Source: Candidatus Methylomirabilota bacterium
GTDB taxonomy: Bacteria; Methylomirabilota; Methylomirabilia; Methylomirabilales; Methylomirabilaceae
NCBI GenBank assembly: GCA_028870115.1
Contig: JAGWQH010000047.1
Span: forward strand, 1 to 60,370
Length of the DNA stretch: 60,370 bases
Reading direction: 5' to 3'
The notes under the pieces were generated by a model. The model was not told where the DNA came from. It ran no database searches and saw nothing but the letters and a program-made list of their open reading frames with translations. The position numbers were made by a program, and so were the translations under genes. Below, one piece after another: positions 1-60,370 of this stretch (position 1 is the first letter of the stretch; each line of letters starts with the position of its first letter).

Positions 1-376
<376 letters not shown>

Positions 377-449
377 TTGTGCGGTGGCTGTACGTGGATG
401 TATGATGACTTCAATGCTGATCTCATCATCATTAGGTGGAGGTGTGGTT

Positions 450-683
450 ATGGAATGGAAAGATCGAATCGTTACGGACCCTGGAGTCTGCGGCGGGCGC
501 CCGCGGCTCAAGGGTACCCGTCTGACCGTCGAGTTTCTTTTAGGCTTGAAGGCGGCGGGGTGGAGCGAGAAACAGATCCTCGACAACTACCCTCACATCA
601 CTCTGGAGGACCTACAGGCCGTGTTCGCGTACGCGCAGACGATCATCCAGGACGAGATATTCTTATCGGCTCCGGCGGCCTGA
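450..683 (+). CDS. DUF433 antitoxin
   Basis: A 77-residue DUF433 protein (VapB-like antitoxin family) with the typical order: a GRP motif, a KGTRLTVEFLL segment like a helix-turn-helix entry, and a tail reading ITLEDLQAVFAYA. The ATG at 450 is chosen because AGGTGGAGG precedes it; the frame is open further upstream but has no ribosome site there. It stops one base before the downstream toxin start, so the two are almost certainly co-transcribed and translationally coupled. It should neutralise the DUF5615 protein and repress the operon, as in known DUF433/DUF5615 pairs. It starts 74 bp after the last CRISPR repeat. Confidence 0.88.
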   Translation: MEWKDRIVTDPGVCGGRPRLKGTRLTVEFLLGLKAAGWSEKQILDNYPHITLEDLQAVFAYAQTIIQDEIFLSAPAA

Positions 684-684
684 C

Positions 685-1050
685 GTGCTACTGGCAGATG
701 AGAATGTTCCTGCTGCCACCATCGCCTGGCTCAGAGCCCAAGGCTATGATGTGCTGTCAATCCAGGAAGTCGCACCGGGGATCGCTGACGAGGCGGTACT
801 CGGTATGGGTGCTGCGGACTCCCGGATTTTACTCACCTTCGATCGGGATTACGGCGAACTGATCTTCCGGCACCGAAAGCCGCCACCGCGCTCAGTGATT
901 TATATCCGCATCTACCCGTCCACGGTGGACGAACTTAATGCTTTGCTCCTTCGACTGATTCGCGGTGATGCTGGAGTCGTGGATGGTCACATGATCGTTG
1001 TGAGCCAAGCGGGGATCAGGAAGCGTATGTTCCCGCACCCCATTGATTGA
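685..1050 (+). CDS. DUF5615 PIN-like toxin
   Basis: A 121-residue PIN-like protein of the DUF5615 family. The N-terminal LLADENVP supplies the first acidic residue (D5), and LLTFDRDYGEL in the middle carries the second acidic cluster. Family members are presumed metal-dependent RNases. The start is GTG at 685, one base after the antitoxin stop. The gene looks intact. The DUF433 gene is its antitoxin. A solitary CRISPR-like repeat follows 45 bp downstream. The nuclease role is inferred from the family; the pairing is seen in the sequence. Confidence 0.87.
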   Translation: MLLADENVPAATIAWLRAQGYDVLSIQEVAPGIADEAVLGMGAADSRILLTFDRDYGELIFRHRKPPPRSVIYIRIYPSTVDELNALLLRLIRGDAGVVDGHMIVVSQAGIRKRMFPHPID

Positions 1051-1094
1051 CATCTCCATGATCGTGCTTCTACCATTCAAACCTATCCGATAAA

Positions 1095-1127
1095 GTACTT
1101 CCCGCGCGCGGGGGCGTGGATTGAAAC
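1095..1127 (+). repeat. solitary CRISPR-like repeat 1
   Basis: A degenerate copy of the array repeat in the same orientation. The 3' part GGCGTGGATTGAAAC is intact. The stem is altered to CCCGCGCGCGGGGG, a change shared with the copy at 1742-1774. It directly abuts a 5'-truncated toxin gene. Confidence 0.85.
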
Positions 1128-1152
1128 ATCGACGCGGCCGCCACGCACCCAC

Positions 1153-1329
1153 ATGACTACCACGTGGGATCGCTGCCATGGACGGTGCATGGTCCTGTAT
1201 GATAACGAACGAGGCAAAGGGGATCATCGCCATTTCTGTGGGAAGGAAGCCCGCTATCACTTCCGGGATGTGGAGACGCTGGTTGCCCATTTTCAACGGG
1301 ATATCAACCGCGTCAGGAGGAGTTCATGA
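1153..1329 (+). pseudogene. 5'-truncated TumE-like toxin
   Basis: A 58-codon reading frame contains the conserved C-terminal block of the TumE toxin family: YDNERGKGDHRHF, followed by YHFRDVETLVAHFQRDI. Known TumE proteins are about 100 residues, so roughly the N-terminal half is missing. The reading frame runs upstream without a stop into the solitary CRISPR-like repeat at 1095-1127, so the truncation point lies at or near the repeat. The stop (1327-1329) overlaps the antitoxin ATG (1326) as ATGA, the coupling of an intact pair. Start 1153 is only the first in-frame ATG and need not be used. The family is recognised from memory of the motif. Confidence 0.68.
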
Positions 1330-1688
1330 GTCGTGGACAAATCAGGATTGGGGTCAAGGGTGAAGCCGCTATCAACCGGGAGTTTGTTGAGGCGTGGAAG
1401 CAGGCAGAACGAGGAGCGCTGAAAGAGCCGGAGGTCCACCTTTATTTCTTGAACGTGGCCACGTTACAGAGGGTCTTGTCGGACCGCCGCGTGGCGCTCT
1501 TGAAGGTCCTCCGCCAGATCGGGCCGTCCAGTATCCGCAATCTAGCCATGCAGGTCCAGCGCGACTACCGTAATGTGTACGACGACCTCCAATTGTTGCT
1601 CAAGGCCGGCCTGGTCGAGAAAGATGCCCGCAACCGCGTGATGGTGCCTTGGGACAAGATTCAGACCGAGATCGACCTGGCCGCATAG
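1326..1688 (+). CDS. TumA-like HTH antitoxin
   Basis: A 120-residue protein ending in a winged helix-turn-helix domain (about residues 58-115: the SSIRNLAMQVQRD recognition region, then LLLKAGLVEKD). This matches the TumA-type antitoxins found beside TumE. It overlaps the remnant toxin stop by four bases (ATGA). An AGGAGG sequence before the ATG serves as ribosome site. With the toxin truncated it may be an orphan regulator. A solitary CRISPR-like repeat follows 53 bp after the stop. Confidence 0.72.
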   Translation: MSRGQIRIGVKGEAAINREFVEAWKQAERGALKEPEVHLYFLNVATLQRVLSDRRVALLKVLRQIGPSSIRNLAMQVQRDYRNVYDDLQLLLKAGLVEKDARNRVMVPWDKIQTEIDLAA

Positions 1689-1741
1689 CGGCGACCTGTC
1701 GGCGTGGACCACACAGGCAGGCCCTCAGGTCTGGCGAAGGC

Positions 1742-1774
1742 GTGTGCCCCGCGCGCGGGGGCGTGGATTGAAAC
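1742..1774 (+). repeat. solitary CRISPR-like repeat 2
   Basis: This copy ends GGGGGCGTGGATTGAAAC, with the same altered stem CCCGCGCGCGGGGG as the copy at 1095-1127. The two share 27 bases and so form a variant pair. Orientation is that of the array. It sits between the TumA gene and the 171-bp repeat block. Confidence 0.87.
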
Positions 1775-1880
1775 CGGTGAGGAACGTTAGGAGCTTGAGG
1801 ATATCTGCGTCGATAGCGGGTCCTTCACGCGTTTGGTATACCCCCCCACCCGCACCCTCCCCCTCGATGGGGGGAGGGGA

Positions 1881-2052
1881 GCCAGCTCAGATGATCACAG
1901 TGGGCCACATCAAGTTGCAAACACCCGTTATTCCGCCTGCCTGTGCGTCTCCGCACGCAGACAGGTGCGTGACGCGCCTGCCTCGCACGTGATACGGGGG
2001 AATCCAGTCAGGCTCGCTGGATACCGGCTTTCGCCGGTATGACGAACTCGCG
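1881..2052 (+). repeat. 171-bp direct repeat, copy A (REP-like core)
   Basis: This block is nearly identical to 5805-5977 in the same orientation. It ends in the widespread palindromic core GGATACCGGCTTTCGCCGG followed by TATGACGAACTCG, which translates on the other strand as VIPAKAGIQ. It contains no gene. The stretch 1689-2263 otherwise holds only this block and CRISPR-like repeats. Confidence 0.9.
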
Positions 2053-2080
2053 GCCAGCAGCGGGGAATGAACCCCCTGTA

Positions 2081-2149
2081 GATTGAAACTGGCTCTGGGT
2101 CTGGATCGGGATCGCCGGTCGCCCCCCGCGCGGGCGCGTGGATTGAAAT
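2081..2149 (+). repeat. degenerate two-repeat CRISPR remnant (repeat 3)
   Basis: The copy at 2118-2149 differs from the array repeat at two of 32 positions (G6 to C and the last base to T). Only the 3' end GATTGAAAC of another copy survives at 2081-2089, separated from it by 28 bp. Together they look like a decayed repeat-spacer-repeat unit in array orientation, between the 171-bp repeat and the zeta-like toxin gene. Confidence 0.8.
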
Positions 2150-2263
2150 GGGCCGGGCATTGGATTCTCTCCGATTGCTATGATACGATCTCGTATGCGC
2201 ATAGTTAGTGGATCGAGAAAAGGCATTGAAACTCACCGACCTGCGCGTGCTGGTAAGATTGGC

Positions 2264-2793
2264 GTGAAAAACCCGACTTCTAAGCGTCCACAGTGCATCG
2301 TGATTGCCGGGCCGAATGGTGCGGGGAAGACCACGTTTGCTAGAGAGTTTCTGCCTCGCGAGGTGGACGTGATTCACTTTGTGAATGCCGACCTCATTGC
2401 CGGTGGACTGTCACCCCTTCGCCCGGAATTAGCGGCACGACAAGCGGGAAGACTGGTACTGTCTGAACTGGAGAGGCTGGCCAAGTCCCGTGAAGATTTC
2501 GCTTTTGAAGCACCTTAAGCGGACGGACCTATCTCAGGCTACTGAACCGATGGAGGGCCGTCGGGTATCGGATTGACATGGTGTTCCTCTGGCTCCCTTC
2601 GGTCCAGCTTGCGCTCCAGCGTATTGCTGCCCGTGTGCGGCAGGGAGGACACACCGTCCCACGCGCCGATGTAGTCCGGCGCTTTGATCGAAGTTGGACG
2701 AATTTTCGCGGCGCTTATCGACCGCTGGCAGATACTTGGGCTGTATATGACAATTCAGGGGAGGCTCCACGATTATTGGAGGAAGGTCCATGA
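2264..2793 (+). pseudogene. zeta-like toxin, frameshifted
   Basis: The first part (2264-2518) encodes a P-loop kinase start with GPNGAGKTT and a following INADLIA-like segment (VNADLIAGGLSP), typical of zeta-toxin kinases that phosphorylate UDP-N-acetylglucosamine. Near 2510 one base appears lost and the frame stops at TAA. Continuing in the next frame from about 2512 gives LSGRTYLRLL, YRIDMVFLWLP and RVRQGGHTVPRADVVRRF, the normal rest of the family, to 2793. The whole gene would be about 176 residues. It is either a true pseudogene or a sequencing error. The antitoxin-like small gene overlaps its end. Confidence 0.85.
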
Positions 2794-2948
2794 AGCCTGC
2801 GAATGGCACGGCGGAGACTGAGGCATTTGTGCGGGCGGTTGGACGCGCGCTGCGGCGGGCCGCCAAAGTGGCGCGGAAAACGGCACAGGTCCACCATACA
2901 CCTATCTATATTTGGCAAGACGGCAAAGTCGTAGCAAGGAAACCTTAA
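2790..2948 (+). CDS. small basic protein after zeta-like toxin, probable antitoxin
   Basis: A 52-residue protein starting at ATG 2790, four bases before the end of the toxin frame (ATGA overlap). A GGAGGAAGG ribosome site lies upstream. The middle is strongly basic (VGRALRRAAKVARKTA) and the end reads IYIWQDGKVVARKP. Small proteins of this kind commonly follow chromosomal zeta-like kinases and are presumed antitoxins. The assignment rests on position and overlap rather than a recognised domain. Confidence 0.62.
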   Translation: MKPANGTAETEAFVRAVGRALRRAAKVARKTAQVHHTPIYIWQDGKVVARKP

Positions 2949-3094
2949 GGTGAGAAAATAACCTGGGCCTGGCGCAGGTGAAGCCACCGCCGGCACAGAG
3001 GCTTGGCCCCCACCGCTGTTTCCGCGGCATTCGTACCGTGGCCTCATTGAAGCTCAAGATTCTATCGTTGACCCTCCCTTAGCCCTCCCCTGGA

Positions 3095-3123
3095 TCGCGC
3101 CCCGCGGGCGCGTGGATTGAAAC
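3095..3123 (+). repeat. solitary CRISPR-like repeat 4
   Basis: The copy starts TCGCGCCCCGCGGGCGCG and ends TGGATTGAAAC. It matches the array repeat except for loss of two bases (GC) in the loop. Array orientation, between the zeta module and the Doc/AbrB module. Confidence 0.88.
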
Positions 3124-3129
3124 TGCTGG

Positions 3130-3154
3130 AGGGGCACGTTGCAACGTGCCCCTA
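3130..3154. repeat. perfect palindrome
   Basis: AGGGGCACGTT, then GC, then AACGTGCCCCT is a perfect inverted repeat just after the CRISPR-like repeat. It belongs to a common class of dispersed bacterial palindromes. It lies between two genes whose 3' ends converge (2948 and 3196), so it could also act as a bidirectional RNA hairpin. Confidence 0.75.
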
Positions 3155-3195
3155 CTGACCGGCTACGTCCGCCCTGGAGTCGCGCCGGTGCGACG

Positions 3196-3582
3196 CTAAC
3201 GGTGGGAGTGTGTTTTGAGAAACGCGGCGATCGCGGCTTTGTTGAGTCGTCCCCGCGCAACCTCCAGAACGACCAGTTCGAAATCGGTTTCGGGGGCGGC
3301 AAGCGTCAGCCCGTTGAGCTTGAGGAATGTGAAAGCACCCATCGATCCGACGCGCTTGTTGCCATCGATAAATGGGTGGTTTTGTACGATATGGAATAGG
3401 TAGGCAGCGGCCATCTCGAAGAGATCAGCGTGCAGAAACTCGTTCCCAAAGCCGGCCTGAGGCATGGCAACAGCCGACTGCAACAGGCCCATATCGCGGA
3501 TGCCGGCGCTTCCGCCATACCGTTCGATCATGTCCCAATGGATCTCGATGACCTCATCAAGACTGAGGAAGACGGGCGCCAT
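3196..3582 (-). CDS. doc: Doc-type Fic-domain toxin
   Basis: A 128-residue Fic/Doc protein. Residues 69-77 read HPFIDGNKR, the complete catalytic Fic/Doc motif. Doc toxins inactivate EF-Tu by phosphorylation. The N-terminal FLSLDEVIEIHWDMIE and the central GLLQSAVAMPQ are family-typical. It lies three bases after the stop of an AbrB-type antitoxin gene on the same strand, so the pairing is Doc with an AbrB-fold partner rather than Phd. It looks intact. Confidence 0.93.
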   Translation of the reverse strand: MAPVFLSLDEVIEIHWDMIERYGGSAGIRDMGLLQSAVAMPQAGFGNEFLHADLFEMAAAYLFHIVQNHPFIDGNKRVGSMGAFTFLKLNGLTLAAPETDFELVVLEVARGRLNKAAIAAFLKTHSHR

Positions 3583-3585
3583 TCG

Positions 3586-3813
3586 CTAATCTGCCAAACG
3601 TTTGAGCATCTTTCCGTATTTCCGGTGTCCTTCCGCAAGTGCAGCGCGAAACCGTTTCTGTCTCTCCGGGTCCATTACCGGGGTGACGATCAGGCATTTC
3701 CCGTCGGTTGTTATCGATAGGGGAGTGTCGGCATTGATCTCAAGAAGGTCTAATACCCCACGATCGATCACAAGAGCCAAGCTATTGCCATGCTTGGTCA
3801 GGTGCTTCACCAT
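3586..3813 (-). CDS. AbrB/MazE-type antitoxin for Doc
   Basis: A 75-residue SpoVT-AbrB swapped-hairpin protein: VKHLTKHGNSLALVIDRGVL, then INADTPLSITTDG. The ATG at 3813 is chosen because GAGGAGGGA lies just upstream; an earlier in-frame ATG at 3831 has no such site. It precedes the doc gene by three bases. A near-consensus promoter with an overlapping palindrome lies upstream (3843-3879), consistent with autorepression by the antitoxin/toxin complex. Confidence 0.9.
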   Translation of the reverse strand: MVKHLTKHGNSLALVIDRGVLDLLEINADTPLSITTDGKCLIVTPVMDPERQKRFRAALAEGHRKYGKMLKRLAD

Positions 3814-3842
3814 GACGATCCCTCCTCTCATGATATCTTAAC

Positions 3843-3879
3843 GTACTAACAGTGTAGTACCATCCCTGTCCAGTGTCAA
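3843..3879 (-). promoter_or_regulatory. promoter and operator of the AbrB/doc operon
   Basis: On the minus strand TTGACA (3874-3879) is 17 bp from TACACT (3851-3856). The -10 box is inside the palindrome GTACTA-N6-TAGTAC (3843-3860), a position expected for an autoregulatory operator. Confidence 0.72.
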
Positions 3880-3948
3880 ATCGCTTGGTCAACTTGATTT
3901 GGCGACACGGTACAATAACCAGACTTCTACGTAGCCTTGTTATCAAGA

Positions 3949-3977
3949 GTCGCCCCCGCGGGGGGCGTGGATTAAAA
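3949..3977 (+). repeat. solitary CRISPR-like repeat 5
   Basis: Starts GTCGCCCCCGCGGGGGGCG and ends TGGATTAAAA. The stem is intact as a hairpin, with bases changed on both sides. Array orientation. It lies between the Doc/AbrB and VapC/AbrB modules. Confidence 0.8.
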
Positions 3978-4029
3978 GGGGTAGCAGTGTGAGGCGATGA
4001 TAAGCGACGAGTGAGGCGTGATGGTGCAG

Positions 4030-4437
4030 TTATCCGGCAAGCCAGCGGATCTTGATGAGATGCTCGACGGCCCGAAACTCCTGATCGCTGGTGAGGATGG
4101 TCGCGTTGATCCGCTGGGCCGTCGCCACACAGAAGGCATCGGCATACGAGACGGTGTACTCGCTTTTAATCTCGGCCGCTGCCCGTACCAAGGGGAGGTC
4201 CAGGGGTACCAGTTCCAGCGGTAACTGCTCCAGCCGACCCAGGGCTTCCTCCGCCTTGGCCGCTCCGACCCGGCGCTTGGCGACGTAGAAGAATTCTCCC
4301 CAGTTGATCCAATTGAGGAACGCCCGCGAGTTGGCCTTCTCCTGTTCGTAGAGGGCCGCTTGCACGCGCTGCCAGCCCGGTTCTTTGTGAAACAGCGCAA
4401 CGAGCGCGAAACTATCGAGCACGAACTTTTCGCTCAC
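4030..4437 (-). CDS. VapC-type PIN toxin
   Basis: A 135-residue PIN-domain RNase. The acidic metal-binding residues are visible as D8 (VLDSF), E48 (NWGEFF), D100 (SYADAF) and D118 (TSDQE). Such toxins cut tRNA or rRNA. It overlaps the upstream AbrB-type antitoxin gene by 26 bases, so they are coupled. It appears intact. The solitary CRISPR-like repeat lies 52 bp beyond its stop. Confidence 0.92.
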   Translation of the reverse strand: MSEKFVLDSFALVALFHKEPGWQRVQAALYEQEKANSRAFLNWINWGEFFYVAKRRVGAAKAEEALGRLEQLPLELVPLDLPLVRAAAEIKSEYTVSYADAFCVATAQRINATILTSDQEFRAVEHLIKIRWLAG

Positions 4438-4663
4438 GGCGGATTTCCTCCTGATGGTCGCGGCGGAGATCGGCCGTCAGCGAGAATGCCCCTTCGAGAA
4501 AACCCGTGGCGGCGGCGATTGGATCAGGCGGAACCGGTGAGAGGATCAGCCGCCCCGCTTCCTCGGCCAACTGGATCTTCGCGCCCGGCTTCAAGCCGAA
4601 CTTGCGGCGAAGCGCCTTGGGAATGAGAACCTGCCCCTTTTCAGAGAGGTGGGTAATGGGCAT
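4412..4663 (-). CDS. AbrB-type antitoxin of VapC
   Basis: An 83-residue AbrB-fold antitoxin: HLSEKGQVLIPKALRRKFGL at the N terminus, then GAKIQLAEEAGRLILSPV. A C-terminal tail of about 35 residues is rich in R, D and E and would bind the toxin. ATG 4663 is chosen because GGAGG is seven bases upstream and the AbrB domain begins there. The upstream DNA to 4720 is AT-rich with ATTGTATGCAAT, a likely operator region. The stretch 4664-4988 otherwise holds only this regulatory DNA and a degenerate CRISPR-like repeat. Confidence 0.9.
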   Translation of the reverse strand: MPITHLSEKGQVLIPKALRRKFGLKPGAKIQLAEEAGRLILSPVPPDPIAAATGFLEGAFSLTADLRRDHQEEIRRERKVRAR

Positions 4664-4818
4664 CGTAATTCCTCCATTCTTAAAAAATGCTAACATAATG
4701 ATATATTGTATGCAATCGCCTTCTTCTATTCCCCAAAAACCAGAGATGTCCGAACTGATATGTTTCGAGGTCTCGGAGCTGCAGCCCCAGTGTAGCGGCA
4801 ACCCCCCCAACTCCGCAG

Positions 4819-4846
4819 GTCGCCCCTCGCGCGGGCGCGTGGATTG
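4819..4846 (+). repeat. solitary CRISPR-like repeat 6
   Basis: GTCGCCCCTCGCGCGGGCGC followed by GTGGATTG. The last bases, GAAAC in the array, are replaced by GCTCC, so the handle is lost. Array orientation, between two VapC modules. This is the last copy I find in the window. Confidence 0.85.
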
Positions 4847-4988
4847 CTCCGTGTTCCTATTGCGTTGTCAATGCGAGGACTTCCCCTACCTGATGGTAAG
4901 GGGGCGCTTGACTTGACCTGGAGTCACTTTCTGAAGGCCGCCAGAGTGCCAGATCAGGCTGGGTTCGTCTTTGACATCGGTCGGGCGG

Positions 4989-5447
4989 TCAACACCAATC
5001 CTCGAGGCGAAAGCTGGCGGCGAACGGGTTGATGAATTGAATACCTTCCAATGTCCGGTTTGTGCTGAAGTCCTCGCTGAAGATGACGGGGATCTGATTC
5101 AATCGGGCGGTGGCCCAGATTTGCGCATCCCAAAAGGAAAGTTGGTGCGATTGGACGCCGCGTGCCGCCTCCAGCACAATCAGTCCCGTCACCTCCAGCA
5201 CGGGCCAGCTCAGCAGGTAGTGTTGGATCCTCTCGGTTGCCGCAGCCGCCCCTATTGGAACCGTCAGCTTACGGGTAAGCGTGACGAACAGCTCTCCCAG
5301 GACCTGGGTGCTGAGAACCCCTCGTTCCCGCATGGCCAGGACGTCCAGCACAGCCAAGGCTTGGCATTGCTTGGCCGGTTCCGAGCGGTCGTAGGCATAC
5401 GCCAGGACGTTGGTATCCACAAAGACCTCAGCGGTCATGGAGTCCAT
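4989..5447 (-). CDS. VapC-type PIN toxin
   Basis: A 152-residue PIN protein with D11 (VFVDTN), E52 (VLGELF), D107 (SFWDAQI) and D126 (SEDF), the full acidic set of a VapC RNase. It overlaps the upstream ribbon-helix-helix antitoxin gene by 20 bases. Gene and motifs look intact. It is only distantly similar to the other VapC proteins of the island, so the modules are not recent duplicates of each other. Confidence 0.92.
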   Translation of the reverse strand: MDSMTAEVFVDTNVLAYAYDRSEPAKQCQALAVLDVLAMRERGVLSTQVLGELFVTLTRKLTVPIGAAAATERIQHYLLSWPVLEVTGLIVLEAARGVQSHQLSFWDAQIWATARLNQIPVIFSEDFSTNRTLEGIQFINPFAASFRLEDWC

Positions 5448-5685
5448 CTCGCGTCCATGTTCGTTTGCCAGGGACGGCGCCGTCTCGGATCAACCGCTCG
5501 ATATAGGCTCGTTCCCGCTTCCAGACGGCTGGATCCAGGCGACGGGGGACAAGATGAGAGGCCTGCTGATCGACGGCGCGCCGGATGAGTTCCGCCTCGG
5601 ACAGACTCAGATCATGAGCGAGCTGTTTCAGGAGCTGAGCGTGACGGGGATCGAGATAGATCTGCTTGCGAATCTTCTGTGTCAT
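5428..5685 (-). CDS. ribbon-helix-helix antitoxin
   Basis: An 85-residue CopG/RHH-type antitoxin. KIRKQIYLDPRHAQLLKQLA forms the beta strand and first helix, and LSLSEAELIRRAVDQ the second helix. The C-terminal part binds VapC in such pairs. AGGAGGATGAATC precedes the ATG. Two direct ATATACAT copies, 12 bp apart, lie 18 bp upstream (5703-5722), as expected for RHH operators. Confidence 0.88.
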   Translation of the reverse strand: MTQKIRKQIYLDPRHAQLLKQLAHDLSLSEAELIRRAVDQQASHLVPRRLDPAVWKRERAYIERLIRDGAVPGKRTWTRDGLHDR

Positions 5686-5702
5686 GATTCATCCTCCTCC
5701 AC

Positions 5703-5722
5703 ATATACATTGCAATATACAT
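5703..5722 (-). promoter_or_regulatory. direct-repeat operator of RHH/VapC operon
   Basis: ATATACAT at 5703-5710 and again at 5715-5722, separated by TGCA, just upstream of the antitoxin ribosome site. RHH proteins bind direct repeats of about this length and spacing. Inferred from position and pattern. Confidence 0.55.
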
Positions 5723-5804
5723 CACTCGTGTTGACCGGACAAGAGAAAGTTGATGAAGGATGAGGCTGTGGAGCCAGGAGAACGGCCTGTTGCGGCGGAG
5801 GGAA

Positions 5805-5977
5805 GCCAACTCAGATGATCACAGTGAGCAACATCAAGTTGGCACACACACGTTATTCCGCCTGCCTGTGCGTCTCCGCACGCAGACAGGTGCGTGGCGA
5901 GCCTGCCTCGCACGTAATACGGGGGAATCCAGTCAGGCTCTCTGGATACCGGCTTTCGCCGGTATGACGAACTCGCG
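5805..5977 (+). repeat. 171-bp direct repeat, copy B
   Basis: Matches 1881-2052 in the same orientation with scattered substitutions, including the REP-like core at the end. It lies just downstream of the broken FitB-like toxin remnant (6010-6096). No gene is seen in 5686-6009. Confidence 0.9.
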
Positions 5978-6009
5978 ACGAACCCACCGGCTGCGATCGT
6001 GCCTCTTCG

Positions 6010-6096
6010 TCAGAGAGCTACAGGGAGTGAATGAGTTAGAAACGAGAGTGGACCCATGTTGACGCCGATACTGGCATCGACCACATAGGCGCTCAC
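6010..6096 (-). pseudogene. 3'-truncated FitB/VapC-like toxin remnant
   Basis: From GTG 6096 a 28-codon frame begins SAYVVDASIGVN, which matches the start of many PIN toxins (YVVDAS plus the first aspartate). It then diverges and stops at 6010. The normal 130 or so residues are missing, and copy B of the 171-bp repeat lies about 30 bp further on, so insertion or deletion at the repeat probably removed the gene. Its start overlaps the antitoxin stop as GTGA. Confidence 0.72.
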
Positions 6097-6326
6097 CGAT
6101 TGCGATCTTCTCGGATGAGCACTGCGCTGTCACTAAATCGGCGACCGGAGCGTTTGAAGCGGTTGAAGATGCGATCGATACGCTTCCACGCAGCGTCAGA
6201 GTCAGGCACTGCTTCCTCAAGGATCTTCTTCGCCTCGGCTTGCAGCGAGCGTTTGTGTTGGGCCGCTCGGCTCTTGAGTCGCTGCACGACTCGATCATCC
6301 AGATCACGGACCAGGAGTTGTGCCAT
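6093..6326 (-). CDS. FitA-type antitoxin
   Basis: A 77-residue ribbon-helix-helix protein: AQLLVRDLDDRVVQRLKSRA, then HKRSLQAEAKKILEEAV, typical of FitA/VapB-like antitoxins. ATG 6326 follows GGAGG closely; the longer upstream frame lacks a ribosome site. The partner toxin is a truncated remnant, so this is now effectively an orphan antitoxin. Confidence 0.88.
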   Translation of the reverse strand: MAQLLVRDLDDRVVQRLKSRAAQHKRSLQAEAKKILEEAVPDSDAAWKRIDRIFNRFKRSGRRFSDSAVLIREDRNR

Positions 6327-6366
6327 ACACCACCTCCTTATTTTCGAGCGAACGACCGCTAGCAAA

Positions 6367-6395
6367 ATGATAGCGCACGGCCTATGCCTGGTCAA
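6367..6395 (-). promoter_or_regulatory. promoter of fitA-like gene
   Basis: On the minus strand TTGACC (6390-6395) and TATCAT (6367-6372) are 17 bp apart, about 40 bp before the ATG. Confidence 0.55.
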
Positions 6396-6447
6396 GCCGC
6401 TTTTAGACGTTCTGGGATGACGGGTTGGCTAGGGGACTCCCATGGAT

Positions 6448-6486
6448 TTGACATCATGTGACCACACTGTTATATAATGAGGTCAC
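6448..6486 (+). promoter_or_regulatory. promoter and operator of phd/vapC
   Basis: TTGACA (6448-6453) is followed by TATATAAT (6471-6478), giving 17 or 19 bp spacing. GTGACC (6458-6463) and GGTCAC (6481-6486) form an inverted repeat around the -10 box, a likely autoregulatory site for the Phd protein. Confidence 0.65.
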
Positions 6487-6504
6487 GATAAAGGGGGTGA
6501 CGTC

Positions 6505-6792
6505 GTGGAAGGAGTGACGAAGCACACGAGAGTCAGCATACGGGAACTCAAGAGCAGGCTGAGCCACTACCTGCGGCTGGTCAAGGCCGGAGAGTCGGTA
6601 GAGATCGCCGAGCGGGGAACGCCGATAGGCCGGATCGTGCCGACGATCCTGCCGATTGAAGGCCGCATCGAAGCGCTGGCCCAGTCGGGCCTCGTGCTCT
6701 GGAATAAGCGCAAGCTTACACCCTTGGCGCCCGTGGCCCGGGTCCGAGGAAAGCACACCGTGGCCGATCTGCTGATTGAGGACCGCGAGTGA
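6505..6792 (+). CDS. Phd/YefM-type antitoxin
   Basis: A 95-residue Phd-family antitoxin. VSIRELKSRLSHYLRLVKAG followed by VEIAERGTPIGRIVP is the standard N-terminal DNA-binding domain, with a C-terminal toxin-binding tail. The start is GTG 6505, preceded by AAGGGGGTGA. The stop overlaps the PIN gene start as GTGA. Confidence 0.92.
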   Translation: MEGVTKHTRVSIRELKSRLSHYLRLVKAGESVEIAERGTPIGRIVPTILPIEGRIEALAQSGLVLWNKRKLTPLAPVARVRGKHTVADLLIEDRE

Positions 6793-7226
6793 TCGCCTAT
6801 CTCGACGCTAGCGCGCTTGTCAAGCGGTACGTGGCAGAGGCGGGTTCTGCGGAGGTTGGAGGGCTCATTGATCAGGCCGCGGTGGTCGGCACAGCGATCA
6901 TCAGCCGAGCGGAAGTGGCCGCAGCGATGGCCAAGGCCGTTCGCATGGCGCTGTTGACGCGCAAGGAAGGGGCCTCCGCGCTACAGCTTTTCAGCGCTGA
7001 GTGGGACAGTCTTGTTCGCCTCCAGATGACGGAGGTTCTGGTGTCCCGTGCCGCATCTCTTGCTTGGGACTATGGCCTGCGCGGCTACGATGCGGCTCAC
7101 TTGGCGTCCGCTCTGTTCTGGCAAGATATGCTGGGCGAGCCGGTTACGGTGGCGACCTATGACCGGCAACTCTGGAACGCCGCACAGGCGACCGGCCTGA
7201 TTGCATGGCCACGGCTACTTCCATAA
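6789..7226 (+). CDS. VapC-type PIN toxin
   Basis: A 145-residue PIN protein starting at GTG 6789 and coupled to the Phd gene. D6 (AYLDAS), E42 (SRAEVA), D101 (GYDAAHL) and D125 (TYDRQL) form the acidic site. A PIN toxin with a Phd-fold antitoxin is a common mixed pairing. This module closes the TA island. Intact. Confidence 0.93.
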   Translation: MIAYLDASALVKRYVAEAGSAEVGGLIDQAAVVGTAIISRAEVAAAMAKAVRMALLTRKEGASALQLFSAEWDSLVRLQMTEVLVSRAASLAWDYGLRGYDAAHLASALFWQDMLGEPVTVATYDRQLWNAAQATGLIAWPRLLP

Positions 7227-7260
7227 GCATCTTTCGGCCGATCGAGGGCCTCTATCATGT

Positions 7261-7290
7261 TTGACACCGCTACTTAAGTCCTCCTATACT
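7261..7290 (+). promoter_or_regulatory. promoter of ABC-F gene
   Basis: TTGACA (7261-7266) is 18 bp from TATACT (7285-7290). The predicted transcript start (about 7297) is one or two bases before the ATG at 7299, so the mRNA may be leaderless. Confidence 0.65.
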
Positions 7291-7298
7291 GACACTAT

Positions 7299-9305
7299 AT
7301 GATCTCGATTCAGCAGGTATCCAAGCGCTTCGGCAGCCGCGTGCTGTTCAAAGACGTCTCTCTTCGGATCGGACTTGAGGACCGGGTCGCGCTGGTAGGA
7401 CCCAACGGCGCGGGAAAGACGACGCTCCTGGAGATGATCGCGGGGAATATCACGCCCGACAGCGGAGTGATCGCGATCAACAACAAGGCCGTCATCGGCT
7501 ACCTGACTCAGGAGCTGGAGGCCCATCAGGGCAAGTCCCTGCTTGAAGAGGTTCTGGTCGACGGCTCGGAGGCGTCGTCTATCGAGCGCCATCTCCGCCT
7601 TCTGGAGGAGGAGATCGCTACGGCCCCTCCGGAAGTAGTGGACGAACTGTTGTCCCATTACGGTGCGCTTCAGACCAAGTACGAACAGCTCGGCGGGTAT
7701 TCCCTGGAGGCCAGAGCAAAGGAGATTCTCTTCGGCCTCGGTTTTAAGGAGAAGCACCTGTCCCGGCCTCTGGAGAATTTCTCCGGAGGCCAGAGGATGC
7801 GCGCATCGTTGGCCCAGATCCTCCTCTCCTCTCCGGACGCGCTCCTGCTGGATGAACCCACGAACCATCTGGATCTGGAGTCGGTCATCTGGCTGGAGAA
7901 GTTTCTGTCCGGATATGCCGGCGCGATCCTGCTCATCTCCCACGATCGGAATTTCATGAACCGCCTGGCCAACCGGGTGGTGGAAGTAGATCAACAACAA
8001 CTGATCGCCTACACCGGCAACTACGACCAGTTCGTGGCGGCCAAGGCAGAGGCCCGGCAGATATTAGAGGCCACCGCGAAGAACCAGCAGAAAAAGATTG
8101 AGGACACCCGGGCCTTCATCGACCGCTTCCGGTATAAGGCCACCAAGGCTCGCCAGGTCCAGAGCCGGATCAAGTTACTGGAGAAGATGGACAAGGTGGA
8201 ACTGGCCCCTGAGGCGAAACGGGTCCGGTTCTCATTTCCGGAGCCTCCACGGAGCGGCGAGACGGTCATCCGGCTGATCGATCTCGACAAGTCCTATGAC
8301 GACAATCCGATCTACCGCGCCCTGAATGTCGAGCTTCGCCGGGGGGAACGGGTGGCCCTGACAGGCCCCAACGGGGCGGGGAAATCCACCCTGCTCAAGC
8401 TTCTGGCCGGCGTCCTGCCGTTCGAGAAGGGCGAACGGAGGCTGGGCCACAACGTGACCACAGCCTACTATGCCCAGCACCAGTTGGAACTCTTGAACCC
8501 GGCCAACACGCTCCTTGACGAGATCACGTCTGCCGCTCCCATGGAGGAGTCGTCCTTCCTCCGAGCGATTCTGGGGCGGTTTCTCTTTTCCGGGGATGAT
8601 GTGAAGAAGAAGGTCGCCGTCCTCTCCGGCGGAGAGAAGAGCCGGCTGGCCCTGGCCAAGATGCTGATCCGTCCCGCCAACCTTCTACTGCTGGACGAGC
8701 CCACGAACCACCTGGACATCCCCTCCCGCGATGTGCTGGAAGAAGCGCTCCGCGACTTCTCCGGGACGATCTGCTTCATCACCCATGACCGGCATTTTAT
8801 CCGGGCCGTGGCCAACAGAATCATCGATGTTCGGGACGGAGCGGCCACGCCGTATGCCGGGGATTACGATTATTTCCTCTATAAAAAGCAACTGATGGCG
8901 GAAGAGGCCGCCGGCAGCGGCCAAGCCGAATCCGGTTCTACAGGTCTGAATACCGGGGGTACAATCCGTTCCTCTCCAGATACCCCTGTCTCCCCGGCAC
9001 AGGGACCCGGAGCGAAGGAGGAACGTTCGAAGGAACGGAAGACGAAGGAGCAGAAACGGGCTGAGGCCGAGGCGCGCAACCGGATGCACCGGAAGTCCAG
9101 CCCTCTTCTCTCGTCGCTGTCCAAGATCGAGGCGGAGGTGGCCGAGGCCGAAAAGGTTCTCCAGGATCTCTCCCAGGCTCTTGCCGACCCGGAGATCTAC
9201 CAGAATAAGGAACGATGCCTTGAAACGCTGGATGCGCATACTCAGGCCAAGCGAAGGGTGACGGAATTGACGGCGGAATGGGATCGAATATCCGGTCTGA
9301 TGTAG
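7299..9305 (+). CDS. ABC-F family ATPase (Uup/YheS-like)
   Basis: A 668-residue soluble protein with two ABC domains and no membrane segment. Domain 1 has GPNGAGKT at 34-41, FSGGQ at 161-165 and [11 protein letters not shown] at 182-192. Domain 2 has GPNGAGKS at 356-363, LSGGE at 442-446 and [13 protein letters not shown] linker of about 80 residues joins them. The C-terminal 100 residues are a low-complexity segment (about 540-575) followed by a charged coiled coil, as in Uup/YheS-type proteins. ABC-F proteins act on the ribosome to resolve stalling or give drug resistance; which substrate applies here cannot be told. No Shine-Dalgarno sequence precedes the ATG. Confidence 0.95.
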
Positions 9306-9339
9306 TCACTAACTGTCTCACAACTTTACGTTATCGAAG

Positions 9340-9412
9340 AATCCCTCCTGACCTCCCTTTGCCAAAGGGAGGATGTACCCCTCTTTGGAAAAGAGGGGTG
9401 GGGGGAGATTTT
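9340..9412 (-). repeat. double-hairpin repeat, family A
   Basis: Two adjacent hairpins, CCTCCCTTTGCCAAAGGGAGG and CCCCTCTTTGGAAAAGAGGGG, about 73 bp together. The same element in inverted orientation is at 14119-14191. It sits between the ABC-F gene and the next gene; 9306-9531 contains nothing else recognisable. Confidence 0.85.
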
Positions 9413-9531
9413 CATAATAGACTGAAGGCTGAAGGCGATAAGGATGGAAAAGTCTTGACAGCGGGGACTTGGCGTTCACAGTATAGTGGTGTGGGGAGGC
9501 GGACCTTTTCATGCACGGTCCGTGAGTACCG

Positions 9532-10167
9532 ATGAGCACTCAACCGATTGGCGCCTGCCCGGCCTGTGGCGCGCGCAAGGTATCCGGAGCCAGCGCGTGC
9601 TGGCAGTGCGGCGCTGTATTCGCTGCGCTGCCGACCACGCCCGTGTCTCCTCGACGCTGGGACAAGGTGGCGTGGGTAGGGGTCATCCCCTTGGGGCTCT
9701 TCTTTCTGCCCTGGGTAATCGCCGGCCAATACGGGGTTCATCGGGTCATCTCGATTGCCGGCCTGGAGCTCGCCCTCGGCCGGACACTCAGAGGCCATAC
9801 TATACCGCATGAGCCGCTTCTGTGGCTCATCCCCGGCGCATCGCTCCTGCTGGCCGCACTGGTGCTCCGGACCTATCGACGGACACCTGGATCCAGGCAC
9901 TGGCTGCTCGTCGCCATCATCGCCTGGGTAGCCTTTCTGCTGCTTCTTGTCAAGGCGGTGCAGTGGCTGTGGGTTGGGCCGCCCCCTGTCCCCGAGACAG
10001 TCTGGGTCGTGCACTGGCTGACCACCGAATACCTCTTCACCGGCGCGACCTTCCTTATATCGGCCCTTGCCGCCACGCGAACCTGGATGGGCCCGAGCAG
10101 TCCTCGGCCACAGTCGTCTTCTTCTTCGTCAGAAGACACCCCATTTGATGAAGAGAAGATTCAGTGA
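9532..10167 (+). CDS. zinc-ribbon membrane protein, unknown function
   Basis: A 211-residue protein. The N terminus has CPAC (residues 9-12) and CWQC (23-26), a four-cysteine zinc ribbon, followed by four probable membrane segments (about 45-65, 95-113, 122-142 and 160-180) and a serine-rich, acidic tail. I do not recognise a family beyond zinc-ribbon plus membrane domain. Its stop overlaps the GTG start of the DUF72 gene (GTGA), so they are likely co-transcribed. Confidence 0.7.
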   Translation: MSTQPIGACPACGARKVSGASACWQCGAVFAALPTTPVSPRRWDKVAWVGVIPLGLFFLPWVIAGQYGVHRVISIAGLELALGRTLRGHTIPHEPLLWLIPGASLLLAALVLRTYRRTPGSRHWLLVAIIAWVAFLLLLVKAVQWLWVGPPPVPETVWVVHWLTTEYLFTGATFLISALAATRTWMGPSSPRPQSSSSSSEDTPFDEEKIQ

Positions 10168-10922
10168 TCCAGGCCAAGATCGGGACCTGTGGCTTCGCCA
10201 TGGGACAGCAGGAGTACTACAAAACCTTCCCGATTGTTGAGATCCAACAGACCTTTTACAAACTGCCGCGGGTCAGTACAGGCACGCGATGGCGGGCGGG
10301 AGCGCCGACCGGGTTCACATTTACGATGAAGGCATGGCAACTCATTACGCACGAGCCTTCAAGCCCGACCTATCGCCGCCTCGCCAAGCCGATCCCACCT
10401 GAATTGAAAGATCGTTACGGCGCGTTCCGGCCCACTGATGAAGTCATCGACGCCTGGACCCGGACGCGGGCGTTTGCGGCAGCCCTGGGCGCCACGGTCA
10501 TCGTCTTTCAGTGCCCGCCAAGCTTTACGCCGACGCCCGAGCACATCGCAAACCTGCGCCACTTCTTCACCACGATCGACCGCGCCGGCTGGCAAGCGGC
10601 CTGGGAGCCGCGCGATGCCTGGGCACCCGATACGATCCGAGGTCTCTGCCGCGAATTAGACCTGATTCATGTCGTTGATCCGCTCAAGGAGACGGCGCTG
10701 TACGGCGTGATCCGCTACTACCGGCTGCACGGCCTCACCGGCTACCGATACGTCCACACCGATCAGGACCTTGAGCGGCTGAAGGCCGCATGCGAGGGCA
10801 CCCTACCGACCTACTGTCTGTTCAATAATCTCTTTATGGCCGAGGATGCGGTTCGATTGCAGGCGCTGCTGGAGGAGAGAACGGACGTGTTGCGCCCGAG
10901 ATTCGTGAAGGCGGTGCGGTAA
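10164..10922 (+). CDS. DUF72 family protein (YecE-like)
   Basis: A 252-residue DUF72 protein with a TIM-barrel-like fold. The signature IGTCGFAM starts at residue 6, then FPIVEIQQTFYKLP, GFTFTMKAWQLITH and, near the end, YYRLHGLTGY. The biochemical role of the family is not established. Starts at GTG 10164, coupled to the preceding gene. It is six bases before queG, so the three genes form an operon. Confidence 0.88.
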   Translation: MIQAKIGTCGFAMGQQEYYKTFPIVEIQQTFYKLPRVSTGTRWRAGAPTGFTFTMKAWQLITHEPSSPTYRRLAKPIPPELKDRYGAFRPTDEVIDAWTRTRAFAAALGATVIVFQCPPSFTPTPEHIANLRHFFTTIDRAGWQAAWEPRDAWAPDTIRGLCRELDLIHVVDPLKETALYGVIRYYRLHGLTGYRYVHTDQDLERLKAACEGTLPTYCLFNNLFMAEDAVRLQALLEERTDVLRPRFVKAVR

Positions 10923-10928
10923 GCGCAC

Positions 10929-12107
10929 ATGGACGTAAAGCAGCGGGAACCCGACACGGTCACATCTACCCCTGGGCAGTTGGCTCAGGCGATCAAAGAG
11001 GAGGCCCACAGCCTGGGATTTGAGTTGGTCGGCATCTCGCCGGTCAGCGACCCTCCCCATGAACAGTCATTCGCCGACTGGCTGCAAGAGGGATATAGCG
11101 GCGAGATGGCCTATATGGCGCGGACCGAGCAGGCGCGACGCCACCCGGACACTTGGCTTCCGTGGGCGCGCTCGGTCGTCGCTGTTGCCATCAACTATTA
11201 CACCCCATTCCCGCGCGAGACAGACCATACCGACGTACCCAAGGGATGGATCTCCCGCTATGCGTGGGGGGACGACTATCACACGATGATGGAGAGCCGG
11301 CTTGCCACCCTGCTCGACCGGATTCGTCATGCCGTCGGCGAGGAGGTCCAGGGCAAGGTGTACGTCGATACCGGGCCGGTATTGGAGCGGGAGGTCGCCG
11401 GTCTGGCGGGGATCGGGTGGATCGGCAAGAATACGCTCCTCATCTCCCCGAAGCATGGCTCATATTTTTTTCTGGGCGAGCTGTTTCTCAGCCTGGATCT
11501 GCCGCCGGACCAGCCGATCAAGAATCGGTGCGGCTCGTGCGATCTGTGCCTGAAGGCCTGTCCGACTGACGCCTTTGTCGGCCCCTATCGGCTGGATGCC
11601 CGCCGTTGCATCTCGTACCTGACGATCGAGCTGAAAGGCAGCATCCCGACCGAGATACGGTCGTTGATCGGCAACCACGTCTTTGGCTGTGATATCTGCC
11701 AGGAGGTCTGCCCGTACAATGTCAATATCGGAGCCTCAGTAGAGCCCACTTTTCACCCCCGTGAGGGTCTGCATGCGCCGGAGCTGATCCCTCTCCTTGC
11801 GCTCGACGACGACCAGTTTCGGTCGCGGTTCAAGGGGAGCCCCATTAAGCGTTCAAAACGGCGCGGCTTTCTGCGAAACGTGGCCGTCGCGCTTGGCAAC
11901 CTGGACGCCGAGACATCGGTCCCGGCTCTGGCGACACTCCTCTCTGATCCGGAGCCGCTGGTCCGAGGTCACGCCGCCTGGGCCTTGGGACGGATCGGCA
12001 CGGCTGAGGCGCGCGCGGCGCTCGGCGAGGCGCGTACCCGCGAGACCGATCCCGACGCACAAAGGGAGATTGCCCAGGCGCTTACCGCCTGCGCGCTTTC
12101 ACAGTAA
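10929..12107 (+). CDS. queG: epoxyqueuosine reductase QueG
   Basis: A 392-residue cobalamin-dependent reductase for the last step of queuosine formation in tRNA. The catalytic aspartate sits in VYVDTGPVLER (D147). Two 4Fe-4S clusters are marked by CGSCDLCLKACP (C201, C204, C207, C211) and CDICQEVCP (C254, C257, C261, with C227 nearby). The C terminus (about 310-390) has HEAT-like repeats that bind the tRNA anticodon stem. Full length for the family. Its 3' end overlaps the convergent methyltransferase gene by 26 bp. Confidence 0.96.
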   Translation: MDVKQREPDTVTSTPGQLAQAIKEEAHSLGFELVGISPVSDPPHEQSFADWLQEGYSGEMAYMARTEQARRHPDTWLPWARSVVAVAINYYTPFPRETDHTDVPKGWISRYAWGDDYHTMMESRLATLLDRIRHAVGEEVQGKVYVDTGPVLEREVAGLAGIGWIGKNTLLISPKHGSYFFLGELFLSLDLPPDQPIKNRCGSCDLCLKACPTDAFVGPYRLDARRCISYLTIELKGSIPTEIRSLIGNHVFGCDICQEVCPYNVNIGASVEPTFHPREGLHAPELIPLLALDDDQFRSRFKGSPIKRSKRRGFLRNVAVALGNLDAETSVPALATLLSDPEPLVRGHAAWALGRIGTAEARAALGEARTRETDPDAQREIAQALTACALSQ

Positions 12108-12786
12108 CACGGGCCCTGATCGTCAGCTCTCTCCCGCCGCGCTCCAGATAGGCGAGAAACCCCTCCCACCGACTATCGGCCTTCCATTTCCCGATGAGAT
12201 CTAGGGCCTCCATGTAGGCCAGGGCGTCAGCCGCAGCGGCAAAGGACAGTGTTTCATGCTCGGTCTCGAGATAGGCGGGCTCGAATCCCGTTGTGGCGAG
12301 CACCGCTTCAACATCCTGTTCTCCGTAGGCAAATCGCGAACTCCTGCCGCTCTCTTTCCATTGGTCCCGGTGAAGGGTCGAAAAGGCGATGCAGCGGCCC
12401 GGCGCCAGAACCGCGGCCGCCCGTCGAAGGATCTCGTCTGACATGCAGAGATGGGCGACCACCAGGTCGATCGCACCAAACTCACCGTAGTCGGTCCGCT
12501 CCGCGTCGCAGCGCACGAACGTGACGTGGTCAAGACCGCGGGCGCGGGCTTGCCGACTGGCCTGCTCGATAGCCTGCTCCGACCAGTCGATCCCGATAAT
12601 CCGACCGGCCTCTTCTGCCAGGGCAAAGGTCAAGCGCCCATTGCCGCACCCGACATCCAGAACGATCCGCTCGCGTAACGGCTCTTGCCGTATCAGCCGC
12701 AGGAGCGTTTCGCTGAGAATGCTGTGTTTCGCCTCGTGCCCTTCGCCGGGCCGATAGATTCTTTCGATCCGCCGCCGTTTCCACAT
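12082..12786 (-). CDS. class I SAM-dependent methyltransferase
   Basis: A 234-residue Rossmann-fold methyltransferase. VLDVGCGNGRLTF is motif I, followed by IIGIDWSEQAI and, further on, AIDLVVAHLCMS. The substrate cannot be read from the sequence. ATG 12786 is preferred because CAGGAG lies nine bases upstream; GTG 12822 would add 12 residues and has a poorer ribosome site. The gene converges on queG with overlapping 3' ends. Confidence 0.85.
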   Translation of the reverse strand: MWKRRRIERIYRPGEGHEAKHSILSETLLRLIRQEPLRERIVLDVGCGNGRLTFALAEEAGRIIGIDWSEQAIEQASRQARARGLDHVTFVRCDAERTDYGEFGAIDLVVAHLCMSDEILRRAAAVLAPGRCIAFSTLHRDQWKESGRSSRFAYGEQDVEAVLATTGFEPAYLETEHETLSFAAAADALAYMEALDLIGKWKADSRWEGFLAYLERGGRELTIRARVTVKARRR

Positions 12787-13026
12787 TCCGATATGCTCCT
12801 GGGTATGGCAGGCAGCCGTCACTCTCCCGCCTCTCGAAACGACCCTGCCGGTCGCTGCCGGGCGGCAGCCTTCGGAAATTCCCTCGCAGACTCGGTCAGT
12901 TTCCGTATTCCTTCCCGGCCGCGACTCGGTGGGTACCCCGCTCCTCCGGCGAAGGTCGTTCCGGCTCCTGCCATACCCGTAAGATTTCCGGAACAGCTAT
13001 TTTTAATCGTATCGCGTGTCAGTATC

Positions 13027-13047
13027 CCAAAACTGTGGGTGTTTTGG
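13027..13047. promoter_or_regulatory. perfect inverted repeat upstream of arsR-type gene
   Basis: CCAAAAC-N7-GTTTTGG lies in the divergent region between the methyltransferase and the ArsR-type gene. It could be an operator or an RNA hairpin. Apart from this and the downstream promoter, 12787-13160 shows no gene. Confidence 0.4.
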
Positions 13048-13079
13048 AAAGGGTGAAGATAGGGGCTGACGCCGAGACC

Positions 13080-13129
13080 TTGACGAGCGTGAACAAATGG
13101 TGTACATATATGAATACTTGCAGATGCAA
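13080..13129 (+). promoter_or_regulatory. promoter and candidate operator of the ArsR-type gene
   Basis: TTGACG (13080-13085) is 17 bp from TACATA (13103-13108). A perfect palindrome TTGCA-GA-TGCAA (13118-13129) falls at the predicted transcript start, where autorepression would act. It also argues against the upstream ATG at 13110 as the start codon. Confidence 0.55.
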
Positions 13130-13160
13130 TAATGCGCAATTGTGTGAGTATCCGAAAGCC

Positions 13161-13520
13161 ATGAGACAACAACTGAGCAACTTCAAGGCGGACTTCTTTA
13201 AAGCGCTGGCGCACCCACTGAGGATCTCGATCCTTGATGCGCTCCGCAATGGAGAGTTCACGGTGAACGAGATCAGTCAGCGATTCTCGATTGAGCCCGC
13301 CAACGCCTCGCAGCAGCTTGCGGTCCTTCGTAATAAGGGGATTGTGGTGGCCCGCAAAGAGGGATCGAATGTTTACTATTCCGTAAGCGACCCGTCGATC
13401 TTTAAGCTGCTCGACGCGGCCAGGGAAATCTTCAATAACCACCTGATCGGCGTTCGCGGGATGCTTGAGGAGATACGGCTCGAGCGGACACATACACCCA
13501 AGCGACGCGGAGAGGGATAA
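13161..13520 (+). CDS. ArsR-family winged-helix repressor
   Basis: A 119-residue ArsR/SmtB-type regulator: FFKALAHPLRISILDALRNG, FTVNEISQRF and ANASQQLAVLRNKGIVVARK form the winged helix. It has no CVC metal motif in helix alpha-3, so the signal is unknown. An upstream in-frame ATG (13110) would add MNTCRCNNAQLC, a cysteine-rich stretch, but the likely promoter makes ATG 13161 more probable. It precedes the Hyf-like complex by 41 bp in the same direction and is the obvious candidate regulator of it. Confidence 0.85.
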   Translation: MRQQLSNFKADFFKALAHPLRISILDALRNGEFTVNEISQRFSIEPANASQQLAVLRNKGIVVARKEGSNVYYSVSDPSIFKLLDAAREIFNNHLIGVRGMLEEIRLERTHTPKRRGEG

Positions 13521-13561
13521 GAACATCGCCGCAGTGAGGTGACAGGAGAACGCGGATTGAG

Positions 13562-14080
13562 ATGCTGACACTGGTGAGAAAGATCTGGACCACACCGGTG
13601 GTAACTGAGCCGCCAGTCAGGACGCATGACGATAGACAGATCGAGGCCGTCGCGCGCCAGGTTGACGAGCGCGCGCGGCGCCTCTTCGGCCGCTCACTCC
13701 ACATCCGAGAGGTGGATGCGGGCTCGTGCAACGGGTGCGAGTTGGAGATCGGGGCGCTGAATAATCCCTACTATGACTTGGAGCGGTTTGGAATGCACTT
13801 CGTCGCCTCACCGCGCCATGCGGATTGTCTGCTGGTCACCGGTCCGGTCACACGCAATATGGCCGATCCCCTCAAGCGCACCTATGACGCGATCCCTGAT
13901 CCGAAGATCGTCGTCGCCGTCGGCGACTGCGCCAGGGATTGCGGGATCTTCGCGGGCGGCTATGGGGTGGTAGGACCCGTGTCGGCCGTTGTGCCGGTCG
14001 ATGTGGTCGTCGGCGGCTGCCCGCCGCCCCCGCTGATGATCCTGGCCGGGATCCTGACGGCACTCGAGAGACGCGAGTAA
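13562..14080 (+). CDS. hyfI: HyfI/NuoB-like small subunit of membrane complex
   Basis: A 172-residue hydrogenase-4-type small subunit, homologous to NuoB. The 4Fe-4S ligands are kept: C56 and C59 in SCNGCELEI, C123 in VGDCARDCG and C153 in GGCPPPP. The arrangement is that of group 4 hydrogenases (CxxC), not the adjacent cysteine pair of NuoB. It would carry electrons to the large subunit encoded at the end of the cluster. A repeat element separates it from hyfB. Confidence 0.9.
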   Translation: MLTLVRKIWTTPVVTEPPVRTHDDRQIEAVARQVDERARRLFGRSLHIREVDAGSCNGCELEIGALNNPYYDLERFGMHFVASPRHADCLLVTGPVTRNMADPLKRTYDAIPDPKIVVAVGDCARDCGIFAGGYGVVGPVSAVVPVDVVVGGCPPPPLMILAGILTALERRE

Positions 14081-14118
14081 CCATATTAACAGTCTCATAA
14101 TTGTTCGATATCCATTGA

Positions 14119-14191
14119 GAAAATCTCCCCTCACCCCTCTTTTCCAAAGAGGGGTAAATCCTCCCTTTGGCAAAGGGAGGTGAGGAGGGAT
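14119..14191 (+). repeat. double-hairpin repeat, family A
   Basis: Inverted copy of the element at 9340-9412: CCCCTCTTTTCCAAAGAGGGG and CCTCCCTTTGGCAAAGGGAGG. It lies inside the Hyf-like cluster, between the small subunit and hyfB, where it may affect transcript stability. Confidence 0.85.
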
Positions 14192-14254
14192 GTTCGATAA
14201 TGTAAAACTATTTATGCGACCGTTAATTTATTCGACCCAAGGATGGCTCGGTAA

Positions 14255-16294
14255 GTGACGATGGCGCTGAATGAGGCGGTGATGCTGAACCTGCTGCTCC
14301 TGACGCTCGGGGGCTTCGGCGCAGGCGCCGCGGGGGCGGTACTGGCGGCGCGCCGGCCGCGCGTCTCGCGGTTGGCGGCGCACGTGTGCGCGCTCATTGG
14401 CGCCGTGGCCGCCTTCGCGCTGGGCGCGGCAGGCTTGGCGGGCGGCGCGCTGGATGTCATGATCCCGGCGCTTATCCCCGTCGGCGGACTCTCCCTCGGA
14501 ATGGATCGCCTCAGCGCGTTCTTTGTCCTGGTGATTGCGGTGGCGGCGGTCCCGTCCGCGGTCTATGCCATCGCCTACACCCGCACCTATGAGGGAAAAG
14601 CTTCGCTGGCGGGAATGGGTCTTGGATTCAACGCCTTCCTGGCCGGCATGGTGCTGGTCGCTTTGGCGCGCAACGTGCTGACATTTCTGGTCATGTGGGA
14701 AGCGATGTCGCTGGCGTCATATTTCCTCGTGATGACAGAGGCTGAGCATAGGGAAACACAGCACGCGGGCTGGATCTATCTGGTGATGACGCACGCAGGC
14801 TTCGCCTGCCTGCTGATCGGCTTTCTCTTGATGGCGCGCGCGACGGGCACGATGGATCTGAGCGGATGGCGGGCCGCATCGGCGGCATTGAGCGGTCCAA
14901 TGCGCCATGCGGTGTTCATCCTGCTGGCGCTCGGCTTTGGGGCAAAGGCAGGCGTGGTTCCCTTGCACATCTGGCTTCCGAAAGCCCATCCGGCGGCGCC
15001 CAGTCACGTATCCGCCCTGATGTCGGGGGTGATGATCAAACTCGGCATCTACGGCCTTGTCCGAATCGGATTTGATTGGCTTGGGGTCGGCGCATCCTGG
15101 TGGGGCGGCGCAATACTGGTCGTCGCGGCGGTAAGCGCGGTGCTCGGCGTACTGTATGCGTTGGTCGAACAGGATCTCAAATGCCTGCTCGCCTATTCCA
15201 GCGTCGAGAATATCGGCATCATCCTACTCGGGGTGGGGGCCGGGATGCTGTTCCAGAGCTACCACCTCGACGCCCTGGCCTCACTGGCGCTGGTAGCGAG
15301 CCTGTACCATACATTGAATCACGCGACGTTCAAGCCCCTTCTCTTCATGGGTGCAGGCGCCGTTGTGCATGCAACCGGAACCCGCAATATGGAGGAGATG
15401 GGCGGGCTCATCAAGCGAATGCCGCAGACTGCCGCATATTTCCTCGTCGGATCGGTGGCGATTGCGGCGCTGCCGCCGTTCAACGGCTTTATCAGCGAAT
15501 GGCTGATGTTTCAATCGCTTCTCCTCAGCTTCCAGATCTCCGCAACAGGAACCAATCTGCTCTTCGCGTTGTCGATCGCCGCGCTCGCGTTAACCAGCGG
15601 GCTCGCGGCCGCCTGTTTTGTAAAAGCCTTTGGTATTACCTTTTTGGCGCTCCCGCGCAGCACACAGGCCGACCAGGCGCGAGAGGCGCCGCGGATGATG
15701 CGTGGGACGATGGCGATATCAGCGGTCGTATGCCTGGCGCTCGGGGTCGCGCCGGTGGGCATTGTGCGCCTCTTAAATACGACAGCGGCCGACCTGACAG
15801 GCGCGCATGCGGACGTGCGCTTCAACTGGAACGTCATTGTCGCCAATGACGCGTTCGCGATGGTATCGCCGCTGTGGATCGCGGCTGCTCTCGTGTTGCT
15901 GCTTGTGCTGGTTCCGGTGGTCTTACGCGTCATCGGCGCGAACACAAGATGGCGCGCGTACGAGACATGGGGGTGCGGACGCGCGTTGCAGACGTCGCGT
16001 TTTGAGTATACGGCGACGGCATTCGCCAATCCGTTCAAGCGGGTGTTTGGTCTGTTGTACCGTCCGGTGAAAGAGCTGGACATTCAGTTCCATCCGGAAT
16101 CTCGAATGTTCGTGGAGACCATCACCTACCGCAATGAGGCGCGTTCAATATTCGAGGAGGCGCTGTATGGCCCGTTGTCACGGCTTGTGCAGCGCGGCGC
16201 GCAGCGGGCGCGCATCGTACAGTCGGGGAACGTGCATCTGTATTTGTTGTATATCTTCGCGGCGCTGGTGGTCCTCCTGGCGCTGGCGGGTTAG
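14255..16294 (+). CDS. hyfB: HyfB-like antiporter-type membrane subunit
   Basis: A 679-residue polytopic protein of the NuoL/M/MrpD class. LVMWEAMSLASYF supplies the conserved membrane glutamate; GFGAKAGVVPLHIWLPKAHP, followed by SHVSALMSGVMIK, is the proton-channel signature. The last 100 residues follow the longer hydrogenase-4 B form. The start is GTG 14255 or ATG 14261. It would move protons or sodium ions, driven by the redox arm. The stop is eight bases before hyfC. Confidence 0.93.
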   Translation: MTMALNEAVMLNLLLLTLGGFGAGAAGAVLAARRPRVSRLAAHVCALIGAVAAFALGAAGLAGGALDVMIPALIPVGGLSLGMDRLSAFFVLVIAVAAVPSAVYAIAYTRTYEGKASLAGMGLGFNAFLAGMVLVALARNVLTFLVMWEAMSLASYFLVMTEAEHRETQHAGWIYLVMTHAGFACLLIGFLLMARATGTMDLSGWRAASAALSGPMRHAVFILLALGFGAKAGVVPLHIWLPKAHPAAPSHVSALMSGVMIKLGIYGLVRIGFDWLGVGASWWGGAILVVAAVSAVLGVLYALVEQDLKCLLAYSSVENIGIILLGVGAGMLFQSYHLDALASLALVASLYHTLNHATFKPLLFMGAGAVVHATGTRNMEEMGGLIKRMPQTAAYFLVGSVAIAALPPFNGFISEWLMFQSLLLSFQISATGTNLLFALSIAALALTSGLAAACFVKAFGITFLALPRSTQADQAREAPRMMRGTMAISAVVCLALGVAPVGIVRLLNTTAADLTGAHADVRFNWNVIVANDAFAMVSPLWIAAALVLLLVLVPVVLRVIGANTRWRAYETWGCGRALQTSRFEYTATAFANPFKRVFGLLYRPVKELDIQFHPESRMFVETITYRNEARSIFEEALYGPLSRLVQRGAQRARIVQSGNVHLYLLYIFAALVVLLALAG

Positions 16295-16301
16295 CGAGCG
16301 G

Positions 16302-17246
16302 ATGCTCACACAGATTCTGATCGAAGTGATCCAGTTGCTCCTGGTCGGACTTGGCGCGCCGCTCCTGGTGGGACTGGTTCGGCGGGTCAAAGCGCGGCTG
16401 CAAGGACGGCGTGGGGCAGGCGTGCTGCAGCCGTACGCCGATCTACGCAAGCTCCTGGTGAAAGAGACGATTGTGTCCGAGACCACCTCGTGGATCTTTT
16501 GGTTTACACCCTATCTGCTTGCGGCGACGATGCTGTTCTCAGCACTTCTCGTTCCGCTACTTACAACCCGGACGCCGCTCGGCTTTCTCGGCAATATCAT
16601 CGTACTGATGTATCTCTTCCTGCTCGGCACCTTCTTTCTGGCGCTGGCGGGTCTCGATGCCGGAAGCGCGTTCGGCGGCATGGGATCGAGCCGTGAGATG
16701 GCCGTTGCCGCCCTGGCTGAGCCGACCGTGATGATCGCGATCTTCGCGATAGCCCTGCGCGCCGGCAATACTGGTCTCGATGAGATTGTCAGACGCGGCG
16801 CATCCGATTCGCTTTTGCTGCTGACCCCCGGGCACCTGCTGGCATTTATGGCGTTCTTCATCGTAGCCCTTGCAGAGACGGGGCGATTACCGGTTGATAA
16901 TCCCGCGACACACCTGGAACTGACGATGATCCATGAGGCGATGGTTCTGGAGTACTCGGGGCGGCACCTCATGCTGATCGAGTGGGCCGCAGGGATGAAG
17001 TTGCTGATCTTCCTGGCGCTGCTCTCGAACTTATTTTTCCCGTGGGGTGTTGCGTTGACGGTCACGCCGTTCGCGCTGGCGGTGGCCTTCGGTGCGCTGA
17101 TCGTGAAGGTGGGCGCGCTCGCAGCAGGGATCGCGGCGCTCGAGACGGCGGTGGCCAAGTTGCGGCTGTTCCGGCTGCCGGCGCTGTTGAGCGGATCGTT
17201 TGCGCTCGCTCTGTTGGCCGTCATCTCGTTTTTGTTCGTCAAATAG
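16302..17246 (+). CDS. hyfC: HyfC/NuoH-like membrane subunit
   Basis: A 314-residue NuoH homologue of hydrogenase-4 type. KARLQGRRGAGVLQPYADLR after the first helix, ETGRLPVDNPATHLELTMIH in the central loop and about eight membrane segments are family-typical. It anchors the redox module to the antiporter subunits. The ATG at 16302 is eight bases after the hyfB stop. Confidence 0.93.
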   Translation: MLTQILIEVIQLLLVGLGAPLLVGLVRRVKARLQGRRGAGVLQPYADLRKLLVKETIVSETTSWIFWFTPYLLAATMLFSALLVPLLTTRTPLGFLGNIIVLMYLFLLGTFFLALAGLDAGSAFGGMGSSREMAVAALAEPTVMIAIFAIALRAGNTGLDEIVRRGASDSLLLLTPGHLLAFMAFFIVALAETGRLPVDNPATHLELTMIHEAMVLEYSGRHLMLIEWAAGMKLLIFLALLSNLFFPWGVALTVTPFALAVAFGALIVKVGALAAGIAALETAVAKLRLFRLPALLSGSFALALLAVISFLFVK

Positions 17247-17255
17247 GGTAGGCAA

Positions 17256-17915
17256 ATGGTTACCGAACTCTTTCCAAGGCTGGTCACGTTACTCTCGTTC
17301 GCGGCGCTTGGCACGGCGTTTCTGCTGATCGTGTGCCGGGACCTGGCCGGACAGGTCAGACTATTCGCGGGGCAATCACTCATCCTGACCATTCTGGCGG
17401 CAGTCGTCGCCGCGTTCACGAGAAGTGCTGAATTGGCCAGTGTTGCGCTGGCGCTGGCGCTCTTAAAAGTGTTCATCATTCCGCGTGTGCTTACACGCGC
17501 GGTGGTCAAGATCGGTTTGCAGCCGGCCGCCTTGCCGTATCTGGGTACGCCCGCGGCGCTGGTGGTGTGCGGAGGCTTGGTGACGATTGCGTTTTACGTG
17601 ATGGCTCCTGTCGCCGCGTCCAACCCGCTCCCTACCGCTGAGGCTATTCCGATCGCCTTTGCCGGCGTGCTTATCGGCTTTTTCGTGATGGTGAATCGTC
17701 GGCGCGCATTGACGCAGATCCTCGGCTTCTTAATGCTGGAGAACAGCATATTCCTACTCGCGCTGCTGGCCACGTATGGGGTGCCGTTCATCGTGGAGAT
17801 GGGAGTGTTCCTCGATGTGCTGGTTGTTGTGCTGATCATGGAGGTGTTCATCTATCGCATCAAAGAGAATTTTGATTCGATTGAGGTGGACCGGTTAGGG
17901 AGGCTCAAGGGGTGA
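17256..17915 (+). CDS. hyfE: HyfE-like membrane subunit
   Basis: A 219-residue hydrophobic protein with about seven helices, similar to HyfE: the N-terminal half resembles MrpC/NuoK and the C-terminal block reads GVLIGFFVMVNRRRALTQILGF in two parts, then VVLIMEVFIYRIKE. It ends within the GTG start of hyfF (overlap GTGA). It is specific to the hydrogenase-4/Ehr type and absent from complex I. Confidence 0.9.
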   Translation: MVTELFPRLVTLLSFAALGTAFLLIVCRDLAGQVRLFAGQSLILTILAAVVAAFTRSAELASVALALALLKVFIIPRVLTRAVVKIGLQPAALPYLGTPAALVVCGGLVTIAFYVMAPVAASNPLPTAEAIPIAFAGVLIGFFVMVNRRRALTQILGFLMLENSIFLLALLATYGVPFIVEMGVFLDVLVVVLIMEVFIYRIKENFDSIEVDRLGRLKG

Positions 17916-19372
17916 TACTGGGCGCGCTGGTGCTTATGCCGCTGATCGCGGCAGCCCTCCTGGTCCTAGCACGCCAGCGGACGTGGCTCGAGTGTATCCA
18001 CGCGCTCGCAGCGCTTGGCGGACTGGCCGCCGGTCTCATTATTGCCACGCGAGTGTGGCGGGGCGAGGTGCCTACTGCCGTCTGGGGACTGCTTCGCGCA
18101 GATGGGCTCTCGGCGTTGATGGTCGTCGTGATCACCCTGTTGGGAGCGATCGCCGCGCTGAACGGGCTCGGTTATATCCGGGCGGAATACGACGATACGC
18201 ATCTCGCCCGCGTACGCAGTTTCTTCGCGCTATTTCACGTCTTTATCTTTACCATGCTCCTAGCGGTCACGACCGATAACCTCGGCATCATGTGGGTGGC
18301 GATTGAAGGGACGACATTAGCGACCGCCTTTCTGGTCAACCTGCACAACACGCCGGGATCGTTGGAGGCAGCTTATAAATATCTTATCCTCTCCTCGGTA
18401 GGCATCGCGCTCGCCTTCATCGGCACAGCGCTGATGTATTACGCCGGCGCCTCGCACGCAGGCGAGATTGCAGTGAATTGGACCTCTCTCCGAGCCGCCG
18501 CGTCATCGTTGAATCCCCAGGTGGTTCGGCTCGCCTTCGCCTTCATCCTTGTCGGCTACGGCACAAAGGCGGGTCTGGCGCCGATGCATACGTGGCTGCC
18601 GGATGCTCATAGTGAGGCGCCCGCTCCGATCAGTGCATTGATGTCCGGCGTCCTGCTCAACGTGGGACTGTACGCGCTGATACGTTTCAAGGTGGTGACG
18701 GACATCGCGGTCGGCGTACACTTCGCCGGCCCTTGGCTTTTAGGTATCGGATTGCTCTCGCTCACAGTGGCCGCGGCCTTTCTTGTTGCATCGCGCAATT
18801 ACAAGCGCATGCTGGCCTATTCAAGCGTCGAACACGTCGGCATGATCTGCATGGGATTGGGCTTTGGGGGTTACTGGGGCGTACTGGGCGCCCTCCTGCA
18901 CATAATCAATCATGCGCTGTCAAAGTCGTCGTTATTCATCCTGTCGGGAAACATCCTGCTGAAATATCAGACCACCGATATCCGGCGAGTGCGCGGGCTG
19001 TTGCGGGCGTCGCCGTTGACGGCCGGCGCCTTTGCAGCGGGTACGCTTGCGCTGCTGGGTCTCCCCCCCTTCGGACTATTCATGAGTGAGTTCCTTATCT
19101 TTCGCGCGGGCGTGGAGAGCGGACCCATGTGGGTGGTGATGCTGGGGGTGGCGCTGCTCGCCGTCGTGTTCGCCGGTATGCTCGGCAGCGTGAACCAGAT
19201 GCTCTACGGGGCGCCCCCCGAGAAGGTGGAGCACGGAGATGTGCTCAGATGGTCGTTGGCGCCGCTCGCGGTCAATTTCGCCTTGTTGCTTGTGCTCGGA
19301 CTGACGTTCCCGCACACGATTGCAGAGGCCCTGGAGCAGGCGCTCAGGGTGCTCGGGGTCTCCCATGCCTGA
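17912..19372 (+). CDS. hyfF: HyfF-like antiporter-type membrane subunit
   Basis: A 486-residue second antiporter-like subunit. IMWVAIEGTTLATAFLV holds the membrane glutamate; GYGTKAGLAPMHTWLPDAHS and SALMSGVLLNVGLYALIRF form the second signature. Start GTG 17912 overlaps hyfE. Its stop overlaps the ATG of hyfG. With HyfB the complex has two ion channels. Confidence 0.93.
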   Translation: MILGALVLMPLIAAALLVLARQRTWLECIHALAALGGLAAGLIIATRVWRGEVPTAVWGLLRADGLSALMVVVITLLGAIAALNGLGYIRAEYDDTHLARVRSFFALFHVFIFTMLLAVTTDNLGIMWVAIEGTTLATAFLVNLHNTPGSLEAAYKYLILSSVGIALAFIGTALMYYAGASHAGEIAVNWTSLRAAASSLNPQVVRLAFAFILVGYGTKAGLAPMHTWLPDAHSEAPAPISALMSGVLLNVGLYALIRFKVVTDIAVGVHFAGPWLLGIGLLSLTVAAAFLVASRNYKRMLAYSSVEHVGMICMGLGFGGYWGVLGALLHIINHALSKSSLFILSGNILLKYQTTDIRRVRGLLRASPLTAGAFAAGTLALLGLPPFGLFMSEFLIFRAGVESGPMWVVMLGVALLAVVFAGMLGSVNQMLYGAPPEKVEHGDVLRWSLAPLAVNFALLLVLGLTFPHTIAEALEQALRVLGVSHA

Positions 19373-20948
19373 TCTGAATAGTGTCACCCGGCAGCTTCAC
19401 GCGACGACGCTGAAGCTGACCGACCTTCGGATGCACCCTCCGCGGGAGGTGCGAGTAAGTGTCGAACGGGACGAGATACCCGCGTTTGCTGATTATGTGC
19501 GTGACAGGTTTTGTGCGAAACCTGAACTGATCGTAGCCGAGGATACACGCGCGGAGCGCGACACCTTTACGTTACGCTACCTCTTCGAGATCGAAAGCGC
19601 CGATCTGTTCATCGTCGCGTCGGTGACAGTCCCGGAGGGTGACCGCCGATTCCCATCGCTGGCGACCCGCTGGTATCTGGCCAGCCGTTTCGAGCGCGAG
19701 ATTCATGATCTGTTTGGCCTTGTACCGACCGGTCACCCCGACCTGCGCCGCCTGCCGTTGCATCAGTTCTGGCCCACAGCGTATCACCCCCTGCTGAAGG
19801 ATGCCTCGTCGCCCCCTGCATTTGCGGACGATGGCACACCCTTCCCGTTTCGCCGCGTTGAGGGCGAGGGGATCCATGAAATCACCGTGGGCCCAGTGCA
19901 TGCGAGCGTCATCGAGCCCGGCCATTTCCGATTCAGTGTCGAGGGCGAAACCATTGTCAATCTCGAGTCCCGGCTCTATTTCGTTCATAAAGGGATTGAG
20001 CGGCTATTTGAGACGCTCCCGCTCACCCGCGGGGTGGAACTGGCTGAACGGATTTCCGGGGACAGCAGCGTGGCGCACACGCTCGCGTTCTGTCAGGCGC
20101 TCGAATCGCTGGCGGCACTACAGATCCCACCTCGCGCAGCCTATCTGCGTGTGGCGCTGCTTGAACTTGAACGGCTCTACAATCACATCGCAGATGTCGG
20201 CGCGATCTGTACCGACACCGGCTTCGCGGTCGCCAATGCCCACGCGATGCGCCTGCGCGAAGATCTGCTCCGCTTGAATGCCCGATTGGTCGGCCATCGC
20301 TTGCTTCGCGGGACGCTGATTCCGGGTGGCGTGACGCACGATTTCACGGCGGAGCAGATCGCAGATGCGCGGGAGACGGTGGGGCGCACGGCGATTGACT
20401 TCGACGAAGTCGTAGAGATCGCGCTGAACAATGGTTTAGTGCTGGACCGCCTACACGGGACAGGGCGCCTGTCGAGAGAAACCGCACGCGAGTTGCAGGT
20501 CGTCGGGCTGGCGGCACGCGCCAGCGGGATCGATCGGGACGCCAGGCGGGATCATCCCTTTGCCGCGTATGCGGATCTGCCGCCGCATGTGCCGGTGTAC
20601 AGTGAAGGCGATGTCTGGGCGCGACTGATGGTGCGGGTAGAGGAGGCGCGAGAGACCGCCAATCTGATTATACACGCATTGGATGGACTCCCTGACGGCA
20701 AAGTCTCGTCGCCGTTCCCGACACTACGGATAGGGGCGAGCGGGTTTGGCCTCGTTGAGGGGTGGCGCGGTCCGATCTGGCACTGGCTTGTCGCCGGTGA
20801 GCAGAATCGGCTTACGCGCGTGAAGATCAAAGATCCGTCATTCGCCAACTGGCCGGCGCTTCATTACGCCATTCTGAAAAATATCGTGCCCGATTTTCCG
20901 CTCGTCAATAAGAGCTTCAACCTCTCATACGCGGGGAATGATTTGTAG
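19365..20948 (+). CDS. HyfG/HycE-like large subunit without Ni-Fe ligands
   Basis: A 527-residue fusion of a NuoC-like domain (about 1-145) and a NuoD/hydrogenase large-subunit domain (about 160-527). In true hydrogenases the large subunit binds Ni-Fe through two CxxC pairs. Here the first site reads ERISGDSSVAH (228-238), where HycE has a VCGICGFAH-like segment, and the C terminus ends KSFNLSYAGNDL with no cysteine. Both pairs are gone, so hydrogen chemistry is unlikely. This matches energy-converting hydrogenase-related (Ehr) complexes. HyfI-type cluster ligands and the membrane subunits are intact, so the complex is probably functional with another, unknown partner. Confidence 0.9.
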   Translation: MPDLNSVTRQLHATTLKLTDLRMHPPREVRVSVERDEIPAFADYVRDRFCAKPELIVAEDTRAERDTFTLRYLFEIESADLFIVASVTVPEGDRRFPSLATRWYLASRFEREIHDLFGLVPTGHPDLRRLPLHQFWPTAYHPLLKDASSPPAFADDGTPFPFRRVEGEGIHEITVGPVHASVIEPGHFRFSVEGETIVNLESRLYFVHKGIERLFETLPLTRGVELAERISGDSSVAHTLAFCQALESLAALQIPPRAAYLRVALLELERLYNHIADVGAICTDTGFAVANAHAMRLREDLLRLNARLVGHRLLRGTLIPGGVTHDFTAEQIADARETVGRTAIDFDEVVEIALNNGLVLDRLHGTGRLSRETARELQVVGLAARASGIDRDARRDHPFAAYADLPPHVPVYSEGDVWARLMVRVEEARETANLIIHALDGLPDGKVSSPFPTLRIGASGFGLVEGWRGPIWHWLVAGEQNRLTRVKIKDPSFANWPALHYAILKNIVPDFPLVNKSFNLSYAGNDL

Positions 20949-21107
20949 GCTTGCGCCCTCCGAATCCTCCGCCCCTCTCATGTCCTGCCGGGCGATCCCC
21001 TTTTCGTTCTCACCGCTCAAGGGGGGCAGTATAAGGCTTATCGACAATGCAAAACTTCTTGCCTTCGGTGGGGCGCTCTGATATAAGGCGAAGGCATCTT
21101 CGGTCGA

Positions 21108-21173
21108 TCCTGTAGGGGCGCTGCCTGTGGTGCGTCCATCCTGGGTAGGGCTTGCCCTGCCTCTACGAAGGTC
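21108..21173. repeat. dispersed palindromic repeat, family D
   Basis: GTAGGGGCGCTGCCT followed by AGGGCTTGCCCTGCC and CTAC; an inverted relative lies at 39981-40031. It occupies part of the gap 20949-21202, which has no other feature. Confidence 0.7.
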
Positions 21174-21202
21174 TTTGCGGCACCCTCACGAGGTCTTTGT
21201 CG

Positions 21203-23479
21203 ATGCCACTTTACCTCTTGTTGTTGGTGCTCTTCTTCTTTGCCTCCCCCTGGTTCACACCAGTGGTTCTGGCACAGGACACGGAATCCCGGGATCTCCT
21301 TAATAAGCTCAATGAACTCAAATCGGCCGTTCGGATCGAGGCGAATGAGATCGAGCGCCGTGAGCGCGACAAGCTCGCCATCGCGAGAGGCGACGTCCGA
21401 ATCCAGATGGAGAACCGTATCCTCAGCGCCGATGAGGTCGAGGTGGATGAGGCTCAGGAGGTCATTCGAGCCAGAGGAAGAGTTCAACTCATCGATGGGG
21501 CAAGCCGTCTGGACGGCGATCGACTGGAATACCACTACCGCACCAATACGGGTGTCATGTATCAGGCCAAAGGAGCGATTCTTCCCGCGACCACCTTTGG
21601 AGGCGTCGAGATCCATAAGGAAGGAGAGCGCAGGTATCGGCTGGTCGATGGTAATTTCACCACCTGCCGCATCTGTCAACCTGAGCTTGGCGGTGTCGAT
21701 TGGGAGATTCACGCGAAAGAGGCTGTCCTCGAACAAGATGAGTATCTCGAGGCGAAGTGGGCGTCGTTTTGGGTCCGTGGCCTACCCTCACCTCCTGTCC
21801 CGTATCTCGTCTACCCTGTCGGGCCGCGGCGCACCGGCTGGCTGATCCCCAATGTCGGCGGCGGCGGTCGATCAGGGTTCACGTATAAGCAGCCGTTCTT
21901 CTGGGCCATCGATGAGTCCCAGGATCTCACCCTGACCGGCGTCTACCGGGCCAATCGGGGCGCTGAGGGTGAGGTTGCCTACCGGTATATCCTGGGACCG
22001 GAGGCGAGAGGCTTCCTGGATGCCCGAGTGATCCAGGATCGCCTGAGCGGAACGCAGAGCGAGGTGCGAACCATCGTCACCGCCCGCCACGATCAGCAAT
22101 TCAACCCGGAGCTGAGCCTGAAAAGCGACATCAACTACGTGAGCGACCGGCTGATTCAACGAGCGTTTCCCGATTCCCCACCTGAGGCGAGGACCGCGAG
22201 CTTCACCAACTCGCGCGTCTTTCTCACGCAAATGTGGCAGCATTACGGCCTCGAGCTCCAGCTCGACGATAGCCGTACCCTGAATCTTGATACCAGCGAC
22301 AGCCGCCTCACTCGAGTTCCTGATGTGAGCTTCTTCGCCTCTCCACAGCGACTGTTCGGCTCGCCCATCCTTCTGGAGGGGCAACTCGCCGGGACCTATC
22401 TCCGGCGGAAAGATACGCCGGACAGCGGTCGGGCCGATCTGTTTCCGAAACTGTTACTGCCGTGGCGCCTGCTGACCTGGGCCACTATGATGCCGTCTGT
22501 GGGCTTCCGCGAGACCGCCTACACGAAGCGCCTCGACGGAAGCGGGAGCGGCACAAGCCGAGAGCTGTTTGAGGCTCGAAACGAGCTTATCACTCGATTC
22601 TTCCGCAACTTCGAGGTGTCAAGCGCGCGGGTCGATCGGCTGGTTCACCTGTTCGAGCCGCGCCTCAGTTACTGGTACATCAATCCTGTCAGTCAACAGA
22701 GGCTTCCGCAATTTGATGGCGTCGATTATATCAGCCCACAGAACCGGCTGACCTACTCCCTTACGAATCGCCTGCTGGCCAAACTCAAGGAGACCGACGG
22801 TTCCATCCGCACCCATGAACTCCTCTCCTTTTCACTCAGCCAGAGCGTCAACCTGAATCCCCAGAGGCGAACCTTCTCCGACCTCTTTCTGAATGCGCTG
22901 ACACCGGAACGAATCGACCAGGCGGTCCGTGAAGCGACCCGCGAGCCGGCCAGCCGTACAGGTTTCTCGGACGTGCAGGAGCGTCGCTTCTCCAACCTGG
23001 TGGCCGACCTTCGCGCCTCCCCCTTGCGGGATTTGACCTTCTATGGGGTCACTGCCTTCAACACCGAAAGCAATCGAGTCGATGGGATCGAGGCCGGTGT
23101 CCAACTTGCGTACCCTGAGTACGGACGGGTGGAGCTGGCCCACTCCTTCATCCGCGGTGGCACGACGGCGGAGCAGCCTTCCGGTCCATTTCGCGATCGG
23201 GAGACCTCGGGCGTTATTGGCCGGCTGCTGCTCACGCCGATCAAAAATGTTGCCATCAACTACTACGGGCGGTACGACCCCCGTCGGGATACCAGCCTGG
23301 AGAACAATGTGGTCCTGACCTACGCCACCTGTTGCTGGATGATGGGGCTTCGTTACCTCAATCGCTCAGTGGTGCCAGGGATCAGGGGCTCCGAGAACAG
23401 CGTCGAGTTCTTCTTCGAGCTGCTGACAGGCGGGGCCCCGCCGCCTCCGGAACGGGGCGCGAAGTACCTGCAGCGCTGA
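21203..23479 (+). CDS. lptD: LPS-assembly protein LptD
   Basis: A 758-residue outer-membrane protein. A signal peptide (about 1-24, ending VVLA) precedes an OstA/LptA-like beta-jellyroll (about 45-145: NEIERRERDKLAIARGDV, ADEVEVDEAQEVIRARG), then a 26-strand-type barrel. CRIC near the end of the jellyroll and TCCW near the C terminus are placed like the cysteines of the LptD disulphides. It inserts lipopolysaccharide in the outer leaflet and so shows a diderm envelope. ATG 21203 is chosen because the signal peptide begins there. Confidence 0.94.
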   Translation: MPLYLLLLVLFFFASPWFTPVVLAQDTESRDLLNKLNELKSAVRIEANEIERRERDKLAIARGDVRIQMENRILSADEVEVDEAQEVIRARGRVQLIDGASRLDGDRLEYHYRTNTGVMYQAKGAILPATTFGGVEIHKEGERRYRLVDGNFTTCRICQPELGGVDWEIHAKEAVLEQDEYLEAKWASFWVRGLPSPPVPYLVYPVGPRRTGWLIPNVGGGGRSGFTYKQPFFWAIDESQDLTLTGVYRANRGAEGEVAYRYILGPEARGFLDARVIQDRLSGTQSEVRTIVTARHDQQFNPELSLKSDINYVSDRLIQRAFPDSPPEARTASFTNSRVFLTQMWQHYGLELQLDDSRTLNLDTSDSRLTRVPDVSFFASPQRLFGSPILLEGQLAGTYLRRKDTPDSGRADLFPKLLLPWRLLTWATMMPSVGFRETAYTKRLDGSGSGTSRELFEARNELITRFFRNFEVSSARVDRLVHLFEPRLSYWYINPVSQQRLPQFDGVDYISPQNRLTYSLTNRLLAKLKETDGSIRTHELLSFSLSQSVNLNPQRRTFSDLFLNALTPERIDQAVREATREPASRTGFSDVQERRFSNLVADLRASPLRDLTFYGVTAFNTESNRVDGIEAGVQLAYPEYGRVELAHSFIRGGTTAEQPSGPFRDRETSGVIGRLLLTPIKNVAINYYGRYDPRRDTSLENNVVLTYATCCWMMGLRYLNRSVVPGIRGSENSVEFFFELLTGGAPPPPERGAKYLQR

Positions 23480-23568
23480 AGGCAGTTGACCAGGATGGGA
23501 GGCGCGGGTAGAATGACTGCCATAAGAAGGGGACCACGTTGCAAGAGCAGCCCTTTCGAGGAGGAGCC

Positions 23569-24549
23569 ATGTACTACCCGGTATTTCGGCCACGGCGCCT
23601 GCGCCAGAATGATACCCTTCGTCGATTGGTACGAGAGACGCACCTGCATCTTGAAGATCTGATTCAGCCGCTTTTTGTCGTCCACGGACACGGCGTGCGT
23701 CAGGAGATCTCCTCGATGCCGGGCTGTTTCCATCTTTCGGTGGATGAGCTGGCCAAGGAGGCGAAAGAGGCAGCAGCGATGGGTATTCCCGGAGTCATCC
23801 TGTTCGGCCTGCCGGCTGCGAAAGATGCTGTAGGCTCTGAGGCCTACGCTGAGGATGGGATCGTCCAGCAGGCAGTGCGCGCGATCAAGGATACAGTGTC
23901 CGATCTGTTGGTCATTACGGATGTCTGTTTATGCGAATACACCAGCCACGGCCACTGCGGTGTCGTAGAACGGGGCCAGGTCAAAAACGATCCCACGCTG
24001 GAACTGCTGGCCAGGACGGCGCTCTCTCATGCCGAGTCCGGCGTCGATATGGTCGCACCATCCGACATGATGGATGGCCGGGTGTCGGCTATCCGTGAGG
24101 CGCTGGATGATGATGGCTTCGAGGACACGCCGATTATGGCCTATTCGGCCAAGTATGCCAGCGCCTTCTATGGTCCGTTTCGCGATGCGGCTGGCTCAGC
24201 GCCCCAATTCGGGGATCGCCGCACCTACCAGATGGATCCGGCGAACAGTGACGAGGCGCTCCGGGAGGTGGGGCTTGATCTGGAGGAGGGGGCGGATATC
24301 GTGATGGTAAAGCCGGCCCTTCCGTACCTGGATATCCTCTGGCGAGTAAAGCAGGAGTTTGGCGGGCCGGTCGCGGCCTATCACGTGAGCGGCGAATACG
24401 CCATGTTGAAGGCAGCCGGACGACAGGGGTGGATCGATGAAGAGCGGGTCTTAATGGAGACGCTGACATCGATCAAGCGAGCCGGCGCCGACCTGATCCT
24501 GACCTATGCCGCCAAGGAGGCCGCGCGCCTGCTGGAGAACAGACCGTGA
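23569..24549 (+). CDS. hemB: delta-aminolaevulinic acid dehydratase (porphobilinogen synthase)
   Basis: A 326-residue HemB. The zinc-binding cysteines lie in [14 protein letters not shown] (C120, C122, C130), marking the zinc-dependent type. The Schiff-base lysines are K195 (YSAKYAS) and K248 (MVKPALPY). It joins two 5-aminolaevulinate molecules to porphobilinogen for haem, cobalamin and related tetrapyrroles. ATG 23569 follows GAGGAGG. The stop overlaps hemL as GTGA. Confidence 0.97.
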
Positions 24550-25865
24550 CCAGCCCGCCTGTGCGCCGCACCCGGACAGGTCCGCGCTCGAAAGCGCTCT
24601 TTGAAGAGGCGACGCGCCTGCTGCCGGGAGGTGTGAACAGCCCCGTGCGGGCATTCCGAGCTGTGGGCGGGGACCCGGTGGTGATCGAGCGGGCCCAAGG
24701 TTGCCGCCTCTACGACGTCGATGATCAAAGCTATATCGACTATGTGGGCTCCTGGGGACCGATGATTGTCGGCCATGCCCATCCTGCCGTCGTGAAGGCA
24801 ATCCAGGAGGCGGCGGCTCAAGGCGTCAGCTACGGCGCGCCGACGGTCTGGGAGACGACGCTGGCCCGAATGGTGGTCGAGGCGATCCCCTCGATCGAAC
24901 TGGTCCGGTTCGTAAACTCCGGGACTGAGGCAACCATGAGTGCTATCCGGTTGGCCCGTGGCGTCACGAAGCGCGACCGGATCGTCAAGTTTGAGGGATG
25001 CTACCATGGGCACGCCGACAGCCTGTTGGTGAAGGCCGGCTCCGGCGCCATGACCTTTGGTGTGCCGGACAGCCTCGGCGTTCCGCCGGATCTCGCTGGC
25101 CTGACGATTACGCTGCCTTACAATAATGGCGAGGCTGTTCAGGCGGCGTTCCGGTCGGTCGGCCACGAGATTGCCTGCGTGATCGTAGAGCCGGTGGTCG
25201 GTAACATGGGGGTCGTTCCGCCGAGGCCGGGGTTTCTCGCGGCGTTGCGAGAGATCACTGCCGCCCACGGCTCGCTGCTGATCTTCGACGAGGTCATGAC
25301 CGGATTCCGGTTGGGCAAAGGTGGCGCCCAGGCGCTCTACGGTATTCAGCCGGATCTGACCTGTCTCGGGAAGATTATCGGCGGCGGCCTGCCGGTCGGC
25401 GCGTACGGCGGTCCATGCAGGATCATGGAGCAGGTCGCCCACCTGGGGGCCATCTATCAGGCCGGGACTCTCTCCGGCAACCCCTTGGCTATGAGGGCCG
25501 GCATCGAGACCCTTCGCCTCCTCGACGAGCCCGGATTCTACGAGCGGCTTGAGGCGAAAGGAGCGCAATTGGAAGCAGGGCTGCGAGAGTCGGCGGCAAG
25601 GGAGGGCATTGCGCTTCAGTGTCAACGGGTCGGCTCGATGTGTACCGCCTTCTTCGCCGAGCAACCGATCATCGACTACCGGACGGCTCGGACCGCAGAC
25701 ACCGATCGCTATGCCGCGTTCTTCTGGGCCATGCTTGAACGGGGGGTCTATCTCCCGCCCTCCCAGTTCGAGGCAGCTTTTCTGTCCGATGCGCACACTG
25801 CCGCCGATATCGAGACGACCCTGCTGGCGGCACAGGAAGCCCTGGCCACACTTCGCGCTCGTTAA
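24546..25865 (+). CDS. hemL: glutamate-1-semialdehyde 2,1-aminomutase
   Basis: A 439-residue class III aminotransferase-fold enzyme. The PLP lysine is K276 in [32 protein letters not shown] binds phosphate and [11 protein letters not shown] holds the PLP aspartate. It makes 5-aminolaevulinate, the substrate of HemB, by the C5 pathway. Start GTG 24546, coupled to hemB. Confidence 0.97.
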
Positions 25866-25921
25866 CGTCTCATCACTCATCATCATTCATCATGTAGTCG
25901 AATCAAAGGAGGGCTGTTGAG

Positions 25922-26332
25922 TTGCTTATCGATATCCTGTTCCGACTCCGTTCCCAGTGGTTTTTGGCAGTTCTGCTGTTGTTCGTCGTAGTGGCGTCTC
26001 CCGCGTTTGGCGCGGGGAACGAAGGTGCGGCAGCAAGCGCTCGGTCGACCTACGAGTCAAGGTGCGCCTTATGCCACGGTGTAAGCGGTAAAGGCGATGG
26101 GTGGCAGGCAAAAATGGTTTTTTGGATGAAGACGCCTAACTTGACCGATTCAGCCTATATGCAAACACGGTCCGATGACGCCCTTTTTCAGATGATTAAG
26201 GGGGGTGGTAAGACGGGAATGCCCGCGTTCGGGCTGGATTTTAACGATACCCAGATTAAAGAACTGGTGACGTACGTCAGGGGATTTGCGAAGGCGCCAG
26301 GATCGCCAAAGTCCACGGGCGCAGCACACTAA
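25922..26332 (+). CDS. periplasmic monohaem cytochrome c
   Basis: A 136-residue class I cytochrome c. A signal peptide (about 1-30, ending AFG) is followed by CALCH (C48, C51, H52) and the axial methionine region GMPAFG (M100). TTG 25922 is the start because AAAGGAGGG lies at the right distance. It may shuttle electrons for the respiratory chain. It follows hemL by 56 bp and precedes the nuo leader. Confidence 0.9.
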   Translation: MLIDILFRLRSQWFLAVLLLFVVVASPAFGAGNEGAAASARSTYESRCALCHGVSGKGDGWQAKMVFWMKTPNLTDSAYMQTRSDDALFQMIKGGGKTGMPAFGLDFNDTQIKELVTYVRGFAKAPGSPKSTGAAH

Positions 26333-26348
26333 ACATTTGCTTTTGTCC

Positions 26349-26377
26349 TTGACAGGGTATGGCGGTTGTGCTAGTAT
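26349..26377 (+). promoter_or_regulatory. promoter upstream of first nuo cluster
   Basis: TTGACA (26349-26354) and TAGTAT (26372-26377) are 17 bp apart. The transcript would start near 26384 and carry a leader of about 195 nt before nuoA. Confidence 0.7.
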
Positions 26378-26451
26378 GCTAAAAATTTCACGAAGTTGAT
26401 TGGGAAATCCCGGAAGGCCCTGCAGCGAACAGTCGGCACACCCTTCAGAAT

Positions 26452-26475
26452 GCCCTGCGCGGGGCAATTTTTTTT
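26452..26475 (+). terminator. intrinsic terminator-like hairpin in nuo leader
   Basis: GCCCT-GCGC-GGGGC forms a five-pair hairpin (26452-26465), followed after AA by eight T (26468-26475). It lies downstream of the promoter and upstream of nuoA, so it could attenuate the nuo operon or be the terminator of the cytochrome c gene. A second hairpin (26477-26504: TCGCCGGG pairing with CCCGGCGA) follows at once. Confidence 0.6.
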
Positions 26476-26577
26476 GTCGCCGGGATAAATCACGGGCCCG
26501 GCGATCCCCTTTACGAGGCCAACCCGCAAGGCGAGCCTCGTCCACGTCGGATACGCACTTCGAATACAGGTGGTGAG

Positions 26578-26937
26578 ATGGCAGCAGATTATGCAATTGT
26601 CGGCATCTTTCTGATTGTTGGGCTGCTGTTCGTTGTGGTGAATGTCGACGTCGTCTCCCGACTGCTGCGCCCCACTAACCCCGAGCCGGAAAAGTTGACC
26701 ACGTACGAGTGCGGCGAAGACCCGGTCGGCGCCTCCTGGATCCGTGTTCACGTCCGGTACTACCTGTACGCCCTGGTCTACGTGATCTTCGCGGTGGAGA
26801 CGATCTATCTGCTGCCTTGGGCAGTCGTCTTCCGGAGGCTGGGGATGTTTGCCTTTGTCGAGATGATGCTCTTTATCGCCATTCTGCTGATAGGTTTCGC
26901 CTATGCCTGGCGCAAGGGCGCCCTGGAGTGGGTCTGA
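26578..26937 (+). CDS. nuoA: complex I subunit A, first copy
   Basis: A 119-residue NuoA with three membrane helices. The conserved loop cysteine is present in YECGEDPVG (C45). The second-helix motif reads FAVETIYLLPW (71-81) where NuoA normally has F-D-x-E: aspartate is replaced by A72 while E74 is kept. First gene of a nine-gene cluster; it overlaps nuoC by one base, so no nuoB lies between them. Confidence 0.95.
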   Translation: MAADYAIVGIFLIVGLLFVVVNVDVVSRLLRPTNPEPEKLTTYECGEDPVGASWIRVHVRYYLYALVYVIFAVETIYLLPWAVVFRRLGMFAFVEMMLFIAILLIGFAYAWRKGALEWV

Positions 26938-27401
26938 TGACGCCGGACGAGGTCATTGAAGCCATCAAGTCACAGTTCGGTGATGCCGTCAAGGCGTCAG
27001 AGGTCAAGGGTGTCGAGGCCCGAATGGATATCCGTCTCGAGAAAGGCTACGAGATCCTCACCGCACTTAAGGGGATAGGGTTCGACTATCTGAACTGCCT
27101 GAGCGCTGTGGATAGGATTGCAAGCGGCGAGCTCGAGGTGGTCTATAACCTCTCCTCCCTGTCGCTGCCGACGAAGGTCCTGGTAAGGGTACGGGTTCCG
27201 CGGGAGGATCCGATTATCCGGAGCGTGGTGTCGCTGTGGGGTACGGCAGACTGGCATGAACGGGAGGCCTTCGACATGATGGGGATCCGCTTCGATGGTC
27301 ATCCTGACCTTCGACGGATCCTGACTTCTGAAGACTGGGTAGGGTATCCGTTGCGCAAGGACTATCAGGACGAACGGCTGGTTCCGTACGAGCCGGTGTA
27401 G
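26937..27401 (+). CDS. nuoC: complex I subunit C, first copy
   Basis: A 154-residue NuoC (30-kDa subunit). GTADWHEREAFDMMGIRF and HPDLRRIL, then GYPLRKDY, are the family signature. ATG 26937 overlaps the nuoA stop (TGATG). It is part of the peripheral arm that holds NuoD. nuoD follows by 25 bp. Confidence 0.95.
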   Translation: MTPDEVIEAIKSQFGDAVKASEVKGVEARMDIRLEKGYEILTALKGIGFDYLNCLSAVDRIASGELEVVYNLSSLSLPTKVLVRVRVPREDPIIRSVVSLWGTADWHEREAFDMMGIRFDGHPDLRRILTSEDWVGYPLRKDYQDERLVPYEPV

Positions 27402-27426
27402 TGATCGGTTCCGTTGAGGCAGGCAG

Positions 27427-28560
27427 ATGAATCCGCACGAGATTGAGATCGCTGGGCGCACCCAGGAGACGATGGAGGAGTTCTATGTCAACATGGGTCC
27501 GCAGCATCCCAGCACGCACGGCGTGCTTCGCCTTTTGTTGAAGCTGGATGGCGAGGTCGTGACCGAGATCATCCCGTACATCGGCTACCTCCACCGCTGC
27601 CATGAAAAGATCGGCGAGAACCGCATCTATACCCAGATCATTCCGTACACCGATCGGCTGGACTATCTCGCATCGATGTATAACAATTTCGGCTTCGTGT
27701 TGACGGTGGAACGGCTCCTCGGGGTGACTGTACCGGAGCGGGCCGAGTATATGCGAGTGATTCTGGGAGAGTTGCAACGAATCGCCAGCCATCTGATCTG
27801 GTTGGGGACCTTCGGCCTCGATCTGGGCAACTTCACCATTTTTATGTACTGCTTCCGGGAGCGGGAAAAGATCCTGGACCTGTTCGAATCAGTCTGCGGT
27901 CAGCGGCTGAATTACGCGTTCTACCGGATCGGCGGGATGCCGCTGGACTTCCCTGATTCCTTCGTGCCCGACTGCAAGGCGTTTCTGGAATGGTTCAAGC
28001 CGCGCCTGCCGGAGTACGATGCGGTGATGACCGACAACATCATCTTCCAAAAGCGGGTGCAGGGCCTCGGGAAACTCGACGCTAAGACCGCCATCAACTA
28101 CGCCATCAGCGGGCCGATGCTCCGCGCCTCCGGGATCAAGTGGGATCTGCGCCGGAACGATCCATACTCTATCTATGATCGCTTTAAATTCGACATCCCG
28201 GTGGGAACCTCCGGCGACGTCTGGGACCGATATATGGTCAGGCGCATCGAGATAGAAGAGAGTGTGAAGATCGTTGAGCAAGCCCTCCAGGGGCTGCCGT
28301 CCGGCGAGATCATGGCGAAGATGCCGAAGAAGCTGAAGCCGCCTGCCGGAGACATCTACTCCAGGGTGGAGTCGCCCAGGGGCGAGTTGGGGTTCTATAT
28401 CGTATCCGACGGCTCCGAGAAACCGTACCGGTACAAGGTCCGCTCTCCGACCTTTGTTAACCTGAGCATACTTCCCCTAATCGGTACAGGCTACCTTGTT
28501 GCTGATCTCGTGGCCATTCTGGGGAGCATCGACATCGTGCTGGGCGAAGTGGATCGCTAG
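27427..28560 (+). CDS. nuoD: complex I subunit D, first copy
   Basis: A 377-residue NuoD (49-kDa subunit), which lines the quinone site. [21 protein letters not shown] gives the quinone-contacting histidine loop (in two parts), followed by GYLHRCHEKIGE and, at the end, VLGEVDR. Normal length. Without NuoB and NuoI from elsewhere this arm could not pass electrons. Confidence 0.96.
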   Translation: MNPHEIEIAGRTQETMEEFYVNMGPQHPSTHGVLRLLLKLDGEVVTEIIPYIGYLHRCHEKIGENRIYTQIIPYTDRLDYLASMYNNFGFVLTVERLLGVTVPERAEYMRVILGELQRIASHLIWLGTFGLDLGNFTIFMYCFREREKILDLFESVCGQRLNYAFYRIGGMPLDFPDSFVPDCKAFLEWFKPRLPEYDAVMTDNIIFQKRVQGLGKLDAKTAINYAISGPMLRASGIKWDLRRNDPYSIYDRFKFDIPVGTSGDVWDRYMVRRIEIEESVKIVEQALQGLPSGEIMAKMPKKLKPPAGDIYSRVESPRGELGFYIVSDGSEKPYRYKVRSPTFVNLSILPLIGTGYLVADLVAILGSIDIVLGEVDR

Positions 28561-28569
28561 AAAAGCGGT

Positions 28570-28602
28570 TTTCAGTTTTGAGTTTTCAGTCTCAAAACTA
28601 GA
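28570..28602. repeat. hairpin-forming AT-rich repeat
   Basis: GTTTTGAG-N8-CTCAAAAC-like pairing between nuoD and nuoH. The surrounding 28561-28644 is low-complexity and carries no gene. Confidence 0.5.
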
Positions 28603-28644
28603 AACTAACTACGTAACACTAAACACTCAAAACTTGTCACTTGT

Positions 28645-29667
28645 ATGAGCACAGAAGCATTGATGGAGAGCTTTTACGACATCTTTAGTACTAGGGGGAT
28701 ACCCCTGTTCATTCCCCAGTTGATCGTGATGCTGGCGGTGGCCACTGCTGTGCTCATTTTCACTGCCGTCTCCGTCATGTTTATGGTCTGGTGGGAGCGG
28801 AAGATCAGCGCCCACATCCAGGTCCGCTTTGGGCCGATGCGGGTTGGCGGCTGGCACGGCTGGGCCCAGAGCATCGCCGACGGGATCAAGCTCCTCATTA
28901 AGGAGGATATCGTCCCGGCGGGGGCCGACCGGTTGGTGTTTGCCCTGGCGCCGATGGTGGTCTTTGCGGCCTCGCTCGCCGCGTTTGTCATCATCCCGTT
29001 CGGTCCGGGCCTCATCGCCGGCGACCTGAATATCGGCGTGCTCTTCTACATTTCGATCTCCTCTCTGACGGTCGTGGGGATCATTATGGCCGGCTGGAGC
29101 TCAAATAATAAGTATTCGGTCTTGGGCGCCCTCCGCTCGGCGGCGCAGGCGGTCAGCTACGAGATCCCCCTCGTGGTCTCGGTCATTGGGGTCATCATGA
29201 CGGTCGGCTCTATGAGTATGGTCCGGATTGTGGAGGCACAGCAACAGATCTGGTTTGTGGTTCCGCAATTGCTCGGCTTCCTCATCTATTTGACCGCGTC
29301 GATTGCCGAGTGCAACCGGTTGCCGTTTGATATCCCGGAGGCCGAGTCGGAACTGGTGGCCGGCTTTCATGTTGAGTACAGCGGGATGCGGTTCGCCATC
29401 TTCTTCCTGGCGGAGTACGCTAATATGTTCGTCGTCTCGGCCATCGCCACCACGTTATTTCTCGGCGGATGGCACGGGCCGTTACTGCCGGGATGGCTCT
29501 GGTTCCTTCTGAAGACCTATTTCCTTATCTTCGTAATGATGTGGCTGCGCTGGACGCTGGCCAGACTGCGGGTCGATCAACTCATGAATCTTGGGTGGAA
29601 GTTCTTACTGCCGCTGGCCTTTTTGAATATGGGGATTACCGGATTGATCCTGGTGCTGCGAGGGTAG
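28645..29667 (+). CDS. nuoH: complex I subunit H, first copy
   Basis: A 340-residue NuoH with about eight helices. WWERKISAHIQVRFGPMRVG in two parts and AECNRLPFDIPEAESELVAG are the quinone-chamber signatures with the conserved glutamates. It links NuoD to the membrane arm. Starts at ATG 28645. Confidence 0.96.
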   Translation: MSTEALMESFYDIFSTRGIPLFIPQLIVMLAVATAVLIFTAVSVMFMVWWERKISAHIQVRFGPMRVGGWHGWAQSIADGIKLLIKEDIVPAGADRLVFALAPMVVFAASLAAFVIIPFGPGLIAGDLNIGVLFYISISSLTVVGIIMAGWSSNNKYSVLGALRSAAQAVSYEIPLVVSVIGVIMTVGSMSMVRIVEAQQQIWFVVPQLLGFLIYLTASIAECNRLPFDIPEAESELVAGFHVEYSGMRFAIFFLAEYANMFVVSAIATTLFLGGWHGPLLPGWLWFLLKTYFLIFVMMWLRWTLARLRVDQLMNLGWKFLLPLAFLNMGITGLILVLRG

Positions 29668-29676
29668 CATGGTGGA

Positions 29677-30189
29677 GTGGCGCTCGTGACTGTGACTTAC
29701 GTCGTATTCTTATTGATGGCGGCCTTCACCGTGGGAGCCTCCCTTCTGGTGGTCCTGGCCAAAAATATCGTACATTGCGCCATCGCGCTGGTCTTTGCGT
29801 TCTTCGGCGTGGCCGCGCTGTTCGTCCTGCTCGATGCCGAATTTCTGGCAGCCGCGCAGGTGCTGCTGTACGTGGGGGGGATCACCATCCTCCTGCTGTT
29901 CGCTATCATGTTGACCAGCCGGATCTCGGCGAGAGGGGTCAAGATCATGAACGAACAGGTAGGGATCAGCGCGGTGGTGGTCCTCGCGATCGTCGGGCTC
30001 TTGGCCTACGCTAACCTGAAGGGCTTTTCCGCCCTGGTGCCGCCTCTGACGATGCCGGATAATACCGCCTCGATCGGAAAGCTCCTGCTGACTACCTACG
30101 TCTTGCCGTTTGAGGTGGTATCGCTCCTCCTTCTGGCGGCCATGGTGGGCGCAATCATTCTGGCTCGACGCGAGCGGGAGAAGGACTGA
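29677..30189 (+). CDS. nuoJ: complex I subunit J, first copy
   Basis: A 170-residue NuoJ. AKNIVHCAIALVFAFFGVAAL at the second helix and QVLLYVGGITILLLFAIML with the pi-bulge region of the third helix are typical. Start is GTG 29677 or GTG 29686; the second has the better ribosome spacing. Nine bases after nuoH. Confidence 0.93.
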   Translation: MALVTVTYVVFLLMAAFTVGASLLVVLAKNIVHCAIALVFAFFGVAALFVLLDAEFLAAAQVLLYVGGITILLLFAIMLTSRISARGVKIMNEQVGISAVVVLAIVGLLAYANLKGFSALVPPLTMPDNTASIGKLLLTTYVLPFEVVSLLLLAAMVGAIILARREREKD

Positions 30190-30192
30190 CGG

Positions 30193-30501
30193 ATGGTGCC
30201 ACTTTCGTACTACCTGATCCTCAGCACGCTCATGTTCGGCATCGGGATGTTCGGGGCCCTGACCCGCCGCAATGCCATCGGGATTCTCATGGCGCTAGAG
30301 TTGATGTTCAACGCGGTCAACCTGAATTTTGTAGCATTCTCCAGGTATCTACCCCAGCCGCTGCTCCAGGGGCAGATCTTTGCCATCTTTGTCATTACCG
30401 TGGCGGCGGCAGAGGCCGCGGTGGGACTGGCGATTGTCCTCGGACTGTACCGGAACTTTCAGACGATCAACGTCGACGAAATCAACCTGATGAAATGGTA
30501 A
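30193..30501 (+). CDS. nuoK: complex I subunit K, first copy
   Basis: A 102-residue NuoK with three helices. [20 protein letters not shown] carries the first conserved membrane glutamate, [15 protein letters not shown] the second. Ends VDEINLMKW, a common NuoK tail. Three bases after nuoJ. Confidence 0.95.
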
Positions 30502-30508
30502 TACCATC

Positions 30509-32473
30509 ATGAAACTTGTTGCGCTTGTGCCACTCCTGCCGCTGATCGGGGTCCTGATCAACGGATTGTTCGGCGCCTGGATCAAGGAGCGCGCCCATCT
30601 GATCGCGGTCCCCGCCGCAGGGCTGTCATGTCTGGTGGCGTTTGTCGTCTTCTTTCAGACGCTGGGTGGCGCGACACTCGATTGGGACGTCTATTCGTGG
30701 CTGAAGGTCGGAGACCTCAAGGTGCCGATCGGGTTCCTGGTCGACCCGCTCTCGACCGTTATGATGCTGGTGGTCACCTTCGTCGGGTTCCTCATCCATG
30801 TCTACTCGATCGGCTATATGCACGGTGATCGGGGCTACGCTCGCTTCTTTACCTATCTCAATCTGTTCATGTTCTCCATGCTGATGCTGGTTCTCGCCAA
30901 TAACTACCTCCTGATGTTTCTGGGGTGGGAGGGGGTTGGGCTCTGCTCGTATTTACTGATAGGCTTCTGGTATGAGAAAAAATCGGCTGCGGATGCCGGT
31001 AAGAAGGCGTTTGTCGTCAACCGGATCGGGGATGCCGGGTTCATACTCGGGCTCTTCCTCATCTGGACCACCTTCGGATCGTTGAAATATACTGAAGTGT
31101 TTGCGGCCGTCAATCCCGCTCTGGGCGCCGGGATCTACACCGCCATCACGCTGCTCCTGTTCGTGGGCGCGACAGGCAAGTCGGCCCAGCTCCCGCTCTA
31201 TGTCTGGCTCCCCGACGCCATGGAGGGGCCCACACCGGTCTCGGCGTTGATCCATGCCGCCACGATGGTGACGGCGGGTGTGTATATGGTAGCCAGATCG
31301 AACGCCCTCTTCAATCTGGCCCCGTTCAGCCTCGAAGTGGTGGCCTGGGTCGGCGCGCTGACGGCGGTCTTCTCGGCCACAATCGCGCTGGTTCAGAACG
31401 ACATCAAGCGGGTTGTGGCCTACTCCACAATCTCGCAACTCGGCTATATGTTTCTCGGCGCTGGAGCGGGCGCCTACCCGTCCGCCGTGTTTCACCTTGG
31501 CACTCACGCTTTTTTCAAGGCGCTTCTGTTTCTTGGTTGCGGTTCGGTCATTCACTCATTGCATGGCGAGCAGGACATGAGAAAGATGGGCGGACTGCGG
31601 AAGGCGATGCCGATTACAACCTGGACCTTTCTGCTGGCCTCGCTGGCGAACGCCGGGATCTTTCCCCTGGCAGGTTTCTGGTCCAAGGATGAAATCCTGT
31701 TCAACGTCTTCGAACGTGGGCTGACGATCCCCTGGCTCCTGGGACTGATCGGCGCGTTTCTCACGGCCTTCTATATGTTCAGGCTCTTTTTCCAGGTCTT
31801 CACAGGGCATTTTCGCGGCGACCACCATACTGCCCATCACCTGCACGAATCGCCGCCGAACATGGCGTACCCCCTGCTGGTGCTCGGCGTTCTTTCGGTG
31901 ATTGCGGGACTGGCGTTCGGATTCCCCCCAGACCACGGGCTGTACCATCGCTTCGTTGCGCCGATCTTTGAAGTTGCTCACGAATCGGAAGCGGCCACAG
32001 AGCATGCGGCTGGCGCGTCGGAAGTCGTGATGGCCGCGGTGTCTCTCGCCGTTGCGCTGCTCGGGATCGGCCTTGCCTATCTGTTCTATGTCAAACGGCC
32101 GGATTTGCCGGCGGCACTGGCCGATAAGGCACAAGGTCTACACAGTCTGCTGCTGAACAAGTATTGGGTAGACGAGCTGTATCAGGCAATCTTCATCGAT
32201 TTCGGCAAGGCCTTCTGTCGCTTCCTGTGGGGGGTTGATGCCCGGGTTGTGGACGGCGCAGTCAACGGCAGTAGCTGGCTTACCATGCGCTTGAGTGTGA
32301 TCTCGTCCTGGAACGACATGAAGATTGTCGATGGTCTGGTCAATGCTATCGCCGATCTGATCCAGGGCGGAAGCGGAACTCTCCGGCGGCTGCAGACGGG
32401 GGCCATCCAGAACTATATTCTGGCTATGGCGCTGGGTATTGTTGGTATGGTGGTATTCTATCTGTTTCTCTAA
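30509..32473 (+). CDS. nuoL: complex I subunit L, first copy
   Basis: A 654-residue NuoL. FLGWEGVGLCSYLLIGFW has the channel glutamate; GKSAQLPLYVWLPDAMEGPT and SALIHAATMVTAGVYMVAR are the next signatures. The C-terminal 150 residues form the lateral helix with KYWVDELYQAIF. Distal proton channel. Confidence 0.96.
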   Translation: MKLVALVPLLPLIGVLINGLFGAWIKERAHLIAVPAAGLSCLVAFVVFFQTLGGATLDWDVYSWLKVGDLKVPIGFLVDPLSTVMMLVVTFVGFLIHVYSIGYMHGDRGYARFFTYLNLFMFSMLMLVLANNYLLMFLGWEGVGLCSYLLIGFWYEKKSAADAGKKAFVVNRIGDAGFILGLFLIWTTFGSLKYTEVFAAVNPALGAGIYTAITLLLFVGATGKSAQLPLYVWLPDAMEGPTPVSALIHAATMVTAGVYMVARSNALFNLAPFSLEVVAWVGALTAVFSATIALVQNDIKRVVAYSTISQLGYMFLGAGAGAYPSAVFHLGTHAFFKALLFLGCGSVIHSLHGEQDMRKMGGLRKAMPITTWTFLLASLANAGIFPLAGFWSKDEILFNVFERGLTIPWLLGLIGAFLTAFYMFRLFFQVFTGHFRGDHHTAHHLHESPPNMAYPLLVLGVLSVIAGLAFGFPPDHGLYHRFVAPIFEVAHESEAATEHAAGASEVVMAAVSLAVALLGIGLAYLFYVKRPDLPAALADKAQGLHSLLLNKYWVDELYQAIFIDFGKAFCRFLWGVDARVVDGAVNGSSWLTMRLSVISSWNDMKIVDGLVNAIADLIQGGSGTLRRLQTGAIQNYILAMALGIVGMVVFYLFL

Positions 32474-32525
32474 TTCTCCAAGAGGCTCTATTACACACGC
32501 AATAATGGGCGTCATTGTGCTTTGA

Positions 32526-32632
32526 AAGGCCCCTCACCTTTATCCTCTCCCCGGATACCCTCTGGGTACGGAGAGGCGGCTTTCTTGTTGCCCCTCACCC
32601 CCTTTTTGGGGGGAAAGGGCGAGGGTGAGGGA
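32526..32632. repeat. palindromic repeats between nuoL and nuoM
   Basis: CCTCTCC pairs with GGAGAGG (32544-32576). CCCCTCACCC pairs with GGGTGAGG (32591-32632). These fill most of the 231-bp gap 32474-32704, the largest gap inside the first nuo cluster. Confidence 0.7.
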
Positions 32633-32704
32633 GGACTTCCTGGGCAATGGCGGTGTAACGGTTAGTACAATGGCCAGGGTACCGACAGGAGGACTATTTC
32701 ATAA

Positions 32705-34396
32705 ATGAATGTTCTTGGGTTTCCGATCTTGTCGCTGATGACGTACCTGCCCCTCGCCGGGGTGGTCGTAATCTCGCTGCTTCCGAAGGAGTCGAAAAAC
32801 GGCGTTCGCTGGACCGCCCTGGCTTTCACGGTAGCCAGCCTCCTGGTGTCTTTGTGGCTCCCCGCTTTCTTTGACTCGACGACTGCCGAGATGCAGTTTG
32901 TCGAGAAGGTCTCATGGATTCCGTCGATTGGTGTGACCTATTTTCTCGGGCTCGATGGGATCACCTTGTGGCTTACCTTGCTGACCACTTTCCTCTCCGT
33001 CATCACCGTCATCTGCTCGTGGGAATCGGTGAGCATGCGGTTGAAGGAGTATTACGCCTTTCTTCTGATGCTGGAGACCGGTATGCTCGGGGTCTTTTTC
33101 TCCATGGACTTCTTTCTCTTCTATATCTTTTGGGAAGTGATGCTGGTCCCGATGTATTTCCTGATCGGCATCTGGGGAAGCGACCGCCGCCTCTACTCGG
33201 CCATCAAGTTCTTTTTGTATACGCTGTTCGGCGGCGTCATCATGCTGCTGGGGATCCTGTCCGTCTACTTTTATCACGGTGCCCAGACGGGAACCTATAC
33301 GTTTGATATTTTTGAGTTGATGAAGCTGTCGTATCCATCTACACCTGTCTTCACACTGCTGGGTGTTCCGCTATCGTTTCAGGATCTGGTCTGGCTGGCC
33401 TTCTTTTTGGGCTTCGCCATCAAGGTCCCGATGTTTCCTTTCCATACGTGGCTGCCTGACGCGCACACCGATGCGCCGACGGCCGGCAGCGTGATTCTGG
33501 CCGGTGTCCTCCTGAAGATGGGGACGTACGGTTTCATCCGGTTCAATCTGCCGATGCTTCCGGAGGCCACCCAGCACTTCGTTCCGATGATTATGATCCT
33601 GTCGATCATCGCGATCATTTACGGCGCGTTGGTCTGTATGGTCCAGACCGACATGAAGCGGCTGATCGCCTACAGCTCCGTCAGCCACATGGGATTTGTG
33701 ATGTTGGGTATGTTTGCCCTGAATTCCCAAGGGGTCCAGGGCAGTATTATCCAGATGATTAACCACGGCCTCTCGACCGGCGCCCTCTTCCTAATCGTGG
33801 GTCTGATCTATGATCGCCGACATACGAGGCAGATCTCGGAGTTTGGGGGCCTGTCCAAGCAGATGCCGGTCTACTCTACCCTGTTCGCGATCATCATGTT
33901 TTCTTCGATGGGGCTCCCCGGACTGAACGGCTTCATCGGTGAGTTTTTGATTCTCGTCGGCGCCTTCAAAGTCAATTATGTCTGGGCGGCCTTTGCCGTG
34001 ACAGGAATTGTGCTCGGCGCAGCCTATATGCTCTGGCTATACCAGCGGACTATGTTTGGGGCGCTGGAGAACCCGAAGAATGCGGATCTTGCTGACCTGA
34101 GCGCCAGAGAGATTAGCACCCTTGTGCCGATCGTGATTATGTGTTTCTGGATCGGTCTCTACCCCTCCCCCTTCCTGAGCCGGACAGAGGCGTCGGTCAA
34201 TTATGTCCTGGCGCGGGTCCATAAACAGCAGGCCGTTGCCGAGCCGTACCTGAGTGATTCGACACAGCCCGCCACAGGCCAGATTGAAGCCGGTCATGGG
34301 TCGGGTCAAAGGGGAGCTGTTGTCTTGCCGGTTCGGGCGCCTGTCTCTGCCCATGCCGAAGAGCCTGTCCTGAGCTCCGTCAAAGGGTCCAGATGA
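32705..34396 (+). CDS. nuoM: complex I subunit M, first copy, with unusual C-terminal tail
   Basis: A 563-residue NuoM. FLFYIFWEVMLVPMYFLIG holds the channel glutamate; GFAIKVPMFPFHTWLPDAHT is the lysine-bearing helix. Residues after about 505 form a hydrophilic tail with no family match; its end, EEPVLSSVKGSR, is encoded by DNA like a common dispersed repeat (CCTGTCCTGAGC). The tail was probably gained by repeat insertion. Stop overlaps nuoN as ATGA. Confidence 0.95.
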   Translation: MNVLGFPILSLMTYLPLAGVVVISLLPKESKNGVRWTALAFTVASLLVSLWLPAFFDSTTAEMQFVEKVSWIPSIGVTYFLGLDGITLWLTLLTTFLSVITVICSWESVSMRLKEYYAFLLMLETGMLGVFFSMDFFLFYIFWEVMLVPMYFLIGIWGSDRRLYSAIKFFLYTLFGGVIMLLGILSVYFYHGAQTGTYTFDIFELMKLSYPSTPVFTLLGVPLSFQDLVWLAFFLGFAIKVPMFPFHTWLPDAHTDAPTAGSVILAGVLLKMGTYGFIRFNLPMLPEATQHFVPMIMILSIIAIIYGALVCMVQTDMKRLIAYSSVSHMGFVMLGMFALNSQGVQGSIIQMINHGLSTGALFLIVGLIYDRRHTRQISEFGGLSKQMPVYSTLFAIIMFSSMGLPGLNGFIGEFLILVGAFKVNYVWAAFAVTGIVLGAAYMLWLYQRTMFGALENPKNADLADLSAREISTLVPIVIMCFWIGLYPSPFLSRTEASVNYVLARVHKQQAVAEPYLSDSTQPATGQIEAGHGSGQRGAVVLPVRAPVSAHAEEPVLSSVKGSR

Positions 34397-35844
34397 CTCA
34401 AGTATTCAACATGACCGATCTCTCCACGACCTCCCCAGAGGTGATCCTGAGCCTGGTGGCCATGACGATCCTTATGCTCGATTTCATTGCTCCGAAGGGC
34501 GGACGAGACTGGCTGGGATATCTGAGTATCCTTGGCGTCCTTGGCACCTTCATGATCCTGATCCGCCAATGGGGCGTCACGCAGCCCGCCTTCAGCGGGC
34601 AATACGTCAGTGATCCGTTCGCGTTCTTCTTCAAGATCGTCTTTCTGATCTCTGCCGCGCTGATCCTGCTGATGTCGATCGGCTACCTGAAGAGCGAACG
34701 GATTGATAAAGGCGAGTTCTACCCTCTGATCCTTTTCGCCACACTCGGCATGATGTTGATGGTTAGCGCTGTAGACCTCCTGATCCTGTACGTCGGCCTG
34801 GAGATGATGTCGATCTCTATTTATATTCTGGCCGGGTTTTTGAAGCGGGAGCGACGCAGCAGCGAGGCCGCGCTCAAGTACCTGCTGATGGGAGGGTTTT
34901 CCTCTGCGATTATGTTGTACGGCATTGTGATGCTGTATGGCCTGACCGGCACCATCGGCCTGAGAGAGATTGCCTCAACGATCTCCGGGGACACACTCTC
35001 GAATCCGGCGCTCATCCTGGGCATGGTGATGCTGGTGGCCGGCTTCGGGTTCAAGATTGCGGCGGTTCCGTTCCACATGTATATTCCTGACGTGTATGAA
35101 GGGGCCCCGACCCCTGTGGCGGCTCTCCTGTCGGCGGCTTCAGAGGTTGCCGGTCTCGCCATTCTCCTGCGAGTCTTTCTGGTAGTGTTTCCGGGCCTAC
35201 AGGATCGCTGGACGCTGCTCTTTTACGTCCTGTCGTTGCTCACGATGACGGTCGGAAATGTTGTGGCGATAGCGCAGAGTAATATCAAGCGGATGCTGGC
35301 CTACAGCTCCATCGCCCACATCGGCTACCTGCTGATCGGGTTGGTAGCGGGACGGGAGCTGGGGATCTCAGCCGTACTGCTGTATACCCTGATCTACGCC
35401 CTGATGACACTGGGCGCTTTTGCCATGGTGATCCTGCTCTGCGCGGGGGAGGTGAAAGGGGAGCGCATTGACGACTTTACCGGTCTGGCGCAGCGAAGCC
35501 CCTTGGCGGCCGCTGCCATGTTGATCTTCCTTCTCTCATTAGCGGGGGTTCCTCCGACCGCGGGCTTTGTCGGAAAGTTCTACCTGTTCGGCGCAGCCAT
35601 CGAACGAGGGTATGTGTGGCTTGCGATCATTGCCGTGATCAATTCAACCATCTCGCTCTTCTATTACATGAAGGTGGTGGTGGCGATGTACATGCGCGAC
35701 CTACCGCCACAGGGCCTGACCTTAAGTCCTTCCAGGCCGTTACGGCTGGCCCTCTTTGTGACCCTGGTGGCCACCCTCGCTATTGGAATCTACCCAGGCC
35801 CTTTCCTGGAGTTGGCTAGGGCCTCGGTCACCGGGCTCTGGTAG
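34393..35844 (+). CDS. nuoN: complex I subunit N, first copy
   Basis: A 483-residue NuoN. YVGLEMMSISIYILAGFLKR has the channel glutamate; GFGFKIAAVPFHMYIPDVYE and the AYSSIAHIGYLLIG segment are typical. Last gene of the first cluster, coupled to nuoM. Confidence 0.96.
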   Translation: MTQVFNMTDLSTTSPEVILSLVAMTILMLDFIAPKGGRDWLGYLSILGVLGTFMILIRQWGVTQPAFSGQYVSDPFAFFFKIVFLISAALILLMSIGYLKSERIDKGEFYPLILFATLGMMLMVSAVDLLILYVGLEMMSISIYILAGFLKRERRSSEAALKYLLMGGFSSAIMLYGIVMLYGLTGTIGLREIASTISGDTLSNPALILGMVMLVAGFGFKIAAVPFHMYIPDVYEGAPTPVAALLSAASEVAGLAILLRVFLVVFPGLQDRWTLLFYVLSLLTMTVGNVVAIAQSNIKRMLAYSSIAHIGYLLIGLVAGRELGISAVLLYTLIYALMTLGAFAMVILLCAGEVKGERIDDFTGLAQRSPLAAAAMLIFLLSLAGVPPTAGFVGKFYLFGAAIERGYVWLAIIAVINSTISLFYYMKVVVAMYMRDLPPQGLTLSPSRPLRLALFVTLVATLAIGIYPGPFLELARASVTGLW

Positions 35845-35912
35845 CATTCAGGAGACCAGCGCCTTGACAGGGTGGAAGGGGAGGGCTAGAGTACAGTTGA
35901 ATGCAGCAAGAG

Positions 35913-35960
35913 AAAATCCCCCCATCCCCCATTTTATAAAGGGGGACAAGAGGGGGTTTC
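35913..35960. repeat. G/C-rich palindrome, family B
   Basis: AAAATCCCCCCATCCCCC-ATTTTATAA-AGGGGGACAAGAGGGGG, a 47-bp imperfect palindrome (arms CCCCC/GGGGG). Related copies lie at 39443-39490, 42858-42905 and 55804-55853. Lies between nuoN and atpI. Confidence 0.8.
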
Positions 35961-35972
35961 ATCGGCAGGACG

Positions 35973-36188
35973 ATGAAGGACAATCAGGCTCGACTGTGGC
36001 GGCAGCTCGCAGGGCTGAGTTCACTGGGGATTACCTTCGCCGCTTCGATTGCGATCGGGGCCGCGATCGGTATTGCCCTGGATCGCTGGCTGGGGACGTC
36101 ACCGTGGCTGATGATTTTATTTTTTATCTTTGGGGTTGCAGCGGGGTTTGCCAACCTTCTAAAAGATCTCAAGCATTGGGGAAGTTGA
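35973..36188 (+). CDS. atpI: AtpI-like F0 accessory protein
   Basis: A 71-residue protein with two membrane helices (about 19-38 and 45-63): IAIGAAIGIALDRWLGTSPW, then FFIFGVAAGFANLLKDL. This is the AtpI/small Na-pump-like family that helps assemble the c-ring. It precedes atpB and atpE. The F1 genes are not in the window. Confidence 0.85.
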   Translation: MKDNQARLWRQLAGLSSLGITFAASIAIGAAIGIALDRWLGTSPWLMILFFIFGVAAGFANLLKDLKHWGS

Positions 36189-36237
36189 TTTTTTTGCAGC
36201 CAATATGTGATTTCCAGCACAATAACTGGGAGGCGTG

Positions 36238-36957
36238 ATGGAGCACCACCCTACAATTTTCCAGATTCCTAATTTTCTTGGGGCGATCGGGATTCCCGGA
36301 GCCTGGGTGCCGGAGCATGTGGCGATGGCGTGGCTTGTGATGGCTATCCTGGTCGGCGTATCGTACCTGGCTACGAGGCGACTCGAGGCTGTACCGGGGC
36401 CGATCCAGAACTTCATGGAGGTCGTGGTCGAGACGTTCGGAGATCTGCTTACACAGATGATCGGATCTAACGGGAAACGGTACCTCCCCTTGATCGGAAC
36501 GGCCGGCCTCTTCATTCTCGTTGGCAATCTCCTCGGCGCGCTCCCCGGTCTCAAGCCGCCAACGGCGAACCTCAACACCACAGCCGCCCTCGCTATCACG
36601 ATATTCCTCTCTTATAACTACTTCGGCATTCGGGAGCACGGGATCGTTGCCTATCTCCGCCACTTTTGCGGGCCGATCTTGTGGTTGGCGCCCATCATGT
36701 TCCCTATCGAGCTCATTGGCCATCTTGCCCGGCCGATTTCCTTGTCAATCCGACTATTCGGCAATATCTTCGGGGAGGAGAGTGTCATAGCCATCCTGCT
36801 GTCTTTGATCTGGTTGGGGATTCCGTACGTCATCTATCTGGGCATCATGATGCCCCTGAGTCTCTTCACCAGCTTTGTCCAGGCCTTCATCTTTGTCATG
36901 CTGTCCATGGTGTATATCGCGGGAGCCGTTCAAGTCGAACACGAAGAGCATCACTAA
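36238..36957 (+). CDS. atpB: F-type ATP synthase subunit a
   Basis: A 239-residue F0 subunit a. The essential arginine is R172 in SLSIRLFGNIFGEE. FLSYNYFGIREHG and the IYIAGAVQVEHEEHH end are typical. ATG 36238 is preferred to GTG 36235 because the GGGAGG site is too close to the latter. It forms the ion half-channels. Confidence 0.95.
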   Translation: MEHHPTIFQIPNFLGAIGIPGAWVPEHVAMAWLVMAILVGVSYLATRRLEAVPGPIQNFMEVVVETFGDLLTQMIGSNGKRYLPLIGTAGLFILVGNLLGALPGLKPPTANLNTTAALAITIFLSYNYFGIREHGIVAYLRHFCGPILWLAPIMFPIELIGHLARPISLSIRLFGNIFGEESVIAILLSLIWLGIPYVIYLGIMMPLSLFTSFVQAFIFVMLSMVYIAGAVQVEHEEHH

Positions 36958-36987
36958 CCCCATCTCACTTTGAAAGGAGTTGTGCCG

Positions 36988-37353
36988 ATGAGTCGCACGC
37001 AAGGAGCGCTCGCCCTGCTGGTAGTGACGGTTATGCTGACCTTTGGGTCCCAGATCGCGTTTGCCGCTGAAGGGGCCGCGCCTGAGTCTTCTTCAACATT
37101 CTTTGTGGTGTCGGTCCTCACGGGTGGATTCGCCATGGCCATCGCCTCTGGCGCGGCGGCGATCGGTCAGAGCCGCGCTATCGTCAGCGCGTTGGAGGCG
37201 ATCGGGAGGCAGCCGGCGGCGGCTCCGCGGATTCAGGTTGCGATGATCATCGGCCTCGCGTTGATCGAGTCGTTGGCTATCTACGTCCTGCTCGTTGCCC
37301 TGATCATCTTCTTTGCGAATCCCTTCATCAAGTACGTGGTTCCCGGTGCATAG
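36988..37353 (+). CDS. atpE: F-type ATP synthase subunit c with signal-like extension
   Basis: A 121-residue c subunit, longer than the usual 75-90. The first 27 residues look like a cleavable signal peptide (ends IAFAAEG). The first helix has AAAIGQSRAIVSALEAIG (Q61), the second GLALIESLAIYVLL (E94, S95, Y99). Q, E-S and Y at these positions are also the ligands in sodium-binding c-rings. ATG 36988 follows AAAGGAG. Confidence 0.93.
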   Translation: MSRTQGALALLVVTVMLTFGSQIAFAAEGAAPESSSTFFVVSVLTGGFAMAIASGAAAIGQSRAIVSALEAIGRQPAAAPRIQVAMIIGLALIESLAIYVLLVALIIFFANPFIKYVVPGA

Positions 37354-37404
37354 CGAAGGGTGAGGTTTGAAGGGCGATAGCCGATCGCCCAGGAGAAGGA
37401 CGCG

Positions 37405-37764
37405 GTGCTTCTCTCGTATCTGCCGATCTTTATCCTGATCCTGTTGGCGACCGGTTTTGCCCTCGCTACCCTTTTTGCATCCCATGTGCTCGGGCCGCGA
37501 CGGCCCACTCACGCGAAGCTCACCCCGTACGAGTGCGGGATCGACCCGGTGGGCTCCGCCCGGGAGCGATTTTCGGTCAAGTTTTACCTGGTCGCGATGT
37601 TGTTCATCATCTTCGACATCGAGATCGTGTTCCTGTATCCTTGGGCGGTAATCCTGAATGGTCTCGGACTATTCGGGTTGATCGAGATGGTTCTCTTCCT
37701 CGGTATCCTCCTGATCGGGCTCCTGTATGTCTGGAAGAAGGGGGGCCTGGAATGGATCACGTAA
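37405..37764 (+). CDS. nuoA: complex I subunit A, second copy
   Basis: A 119-residue NuoA with the standard motif [14 protein letters not shown] (D71, E73) and loop cysteine in YECGIDPVG (C44). It differs clearly from the first copy. Starts at GTG 37405 after AGGAGAAGGA. It overlaps nuoC, so nuoB is missing here too. Confidence 0.95.
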
Positions 37765-38258
37765 AGGAGGCGGAGGAGAATCTCACCGTTTCAAAGCTGC
37801 GGGAAAGGTTCCCGGAGGCGACATTCTCGACCAGAAGCTTTCGAAACGAAACGACCTTCCTCGTCAGGTCCGGCGACATCATTCGGATCTGTCGCTACCT
37901 GAAAGAGGATCCCGGTCTTCTCTACGATTTCCTTTCTGATCTCACCGCGGTTGATCGGTTCGGAGACCACCCGCGTTTCGAGGTGGTCTACCATCTCTAT
38001 TCCCTTCAGTACAAATGGCGGCTCCGGCTTAAGGTGCACGTTGAGGAGGGTGAGGCGACGCCCAGCGTGACGTCGGTCTGGGGCGCGGCCGATTGGCATG
38101 AGCGTGAAGTATTCGATATGTTCGGAATCCGCTTTGAGGGTCACCACGATCTCCGACGGATCCTCATGCCGGAGGAGTGGGAGGGATTTCCGCTTCGGAA
38201 GGACTATCCGGTGCAGGCCTCGCCGAAATGGTGGGAAGAGGAGACGACGGGTGACTGA
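37752..38258 (+). CDS. nuoC: complex I subunit C, second copy
   Basis: A 168-residue Nuo[36 protein letters not shown] and PLRKDYPV are the signature. Start ATG 37752 overlaps nuoA by 13 bases. Ends within the GTG of nuoD. Confidence 0.95.
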
Positions 38259-39423
38259 ACGGCGCACCATGACCATCAACATGGGGCCGCAGCACCCCAG
38301 CACCCATGGCGTGCTGCGTCTGGTCCTGGAACTGGACGGAGAGATTATCGTCCGATGTACGCCGCATATCGGCTACCTGCACACCGGGATGGAGAAGATC
38401 GCAGAAAGCAAGCGGTACCAGCAGGTGATCCCGATTACGGACCGGATGGATTATCTGGCCCCCCTCAGCAACAACCTCGCCTATGTGCTGGCCGTCGAGA
38501 AACTGCTCGGCATCGAGGTCCCTCCGCGGGCGCAGGTCATCCGCGTAATGCTGACGGAACTGACCAGGATCGGAAGCCACCTGGTCTGGCTCGGGACCCA
38601 TGCCATCGACATCGGAGCCATGAGCGTCTTTCTCTACGCCTTTCGGGAGCGCGAGGCGATCCTGGATATGTACGAACAGGTGTCCGGGGCCCGGATGATG
38701 TCCAGCTACTTTCGGGTCGGCGGCCTGTTCGCCGATCTGCCGGAGGGGTTCGAGCAGACAGTACGGTCGTTTATCGCCAGCTTTCCCGACCGCCTGGCCG
38801 AGTACGAAGACCTGCTGACGCGAAACCCGATCTGGATCGAGCGGACCAGGGGGGTGGGTGTGATTAAGCCGGAAGACGCAGTGGACCTCGGCTTAAGCGG
38901 TCCAAGCCTGCGGGCCTGCGGAGTCGCGTGGGATATCCGCAAGTCGAATCCTTATTCAGGCTATGACCAATTTCACTTCGAGATGTCCCGAGGAAGCCAT
39001 GGCGATGTCTACGACCGATACCTCTGCCGTATCTTTGAGATGCGGCAGAGCGTTGCCATCGTTCGTCAGGCTCTGGAACGCCTTCCGGCCGGACCGGTCG
39101 TGGTAGCCGATCCGAAGCTCATCCCGCCGCCCAAGCCGATGATCAAACAGAGTATGGAGGCACTCATTCACCACTTCCTGCTCTGGTCGGCGGGATTTAC
39201 CGTACCGGCAGGAGAGGTCTATCAGAGTATCGAGTCGCCGAGGGGTGAGTACGGTGTCTATCTCGTAAGCGACGGCAGCAACAAGCCGTACCGCGTTCAT
39301 TTTCGCGCACCCTCCTTTGTGAACCTGCAGGCGTTACCCCGGATGGTGGAGGGGCGACTGGTGGCCGATCTGGTGGCGATCATCGGCAGCATCGATATCG
39401 TGCTCGGCGAGGTGGATCGGTGA
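38251..39423 (+). CDS. nuoD: complex I subunit D, second copy
   Basis: A 390-residue NuoD from GTG 38251 (or ATG 38269). [20 protein letters not shown] and [12 protein letters not shown] are the quinone-site motifs; ends DIVLGEVDR. Overlaps nuoC by eight bases. Clearly diverged from the first copy. Confidence 0.96.
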
Positions 39424-39442
39424 AACGGACGTTACGACGCGC

Positions 39443-39490
39443 GAAATCCCCCCGTGCCCCCCTTTATCAAAGGGGGGTTGGGGGGAACTG
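39443..39490. repeat. G/C-rich palindrome, family B
   Basis: GAAATCCCCCCGTGCCCCCC-TTTATCAAA-GGGGGGTTGGGGGG, between nuoD and nuoE, 13 bp before the nuoE start. Confidence 0.85.
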
Positions 39491-39502
39491 GTATTGGATG
39501 CG

Positions 39503-39982
39503 ATGACGGAAGAGACTATTCAAGCGATCTTGGCTCGATATCCGGATCGCCGTTCCGCGCTGTTGCCGCTGATGCACCTGTGTCAGGAGGAGGCCGGGTA
39601 TCTGACAGAGGACGCTATGCGTGAGCTGGCGGCCCGTCTTGATCTGCCGCCGATCCAGGTGGCGGAGGTCGCTACGTTTTACGACATGTTCCGCCTGAAG
39701 CCGGGCGGACAGCGAGAGATCTGGGTCTGCCATAATTTGAGTTGCGCGCTCTTGGGCGCCGAACAGGTGATCCGGCGTCTCGAAGAGGCGCTGGGGATCA
39801 GCGCTGGAGAGACAACATCCGATGGACTGTTTACGATCAAGCGGGTTGAGTGTCTTGCGGCCTGCGGGCGCGCCCCGGCGATCCAAGTGGGACCGGATTA
39901 TTATGGCCCGGTCTCGGCCACAGATGTCGATGAGCTGGTAGCGCGACTGCGAAAGGAATTAGCCGACAGCGATCAATTATAG
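39503..39982 (+). CDS. nuoE: complex I subunit E
   Basis: A 159-residue thioredoxin-fold NuoE (24-kDa subunit). The 2Fe-2S ligands are C76, C81, C117 and C121 (CHNLSC and ECLAACG). With NuoF it forms the NADH module. ATG 39503 is preferred to TTG 39494. Only the second cluster has this module. Confidence 0.94.
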   Translation: MTEETIQAILARYPDRRSALLPLMHLCQEEAGYLTEDAMRELAARLDLPPIQVAEVATFYDMFRLKPGGQREIWVCHNLSCALLGAEQVIRRLEEALGISAGETTSDGLFTIKRVECLAACGRAPAIQVGPDYYGPVSATDVDELVARLRKELADSDQL

Positions 39983-40031
39983 GGGCAGGGCATGCCCTGC
40001 CCAAAGGGGGCGCAGCAGGCAGCGCCCCTAC
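39981..40031. repeat. dispersed palindromic repeat, family D
   Basis: GGGGCAGGGCATGCCCTGCC, then GGGGGCGCAGCAGGCAGCGC and CCCTAC: relative of 21108-21173 in the opposite sense. It fills the gap between nuoE and nuoF. Confidence 0.75.
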
Positions 40032-40037
40032 ACTTCT

Positions 40038-41321
40038 ATGAGCGAAAAGATTCTCACGAAGCGATTTGAGATCCCGGGGTATGGCGGGACCTGCGAGGAG
40101 TACGTGGCCACCGGAGGGTATCAGGCCATTGCGAAGGCGCTCAAAGAGCATACCCCCGCCAGCCTGATCGATCTGGTAAAGCGGTCGGGGCTCAGAGGAC
40201 GGGGGGGCGCAGGCTTCCCCACCGGCGTCAAGTGGGGTTTTGTGCCCAAGGGTTCGGAACTACCCAAGTATCTCATCTGTAATGCCGATGAGAGCGAGCC
40301 GGGAACGTTCAAAGATCGGGAACTGATCATGCGGGACCCGCACCAGCTCATCGAAGGAATCCTGCTGGCCAGTTTCGCCATCGGGTGTCGGACCGCCTAT
40401 ATCTACATCAGGGGCGAGTTCATTGCGGGCGCGCGCATCCTCGAACAGGCGATCAGCGATGCGGCCGCCCGTGGTCTCGTGGGGAAGAATATCCTGGGGG
40501 GCAGCTTCAGCGTGGACGTCCACGCGCACCGGGGTGCCGGCGCCTACATCTGCGGAGAGGAGACCGCGCTACTCGAATCGTTGGAGGGCAAACGTGGGTT
40601 ACCGCGACTCAAGCCTCCGTTTCCCGCCACGTCCGGGCTCTATCGCAAGCCCACCGTCGTCAACAATGTGGAAACCCTCAGCACCATTCCGCACATCGTG
40701 ATGCGTGGCGCCGAGTGGTTCTCGAGCATTGGGACCCCCAAGAGTACGGGTACCCGGATTTTCGGGGTAAGCGGCCACGTTCGCCGGCCCGGTATCTACG
40801 AGTGCCCGATCGACGTCCCGATGCGGGAGCTGATCTTTGAGCATGCGGGCGGGATGCGTGAAGGGCGCCGTCTGAAGGCGGTCATTCCCGGCGGCTCCTC
40901 GGTGCCGGTGCTGACTGAGCGACACCTGGATACCAGGATGGACTTTGAGTCGTTGGCCACAGCAGGCTCTATGGCCGGGTCCGGCGGCGTCATCGTGATG
41001 GATGAGACCACCTGTATGGTTCGAGTGGGAGAGGTCGTCTCTCGATTCTATCACCATGAGTCGTGTGGGCAGTGTACGCAGTGCCGCGAGGGGACGGCGT
41101 GGCTGCACAAAACGCTGCGAAGGATCGAAGAGGGTCGCGGGCGGACAGCAGATCTCGATCTGCTCTTGGACATCTGCGACAACATGAAGGGCAAGACTAT
41201 CTGCCCCTTAAGCGATGCCGCCGCTATGCCGATTGAAAGCTACCTGAAGTACTTTCGCGATGAATTCGAGCAGCACGTCGTGGAGCGCGGCTGCCCGTTC
41301 GGACCCATACACCGATCGTAG
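40038..41321 (+). CDS. nuoF: complex I subunit F (NADH-binding)
   Basis: A 427-residue NuoF. GRGGAGFPTGVKWGF binds NADH, CNADESEPGTFKDR binds FMN and GAGAYICGEETALLESLEG follows. The 4Fe-4S ligands are in SCGQCTQCREG and ICPLSDAAAM. It takes electrons from NADH. The next gene is nuoH, only 17 bp away, so nuoG and nuoI are absent. Confidence 0.97.
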   Translation: MSEKILTKRFEIPGYGGTCEEYVATGGYQAIAKALKEHTPASLIDLVKRSGLRGRGGAGFPTGVKWGFVPKGSELPKYLICNADESEPGTFKDRELIMRDPHQLIEGILLASFAIGCRTAYIYIRGEFIAGARILEQAISDAAARGLVGKNILGGSFSVDVHAHRGAGAYICGEETALLESLEGKRGLPRLKPPFPATSGLYRKPTVVNNVETLSTIPHIVMRGAEWFSSIGTPKSTGTRIFGVSGHVRRPGIYECPIDVPMRELIFEHAGGMREGRRLKAVIPGGSSVPVLTERHLDTRMDFESLATAGSMAGSGGVIVMDETTCMVRVGEVVSRFYHHESCGQCTQCREGTAWLHKTLRRIEEGRGRTADLDLLLDICDNMKGKTICPLSDAAAMPIESYLKYFRDEFEQHVVERGCPFGPIHRS

Positions 41322-41338
41322 ACGGGCGACAAGGGAGC

Positions 41339-42328
41339 ATGATGCCAGAGGGCGCCTTCTTCGTCATCATGGTGACGAAGATCGTCGTGGTGTTCGGGCT
41401 GATGTTGCTGAGTGTCACCTACCTGACCTGGCTGGAACGCAAGGTCATCGGCGACATCCAGGTCCGGCTCGGTCCGATGCGGGTTGGGCCCCACGGTCTG
41501 CTACAGCCGATCGCCGACGCGCTCAAGCTCCTGTTCAAGGAAGACATCATTCCCCAGGCGGCAGACCGGACGCTGTACATCCTGGCCCCCGCGGTCGCGC
41601 TGATCCCCGCCTTTATCTCCTTCGCAGTGATTCCTTTCGGAGACCAGGTCCGACTCTTCGGACGGACCATCGACATGGTCATCACTGACGTTAATATCGG
41701 GCTGCTATACGTGTTCGGTGTGGCCTCGCTCGGCGTCTATGGGATCGTCCTGGGCGGATGGGCCTCGAACAACAAGTACGCGCTGCTTGGAGGGCTGCGT
41801 TCCTCAGCCCAGATGATCAGCTATGAACTCTCCTTGGGCCTGTCGGTGGTGGGTGTGGTGATGCTGTCGCAGTCGCTGAGCCTGGTGGGGATTGTGGGCG
41901 CTCAAGCAAGGACGTGGTTTATCGTCCTTCAGCCGATCGGATTCATTATCTTCCTGATCTGCGCTGTCGCCGAGACCAACCGCGCTCCCTTCGACCTTCC
42001 AGAGGCCGAGACGGAACTGGTGGCCGGCTTCCACGTCGAGTACAGCTCCATGAAGTTCGCCATGTACTTCATGGCTGAGTACGCCAACATAATCACCGTG
42101 TCGGCCATGGCGACGACGCTATTTCTGGGCGGGTGGAGGGGGCCGTGGTTGCCGCCGGTGGTCTGGTTTCTCGCCAAGCTCTACCTGTTTATTTTCCTCT
42201 TTATCTGGCTCCGAGGCACGCTGCCGCGCTTCAGATACGACCAATTGATGCGATTCGGATGGAAGGTTCTGCTGCCCGTCGCGCTGGCTAACATTATGGT
42301 GACGGCTGTGTTTGTGGCGTTGAGGTAA
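41339..42328 (+). CDS. nuoH: complex I subunit H, second copy
   Basis: A 329-residue NuoH. TWLERKVIGDIQVRLGPMRV and AETNRAPFDLPEAETELVAG are the conserved loops. Starts ATG 41339 (or 41342). Two bases before nuoJ. Confidence 0.96.
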   Translation: MMPEGAFFVIMVTKIVVVFGLMLLSVTYLTWLERKVIGDIQVRLGPMRVGPHGLLQPIADALKLLFKEDIIPQAADRTLYILAPAVALIPAFISFAVIPFGDQVRLFGRTIDMVITDVNIGLLYVFGVASLGVYGIVLGGWASNNKYALLGGLRSSAQMISYELSLGLSVVGVVMLSQSLSLVGIVGAQARTWFIVLQPIGFIIFLICAVAETNRAPFDLPEAETELVAGFHVEYSSMKFAMYFMAEYANIITVSAMATTLFLGGWRGPWLPPVVWFLAKLYLFIFLFIWLRGTLPRFRYDQLMRFGWKVLLPVALANIMVTAVFVALR

Positions 42329-42330
42329 GG

Positions 42331-42837
42331 ATGGAATGGCTGGTGTTTGTGCCGCTGGCCGCAATGGCGCTTGTCACCGCGGTACTGGTCATCGTCCTGC
42401 GAAACCCGGTCTACTGCGCGCTCTCGCTCATCGGGACGTTTTTCGCGCTGTCGGGGATCTATCTGCTGCTGCAGGCGCAATTCGTCGCCGTCGTACAGGT
42501 AATCGTCTACGCCGGAGCGATCATGGTCTTGTTCCTGTTTGTGGTGATGTTGCTCGACCTGGGTCATGAACCACCCGCCTGGCTGCAACGAGATCGGCCC
42601 AGGCTCGTACTCGGCATCAGTCTGACGCTACTGCTGCTCATTGAGCTGGCGATCCCCATCGGCTCCAGCACTTCTCGTGCTCCCCAGGGCCCCTATACAT
42701 CAGAACTCGTAGGCACCGTCGGAAATACTCAACTCGTCGGACGCCTCTTATTTACCGATTTTCTCATCCCATTTGAGATCACCTCTATCATCCTCCTTAT
42801 CGCCATCATTGGCGCCATGGTCTTGGCCAGGAGGTAG
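42331..42837 (+). CDS. nuoJ: complex I subunit J, second copy
   Basis: A 168-residue NuoJ. RNPVYCALSLIGTFFALSGI and VQVIVYAGAIMVLFLFVVML are typical of helices 2 and 3. Starts at ATG 42331. Confidence 0.94.
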   Translation: MEWLVFVPLAAMALVTAVLVIVLRNPVYCALSLIGTFFALSGIYLLLQAQFVAVVQVIVYAGAIMVLFLFVVMLLDLGHEPPAWLQRDRPRLVLGISLTLLLLIELAIPIGSSTSRAPQGPYTSELVGTVGNTQLVGRLLFTDFLIPFEITSIILLIAIIGAMVLARR

Positions 42838-42857
42838 CGAAATGCGGTGCGAAGCGC

Positions 42858-42905
42858 AAAATCCCCCCCAACCCCCCTTTATTAAAGGGGGGTTGGGGAG
42901 ATTTG
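42858..42905. repeat. G/C-rich palindrome, family B
   Basis: AAAATCCCCCCCAACCCCCC-TTTATTAAA-GGGGGGTTGGGGAGATTT between nuoJ and nuoK of the second cluster. Confidence 0.85.
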
Positions 42906-42924
42906 GTACGAGGTGCGGGGGGCG

Positions 42925-43236
42925 ATGACAGCAACTGTGCCTTTGAGCGCATATCTGATCCTGGGCGCCGCTCTCTTTGTCATCGGGGTCGCCGGGGTGC
43001 TGATCCGGCGCAATGTACTGGTGATCTTCATGGCGATCGAGTTGATGCTGAATGCGGTCAATCTCACCTTTGTGGCGTTCTCGAGGTTTCTTCACTCCAT
43101 GGATGGACAGATCGTTGTGTTATTTGTGATGGCGGTGGCAGCGGCCGAGGTGGCAGTGGGGTTGGCCATCATCATTGCGCTGTATAGAAACAAAGAGTCC
43201 GTGAATGTGGACGAGATCAATCTGCTGAAGGGATAG
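42925..43236 (+). CDS. nuoK: complex I subunit K, second copy
   Basis: A 103-residue Nuo[21 protein letters not shown] has the first membrane glutamate and [15 protein letters not shown] the second; ends [12 protein letters not shown] 42925 is preferred to GTG 42913, which falls in the repeat flank. Confidence 0.95.
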
Positions 43237-43263
43237 CGCGATGACGCGGGAGGGGTACGCACG

Positions 43264-45156
43264 ATGATCTGGCTGATTCCCGTTGTTCCGCTGGCGGGAA
43301 GTCTCGTCGTCGGTCTGATCGGCCGCCGGATGCCGCGAAGGCTGGTGGCGGTGATCGCCTGCGGCGCCCCATCGCTTTCGCTGCTACTTTCCCTGATGGC
43401 CTTTGTCCGTCTCCTGCAGATGCCGGCGGAAGGGCGCCTGCTCCGCTCCTCCCTCGGCTCCTGGATCGCCTCCGGCGATTTCTCGGTCTCGTTCGGGTTT
43501 CTGTTTGATCCTCTCTCTGCCATCATGGCGCTGGTGGTGTGCGGCGTGGGCCTGCTGATCCACATCTACTCGATCGGCTATATGGGGGAGGACCGCGACT
43601 ACCACCGCTTCTTTTCGCTGCTCAATCTCTTCCTGGCCGAGATGCTGGTCCTGGTCCTGGCCGATAACTACCTCCTGCTCTTTGTAGGATGGGAGGGGGT
43701 GGGCCTCTGTTCGTACCTGTTGATCGGTTTCTGGTTTGAGCGACCGGCTGCGGCATCCGCCGGGACCAAGGCCTTTCTGGTGAACCGGATCGGCGACAGC
43801 GCGATGGTTGTGGGGCTGATCTGGATGATTGCGCTGTTCGGGTCGCTGGACTTTCAGACCGTATTGACAGAAGCGCCGACCGTGCTTACGCACGGCTCTG
43901 TGACCGCATTGCTGCTTACCCTCCTCCTCTTCATTGGGGCGACCGGTAAGTCGGCGCAGCTCCCATTGTATGTCTGGTTGCCTGATGCGATGGAGGGCCC
44001 TACGCCCGTCTCAGCGCTTATTCATGCGGCTACCATGGTGACAGCGGGCGTCTATCTGGTCGCGCGTTCCGCTCCCCTGTTCCAGCTCGCGCCCGTCAGC
44101 CTGGAGGTCATCGCCTGGGTCGGCGGCCTCACGGCCCTGTATGCCGCAAGCATCGCCCTGGTACAGACTGATATCAAGCGGATTGTTGCCTACTCGACCA
44201 TCTCTCAGCTCGGCTACATGTTTTTGGGCCTGGGAGTCGGGGCATACGCCGCGGGGGTCTTTCACCTGATGACCCATGCCTTTTTCAAGGCTCTCCTCTT
44301 TCTGTCGGCGGGATCGGTGATTCATGCGCTGGACGGCGAGCAGGATATACGGAATATGGGAGGGCTACGGCAATCCCTTCGCGTCACTGCGGGGAGCTTT
44401 CTTGTCGGCGCGCTGGCGAATGCCGGGATTGCCCCCTTTGCCGGCTTCTGGAGTAAGGATGAGATCCTCTCCGCCGCCTATGGCTCTGGGCATCAGGCGC
44501 TCTGGGTCATTGGAGTGCTGACCGCGGCCGGCACCGGGTTCTACATGTTTCGCCTTTACTTCCTTGCCTTCGAGGGGAAGTCGAGGCTCGACGCCCATAC
44601 GCTTAACCACCTGCACGAGGCGCCGTGGAGCATGCGGCTGCCACTAGTATTGTTGGCGCTCGGATCCGCGACTGTAGGGTTTGTCGGTGTCCCGCCAGGG
44701 TCTGGCCAGTTTCAGCGCTTTCTGGGCTCAGTCTTCCCCGCGTCGGTGCATGAAGGCTCGGCCGAGTCGAGTTCCGGGGCTGTGCTTGCGGTTGCGGCCC
44801 TTGTGATGGCAGCAGGTGGGATCGCCATAGCCTTTCGTTACTATCTTCTGAACCCTGAAAGAGCTGAGGCGCTTGCCGCGCGATATCCCTCGCTGTATCG
44901 TACCCTCTTTCACAAATATTGGGTTGATGAGCTATACGACGCGGCTGTGATCCACCCGACCATCGCCTCGGCCCGCGCCATATCGGAGTCGTTCGATGCG
45001 CGCATGGTCGATGGGTCGGTCAACGGCGTTGCTGCGATTGCAACCCGTACCGGGAGCCTGCTGAGGCGGCTTCAAACCGGCCATGTTCCGGCTTATATTC
45101 TGTCGATTCTGGTAGGTGCAGTGGTCCTCTTGGGGTACCTGGTGTTTTCCGGATAG
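43264..45156 (+). CDS. nuoL: complex I subunit L, second copy
   Basis: A 630-residue NuoL. FVGWEGVGLCSYLLIGFWFE, GKSAQLPLYVWLPDAMEGPT and, near the C terminus, FHKYWVDELYDAAV are family motifs. Distal ion channel of the second complex. Confidence 0.96.
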   Translation: MIWLIPVVPLAGSLVVGLIGRRMPRRLVAVIACGAPSLSLLLSLMAFVRLLQMPAEGRLLRSSLGSWIASGDFSVSFGFLFDPLSAIMALVVCGVGLLIHIYSIGYMGEDRDYHRFFSLLNLFLAEMLVLVLADNYLLLFVGWEGVGLCSYLLIGFWFERPAAASAGTKAFLVNRIGDSAMVVGLIWMIALFGSLDFQTVLTEAPTVLTHGSVTALLLTLLLFIGATGKSAQLPLYVWLPDAMEGPTPVSALIHAATMVTAGVYLVARSAPLFQLAPVSLEVIAWVGGLTALYAASIALVQTDIKRIVAYSTISQLGYMFLGLGVGAYAAGVFHLMTHAFFKALLFLSAGSVIHALDGEQDIRNMGGLRQSLRVTAGSFLVGALANAGIAPFAGFWSKDEILSAAYGSGHQALWVIGVLTAAGTGFYMFRLYFLAFEGKSRLDAHTLNHLHEAPWSMRLPLVLLALGSATVGFVGVPPGSGQFQRFLGSVFPASVHEGSAESSSGAVLAVAALVMAAGGIAIAFRYYLLNPERAEALAARYPSLYRTLFHKYWVDELYDAAVIHPTIASARAISESFDARMVDGSVNGVAAIATRTGSLLRRLQTGHVPAYILSILVGAVVLLGYLVFSG

Positions 45157-45171
45157 CGCGCAGAGGAAGGT

Positions 45172-46689
45172 ATGACTCAGACGGGTGGTCCGATCCTCTC
45201 AATACTTATCGCGCTTCCACTGGGTGGCGCTCTCCTGCTCACATATGTCGATGGGGCGCGAGAAGCGCTGATCAAGCGGCTCGCGCTGGCCGTCTCATGC
45301 CTGGATGTGCTCCTTTCCCTGATCGTGTACGCGCAATTCGATCCGGCCAAGGCCGGCATGCAGTTCGTTGAGCGCGCGCCGTGGATCCCCTCAATCGGCA
45401 GCAGCTATGTTCTCGGCGTGGATGGGATCAGCCTGCCGCTGTTGCTCCTCACGACGTTTCTCACGCCTATCGCCATCCTTGCCTCCTTCTCCGGGATTAC
45501 GAGCCGGGTAAAGGCGTACATGATCTGCATGCTGCTGCTCCAAGGCGGCATGATCGGCGTGTTTGTCGCCCTGGATCTGGTGCTCTTCTACGTCTTCTGG
45601 GAAGGGATGCTGATCCCGATGTATTTTCTGATCGGGGTCTGGGGCGGCCAAAGGCGGATCTATGCCACGTTGAAGTTTGTCCTCTATACGATGGCGGGAA
45701 GCGTCCTGATGCTGCTGGCGATGATCGCCCTAGCCTTCCTGCATCAAGGGAGCGCGAGTCGGTTGTCGTTTGACCTCCTGGAACTGATCGGCGGATCGAT
45801 CCCGTATGGGACGCAACTGTGGCTCTTCGCCGCCTTTGCCCTCGCCTTTGCCATCAAGGTGCCGATGTTTCCGTTTCACACCTGGCTTCCGGACGCCCAC
45901 GTGGAGGCGCCTACGGCGGGAAGCGTCCTATTGGCCGGGGTGCTCTTGAAGATGGGGACGTACGGGTTTCTCCGATTCGCGCTTCCGCTCTTTCCGGAAG
46001 CGGCCGCCGCCTTTACCCCTTTAATCTCTGCGCTTGCCGTGATCGGCATCCTGTACGGCGCGCTGGTCGCCATGGTTCAGGATGATCTCAAGCGGCTGGT
46101 GGCCTATAGCTCAGTGAGTCACCTGGGATTCGTGATGCTGGGTATCTTTGCCATGAACCTGCAGTCCGTCGAGGGCTCAATCCTCCAAATGGTCAATCAT
46201 GGCCTCTCCACTGGTGCCCTCTTCCTGCTGGTTGGGATGATCTATGAGCGACGCCACACCAGGATGATAGAAGAGTTCGGTGGACTCTCCCGGACGGTTC
46301 CCCGCTTCGCGCTCTGTTTCCTGGTTGTCACGATGTCGTCCATTGGCCTGCCAGGCCTGAACGGATTTGTGGGTGAGTTTCTGATCCTGACCGGGACATT
46401 CCGCGTCCACAAAGGATTTGCGGTCCTCGCGACCCTTGGGGTCATCCTGGCAGCGGTCTATATGCTCTGGATGTGGCAACGCGTAATGTGGGGGCAAAGC
46501 CGACGGGTTGAGAATCTTACGCTCAACGATATCGGCCGCCGTGAGATGGCGATACTGATCCCGATTATCCTGCTCATTCTGTGGATTGGCCTGAATCCCA
46601 ATCCCCTCCTCAGAAGGATGGATGCGTCGGTGGGGCAGCTCTTGGACGGCATGCGGAGCGCGACGTCCGAAGTGCGGAGCGCGAATTGA
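45172..46689 (+). CDS. nuoM: complex I subunit M, second copy
   Basis: A 505-residue NuoM of normal length, unlike the first copy. FYVFWEGMLIPMYFLIGVWG holds the glutamate; AFAIKVPMFPFHTWLPDAHV is the lysine helix. The stop shares one base with the nuoN start (TGATG). Confidence 0.96.
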   Translation: MTQTGGPILSILIALPLGGALLLTYVDGAREALIKRLALAVSCLDVLLSLIVYAQFDPAKAGMQFVERAPWIPSIGSSYVLGVDGISLPLLLLTTFLTPIAILASFSGITSRVKAYMICMLLLQGGMIGVFVALDLVLFYVFWEGMLIPMYFLIGVWGGQRRIYATLKFVLYTMAGSVLMLLAMIALAFLHQGSASRLSFDLLELIGGSIPYGTQLWLFAAFALAFAIKVPMFPFHTWLPDAHVEAPTAGSVLLAGVLLKMGTYGFLRFALPLFPEAAAAFTPLISALAVIGILYGALVAMVQDDLKRLVAYSSVSHLGFVMLGIFAMNLQSVEGSILQMVNHGLSTGALFLLVGMIYERRHTRMIEEFGGLSRTVPRFALCFLVVTMSSIGLPGLNGFVGEFLILTGTFRVHKGFAVLATLGVILAAVYMLWMWQRVMWGQSRRVENLTLNDIGRREMAILIPIILLILWIGLNPNPLLRRMDASVGQLLDGMRSATSEVRSAN

Positions 46690-48167
46690 TGGAGCTTGTG
46701 CTGCCTCAGATTGACTGGGCTCCCTTTGCGCCGCTTGCACCGGTAGCCCTGGGCGGTCTCACGACGTTGATGGCAGAACTCTTTCTCCCGCCAGAGCGGA
46801 AGCATCTCACCGCTATCCTAAGCCTGATGGCCCTCGCTGTGTCGATCCTTCTGTCGATCGGCTTATGGGAGCCTGTCCTCGACCCAGATCGGGGAATGGT
46901 TCGCTACGGGCTTCATGACGCGGTCGTCTTAGACCGATTCTCGCTCTTCTTTTATCTTGTGCTTGGCTTGATTGGCATACTGACAATCCTGCTGTCGATG
47001 GGCTATCTTGACACTACCGTCGCCGATCAGGGCGAGTATTACAGCCTGGTGCTCTTCTCGGCGTTGGGGATGATGCTCATGGCCGCAGGGGGGGACCTGA
47101 TCGTGATTTTTCTGGGGCTGGAAACCTTCTCGCTCGCCCTGTACACGCTCGCCGGGTTCCGGAAGGCCGAGCTTCGCTCGAACGAGTCGGCGCTGAAGTA
47201 CCTCCTGCTCGGGGCCTTTGCCAGCGGATTTTTCCTCTATGGTATTGCCCTGATGTATGGGGCAACCGGCACGACCGTACTCCGGCAGATTGCGGCCTTT
47301 CTGGCTGATGGGCATCCCCCCGCGCCCCTGTTCATGATCGGGGGAGGGTTGCTGTTGGTTGGGTTCGGCTTCAAGATCGCCTCCGTCCCGTTCCATATGT
47401 GGGCCCCGGACGTCTATGAGGGGGCGCCAACCTCGGTCACCGCATTCATGATCGCCGGGACCAAGGCCGCCGCCTTTGCCGCCTTCCTGCGGGTATTTCT
47501 TCTGGCATTACCTGCCCTTCACGTGCGTTGGTCGGTTGCGATCTGGATTCTGGCGGTCCTCACCATGACCGTGGGCAATCTGGTTGCCCTGGTTCAAAGC
47601 AACATCAAGCGGATGCTGGCCTACAGCTCGATCGCCCATGCCGGATATCTGTTGGTCGCGTTGGTCGCCGGCGGATCATCCGGAGTTGCCAGCATCCTCT
47701 TCTACCTGGTCGCCTATGCCCTGATGAACCTGGGCGCCTTCGCTGTCATCATCGCGTTGCAAGGTCATGAGCGAGAGCGGCTGTTGCTGACCGACTACGC
47801 CGGTCTCGGATGGCAACGGCCGGTCCTGGCCGCCTGCATGGCTGTCTTCATGTTCTCGCTGGCCGGGATCCCTCCGACAGCCGGTTTCATGGGTAAGCTG
47901 TACATCTTCAGCGCCGCCCTTGAAGGTCACTATCCTGGCCTGGCAGTGATCGGTGTCCTGAACAGCGTGGTCTCGGTCTACTTTTATCTCCGGGTTATCG
48001 TCATCATGTACATGAGTGAGGCAGCTTCCCCGCCACCGCTCGTCCCGGCATCTGCGGCGGCCGTCCTGGCCGTGCTGGTCTCTGTGCTGGGAACCCTTCA
48101 CCTTGGCCTGTTCCCGGCGAGGTTGCTCGATCTGGCGCGGCAGTCGGTCTCCGCTATTGTAGGATGA
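46689..48167 (+). CDS. nuoN: complex I subunit N, second copy
   Basis: A 492-residue NuoN. FLGLETFSLALYTLAGFRKA, GFGFKIASVPFHMWAPDVYE and the AYSSIAHAGYLL segment are typical. ATG 46689 is the start because it overlaps nuoM by one base; the open frame further upstream is the nuoM region in another frame. Confidence 0.95.
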   Translation: MELVLPQIDWAPFAPLAPVALGGLTTLMAELFLPPERKHLTAILSLMALAVSILLSIGLWEPVLDPDRGMVRYGLHDAVVLDRFSLFFYLVLGLIGILTILLSMGYLDTTVADQGEYYSLVLFSALGMMLMAAGGDLIVIFLGLETFSLALYTLAGFRKAELRSNESALKYLLLGAFASGFFLYGIALMYGATGTTVLRQIAAFLADGHPPAPLFMIGGGLLLVGFGFKIASVPFHMWAPDVYEGAPTSVTAFMIAGTKAAAFAAFLRVFLLALPALHVRWSVAIWILAVLTMTVGNLVALVQSNIKRMLAYSSIAHAGYLLVALVAGGSSGVASILFYLVAYALMNLGAFAVIIALQGHERERLLLTDYAGLGWQRPVLAACMAVFMFSLAGIPPTAGFMGKLYIFSAALEGHYPGLAVIGVLNSVVSVYFYLRVIVIMYMSEAASPPPLVPASAAAVLAVLVSVLGTLHLGLFPARLLDLARQSVSAIVG

Positions 48168-48181
48168 GAGGGTCTGTATCC

Positions 48182-48832
48182 ATGAAAGCGATCAAGATTC
48201 CCGAGAAAACCATAACCCGACTTTCGATCTATCTGCGATGCGTGGAAGAGTTAGAGAATGAAGGGACGGCGAGCGTCTCGTCCAAGCAACTGGCCGATCG
48301 TTTCGCCCTGAATTCCGCCCAGGTGCGAAAAGACCTTGCCTACTTTGGCCAGTTCGGCATCAGGGGTCTGGGGTACTACGTGACCCCTCTCCGGCATAGT
48401 CTGGAGGAGATTCTTGGCCTCAAGCGGGCGTGGGAGGTGGCCTTGGTCGGGTTGGGGAACCTGGGCTCTGCATTGATTGCCTACAAGGGGTTCCAGGAGA
48501 AGGGATTCAAGATCTCTGCCGTGTTCGACCGGGACCCCGCCAAGATCGGTCGGCGGATTGAAGGGATCCAGGTGATGGATACCGGGACGATCGTTTCGGT
48601 CATCCGTAAGCGGAAAATCAAGATTGGGATCTTGGCTGTTCCCGCCGCCGGCGCCCAGGCCATCCTCGACGCGCTCGTGAAGGGGGGGGTCATTGCGGTC
48701 TTAAACTTCGCCCCCACCCAACTGACAGTCCCCGATTCGGTGAAGGTCCAGAACGTTGACCTGTCAGCCCTCTTGAAGACGCTCAGCTACCATATCGCCA
48801 GAGCGGAGCAGCCGAGAGCCCGCACGTCTTAA
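48182..48832 (+). CDS. rex: redox-sensing repressor Rex
   Basis: A 216-residue Rex. The N-terminal winged helix reads KIPEKTITRLSIYLRCVEEL and SSKQLADRFALNSAQVRKDL; AYFGQFGIRGLGYYV is the hinge; VALVGLGNLGSAL binds NADH. Rex represses respiratory genes when NAD+ dominates. It is the last gene after nuoN, 14 bp downstream, suggesting control of complex I. ATG 48182 follows GAGAGGG; ATG 48164 is an alternative. I found no clear Rex box upstream of either nuo cluster. Confidence 0.95.
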   Translation: MKAIKIPEKTITRLSIYLRCVEELENEGTASVSSKQLADRFALNSAQVRKDLAYFGQFGIRGLGYYVTPLRHSLEEILGLKRAWEVALVGLGNLGSALIAYKGFQEKGFKISAVFDRDPAKIGRRIEGIQVMDTGTIVSVIRKRKIKIGILAVPAAGAQAILDALVKGGVIAVLNFAPTQLTVPDSVKVQNVDLSALLKTLSYHIARAEQPRARTS

Positions 48833-49002
48833 CCCCAAGGACGGGCTACTTCTTCCGGTTCATGGAGTTAGTCTGGGCGTCTTGATGCGCTCCGGACGCC
48901 TCACCCATTGACGCTTGCCCTCTCGATAAATGGCTCGAACGTCTCGTACGGCTTCGCGGGGTTGCCGGGTTACCGAGACTCCTGATTCCCTTGGAGGACA
49001 GC

Positions 49003-49509
49003 TCACGATGAATAATTCGATACCCTACGCTGACGAAGCAAGAACCAGGCATAGAGCAGGGTGAGGAGGATCACGTTGGGAATGAAGATCTCCGGCCTCC
49101 CCCACGGCCAGCCGTTGACCTTGAAATCCGATATCGGCCAGAGAAACGGCGTGGGAAAAAATCGATAGGAATGTGTGAAGATGTCAACGAGAATATGCAG
49201 CCCCCAGGCGCCCGTCTCCCAGATCGGCTTCCGGACCACCACCCACAGGAGCGCGAACGCGACGAGGAAGATGACCAGACTGTGTGTGACGCTGTACACG
49301 CGATGGACGTAGGCCGGGAAGAGCGAAGGGTCAGGGGGTTCGTGACCAAAGTGCGGACGTTCAGCTAGGCCGAGGACCACGGCGAGGTAAAAGGGCCCGA
49401 ACGCACTCAGATCCGGGAGGATGCCAAAGCAAAACGCCAGCCCGTAACTCCGCCGGTTTTCTCTTCCGAAGGCGATCCCGCCCCAGAGCCCATGTGACAC
49501 GATATCCAT
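49003..49509 (-). CDS. DUF457-type membrane metal-dependent hydrolase (YdjM-like)
   Basis: A 168-residue protein with about four membrane helices. It begins DIVSHGLWGGIAFG, then FGILPDLSAFGPFY, RVYSVTHSLVIFL and GLHILVDIFTHSY; the H and D residues match the putative metal site of the DUF457/YdjM family. Function is not established. The gap 48833-49002 to rex holds nothing recognisable. Confidence 0.72.
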   Translation of the reverse strand: MDIVSHGLWGGIAFGRENRRSYGLAFCFGILPDLSAFGPFYLAVVLGLAERPHFGHEPPDPSLFPAYVHRVYSVTHSLVIFLVAFALLWVVVRKPIWETGAWGLHILVDIFTHSYRFFPTPFLWPISDFKVNGWPWGRPEIFIPNVILLTLLYAWFLLRQRRVSNYSS

Positions 49510-49634
49510 CTGAGAATTACCGCCCGGCCATGCCAGCCTGAAAACACAAGGGCCGTACTCGTGTCCGGTGCGACTGCGATTGCGAGCACCCTGGCCTTAG
49601 TGCCTTGCCAGTGTCAGTTCGGCGTGGTCGCGCG

Positions 49635-50624
49635 TTAGCGCCCGCTACACACTATCGGGTCTGCGGCCGTATAAATCCACGGCTTGGTGCGCGGCTGGGC
49701 GAGGCGCGCGATGTAGGTGACCATCTGATGGCCGTGGAAGGCGCCGCTATCGCGCACGTTCTTAAGATCGTCCAGCAGCGCGATGCCGAACGGCCTGTGA
49801 GACAGATCCTCCCGCGCGGCCTCGAAGTACGGGGAGTCGAGCAACAGCAGGACGCTCCCGCCGTGCGCGTAGCCGAGGGAGGGGACGAACGGCACCACGT
49901 CGTCGCAACCCACCACGCGCGTGGTCTTCTGCATCAGGCGATTGAAGGCGGAGACGCCCGCAGTGTCGGTCACCTTCGGCTGACCGAAGGTGACAAGCCG
50001 CTCTACGGTGCTACCCGCCTGCTCGAGGCGCATCGCCAGCAGCAGCGCCGCGGCGCCCCCGAGAGAATGCCCGGTCAGGCCCACGGTATAGCCCGGCTTC
50101 AGGAGCCGCTTTGCCTTCAAGTCCTCATCCACGGCGCGCGCAACGGCCGCAAAGCCGGGATGGACGCGGATGGTGAGTGTGTGATCCTCCCGGGGCACCG
50201 CCTCGGCATCGGTCAGCAACTGGCGGAAGTCCTGCGTTCCCTCAATGCCGATATAGTGCCTGTGGGTGGTGTCGTCCGTCCCGAGCACGTACGCCGTCGT
50301 CGTCCCCGGCACGCCCCCGGCGACGGGAAGGTTGGTCACGCGGACGAACCCGGTGTTCGGAAGGGTCGGCATGACAGGCGACGTTCGATAGGCTGCCTGC
50401 GCGATGGGCGCGTACAACGCAATGTCGGGCGCCCACGCGGCGTATTGGTCCAGCATCCAGGTGCGTTCCGATGGAGTCAGTGTCGGGGCGCATCCCGCGA
50501 GGAGCAGGACGCCGAGCGCGAGGAGTACGCGCGACTGCCTCATGGCTTGACGCCAATCGAGACATTGCCGACGGACTGAACGGAGCAGGGCCGTGGTCGC
50601 CAGGAGCAGAAAAGAGAGCTTCAT
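49635..50624 (-). CDS. class 3 lipase-like alpha/beta hydrolase
   Basis: A 329-residue hydrolase. The nucleophile elbow GHSLGGAAA holds S187, D241 or D242 lies in GCDDVVPFV and H298 or H300 in FHGHQ, a lipase_3 layout. ATG 50624 has an excellent ribosome site (GAGAGGAGG), but a typical lipoprotein signal (LALGVLLLAGC) begins only at M28 (50543), so the true start is uncertain. If lipidated at C45 it would be anchored in the envelope. Downstream of the thioredoxin-like gene by 30 bp. Confidence 0.82.
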   Translation of the reverse strand: MKLSFLLLATTALLRSVRRQCLDWRQAMRQSRVLLALGVLLLAGCAPTLTPSERTWMLDQYAAWAPDIALYAPIAQAAYRTSPVMPTLPNTGFVRVTNLPVAGGVPGTTTAYVLGTDDTTHRHYIGIEGTQDFRQLLTDAEAVPREDHTLTIRVHPGFAAVARAVDEDLKAKRLLKPGYTVGLTGHSLGGAAALLLAMRLEQAGSTVERLVTFGQPKVTDTAGVSAFNRLMQKTTRVVGCDDVVPFVPSLGYAHGGSVLLLLDSPYFEAAREDLSHRPFGIALLDDLKNVRDSGAFHGHQMVTYIARLAQPRTKPWIYTAADPIVCSGR

Positions 50625-50654
50625 GGGGAACCTCCTCTCAATCCGGACAGCCTA

Positions 50655-51155
50655 TTATTTTCCCTTCTGACTGAGCAGGGCATTGATCGATCTTTGAAAC
50701 TCCTCCTCCGTCATCGCCCCGTCCGAGCGTCCGTATAAGCTCCCGTCTTTATTGACCAGAATCGTAGTCGGCGTACCTTTGATTTGATAGCGCCTGCCGA
50801 TGTCACCGACGCTGTCGCGTCCTACGGGGTAAGGGATCTTGTACGTCTCAATAAACTTTCGCGCGTCGGCTTCGTTATCCCAGGCGACGTTCACGCCCAG
50901 CATCACGAGGCCCTTGCCCTTGTACTGCTGGTAGATCTTTACCAGAACGGGAGCCTCCCGTTGACAGTGTGGTCATTTGGAGTGGAAGAAATTGATCAGA
51001 ACCGGCTTACCGCGAAAGTCTTTCAGCGCGATGGACTTTCCATCCAGGAGCGAGAGCGTAAAGTCCGGGACAGGCGTAGCGTGAGCTGCCTGGGCAATCA
51101 GCAGTGTGCCGATCAGCAGGGTTGTGAACATCGCTCGTCGCAGGTGATGACTCAT
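50655..51155 (-). CDS. TlpA-like thioredoxin, candidate selenoprotein (in-frame UGA)
   Basis: Read through one in-frame TGA (50973-50975), the gene encodes 166 residues: a signal peptide (1-26, ending AHA), then a thioredoxin fold with NFFHSK-U61-PHC64-QREAP and the cis-proline loop KGTPTTILVNKDG. The UGA falls exactly at the first cysteine of the CxxC motif. Ten bases later (50946-50962) AACGGGA-GGC-TCCCGTT forms a perfect hairpin, in size and spacing like a bacterial SECIS element. The frame is clean on both sides, and GGAGG precedes the ATG. It would be a periplasmic thiol oxidoreductase. A plain nonsense mutation is the alternative. Confidence 0.8.
50946..50962 (-). promoter_or_regulatory. 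SECIS-like hairpin after in-frame UGA
   Basis: On the mRNA strand seven base pairs, AACGGGA with TCCCGTT, enclose GGC, starting 10 nt after the UGA. If the closing A-U opens, the loop is AGGCU, with a G in the first two loop bases as bacterial SECIS models require. ACCA just after the start of the UGA region can pair with TGGT beyond the hairpin. Confidence 0.6.
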
Positions 51156-51196
51156 ATCTCATTCCTCCAAATAAAGAGCTGTTGGCTGACAGCTTC

Positions 51197-52645
51197 TCAT
51201 CCATCCAGGCCGTATTCTGTCCAGCGTCGGTCCACAAGGGTCTTGATCTCGTGATCCATGACCTGTTCCTCCGGCCACTCGCGCGTAAACCCCTCTTCCT
51301 TCCACTTCCGCGTTCCATCGATCCCCATCTTTGAGCCATACCGCGGCAGCCGGCTGGCATGATCCAGGGTTTCGACCGGTCCCATGACAAACTCGATATC
51401 GCGCTCCGGGTCGATGTGGTTCAGGACCTTCCAGACCACTTCGGCCGGATCACGGACGTTCACATCCTTGTCCACGACGACGATCACCTTTGAGAACATC
51501 GCCTGGCCGAGGCCCCAGATCGCGTGCATGATCTTGCGCGCGTGGCCCGGATACGCCTTATCGATACTAACGATGACCAGGTTGTGGAAAACCCCGGCGA
51601 ACGGCATGTGGAAGTCCACGATCTCCGGCAACTGTTTTCTCAGGAGCGGGCGGGACATCCGTTCCACGGCCGTCCCCATGTGGCAGTCCTCCATAGGTGG
51701 GCGGCCGACGATGGTGGTTTGGTAGATTGGGTCCCGGCGATGGGTGATGGCCGTCAGGTGAAAGACGGGGTAATAGTCAGGGAGGGAGTAAAAGCCGGTG
51801 TGGTCGCCAAACGGCCCTTCCAGGCGCAGCTCATCGGGCTCGACGTATCCTTCCAGTACGATTTCGGCATTGGCTGGAACCTCCAGCTCGACGGTCTCGC
51901 ACTGGGTCAGCTCGACGGACCGCTTCCGCAGGAAGCCGGCGATGAGCATTTCGTCAATCCCGTCTGGCGCCGGAATGACCGCCGACAGGGTGGTGGCCGG
52001 ATCGGGTCCAATGGCCACGGCGACCTCGGTGCGCCGTCCCAGCCGCCGGTTTTTCTCATAGTGTCTCGCCCCGCCGTGATGAATGTGCCAGTGCATACCC
52101 GCAGTCCGTTCGTCGAAGATCTGCATGCGATACATGCCGCAATTGCGCGTGCCGGTCTCCGGATCTTTGGTGAAGACCAGGGGGAACGTGATAAATCGGC
52201 CGCCGTCCAGCGGCCAGCACTTGATGGCCGGCAACAGGTCAAATGAGGGATCCTTCGTGATGCGTACCTCCTTGCACGGGCCATCCTTCACCCGTTTGGG
52301 CAGGTAGCTCGCCATCTCTGTGAGCTTCGGTAACATCCGGAGTTTCTCGATCCATCCTTCCGGGCTCTTGATCTCGAAGAGGCCTTCCAGTTCTCCGGCC
52401 AGTTCGTCCAGCGAGGCGCGCTGTAGCGCCAGGCAGAGATGCGCCTCAGAGCCGAAGGCGTTGATCAGGAGCGGCATCGACGAATCCTTGACTCGCTCAA
52501 AGAGCAGGGAGGGTCCGAGCCGCTTGCTGACTCGATCGGTGATTTCGGTGACCTCGAGAATCGGATCGACCCGGGTCTTGATCCGCTTCAGCAGTCCCCG
52601 CTGCTCCAGCGCCGCAATAAAGGCCCGCAGATCCTCGTATGCCAT
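51197..52645 (-). CDS. ubiD: UbiD-family decarboxylase
   Basis: A 482-residue UbiD-family protein that uses prenylated FMN. AYEDLRAFIAALEQRGLLKR starts it; GMHWHIHHGGARHY, EPDELRLEGPFGDHTGFY and YQTTIVGRPPMED are the conserved blocks, and the E-R-E catalytic residues are expected within them. Likely in quinone biosynthesis, given the respiratory neighbours, but aromatic-acid decarboxylases are similar. First gene of a minus-strand run with the thioredoxin-like and lipase-like genes. Confidence 0.92.
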   Translation of the reverse strand: MAYEDLRAFIAALEQRGLLKRIKTRVDPILEVTEITDRVSKRLGPSLLFERVKDSSMPLLINAFGSEAHLCLALQRASLDELAGELEGLFEIKSPEGWIEKLRMLPKLTEMASYLPKRVKDGPCKEVRITKDPSFDLLPAIKCWPLDGGRFITFPLVFTKDPETGTRNCGMYRMQIFDERTAGMHWHIHHGGARHYEKNRRLGRRTEVAVAIGPDPATTLSAVIPAPDGIDEMLIAGFLRKRSVELTQCETVELEVPANAEIVLEGYVEPDELRLEGPFGDHTGFYSLPDYYPVFHLTAITHRRDPIYQTTIVGRPPMEDCHMGTAVERMSRPLLRKQLPEIVDFHMPFAGVFHNLVIVSIDKAYPGHARKIMHAIWGLGQAMFSKVIVVVDKDVNVRDPAEVVWKVLNHIDPERDIEFVMGPVETLDHASRLPRYGSKMGIDGTRKWKEEGFTREWPEEQVMDHEIKTLVDRRWTEYGLDG

Positions 52646-52868
52646 GTGATTCCAGCGATTAGTGAGTAGTGATTAGTGATTGGAAGGATCGATGCCACTA
52701 TAACGGAGGGAAGTAACGTCGGCAAGCACAAATAGGGTCGGCGATTTGCCCGAGCATCACACCGCGCTAGACCAGTTTATGCAACGTCGCTCGGACGAAC
52801 TGCCGCACTGAGATGTGTCCTTCATCCAAGGACAGATTCATAACAATCAGTAGTAATAGGAGGACACC

Positions 52869-52904
52869 ATGCCATTCGGCTCATTCACCGTTCCGGGGTG
52901 CTAG
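52869..52904 (+). other. 11-codon reading frame with strong ribosome site
   Basis: AATAGGAGGACACC precedes ATG 52869, which opens MPFGSFTVPGC and then stops at TAG. It is the only ribosome-site-like signal in the 579-bp gap 52646-53224. It may be the start of a decayed gene, a leader peptide or chance. No other gene is seen in this gap. Confidence 0.25.
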
Positions 52905-53224
52905 GCGCTTCCCTTGGTCGGCTCTGAGCGAGCTCCATGGCGGCAATCTTCAGGTTCAGGGCCAAAAGCCGGCGCAAGATCTCACGACGACAGGAGTGTC
53001 CAAAGTTCAACGATAGAGCCGAATTTAGCCTGAGCAGTTCCAGCGGGAAGGTTGAATCGCTGACATAGGCGCAGCATCTGTCGTCGTCAGGCTATATAGG
53101 AACCTGTTGCTAACTACGCGAGAAGACGGTACTATTTGCCATGGCTTTAAAAACGGTTGGCCGGGATAGACTGATCAACGTACATAATAGTTGTGCCAGT
53201 TTCTGACCGGAAGGAGATAAAGCA

Positions 53225-53596
53225 ATGAGTAAGACAACACTCTACGAACGTCTTGGCGGCTATGACGCCATCTGTGCCGTTGCTAACGACCTCTTGCCGC
53301 GCTTACAAGGGGATGCGCAACTGGCTCGCTTCTGGCAGCATCGAGGGAAGGATGGTGTCAAGCGGGAAAAGCAGCTCCTGATTGATTTTCTATGTGCGAA
53401 TGCAGGCGGCCCCCTGTACTACACCGGACGAGATATGAAGACCACCCATAAAGGGATGAAAATCAGTGAAAGCGATTGGTCAGCATTTTTAGGGCACCTC
53501 CATGCCACGCTCGAGGCGTTTCTGGTCCCTCAGGCTGAACGTGACGGGGTCGTTGCATTTGTCCAAAGCACGAAACCAGACATTGTCGAAGCCTAG
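53225..53596 (+). CDS. group 1 truncated haemoglobin
   Basis: A 123-residue 2-on-2 globin. LYERLGGYDAICAVANDLL gives helices A-B; TGRDMKTTHKGMKIS holds the proximal histidine H75. Such globins bind oxygen or nitric oxide and can detoxify NO. ATG 53225 follows GGAAGGAGAT. It stands alone between a region without clear genes and a DUF1353 gene. Confidence 0.92.
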   Translation: MSKTTLYERLGGYDAICAVANDLLPRLQGDAQLARFWQHRGKDGVKREKQLLIDFLCANAGGPLYYTGRDMKTTHKGMKISESDWSAFLGHLHATLEAFLVPQAERDGVVAFVQSTKPDIVEA

Positions 53597-53673
53597 ATGC
53601 GGGCCTTACAATCATATGCAGCCGAGGCGTTATAGCGAGGCTGATTTGAGGCGTTAGCCTGCAACGAGGCCGT

Positions 53674-54156
53674 ATGGTTGCATGTAAGAATAGCGTTACA
53701 TGGCTGTACAAAGCCGATAAGAATTACAGTTGGGAATCTGGCTTCGATATCCCCAAGGACATGTACTTCCTTGATTCCTGTGGAAAGGTCCGGTTGATCT
53801 TGGAGGTTGGGGGCCGAATCACCGTCACCCGAGGTTACGCCTGGAATGGCTGCAGTCCGAAGATCTGTTTCTTTGATTTCCTCATTGGCACACCAGATGG
53901 GGTCGTGTACGAAAGGACCGGTCGCCCCAAGACGTACTACGCCTCCATGGTGCACGATGCGCTGTATCAGTTCCTCAGAGCGGGCTCCCCGCTTAGTCGC
54001 CGCCAGGCGGATCACGCGTTCTTGAAACTGATGGAGGCGTCCGAATTCGCACCACGCCGGCTCTACTGGGCCGCAGTCCGTTCATTCGGTTGGTTGGTAT
54101 GGTGCGCGAAAAGCGCACGGCGGCATTGGCGGGGACAAGGAGTCACCGTCAACTAG
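53674..54156 (+). CDS. DUF1353 family protein
   Basis: A 160-residue protein. TVTRGYAWNGCSPKICFFDF and ASMVHDALYQFLRAG, then SRRQADHAFLKLMEA, are the conserved DUF1353 blocks, a family common in phages and near mobile regions, function unknown. ATG 53674 is the first start; the ribosome site is weak. Confidence 0.75.
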   Translation: MVACKNSVTWLYKADKNYSWESGFDIPKDMYFLDSCGKVRLILEVGGRITVTRGYAWNGCSPKICFFDFLIGTPDGVVYERTGRPKTYYASMVHDALYQFLRAGSPLSRRQADHAFLKLMEASEFAPRRLYWAAVRSFGWLVWCAKSARRHWRGQGVTVN

Positions 54157-54282
54157 GTAGCGCCTTCTTCTATCGCCACCCAGAGTTCTTCCGGTATGGC
54201 CCAAGGAATTCCAGGGACACCATACCTATTTCTGGACTTCAGTGCGTAAAGAGGGAATGGCAGGCCGGCCCGGATTTCTCTC

Positions 54283-54717
54283 TCACTCGACGAGTGGATT
54301 ACGCACGGAGAGAGCCGGAAACCGACCGAAATGGCGATCAGCGGTCCACAACTCGCGCACGCCATGCAGGTGACAGAGGGCGGCAATGTGCGCATCGTGT
54401 ACCTGTGGACCGACGATCTGTCCCTTCTGGATGGCGTTACGCAGTTGGAGCCAGTACCCGTTCATCTCGGTGAGGAGCATAAGGCTCGGCGACTCCAACC
54501 AGGCATCGACCTGATCGAGCGCGACAGCAAGGGGTGTTGGGGGATCGAAAATCGCGGGATGGGTCACGATGGCCAGGAATTCATGAAGACAGGGCCATGG
54601 AATTGCCCAAGGCGCTCGACTCTCCGCCAGCTCGGCAATCCGTGCGTAAGCGACGGGAGGCCACGGGGAGTCCTCCCGATGAGCATAAACCAGCAGATTC
54701 GTGTCAACGCCGATCAA
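54283..54717 (-). CDS. VapC-type PIN toxin
   Basis: A 144-residue PIN protein with D5 (GVDTN), E46 (LHEFLA), D108 (VHDAHI) and D127 (TADRHF). ATG 54717 overlaps the antitoxin stop as ATGA. Intact. It lies far from the CRISPR-repeat island and has no nearby CRISPR-like repeat. Confidence 0.93.
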   Translation of the reverse strand: MIGVDTNLLVYAHREDSPWPPVAYARIAELAESRAPWAIPWPCLHEFLAIVTHPAIFDPPTPLAVALDQVDAWLESPSLMLLTEMNGYWLQLRNAIQKGQIVGPQVHDAHIAALCHLHGVRELWTADRHFGRFPALSVRNPLVE

Positions 54718-54959
54718 CCGCCGCGTCCCTCATAGATCATCTCCCTGATGCGATCCCATGAGGCCGTGGCCAGGCCGGGCTGAATCCCGCTACCCTTAAA
54801 AGTGGCTTTCCTGAGATGAAACCTGCCACCTTGTTCCCGCTCAGCAAGAATTCGGCGTAAACCCTCTTCAACGAGGGCCCGCAATGTAGTACCTTCATTG
54901 GCAGCCAATTGCTTGGCGCCACGAAGAAGCGTGTCAGTCACCTCTATGGTAGTCTTCAT
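54714..54959 (-). CDS. VapB-type antitoxin
   Basis: An 81-residue antitoxin: KTTIEVTDTLLRGAKQLAAN, then TTLRALVEEGLRRILAE, a ribbon-helix-helix start, and a C-terminal toxin-binding tail. A palindrome CATAT-GGGA-ATATG (54957-54970) overlaps the start codon, and a promoter lies just upstream, so it is probably autoregulated. Confidence 0.88.
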   Translation of the reverse strand: MKTTIEVTDTLLRGAKQLAANEGTTLRALVEEGLRRILAEREQGGRFHLRKATFKGSGIQPGLATASWDRIREMIYEGRGG

Positions 54960-54996
54960 ATGGGAATATGTATCATAAAGGCCGTACCTCTGTCAA
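54957..54996 (-). promoter_or_regulatory. promoter and operator of vapBC, possibly leaderless
   Basis: On the minus strand TTGACA (54991-54996) and TACATA (54967-54972) are 18 bp apart. The predicted transcript start (about 54960) abuts the ATG at 54959. The palindrome CATAT-GGGA-ATATG covers this point. Confidence 0.6.
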
Positions 54997-55028
54997 ACCC
55001 AACGGCGTTGTTCATGCATTTCTTCCTT

Positions 55029-55058
55029 GACACTTCCAGACGCTTTCCGATACAAGAC
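55029..55058 (+). promoter_or_regulatory. promoter of mfnB
   Basis: TTGACA (55029-55034) and TACAAG (55053-55058), 18 bp apart, about 40 bp before the mfnB ATG. Confidence 0.45.
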
Positions 55059-55097
55059 AACGGTTACGCGTGAAGGCACAGCTTTGGGAGAAGTGCG

Positions 55098-55865
55098 ATG
55101 AAACTCATGATCAGTGTGCGGGACGAGCAAGAGGCGATAGCTGCGTTGGCTGGGGGAGCCGATATCGTCGATGTGAAGAACCCGGCCGAGGGATCGCTGG
55201 GCGCCGGGCGGCCGGAGACCATCGCGGCAATCGTAAGAACTGTCCGGGCTGCTGTCCCTGTCAGCGCATCGATCGGCGACGTCCCAAATCTTCCGGGGAC
55301 CGTGGCACTTGCCGGCTTGGGAGCGGCCGCCTGCGGTGTTCGACTCGTCAAGGTGGGACTGCTGGGGGCTCGGACAGGAGCGGAGGCGGCCAACCTGCTC
55401 GATGCCGTCAGCAGCGCGTTACGAATGGCGAATGGCACAGTGGGTCTGGTAGCCTGCGCCTACGCTGATGCCGCCCTCGTTGGTTCGCTCGATCCGCTTG
55501 AGCTTCCTGATGCCGCCGCCCCCTTTGTCGAAGGGTGCCTGATCGATACCGCCATCAAAGACGGACGGACGCTCTTTCAGTGCCTCCCGGAGGACGCCAT
55601 CAGCCGCTTTGTTCAGCAGTGTCACGATCGGGGGCTCTTTTGTGGCTTGGCGGGTTCTCTACAGCAGGCGGATCTCTCCAGAGCCCTGGCACTTGGCGCC
55701 GACATTGTCGGCGTACGAACTGCGGCCTGTGAGGGAGGACAACGAAGCGGCTCCGTTTCCACGACGTTGGTGGAACGCCTGAAGGCGACTGTGTCTTTGC
55801 ATATCAAATCCCCCCCAGCCCCCCTTTTGCAAAGGGGGGCTGGGGGGGATTTGCGCTCCGCGTAA
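55098..55865 (+). CDS. mfnB: (5-formylfuran-3-yl)methyl phosphate synthase
   Basis: A 255-residue MfnB (DUF556), a TIM-barrel aldolase-like enzyme that makes the furan phosphate of methanofuran from glyceraldehyde-3-phosphate. DIVDVKNPAEGSLGA has K27, and TAIKDGRTLF has K154, the lysines expected in the active site. Bacteria using the methanofuran/tetrahydromethanopterin C1 route carry it. The last 20 or so residues (SPPAPLLQRGAGGDL) are encoded by a palindromic repeat and are not part of the family. Confidence 0.9.
   Translation: MKLMISVRDEQEAIAALAGGADIVDVKNPAEGSLGAGRPETIAAIVRTVRAAVPVSASIGDVPNLPGTVALAGLGAAACGVRLVKVGLLGARTGAEAANLLDAVSSALRMANGTVGLVACAYADAALVGSLDPLELPDAAAPFVEGCLIDTAIKDGRTLFQCLPEDAISRFVQQCHDRGLFCGLAGSLQQADLSRALALGADIVGVRTAACEGGQRSGSVSTTLVERLKATVSLHIKSPPAPLLQRGAGGDLRSA
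55804..55853. repeat. G/C-rich palindrome, family B, used as coding DNA
   Basis: CAAATCCCCCCCAGCCCCCC-TTTTGCAAA-GGGGGGCTGGGGGGGAT. It forms the 3' end of both mfnB (plus) and the kinase gene (minus), which overlap here for 62 bp. Confidence 0.88.
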
Positions 55866-56517
55866 CCACACACGTCCCTACCGTTCTCCTGCATTCCAGC
55901 CACTCCTTGACACGAGCCGGATGCGTCCCATTGATGATCCAGCAGCAGTCGATCCCGTTCAGCCACCTGGCAAACTCTCGATCCACGCCGCTGTAACGCG
56001 AGAGGTGTGGGCGCGTGATGTACGGCAGCAGGGGCGCCGACGGGTCAACCGTCGGATCGCGTGCGAAGATCCCATCTACAGACTTCAGCAGCAGCAAGGC
56101 ATCCGCTCCAACACGTCCAGCAATATAGGCGGCGATCGAATCCGAGGTGACACCCCAGGAATGTGCAAAGGGATCGTGGCGAAAAAGGGATCGTGAGGGG
56201 AGATAGACCGGAAGTTGGCTGCTCCGGATCACCTCTATGACCTGATTCAAGCTGGAGGCCGGCGCAGCCTGTGTGGCGAGGTCACAAAGCTCAAGACCAT
56301 ACTGATCCATCGCCAGGATAGCCATCCGGTGCGCGGCGTGATCGGTGAGTCGCACTCGGCGATACTCTGCCCGCACTAGGTCGGCAAACACCCCGCCACC
56401 CGGAATCACTAATGCGTTGGCAGTACCCTTCCACCGCTGGATGGAATCGAGCAGCTTCCCCAGCCCGCCCCACTTTCCTAGGCTCCCACCCACCTTGATA
56501 ACGACGTCGATCTTCAT
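55804..56517 (-). CDS. mfnE: amino-acid-kinase-family protein, probable MfnE kinase
   Basis: A 237-residue kinase-fold protein. VIKVGGSLGKWGGLGKLLDS is the glycine-rich start, VIPGGGVFADLVR and LLLLKSVDGIFARDP follow, as in the small kinase that phosphorylates the aminomethylfuran phosphate in methanofuran synthesis. Pairing with mfnB supports this. The C-terminal PPQPPFAKGGLGG comes from the palindrome shared with mfnB. Other amino-acid kinases remain possible. Confidence 0.82.
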   Translation of the reverse strand: MKIDVVIKVGGSLGKWGGLGKLLDSIQRWKGTANALVIPGGGVFADLVRAEYRRVRLTDHAAHRMAILAMDQYGLELCDLATQAAPASSLNQVIEVIRSSQLPVYLPSRSLFRHDPFAHSWGVTSDSIAAYIAGRVGADALLLLKSVDGIFARDPTVDPSAPLLPYITRPHLSRYSGVDREFARWLNGIDCCWIINGTHPARVKEWLECRRTVGTCVVTRSANPPQPPFAKGGLGGI

Positions 56518-56633
56518 GATTCAGCTCGCAGTGGTCAGCTTCCAGTGCTCCATCCGCGGATTGCATATGAGGCGTCTCAAATTGGGAACTCCGTGACTTG
56601 AATCTACCAGGGTTCATGCCCCGCGGCTTACCG

Positions 56634-56705
56634 CGAGTTCGTCATACCGGCGAAAGCCGGTATCCAGAAGGTCCGATTGGATTCCGTGTCAAGCACGGAA
56701 TGACG
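56634..56705 (-). repeat. REP-like element (VIPAKAGIQ type)
   Basis: GTCATACCGGCGAAAGCCGG then TATCCAG, followed by ATTCCGTG-N6-CACGGAAT. It is the inverted relative of the cores in 1881-2052 and 5805-5977. The gap 56518-57108 otherwise holds only repeats. Confidence 0.85.
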
Positions 56706-56875
56706 GGCCAGAACAGAAGACAAGACCCCGTAGCTTGCTGCGGGGTAGTTCATTATTAATCATTTGTTGGCTGTAATGAAACCTTATAGTTTACGTCAAG
56801 CTATTGTTTCGTCTTGACCGTGTCTAACAATCTGTGCTGTACTTATCCGTCCATCGGATAATCGGTTCCCCCTTT

Positions 56876-56950
56876 CCTCCGCTCCGGGAGAACCAGGGGC
56901 GCGAAACCGACCGCTACGCGGGGGCTGAGCCCTGCGTTAGACAGCACACC
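56876..56950 (+). repeat. dispersed repeat, copy 1 (second at 60038-60112)
   Basis: CCTCCGCTC, GGGAGAACCAGG and GCCCTGCGTT are shared with 60038-60112 in the same orientation, with scattered changes over about 63 bp. They bracket the transposase remnant and protease gene. Confidence 0.75.
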
Positions 56951-56994
56951 GACCACCAGTCAAGGGGACAAGAAAACCATGGGAAAAATTAATG

Positions 56995-57052
56995 GGGTCG
57001 GGCCACGGCAAGTATCTGATATCGGATCGAATAGTGCTGAAGTGACCCCATG
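56995..57052 (+). repeat. inverted repeat before RAYT remnant
   Basis: TGGGGTC (56995-57001) and GACCCCA (57046-57052) frame 44 bp just upstream of the transposase remnant. REP-associated transposases are typically flanked by such hairpins. Confidence 0.6.
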
Positions 57053-57108
57053 AAATGGGCCTATAACACGTTTTTCGAGGGTAAAAAGGCTGTTTTTCCC
57101 AAGAGTCT

Positions 57109-57405
57109 ATGGCGAGAGCGAAGCGACATTATATTCCAGGCTATATCTGGCATATCACCCATCGATGCAATAAGAGAGAATTCCTCCTCAAGGAGGAATG
57201 GACGGGCAGTATCGCGGTGGGGAGCAGACCCTTTGCTGAGAAGGTGAAAGCACTTTTGGGCTTTCGAGCCAAAGGGAGAGAAGTGATAGAAGGCGGTGAA
57301 GAATATCAGGTCCGGGAGGGACCGGCTCTGTATAACGCTCTTTTCGGGGCCGAAAAAGAGGATATAGGCCCTGAAAACACCTATCTTTGGAACGTTAAAC
57401 CATAA
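57109..57405 (+). pseudogene. REP-associated tyrosine transposase, internally deleted
   Basis: A 98-residue frame. The first 27 residues (ARAKRHYIPGYIWHITHRCN, KREFLLK) are the start of a Y1 transposase of the RAYT type. The rest (WTGSIAVGSRPFAEKVKALL, then GPENTYLWNV) matches its C-terminal tail. The middle, including the catalytic HUH and tyrosine, is missing without a frame change at about 57190. It is inactive but still an open frame. The full-length protein would be over 200 residues. Confidence 0.8.
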
Positions 57406-57480
57406 AAATCAACTGGATGCCTTGGCCAGACCCCAGGCTCACCAAGCCCAGATCGCTTTACCCGAGGGGCGCGAGCCCGG

Positions 57481-59418
57481 TCAGTATGGGATGAACTCGT
57501 GGTAGAAGGACTTCCAGTCCAACACCCACCTCGGTGTCCCCACTCGCGTGTACTCGATGAAGTACACATTGCCGTAGTTGTCCGTCGTGAAGATCACGGG
57601 TGACGTCACCCACGGCGTGTCCTCCATCCACCGTGAAGCCGTCACGGTCTCGAACCTGGGTGCGTCTTGAGGCTTTTTCGCATTCGGTGCCCAGAGGTGC
57701 GTGTCGAAGTACCTCCACTCCATCCACGCCTTGTCTCCGTACATCGGCATGAACCACAACCGGTTGCCTCCTCCCTTCGGGATTGCGACGAGAAACCCAC
57801 GTGTCGCCTCGTCCCATGTCATGTCCGCATCGATCCACCCCGTCACACCCGGCGGACGCGAGAGCTTCACCGCATCGCTCCACCCCGATCCCACCGATGC
57901 GATCCGCCATAGGTCCCCCGCTGCGTCGACCATCGTGAGCCATCTCTTGTCGGCGTACGTCAGCACCGAGATCGAGCGGAAGCTCCCCGGCTTCACGAGG
58001 CTCCAGCTGCCGGTCGCCCCTCCGGGGACCGCCGTCCGCGTGAAGACAACCCCGTCCTCTCCGACGGCGTAAAGTTGACATTGGTTCCCGCTGAGCGAGA
58101 GGGCGTCCACGTCGAGGAAGTGGAGCCCCTGTACTGGTGGGCTGATATGGGTCCACGACCCCCACTTTCCGCTCGGCTCTGGAGAGAGGGTGTAGATCGA
58201 TCCCGCCGCGATCACGAAGACCTGCGGGTGCCCTCCTGGATCGAGCGAGCAGGTGGCTACCTTCGTCAGCGCTACCCCAGGGACCGGCGACCCGATGTCG
58301 AGCCAGTAGCTGAATGTACCCTTGTACGACGGGGTATCCCCCTGCCGCACCCTCCAGACGACCCTGTTGCGGTCCGCGTCGACGGCAAAGACCGCGGTCA
58401 TGGAGGGCGAGTACGGACTTCTCCCCACCGCGACACTCGACGCGAAGCGCGGCGCATCCCCGAATCGCTCGACGCTAGGCCCGATGTTGTCGGTGTTCTG
58501 CGGCGTGTCCTGCGCACAGGCGGGGGTCTTCAGGGAAAAGTCGTTCGCGCTCTTCGTCGCATCCGTGCCGCCGCCGTTAATCAAGCCGATGACTTCCCAG
58601 TCCCCAAGGGAGTTCTTGTGGAAAAGCGGGGAGCCGGAGGAGCCGCCAATCGTATCGCAGTTGTGAATCAGGAGGGCATGATCGTCCTTGTTCAGGGAGC
58701 AGTTCGTATGAATCGTCCCCGCCATCCAGCGAGAGTTGCACCCGACGATGTCCTCGTGGACCCCATCGTAGAGCGGGGCGGGATGGCGGTAGATCGCCCA
58801 AGCCCCGCCATCATTTTTTCCCGGGGCAGTCTCGCCCACCCAGCCGCAGGTCGTTGTGTCCCACACCATGTCCGGAGCGTTGAACGGGAAGTGGGCTCGC
58901 GTATAGGCGGCGTTGACAAGGGGAGCGCCAAGCGGCGGAATCGACTTCGCCAGCGGAATCAGCGTCTGGTTCGTTCCCGCGACGTCCGACCACTTATCGA
59001 TCTTCGCAATTCCCCAGTCTATCCCGTCGCTCATGCCGCCCCCCGAGACGCGGGAGCCAACGACCGCCCGCGCCACGTCTCCACGAGGAACGTGCTTGCG
59101 ATCGGAAACTACTCGGTTGGGATGGAATTTCGGGTAAAACCGGAGCCCAGTTTGCCACGCCCCTGTAGCCATAGTCGCGTCGACGAAGCAATGCGCCGCC
59201 GCGGCGATGTGATCCCTGTCGATCAGGAACGCCGTGCACCCGTTGTTCAGGAACCCGACGGAATCGAACGGAGGACCAGAGTTTGGCGTTAGTTCGAAGT
59301 CCGGGCGGTTGCAGTAGAGCGTCGCTCCGACGCTCGGCGCCCAAGCCAGGAGAAGGAAGCCGGCGAACAGTAGGCTTGCGAAACCACCAAGCACAGCCGA
59401 CCGGAGCGATGCCAACAT
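57481..59418 (-). CDS. secreted trypsin-like serine protease with C-terminal propeller-like domain
   Basis: A 645-residue protein. A signal peptide (about 1-32, ending VGA) precedes a trypsin-fold domain (about 35-300) with the triad H76 (AAAHCF), D134 (DGIDWGIA) and S261 (GGSSGSPLF). Residues 320-645 carry repeated units with a VFAVDADRNRVVWRV-, QLYAVGEDGVVFTR- and WLTMVDAAGDLWRIA-like core, suggesting a beta-propeller for ligand binding. AGGAGGG precedes the ATG. The target is unknown. The long plus-strand frames across it are shadows. Confidence 0.85.
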   Translation of the reverse strand: MLASLRSAVLGGFASLLFAGFLLLAWAPSVGATLYCNRPDFELTPNSGPPFDSVGFLNNGCTAFLIDRDHIAAAAHCFVDATMATGAWQTGLRFYPKFHPNRVVSDRKHVPRGDVARAVVGSRVSGGGMSDGIDWGIAKIDKWSDVAGTNQTLIPLAKSIPPLGAPLVNAAYTRAHFPFNAPDMVWDTTTCGWVGETAPGKNDGGAWAIYRHPAPLYDGVHEDIVGCNSRWMAGTIHTNCSLNKDDHALLIHNCDTIGGSSGSPLFHKNSLGDWEVIGLINGGGTDATKSANDFSLKTPACAQDTPQNTDNIGPSVERFGDAPRFASSVAVGRSPYSPSMTAVFAVDADRNRVVWRVRQGDTPSYKGTFSYWLDIGSPVPGVALTKVATCSLDPGGHPQVFVIAAGSIYTLSPEPSGKWGSWTHISPPVQGLHFLDVDALSLSGNQCQLYAVGEDGVVFTRTAVPGGATGSWSLVKPGSFRSISVLTYADKRWLTMVDAAGDLWRIASVGSGWSDAVKLSRPPGVTGWIDADMTWDEATRGFLVAIPKGGGNRLWFMPMYGDKAWMEWRYFDTHLWAPNAKKPQDAPRFETVTASRWMEDTPWVTSPVIFTTDNYGNVYFIEYTRVGTPRWVLDWKSFYHEFIPY

Positions 59419-59812
59419 TGGCCCTCCTACGTAAAGTACTCCCCTCTAGCGCCCATTGGCTGATAAGAAAACTGATAACAAATCGCTTTTCGGGCGGTAC
59501 GGGCACGCGCCCGTGGAGGCCGCATGAAGAAGCGAATTCATGGTGGAAAGTATGCGAGAATCAGGTTGGAGAGTCAAGATTAAAGTGGGATCACGCGTGT
59601 TACGGCGCCGAGGCCGATCTGAGCCCGAAGCGGACCCGTTTTGCTGCGAGCAGGGCCGCACGTCGGCAGACCGCTCCTGTCGCGATGGTCTTACCCGTTC
59701 CCGTACATCATCACAGGTTCAGTGTCGTAATCCGGGAAGGGGTCATCACGCCAGGGTGCGATGACACTGTCCGCAAAAGGGAATAAATAGGGACAGCGAC
59801 CATTTATTGATC

Positions 59813-59947
59813 CTTGCATAAGTAATGCAGGCTGTAGATGTCTCCATTCCGCTCATGGTGAACCCGTCGAACCATGCGCGGATCAGCCTTCGACAAGCTC
59901 AGGCTGAACGGATAGTTGTGCAGTTCGTTTTCCATTACTTATGCAAG
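59813..59947. mobile_element. candidate MITE with 15-bp inverted repeats
   Basis: CTTGCATAAGTAATG (59813-59827) and its exact reverse complement CATTACTTATGCAAG (59933-59947) frame 105 bp with no coding capacity. Inside lies TTCGACAAGCTCAGGCTGA, a known dispersed repeat type. The whole stretch 59419-60264 has no gene that I can support. Confidence 0.6.
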
Positions 59948-60037
59948 AACCAATAGGTTAGATACACAGAGAGAATGTGCTTAACGAATCGTTCTTTCGC
60001 ATAGCGTAAACGCCGCCTCTCAACTCAGCGTTCTCCC

Positions 60038-60112
60038 GTCCTCCGCTCTGGGAGAACCAGGAGCACGAAATCGACCGCTTCGCGGCGGCTCGGCCCTGCG
60101 TTCGGCCTCAAA
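60038..60112 (+). repeat. dispersed repeat, copy 2
   Basis: Second copy of the element at 56876-56950 (same orientation). Confidence 0.75.
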
Positions 60113-60264
60113 GAATATCGGAAAGTATGAACTGCAATGACTGCCGTGGCGTCGTGCTCAGGACGGTGCTATCATTTATCCGCAAGAGAAGAGGAAAGGC
60201 ACTACGGACTCTGGAAGGAATGGAGAGAACAGCATGAAGATAAAATTCCACTACTGTCCCAACG

Positions 60265-60369
60265 TCAGAGGCGTAAAATCAATTGGTTAGCGTCATCGCT
60301 CTCTGGCGTTTCGTAATCGACCAGCGCAAGCGCTTGTTCAATGGGCGTTTTCTCGAAAAGGGTCACGCT
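60265..60369 (-). CDS. C-terminal end of an unidentified gene (window edge)
   Basis: A minus-strand frame enters from the right edge and reads TLFEKTPIEQALALVDYETP and DDANQLILRL to a stop at 60265. It has the composition of real protein. I do not recognise the family. A shorter plus-strand frame overlaps it antisense. Confidence 0.4.
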   Translation of the reverse strand, partial: SVTLFEKTPIEQALALVDYETPESDDANQLILRL

Positions 60370-60370
60370 C

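Follow-up and report, generated by a model that had tools for sequence, protein, structure and literature searches.

Here, we describe a tail-to-tail gene junction in a 60,370-nucleotide contig of a Candidatus Methylomirabilota bacterium (the window; its genome is referred to as G000), at which a copy of a dispersed palindromic repeat, family B, lies in the overlap of an mfnB-like and an mfnE-like gene. The features of the junction are as follows:

55098..55865, plus strand: mfnB-like gene, ORF of 255 aa, (5-formylfuran-3-yl)methyl phosphate synthase family
55804..56517, minus strand: mfnE-like gene, ORF of 237 aa, amino-acid-kinase fold (PF00696)
55804..55865: tail-to-tail overlap of mfnB and mfnE, 62 bp, from the ORF list
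55805..55853: family-B palindrome, 49 bp, no stop codon in any of the six frames
55828..55830: loop of the palindrome, CAA (Q) in the mfnB frame
55854..55862, plus strand: CGCTCCGCG, common to the element-free genomes G003 and G004, the last unit of their 7-nt-periodic spacer
55863..55865, plus strand: mfnB stop codon (TAA), beyond the palindrome; mfnB of the element-free G003 and G004 stops at the same position
55804..55806, minus strand: mfnE stop codon TGA, across the outer edge of the palindrome

A preliminary description of this DNA reported that the convergent genes share 62 bp, and the two ORFs share exactly 55804-55865. It also equated the overlap with the palindrome; a palindrome is present, but it makes up 49 of the 62 bases, so the equation was slightly generous. 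The palindrome consists of two arms of 23 nt each (55805-55827 and 55831-55853), which are 100% complementary and separated by 3 nt. MfnB residues 237-252 (KSPPAPLLQRGAGGDL) are coded wholly within the palindrome and are followed by RSA and the stop codon, which begins 10 nt past the palindrome; MfnE residues 223-237 (NPPQPPFAKGGLGGI) are likewise coded wholly within it and are followed by the stop codon. As first described, the repeat supplies the C-terminal tails of both proteins, and the tail peptides quoted at the time are right on both strands; they differ from each other because the two genes use different frames of the repeat.

Two perfect hairpins with arms of at least 13 nt and loops of 3-8 nt occur in the window, namely the junction palindrome and one at 42866-42898, and none occurred in any of five shuffles of the window by non-overlapping dinucleotides. 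Based on a simple codon-usage model, which served as gene caller for the classification of both junctions and repeat copies, the 62-bp overlap is the longest among 29 convergent junctions in the window and 40 fetched regions, of which four overlap at all. Six-frame openness is shared by 637 of 8618 49-mers of the window and by four of 21 family-B copies in G000, the junction copy included, while 17 of the 21 have a stop codon in at least one frame. Openness is, therefore, a property of the junction copy and not of the family, and we rejected it as a selected family trait because it is found in these four copies only. Two more family-B copies lie near positions 39458 and 42873 of the window. 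The window also contains a second palindromic repeat, GTCATACCGGCGAAAGCCGGTATCCAG, in three copies (56641-56667, 5942-5968, and 2017-2043); six CRISPR-like direct repeats with a 66-nt spacing at 9-385, diverged copies of which occur singly as far as 4859; and a 64-nt direct repeat (56875-56938 and 60039-60102), the copies of which are 88% identical and 3.2 kb apart.

MfnB matches PF04476 over residues 3-228 (E 1.6e-69, above the Pfam cut-off), and its solved homologue PDB 4rc1 aligns to residues 2-230. The best NCBIfam model for MfnE is NF040622 over residues 6-216 (E 1.8e-33; 116 bits, with the cut-off at 300), and the solved homologue PDB 7qrh aligns to residues 6-207. MfnB also scores under the NCBIfam equivalog cut-offs, and we regard the names mfnB and mfnE as good guesses rather than formal equivalog calls. 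The conserved matches stop at residues 228-232 in MfnB and 207-216 in MfnE and, judged by these alignments, both palindrome-coded tails lie past the conserved domains. In the predicted model of MfnB, the last helix spans residues 222-234 and residues 245-255 have a pLDDT below 50, so that the tail is predicted to be disordered. In that of MfnE, which is poor overall (mean pLDDT 52), the last strand spans residues 215-219 and the tail (residues 221-237) has a pLDDT below 50.

We compared 16 mfnB loci, all of them from MAG assemblies, and mfnE lies convergently alongside in 15. In the remaining one, that of G001, no mfnE was found in the mfnB locus and other sequence follows directly after the palindrome; from about position 2260, this contig departs from mfnE synteny at the family-B copy, either by a rearrangement at the repeat or by misassembly. 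A family-B element is present at the junction in G000, G009, and G001. The preliminary description proposed to look for the same tails in relatives without the element; none of the 11 element-free congeners with both genes has them, and the claim is not refuted. In contrast, its implication that the palindrome accounts for the overlap does not hold: mfnB and mfnE overlap in six of these 11 congeners (by 29 bp in G003, G004, and G014, 45 bp in G011, 74 bp in G012, and 80 bp in G002) and, without the palindrome, by 51 and 90 bp in the two order-level relatives found. Such long overlaps argue that overlapping is a habit of the mfnB/mfnE pair and not the work of the palindrome. In the other five element-free congeners, the two genes do not overlap and are separated by gaps of 6-25 bp.

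The ends of the genes vary with the lineage. In G003 and G004, mfnB ends in CGC TCC GCG and a stop codon, and identical codons come after the palindrome in the window; by this alignment, mfnB of the window retains the stop position of its element-free relatives. The CAA codon in the loop of the window's palindrome corresponds to TAA in G009 and G001, where mfnB stops within the element (SPCVPLL and SPCAPLL, respectively). Hence, a single loop base decides how far mfnB extends. The copy in G009 is a diverged family-B copy at the same place and ends both genes, with mfnE ending on the element (TKSPHPPFTKGGHRGI), and the copy in G001 ends mfnB. MfnE of G002, G008, and G011 ends at, or at most one residue past, VVSR, VVMR, and VAVR. 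The elements in G009 and G001 differ from each other at one of 46 bases, and the window's element differs from them by six and five mismatches, respectively, and one gap. In a phylogenetic tree, the three carriers of the element are placed apart, and G004, which has no element, is the sister of G009, which has one (support 0.957); support at the deeper nodes of this tree is weak (0.225-0.77), and two of the four genes are not represented for every genome. Because the G009 and G001 copies are so similar although these genomes are not sisters in the tree, it is possible that the element was ancestral and has been lost repeatedly. The spacer differs in every lineage, and therefore no two genomes form a clean before/after pair.

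The best-matching named records belong to Candidatus Methylomirabilis; the genus of the window is presumably the same. The strict core of family B, CCCCCTTT-N(1-10)-AAAGGGGG, is present in 12 of the 15 genomes of the genus, with 4 (G004) to 119 (G009) copies each; the window's genome has 27, versus none for the reversed pattern. A longer family-B pattern was likewise found in 12 of these 15 genomes, in 7 of 20 further genomes from the order, and in 0 of 25 from the class. Of 38 elements whose ends are clear, 26 are 46 nt long, and the others measure 45-51 nt. We classified 19 copies in G000 (from 21 loci of best matches, in a genome with 27 strict cores) and 81 copies in G005 (from 38 fetched regions). 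Five of the 19 copies in G000 and eight of the 81 in G005 lie inside called ORFs; by the simple gene caller, 69 of the G005 copies are intergenic, and three of the 81 form one tail. Among the 100 classified copies of the two genomes, a double tail is formed by one, the junction copy in G000.

The idea that the repeat had been captured as coding sequence in two enzymes stands as far as the double tail is concerned, but in-frame copies also occur in QueA, PyrK, TrpD, and TsaD, the first three of which were named by structure-database matches. Compared with PDB 1vky, QueA of G000 has a 21-residue family-B insert (GTKSPHSPFTKGGYGGIWGAE). PyrK of G000, checked against a solved homologue, has two family-B copies, and TrpD of G005 continues past its fold (residue 348) and ends in HFKSPQPPFDKGGRGGI, with residues 349-365 derived from family B. 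The in-frame copy in TsaD, a protein we take to be such from a motif, was judged against congeners; the remaining host proteins of coding copies are presumably those suggested by motif or by eye. The recurrent family-B peptide is of the type NPPxPPFxKGGxGGF/I. From these translations, coding capture is not special to the mfnB/mfnE junction.

Y1 transposases are present in 10 of the 15 genomes, and cores in 10 of 10 Y1-positive and 2 of 5 Y1-negative genomes, a comparison that includes incomplete genomes and shared ancestry. A strict core was found in 0 of 20 fetched Y1-transposase loci, and a search for a consistent flanking repeat at Y1 transposases, which would mark a candidate mobilising enzyme, found none. 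An 18-kb region of G009 (C13:82500-100500; L131) has nine cores among four Y1 matches; here, paired family-B variants are repeated among Y1-transposase genes, one of which appears to be interrupted by a pair. In the window, an ORF at 57109-57405 (MARAKRHYIPGYIWHITHRCNKREFLLKEEW...), 0.6 kb beyond mfnE, resembles, by motif, the start of a REP-associated tyrosine transposase (RAYT) and is probably a remnant.

From the sequence of the junction, its repeat family, and the variable tails and spacers, all of which are observed directly, we infer that one copy of the dispersed repeat landed in the variable mfnB/mfnE spacer and became part of the coding sequence on either strand, an explanation that we hold with good confidence. 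According to this model, a small and presumably mobile palindrome of Candidatus Methylomirabilis and related genera would have inserted into a spacer that is dispensable for both enzymes. Several relatives already have shared coding sequence in this spacer, as both genes continue past their conserved domains to a stop codon. Because it has no stop codon in any of the six frames, the junction copy could be absorbed on both strands: mfnB would read through the palindrome to the stop codon that is also used by element-free relatives, and mfnE would end on the TGA at the far edge of the palindrome. The tails, if translated as predicted, lie past both folds and differ between species, and they are most likely tolerated passengers.

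The insertion may also be part of something broader. The spacer at the junction has 7 nt as its best period (of periods 3-12) in 9 of 13 congeners (z 1.7-6.6, at least 3.6 in six); in G000, G009, G002, and G011, another period is best. In the QueA loop, period 7 is best in 12 of 13 genomes, and the thirteenth, G000, has the family-B element (without G006 and G011, in which the QueA locus is split). In the TsaD loop, it is best in 14 of 14 genomes that fit the search motif, which the G002 locus does not, and the family-B element is again present in G000. These loop inserts are in frame and vary in sequence between species; we also observed that they are often hairpin-forming and that the 7-nt repeat unit varies per species and even per half. 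The junction, the QueA loop, and the TsaD loop look like hypervariable slots. In G005, 70 non-coding 42-nt flanks of family-B elements have a period-7 identity of 0.307, versus 0.263 for other intergenic sequence (standard deviation 0.010; reached by 0 of 1000 samples). When the left and right flanks of 38 elements, orthologous copies included, were compared at 30 lengths, identity peaked at 8, 15, 22, and 29 nt (z 3.4, 5.7, 2.3, and 4.3, respectively), i.e., at 7n+1; 25 nt also reached z 3.4, and 1 nt only z 1.8. These data are suggestive of elements landing inside 7-nt arrays in a preferred phase. Read as target-site duplications, the peaks at 8, 15, and 29 nt are indistinguishable from the 7-nt periodicity of the target. 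We speculate, tentatively and with more doubt than confidence, that fixed slots (surface loops and the mfnB-mfnE junction) are repeatedly rewritten in each species, usually with 7-nt arrays that often form hairpins and sometimes with family-B elements in a set phase; a 46-bp element with an 8-bp duplicated target would amount to 54 bp, or 18 codons, and landing in a gene would keep the frame. If this is true, such a system would write repeat peptides into proteins, and the double tail would be one of its products.

We also considered that the palindrome is kept as a two-way terminator or 3'-end stabiliser of the convergent pair and that the coding tails are a by-product, and the preliminary description held that the palindrome probably ends both transcripts. 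On either strand, the hairpin has a very stable fold (z −7.3 and −7.2), REPs favour sites downstream of genes and between convergent or co-directional genes (PMC3733652), and 11 of the 81 G005 copies lie between convergent genes. However, 48 of the 81 lie between co-directional and 10 between divergent genes, and several congeners (e.g., G002, G004, and G012) are without a comparable hairpin at the junction. Moreover, the stem is not followed by a U-run on either strand (the bases after it are CGCUCCGC and AUAUGCAA), and no terminator-like site, i.e., a G+C stem followed by a U-run, was found in 55000-56600, versus a mean of 1.0 in shuffles. Finally, because the mfnB stop codon begins 10 nt past the stem, a message ending at the hairpin would be without it, yielding a non-stop mfnB mRNA. 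Among 10 Rfam matches up to E 1 in 55000-57000, none reaches the gathering score (the best has 32.3 bits versus 90); in the nine with the highest scores, a miRNA family is matched by the hairpin. Altogether, the lack of a U-run and of a terminator-like site and the mfnB stop codon beyond the stem led us to reject termination as the main explanation, and we consider it unlikely that the palindrome is kept for the ends of the transcripts; it may still contribute to RNA stability.

It is less plausible still that the proline- and glycine-rich tails have been co-opted for a function in one or both enzymes: G000 retains open frames on both strands, and NPPxPPFxKGGxGG-type peptides recur in other proteins, but the sequence and length of the tails vary per lineage, MfnE of G002, G008, and G011 has nearly no tail, and the MfnB tail is predicted to be disordered. 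Equally, we give very little credence to an artefact of assembly or gene calling, in which the read-through stems from a repeat collapsed in a MAG or from a wrong base. In favour of an artefact, the assembly of this genome consists of 122 contigs, assemblies are prone to fail at repeats, and the G001 contig departs from mfn synteny right after its copy. Against it, the junction of the window lies within a single 60-kb contig that runs on into an intact mfnE, and in G009, a separate genome, both genes are present and a related copy occupies the same place.

The absorption of a repeat copy on both strands would mean that a single insertion of a palindrome, whose coding content is the same on either strand, can extend two proteins. 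In addition, housekeeping enzymes that contain dispersed palindromes and 7-nt arrays in frame would point to a little-described kind of protein change in nitrite-dependent methane oxidisers, and the in-frame 7-nt inserts in TsaD and QueA may outweigh the mfnB/mfnE finding. In such gene models, the final 15-20 residues stem from a repeat, and no conserved function should be read into them.

Among known systems, REP/RAYT elements resemble family B in being short, numerous, dispersed palindromes that are often paired and lie mostly between genes. Unlike them, family B lacks the GTAG or CGTC tag (of 38 distinct elements, one has GTAG and two have CGTC within 8 nt of an end). None of the 20 fetched Y1-transposase loci was found to hold a strict core. 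The Rickettsia palindromic elements (RPEs) are alike in that a palindrome lies in frame within unrelated conserved proteins, here QueA, PyrK, TrpD, and TsaD; in one account (PMC10969869), about half of the first-reported RPEs of R. conorii lie in ORFs. As elements, they differ in length (about 150 bp versus 46-51 bp for family B); unlike an RPE, the family-B junction copy serves two genes on opposite strands. The enterobacterial RU elements are small mobile repeats fused to ORFs, and their fusions in proteins of conserved superfamilies are C-terminal and may be neutral (Delihas 2007, PMC2759123); they measure 103-168 bp, belong to another phylum, and, in fusions described there, involve one gene per element. 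In Coxiella burnetii, an in-frame insertion of QMITE2 at the 3' end of the EnhC gene adds 33 C-terminal residues, with the stop codon just downstream (PMC5896051); unlike the junction copy of family B, QMITE2 is a MITE of 150-190 bp with direct repeats and affects one gene there. The heptameric G-rich repeats of Xanthomonas and Nostoc are dispersed 7-nt arrays that are reported to be under-represented in coding regions (PMC4692102); the 7-nt arrays in spacers and loops are alike, and those in QueA and TsaD differ in being coding. A literature search that covered few subscription papers yielded no account of a single copy at the ends of two convergent genes and none of family B in Methylomirabilis. 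Palindromic repeats of the REP, RPE, or MITE type that code for protein ends are already known, and the double tail is a variant of such events.
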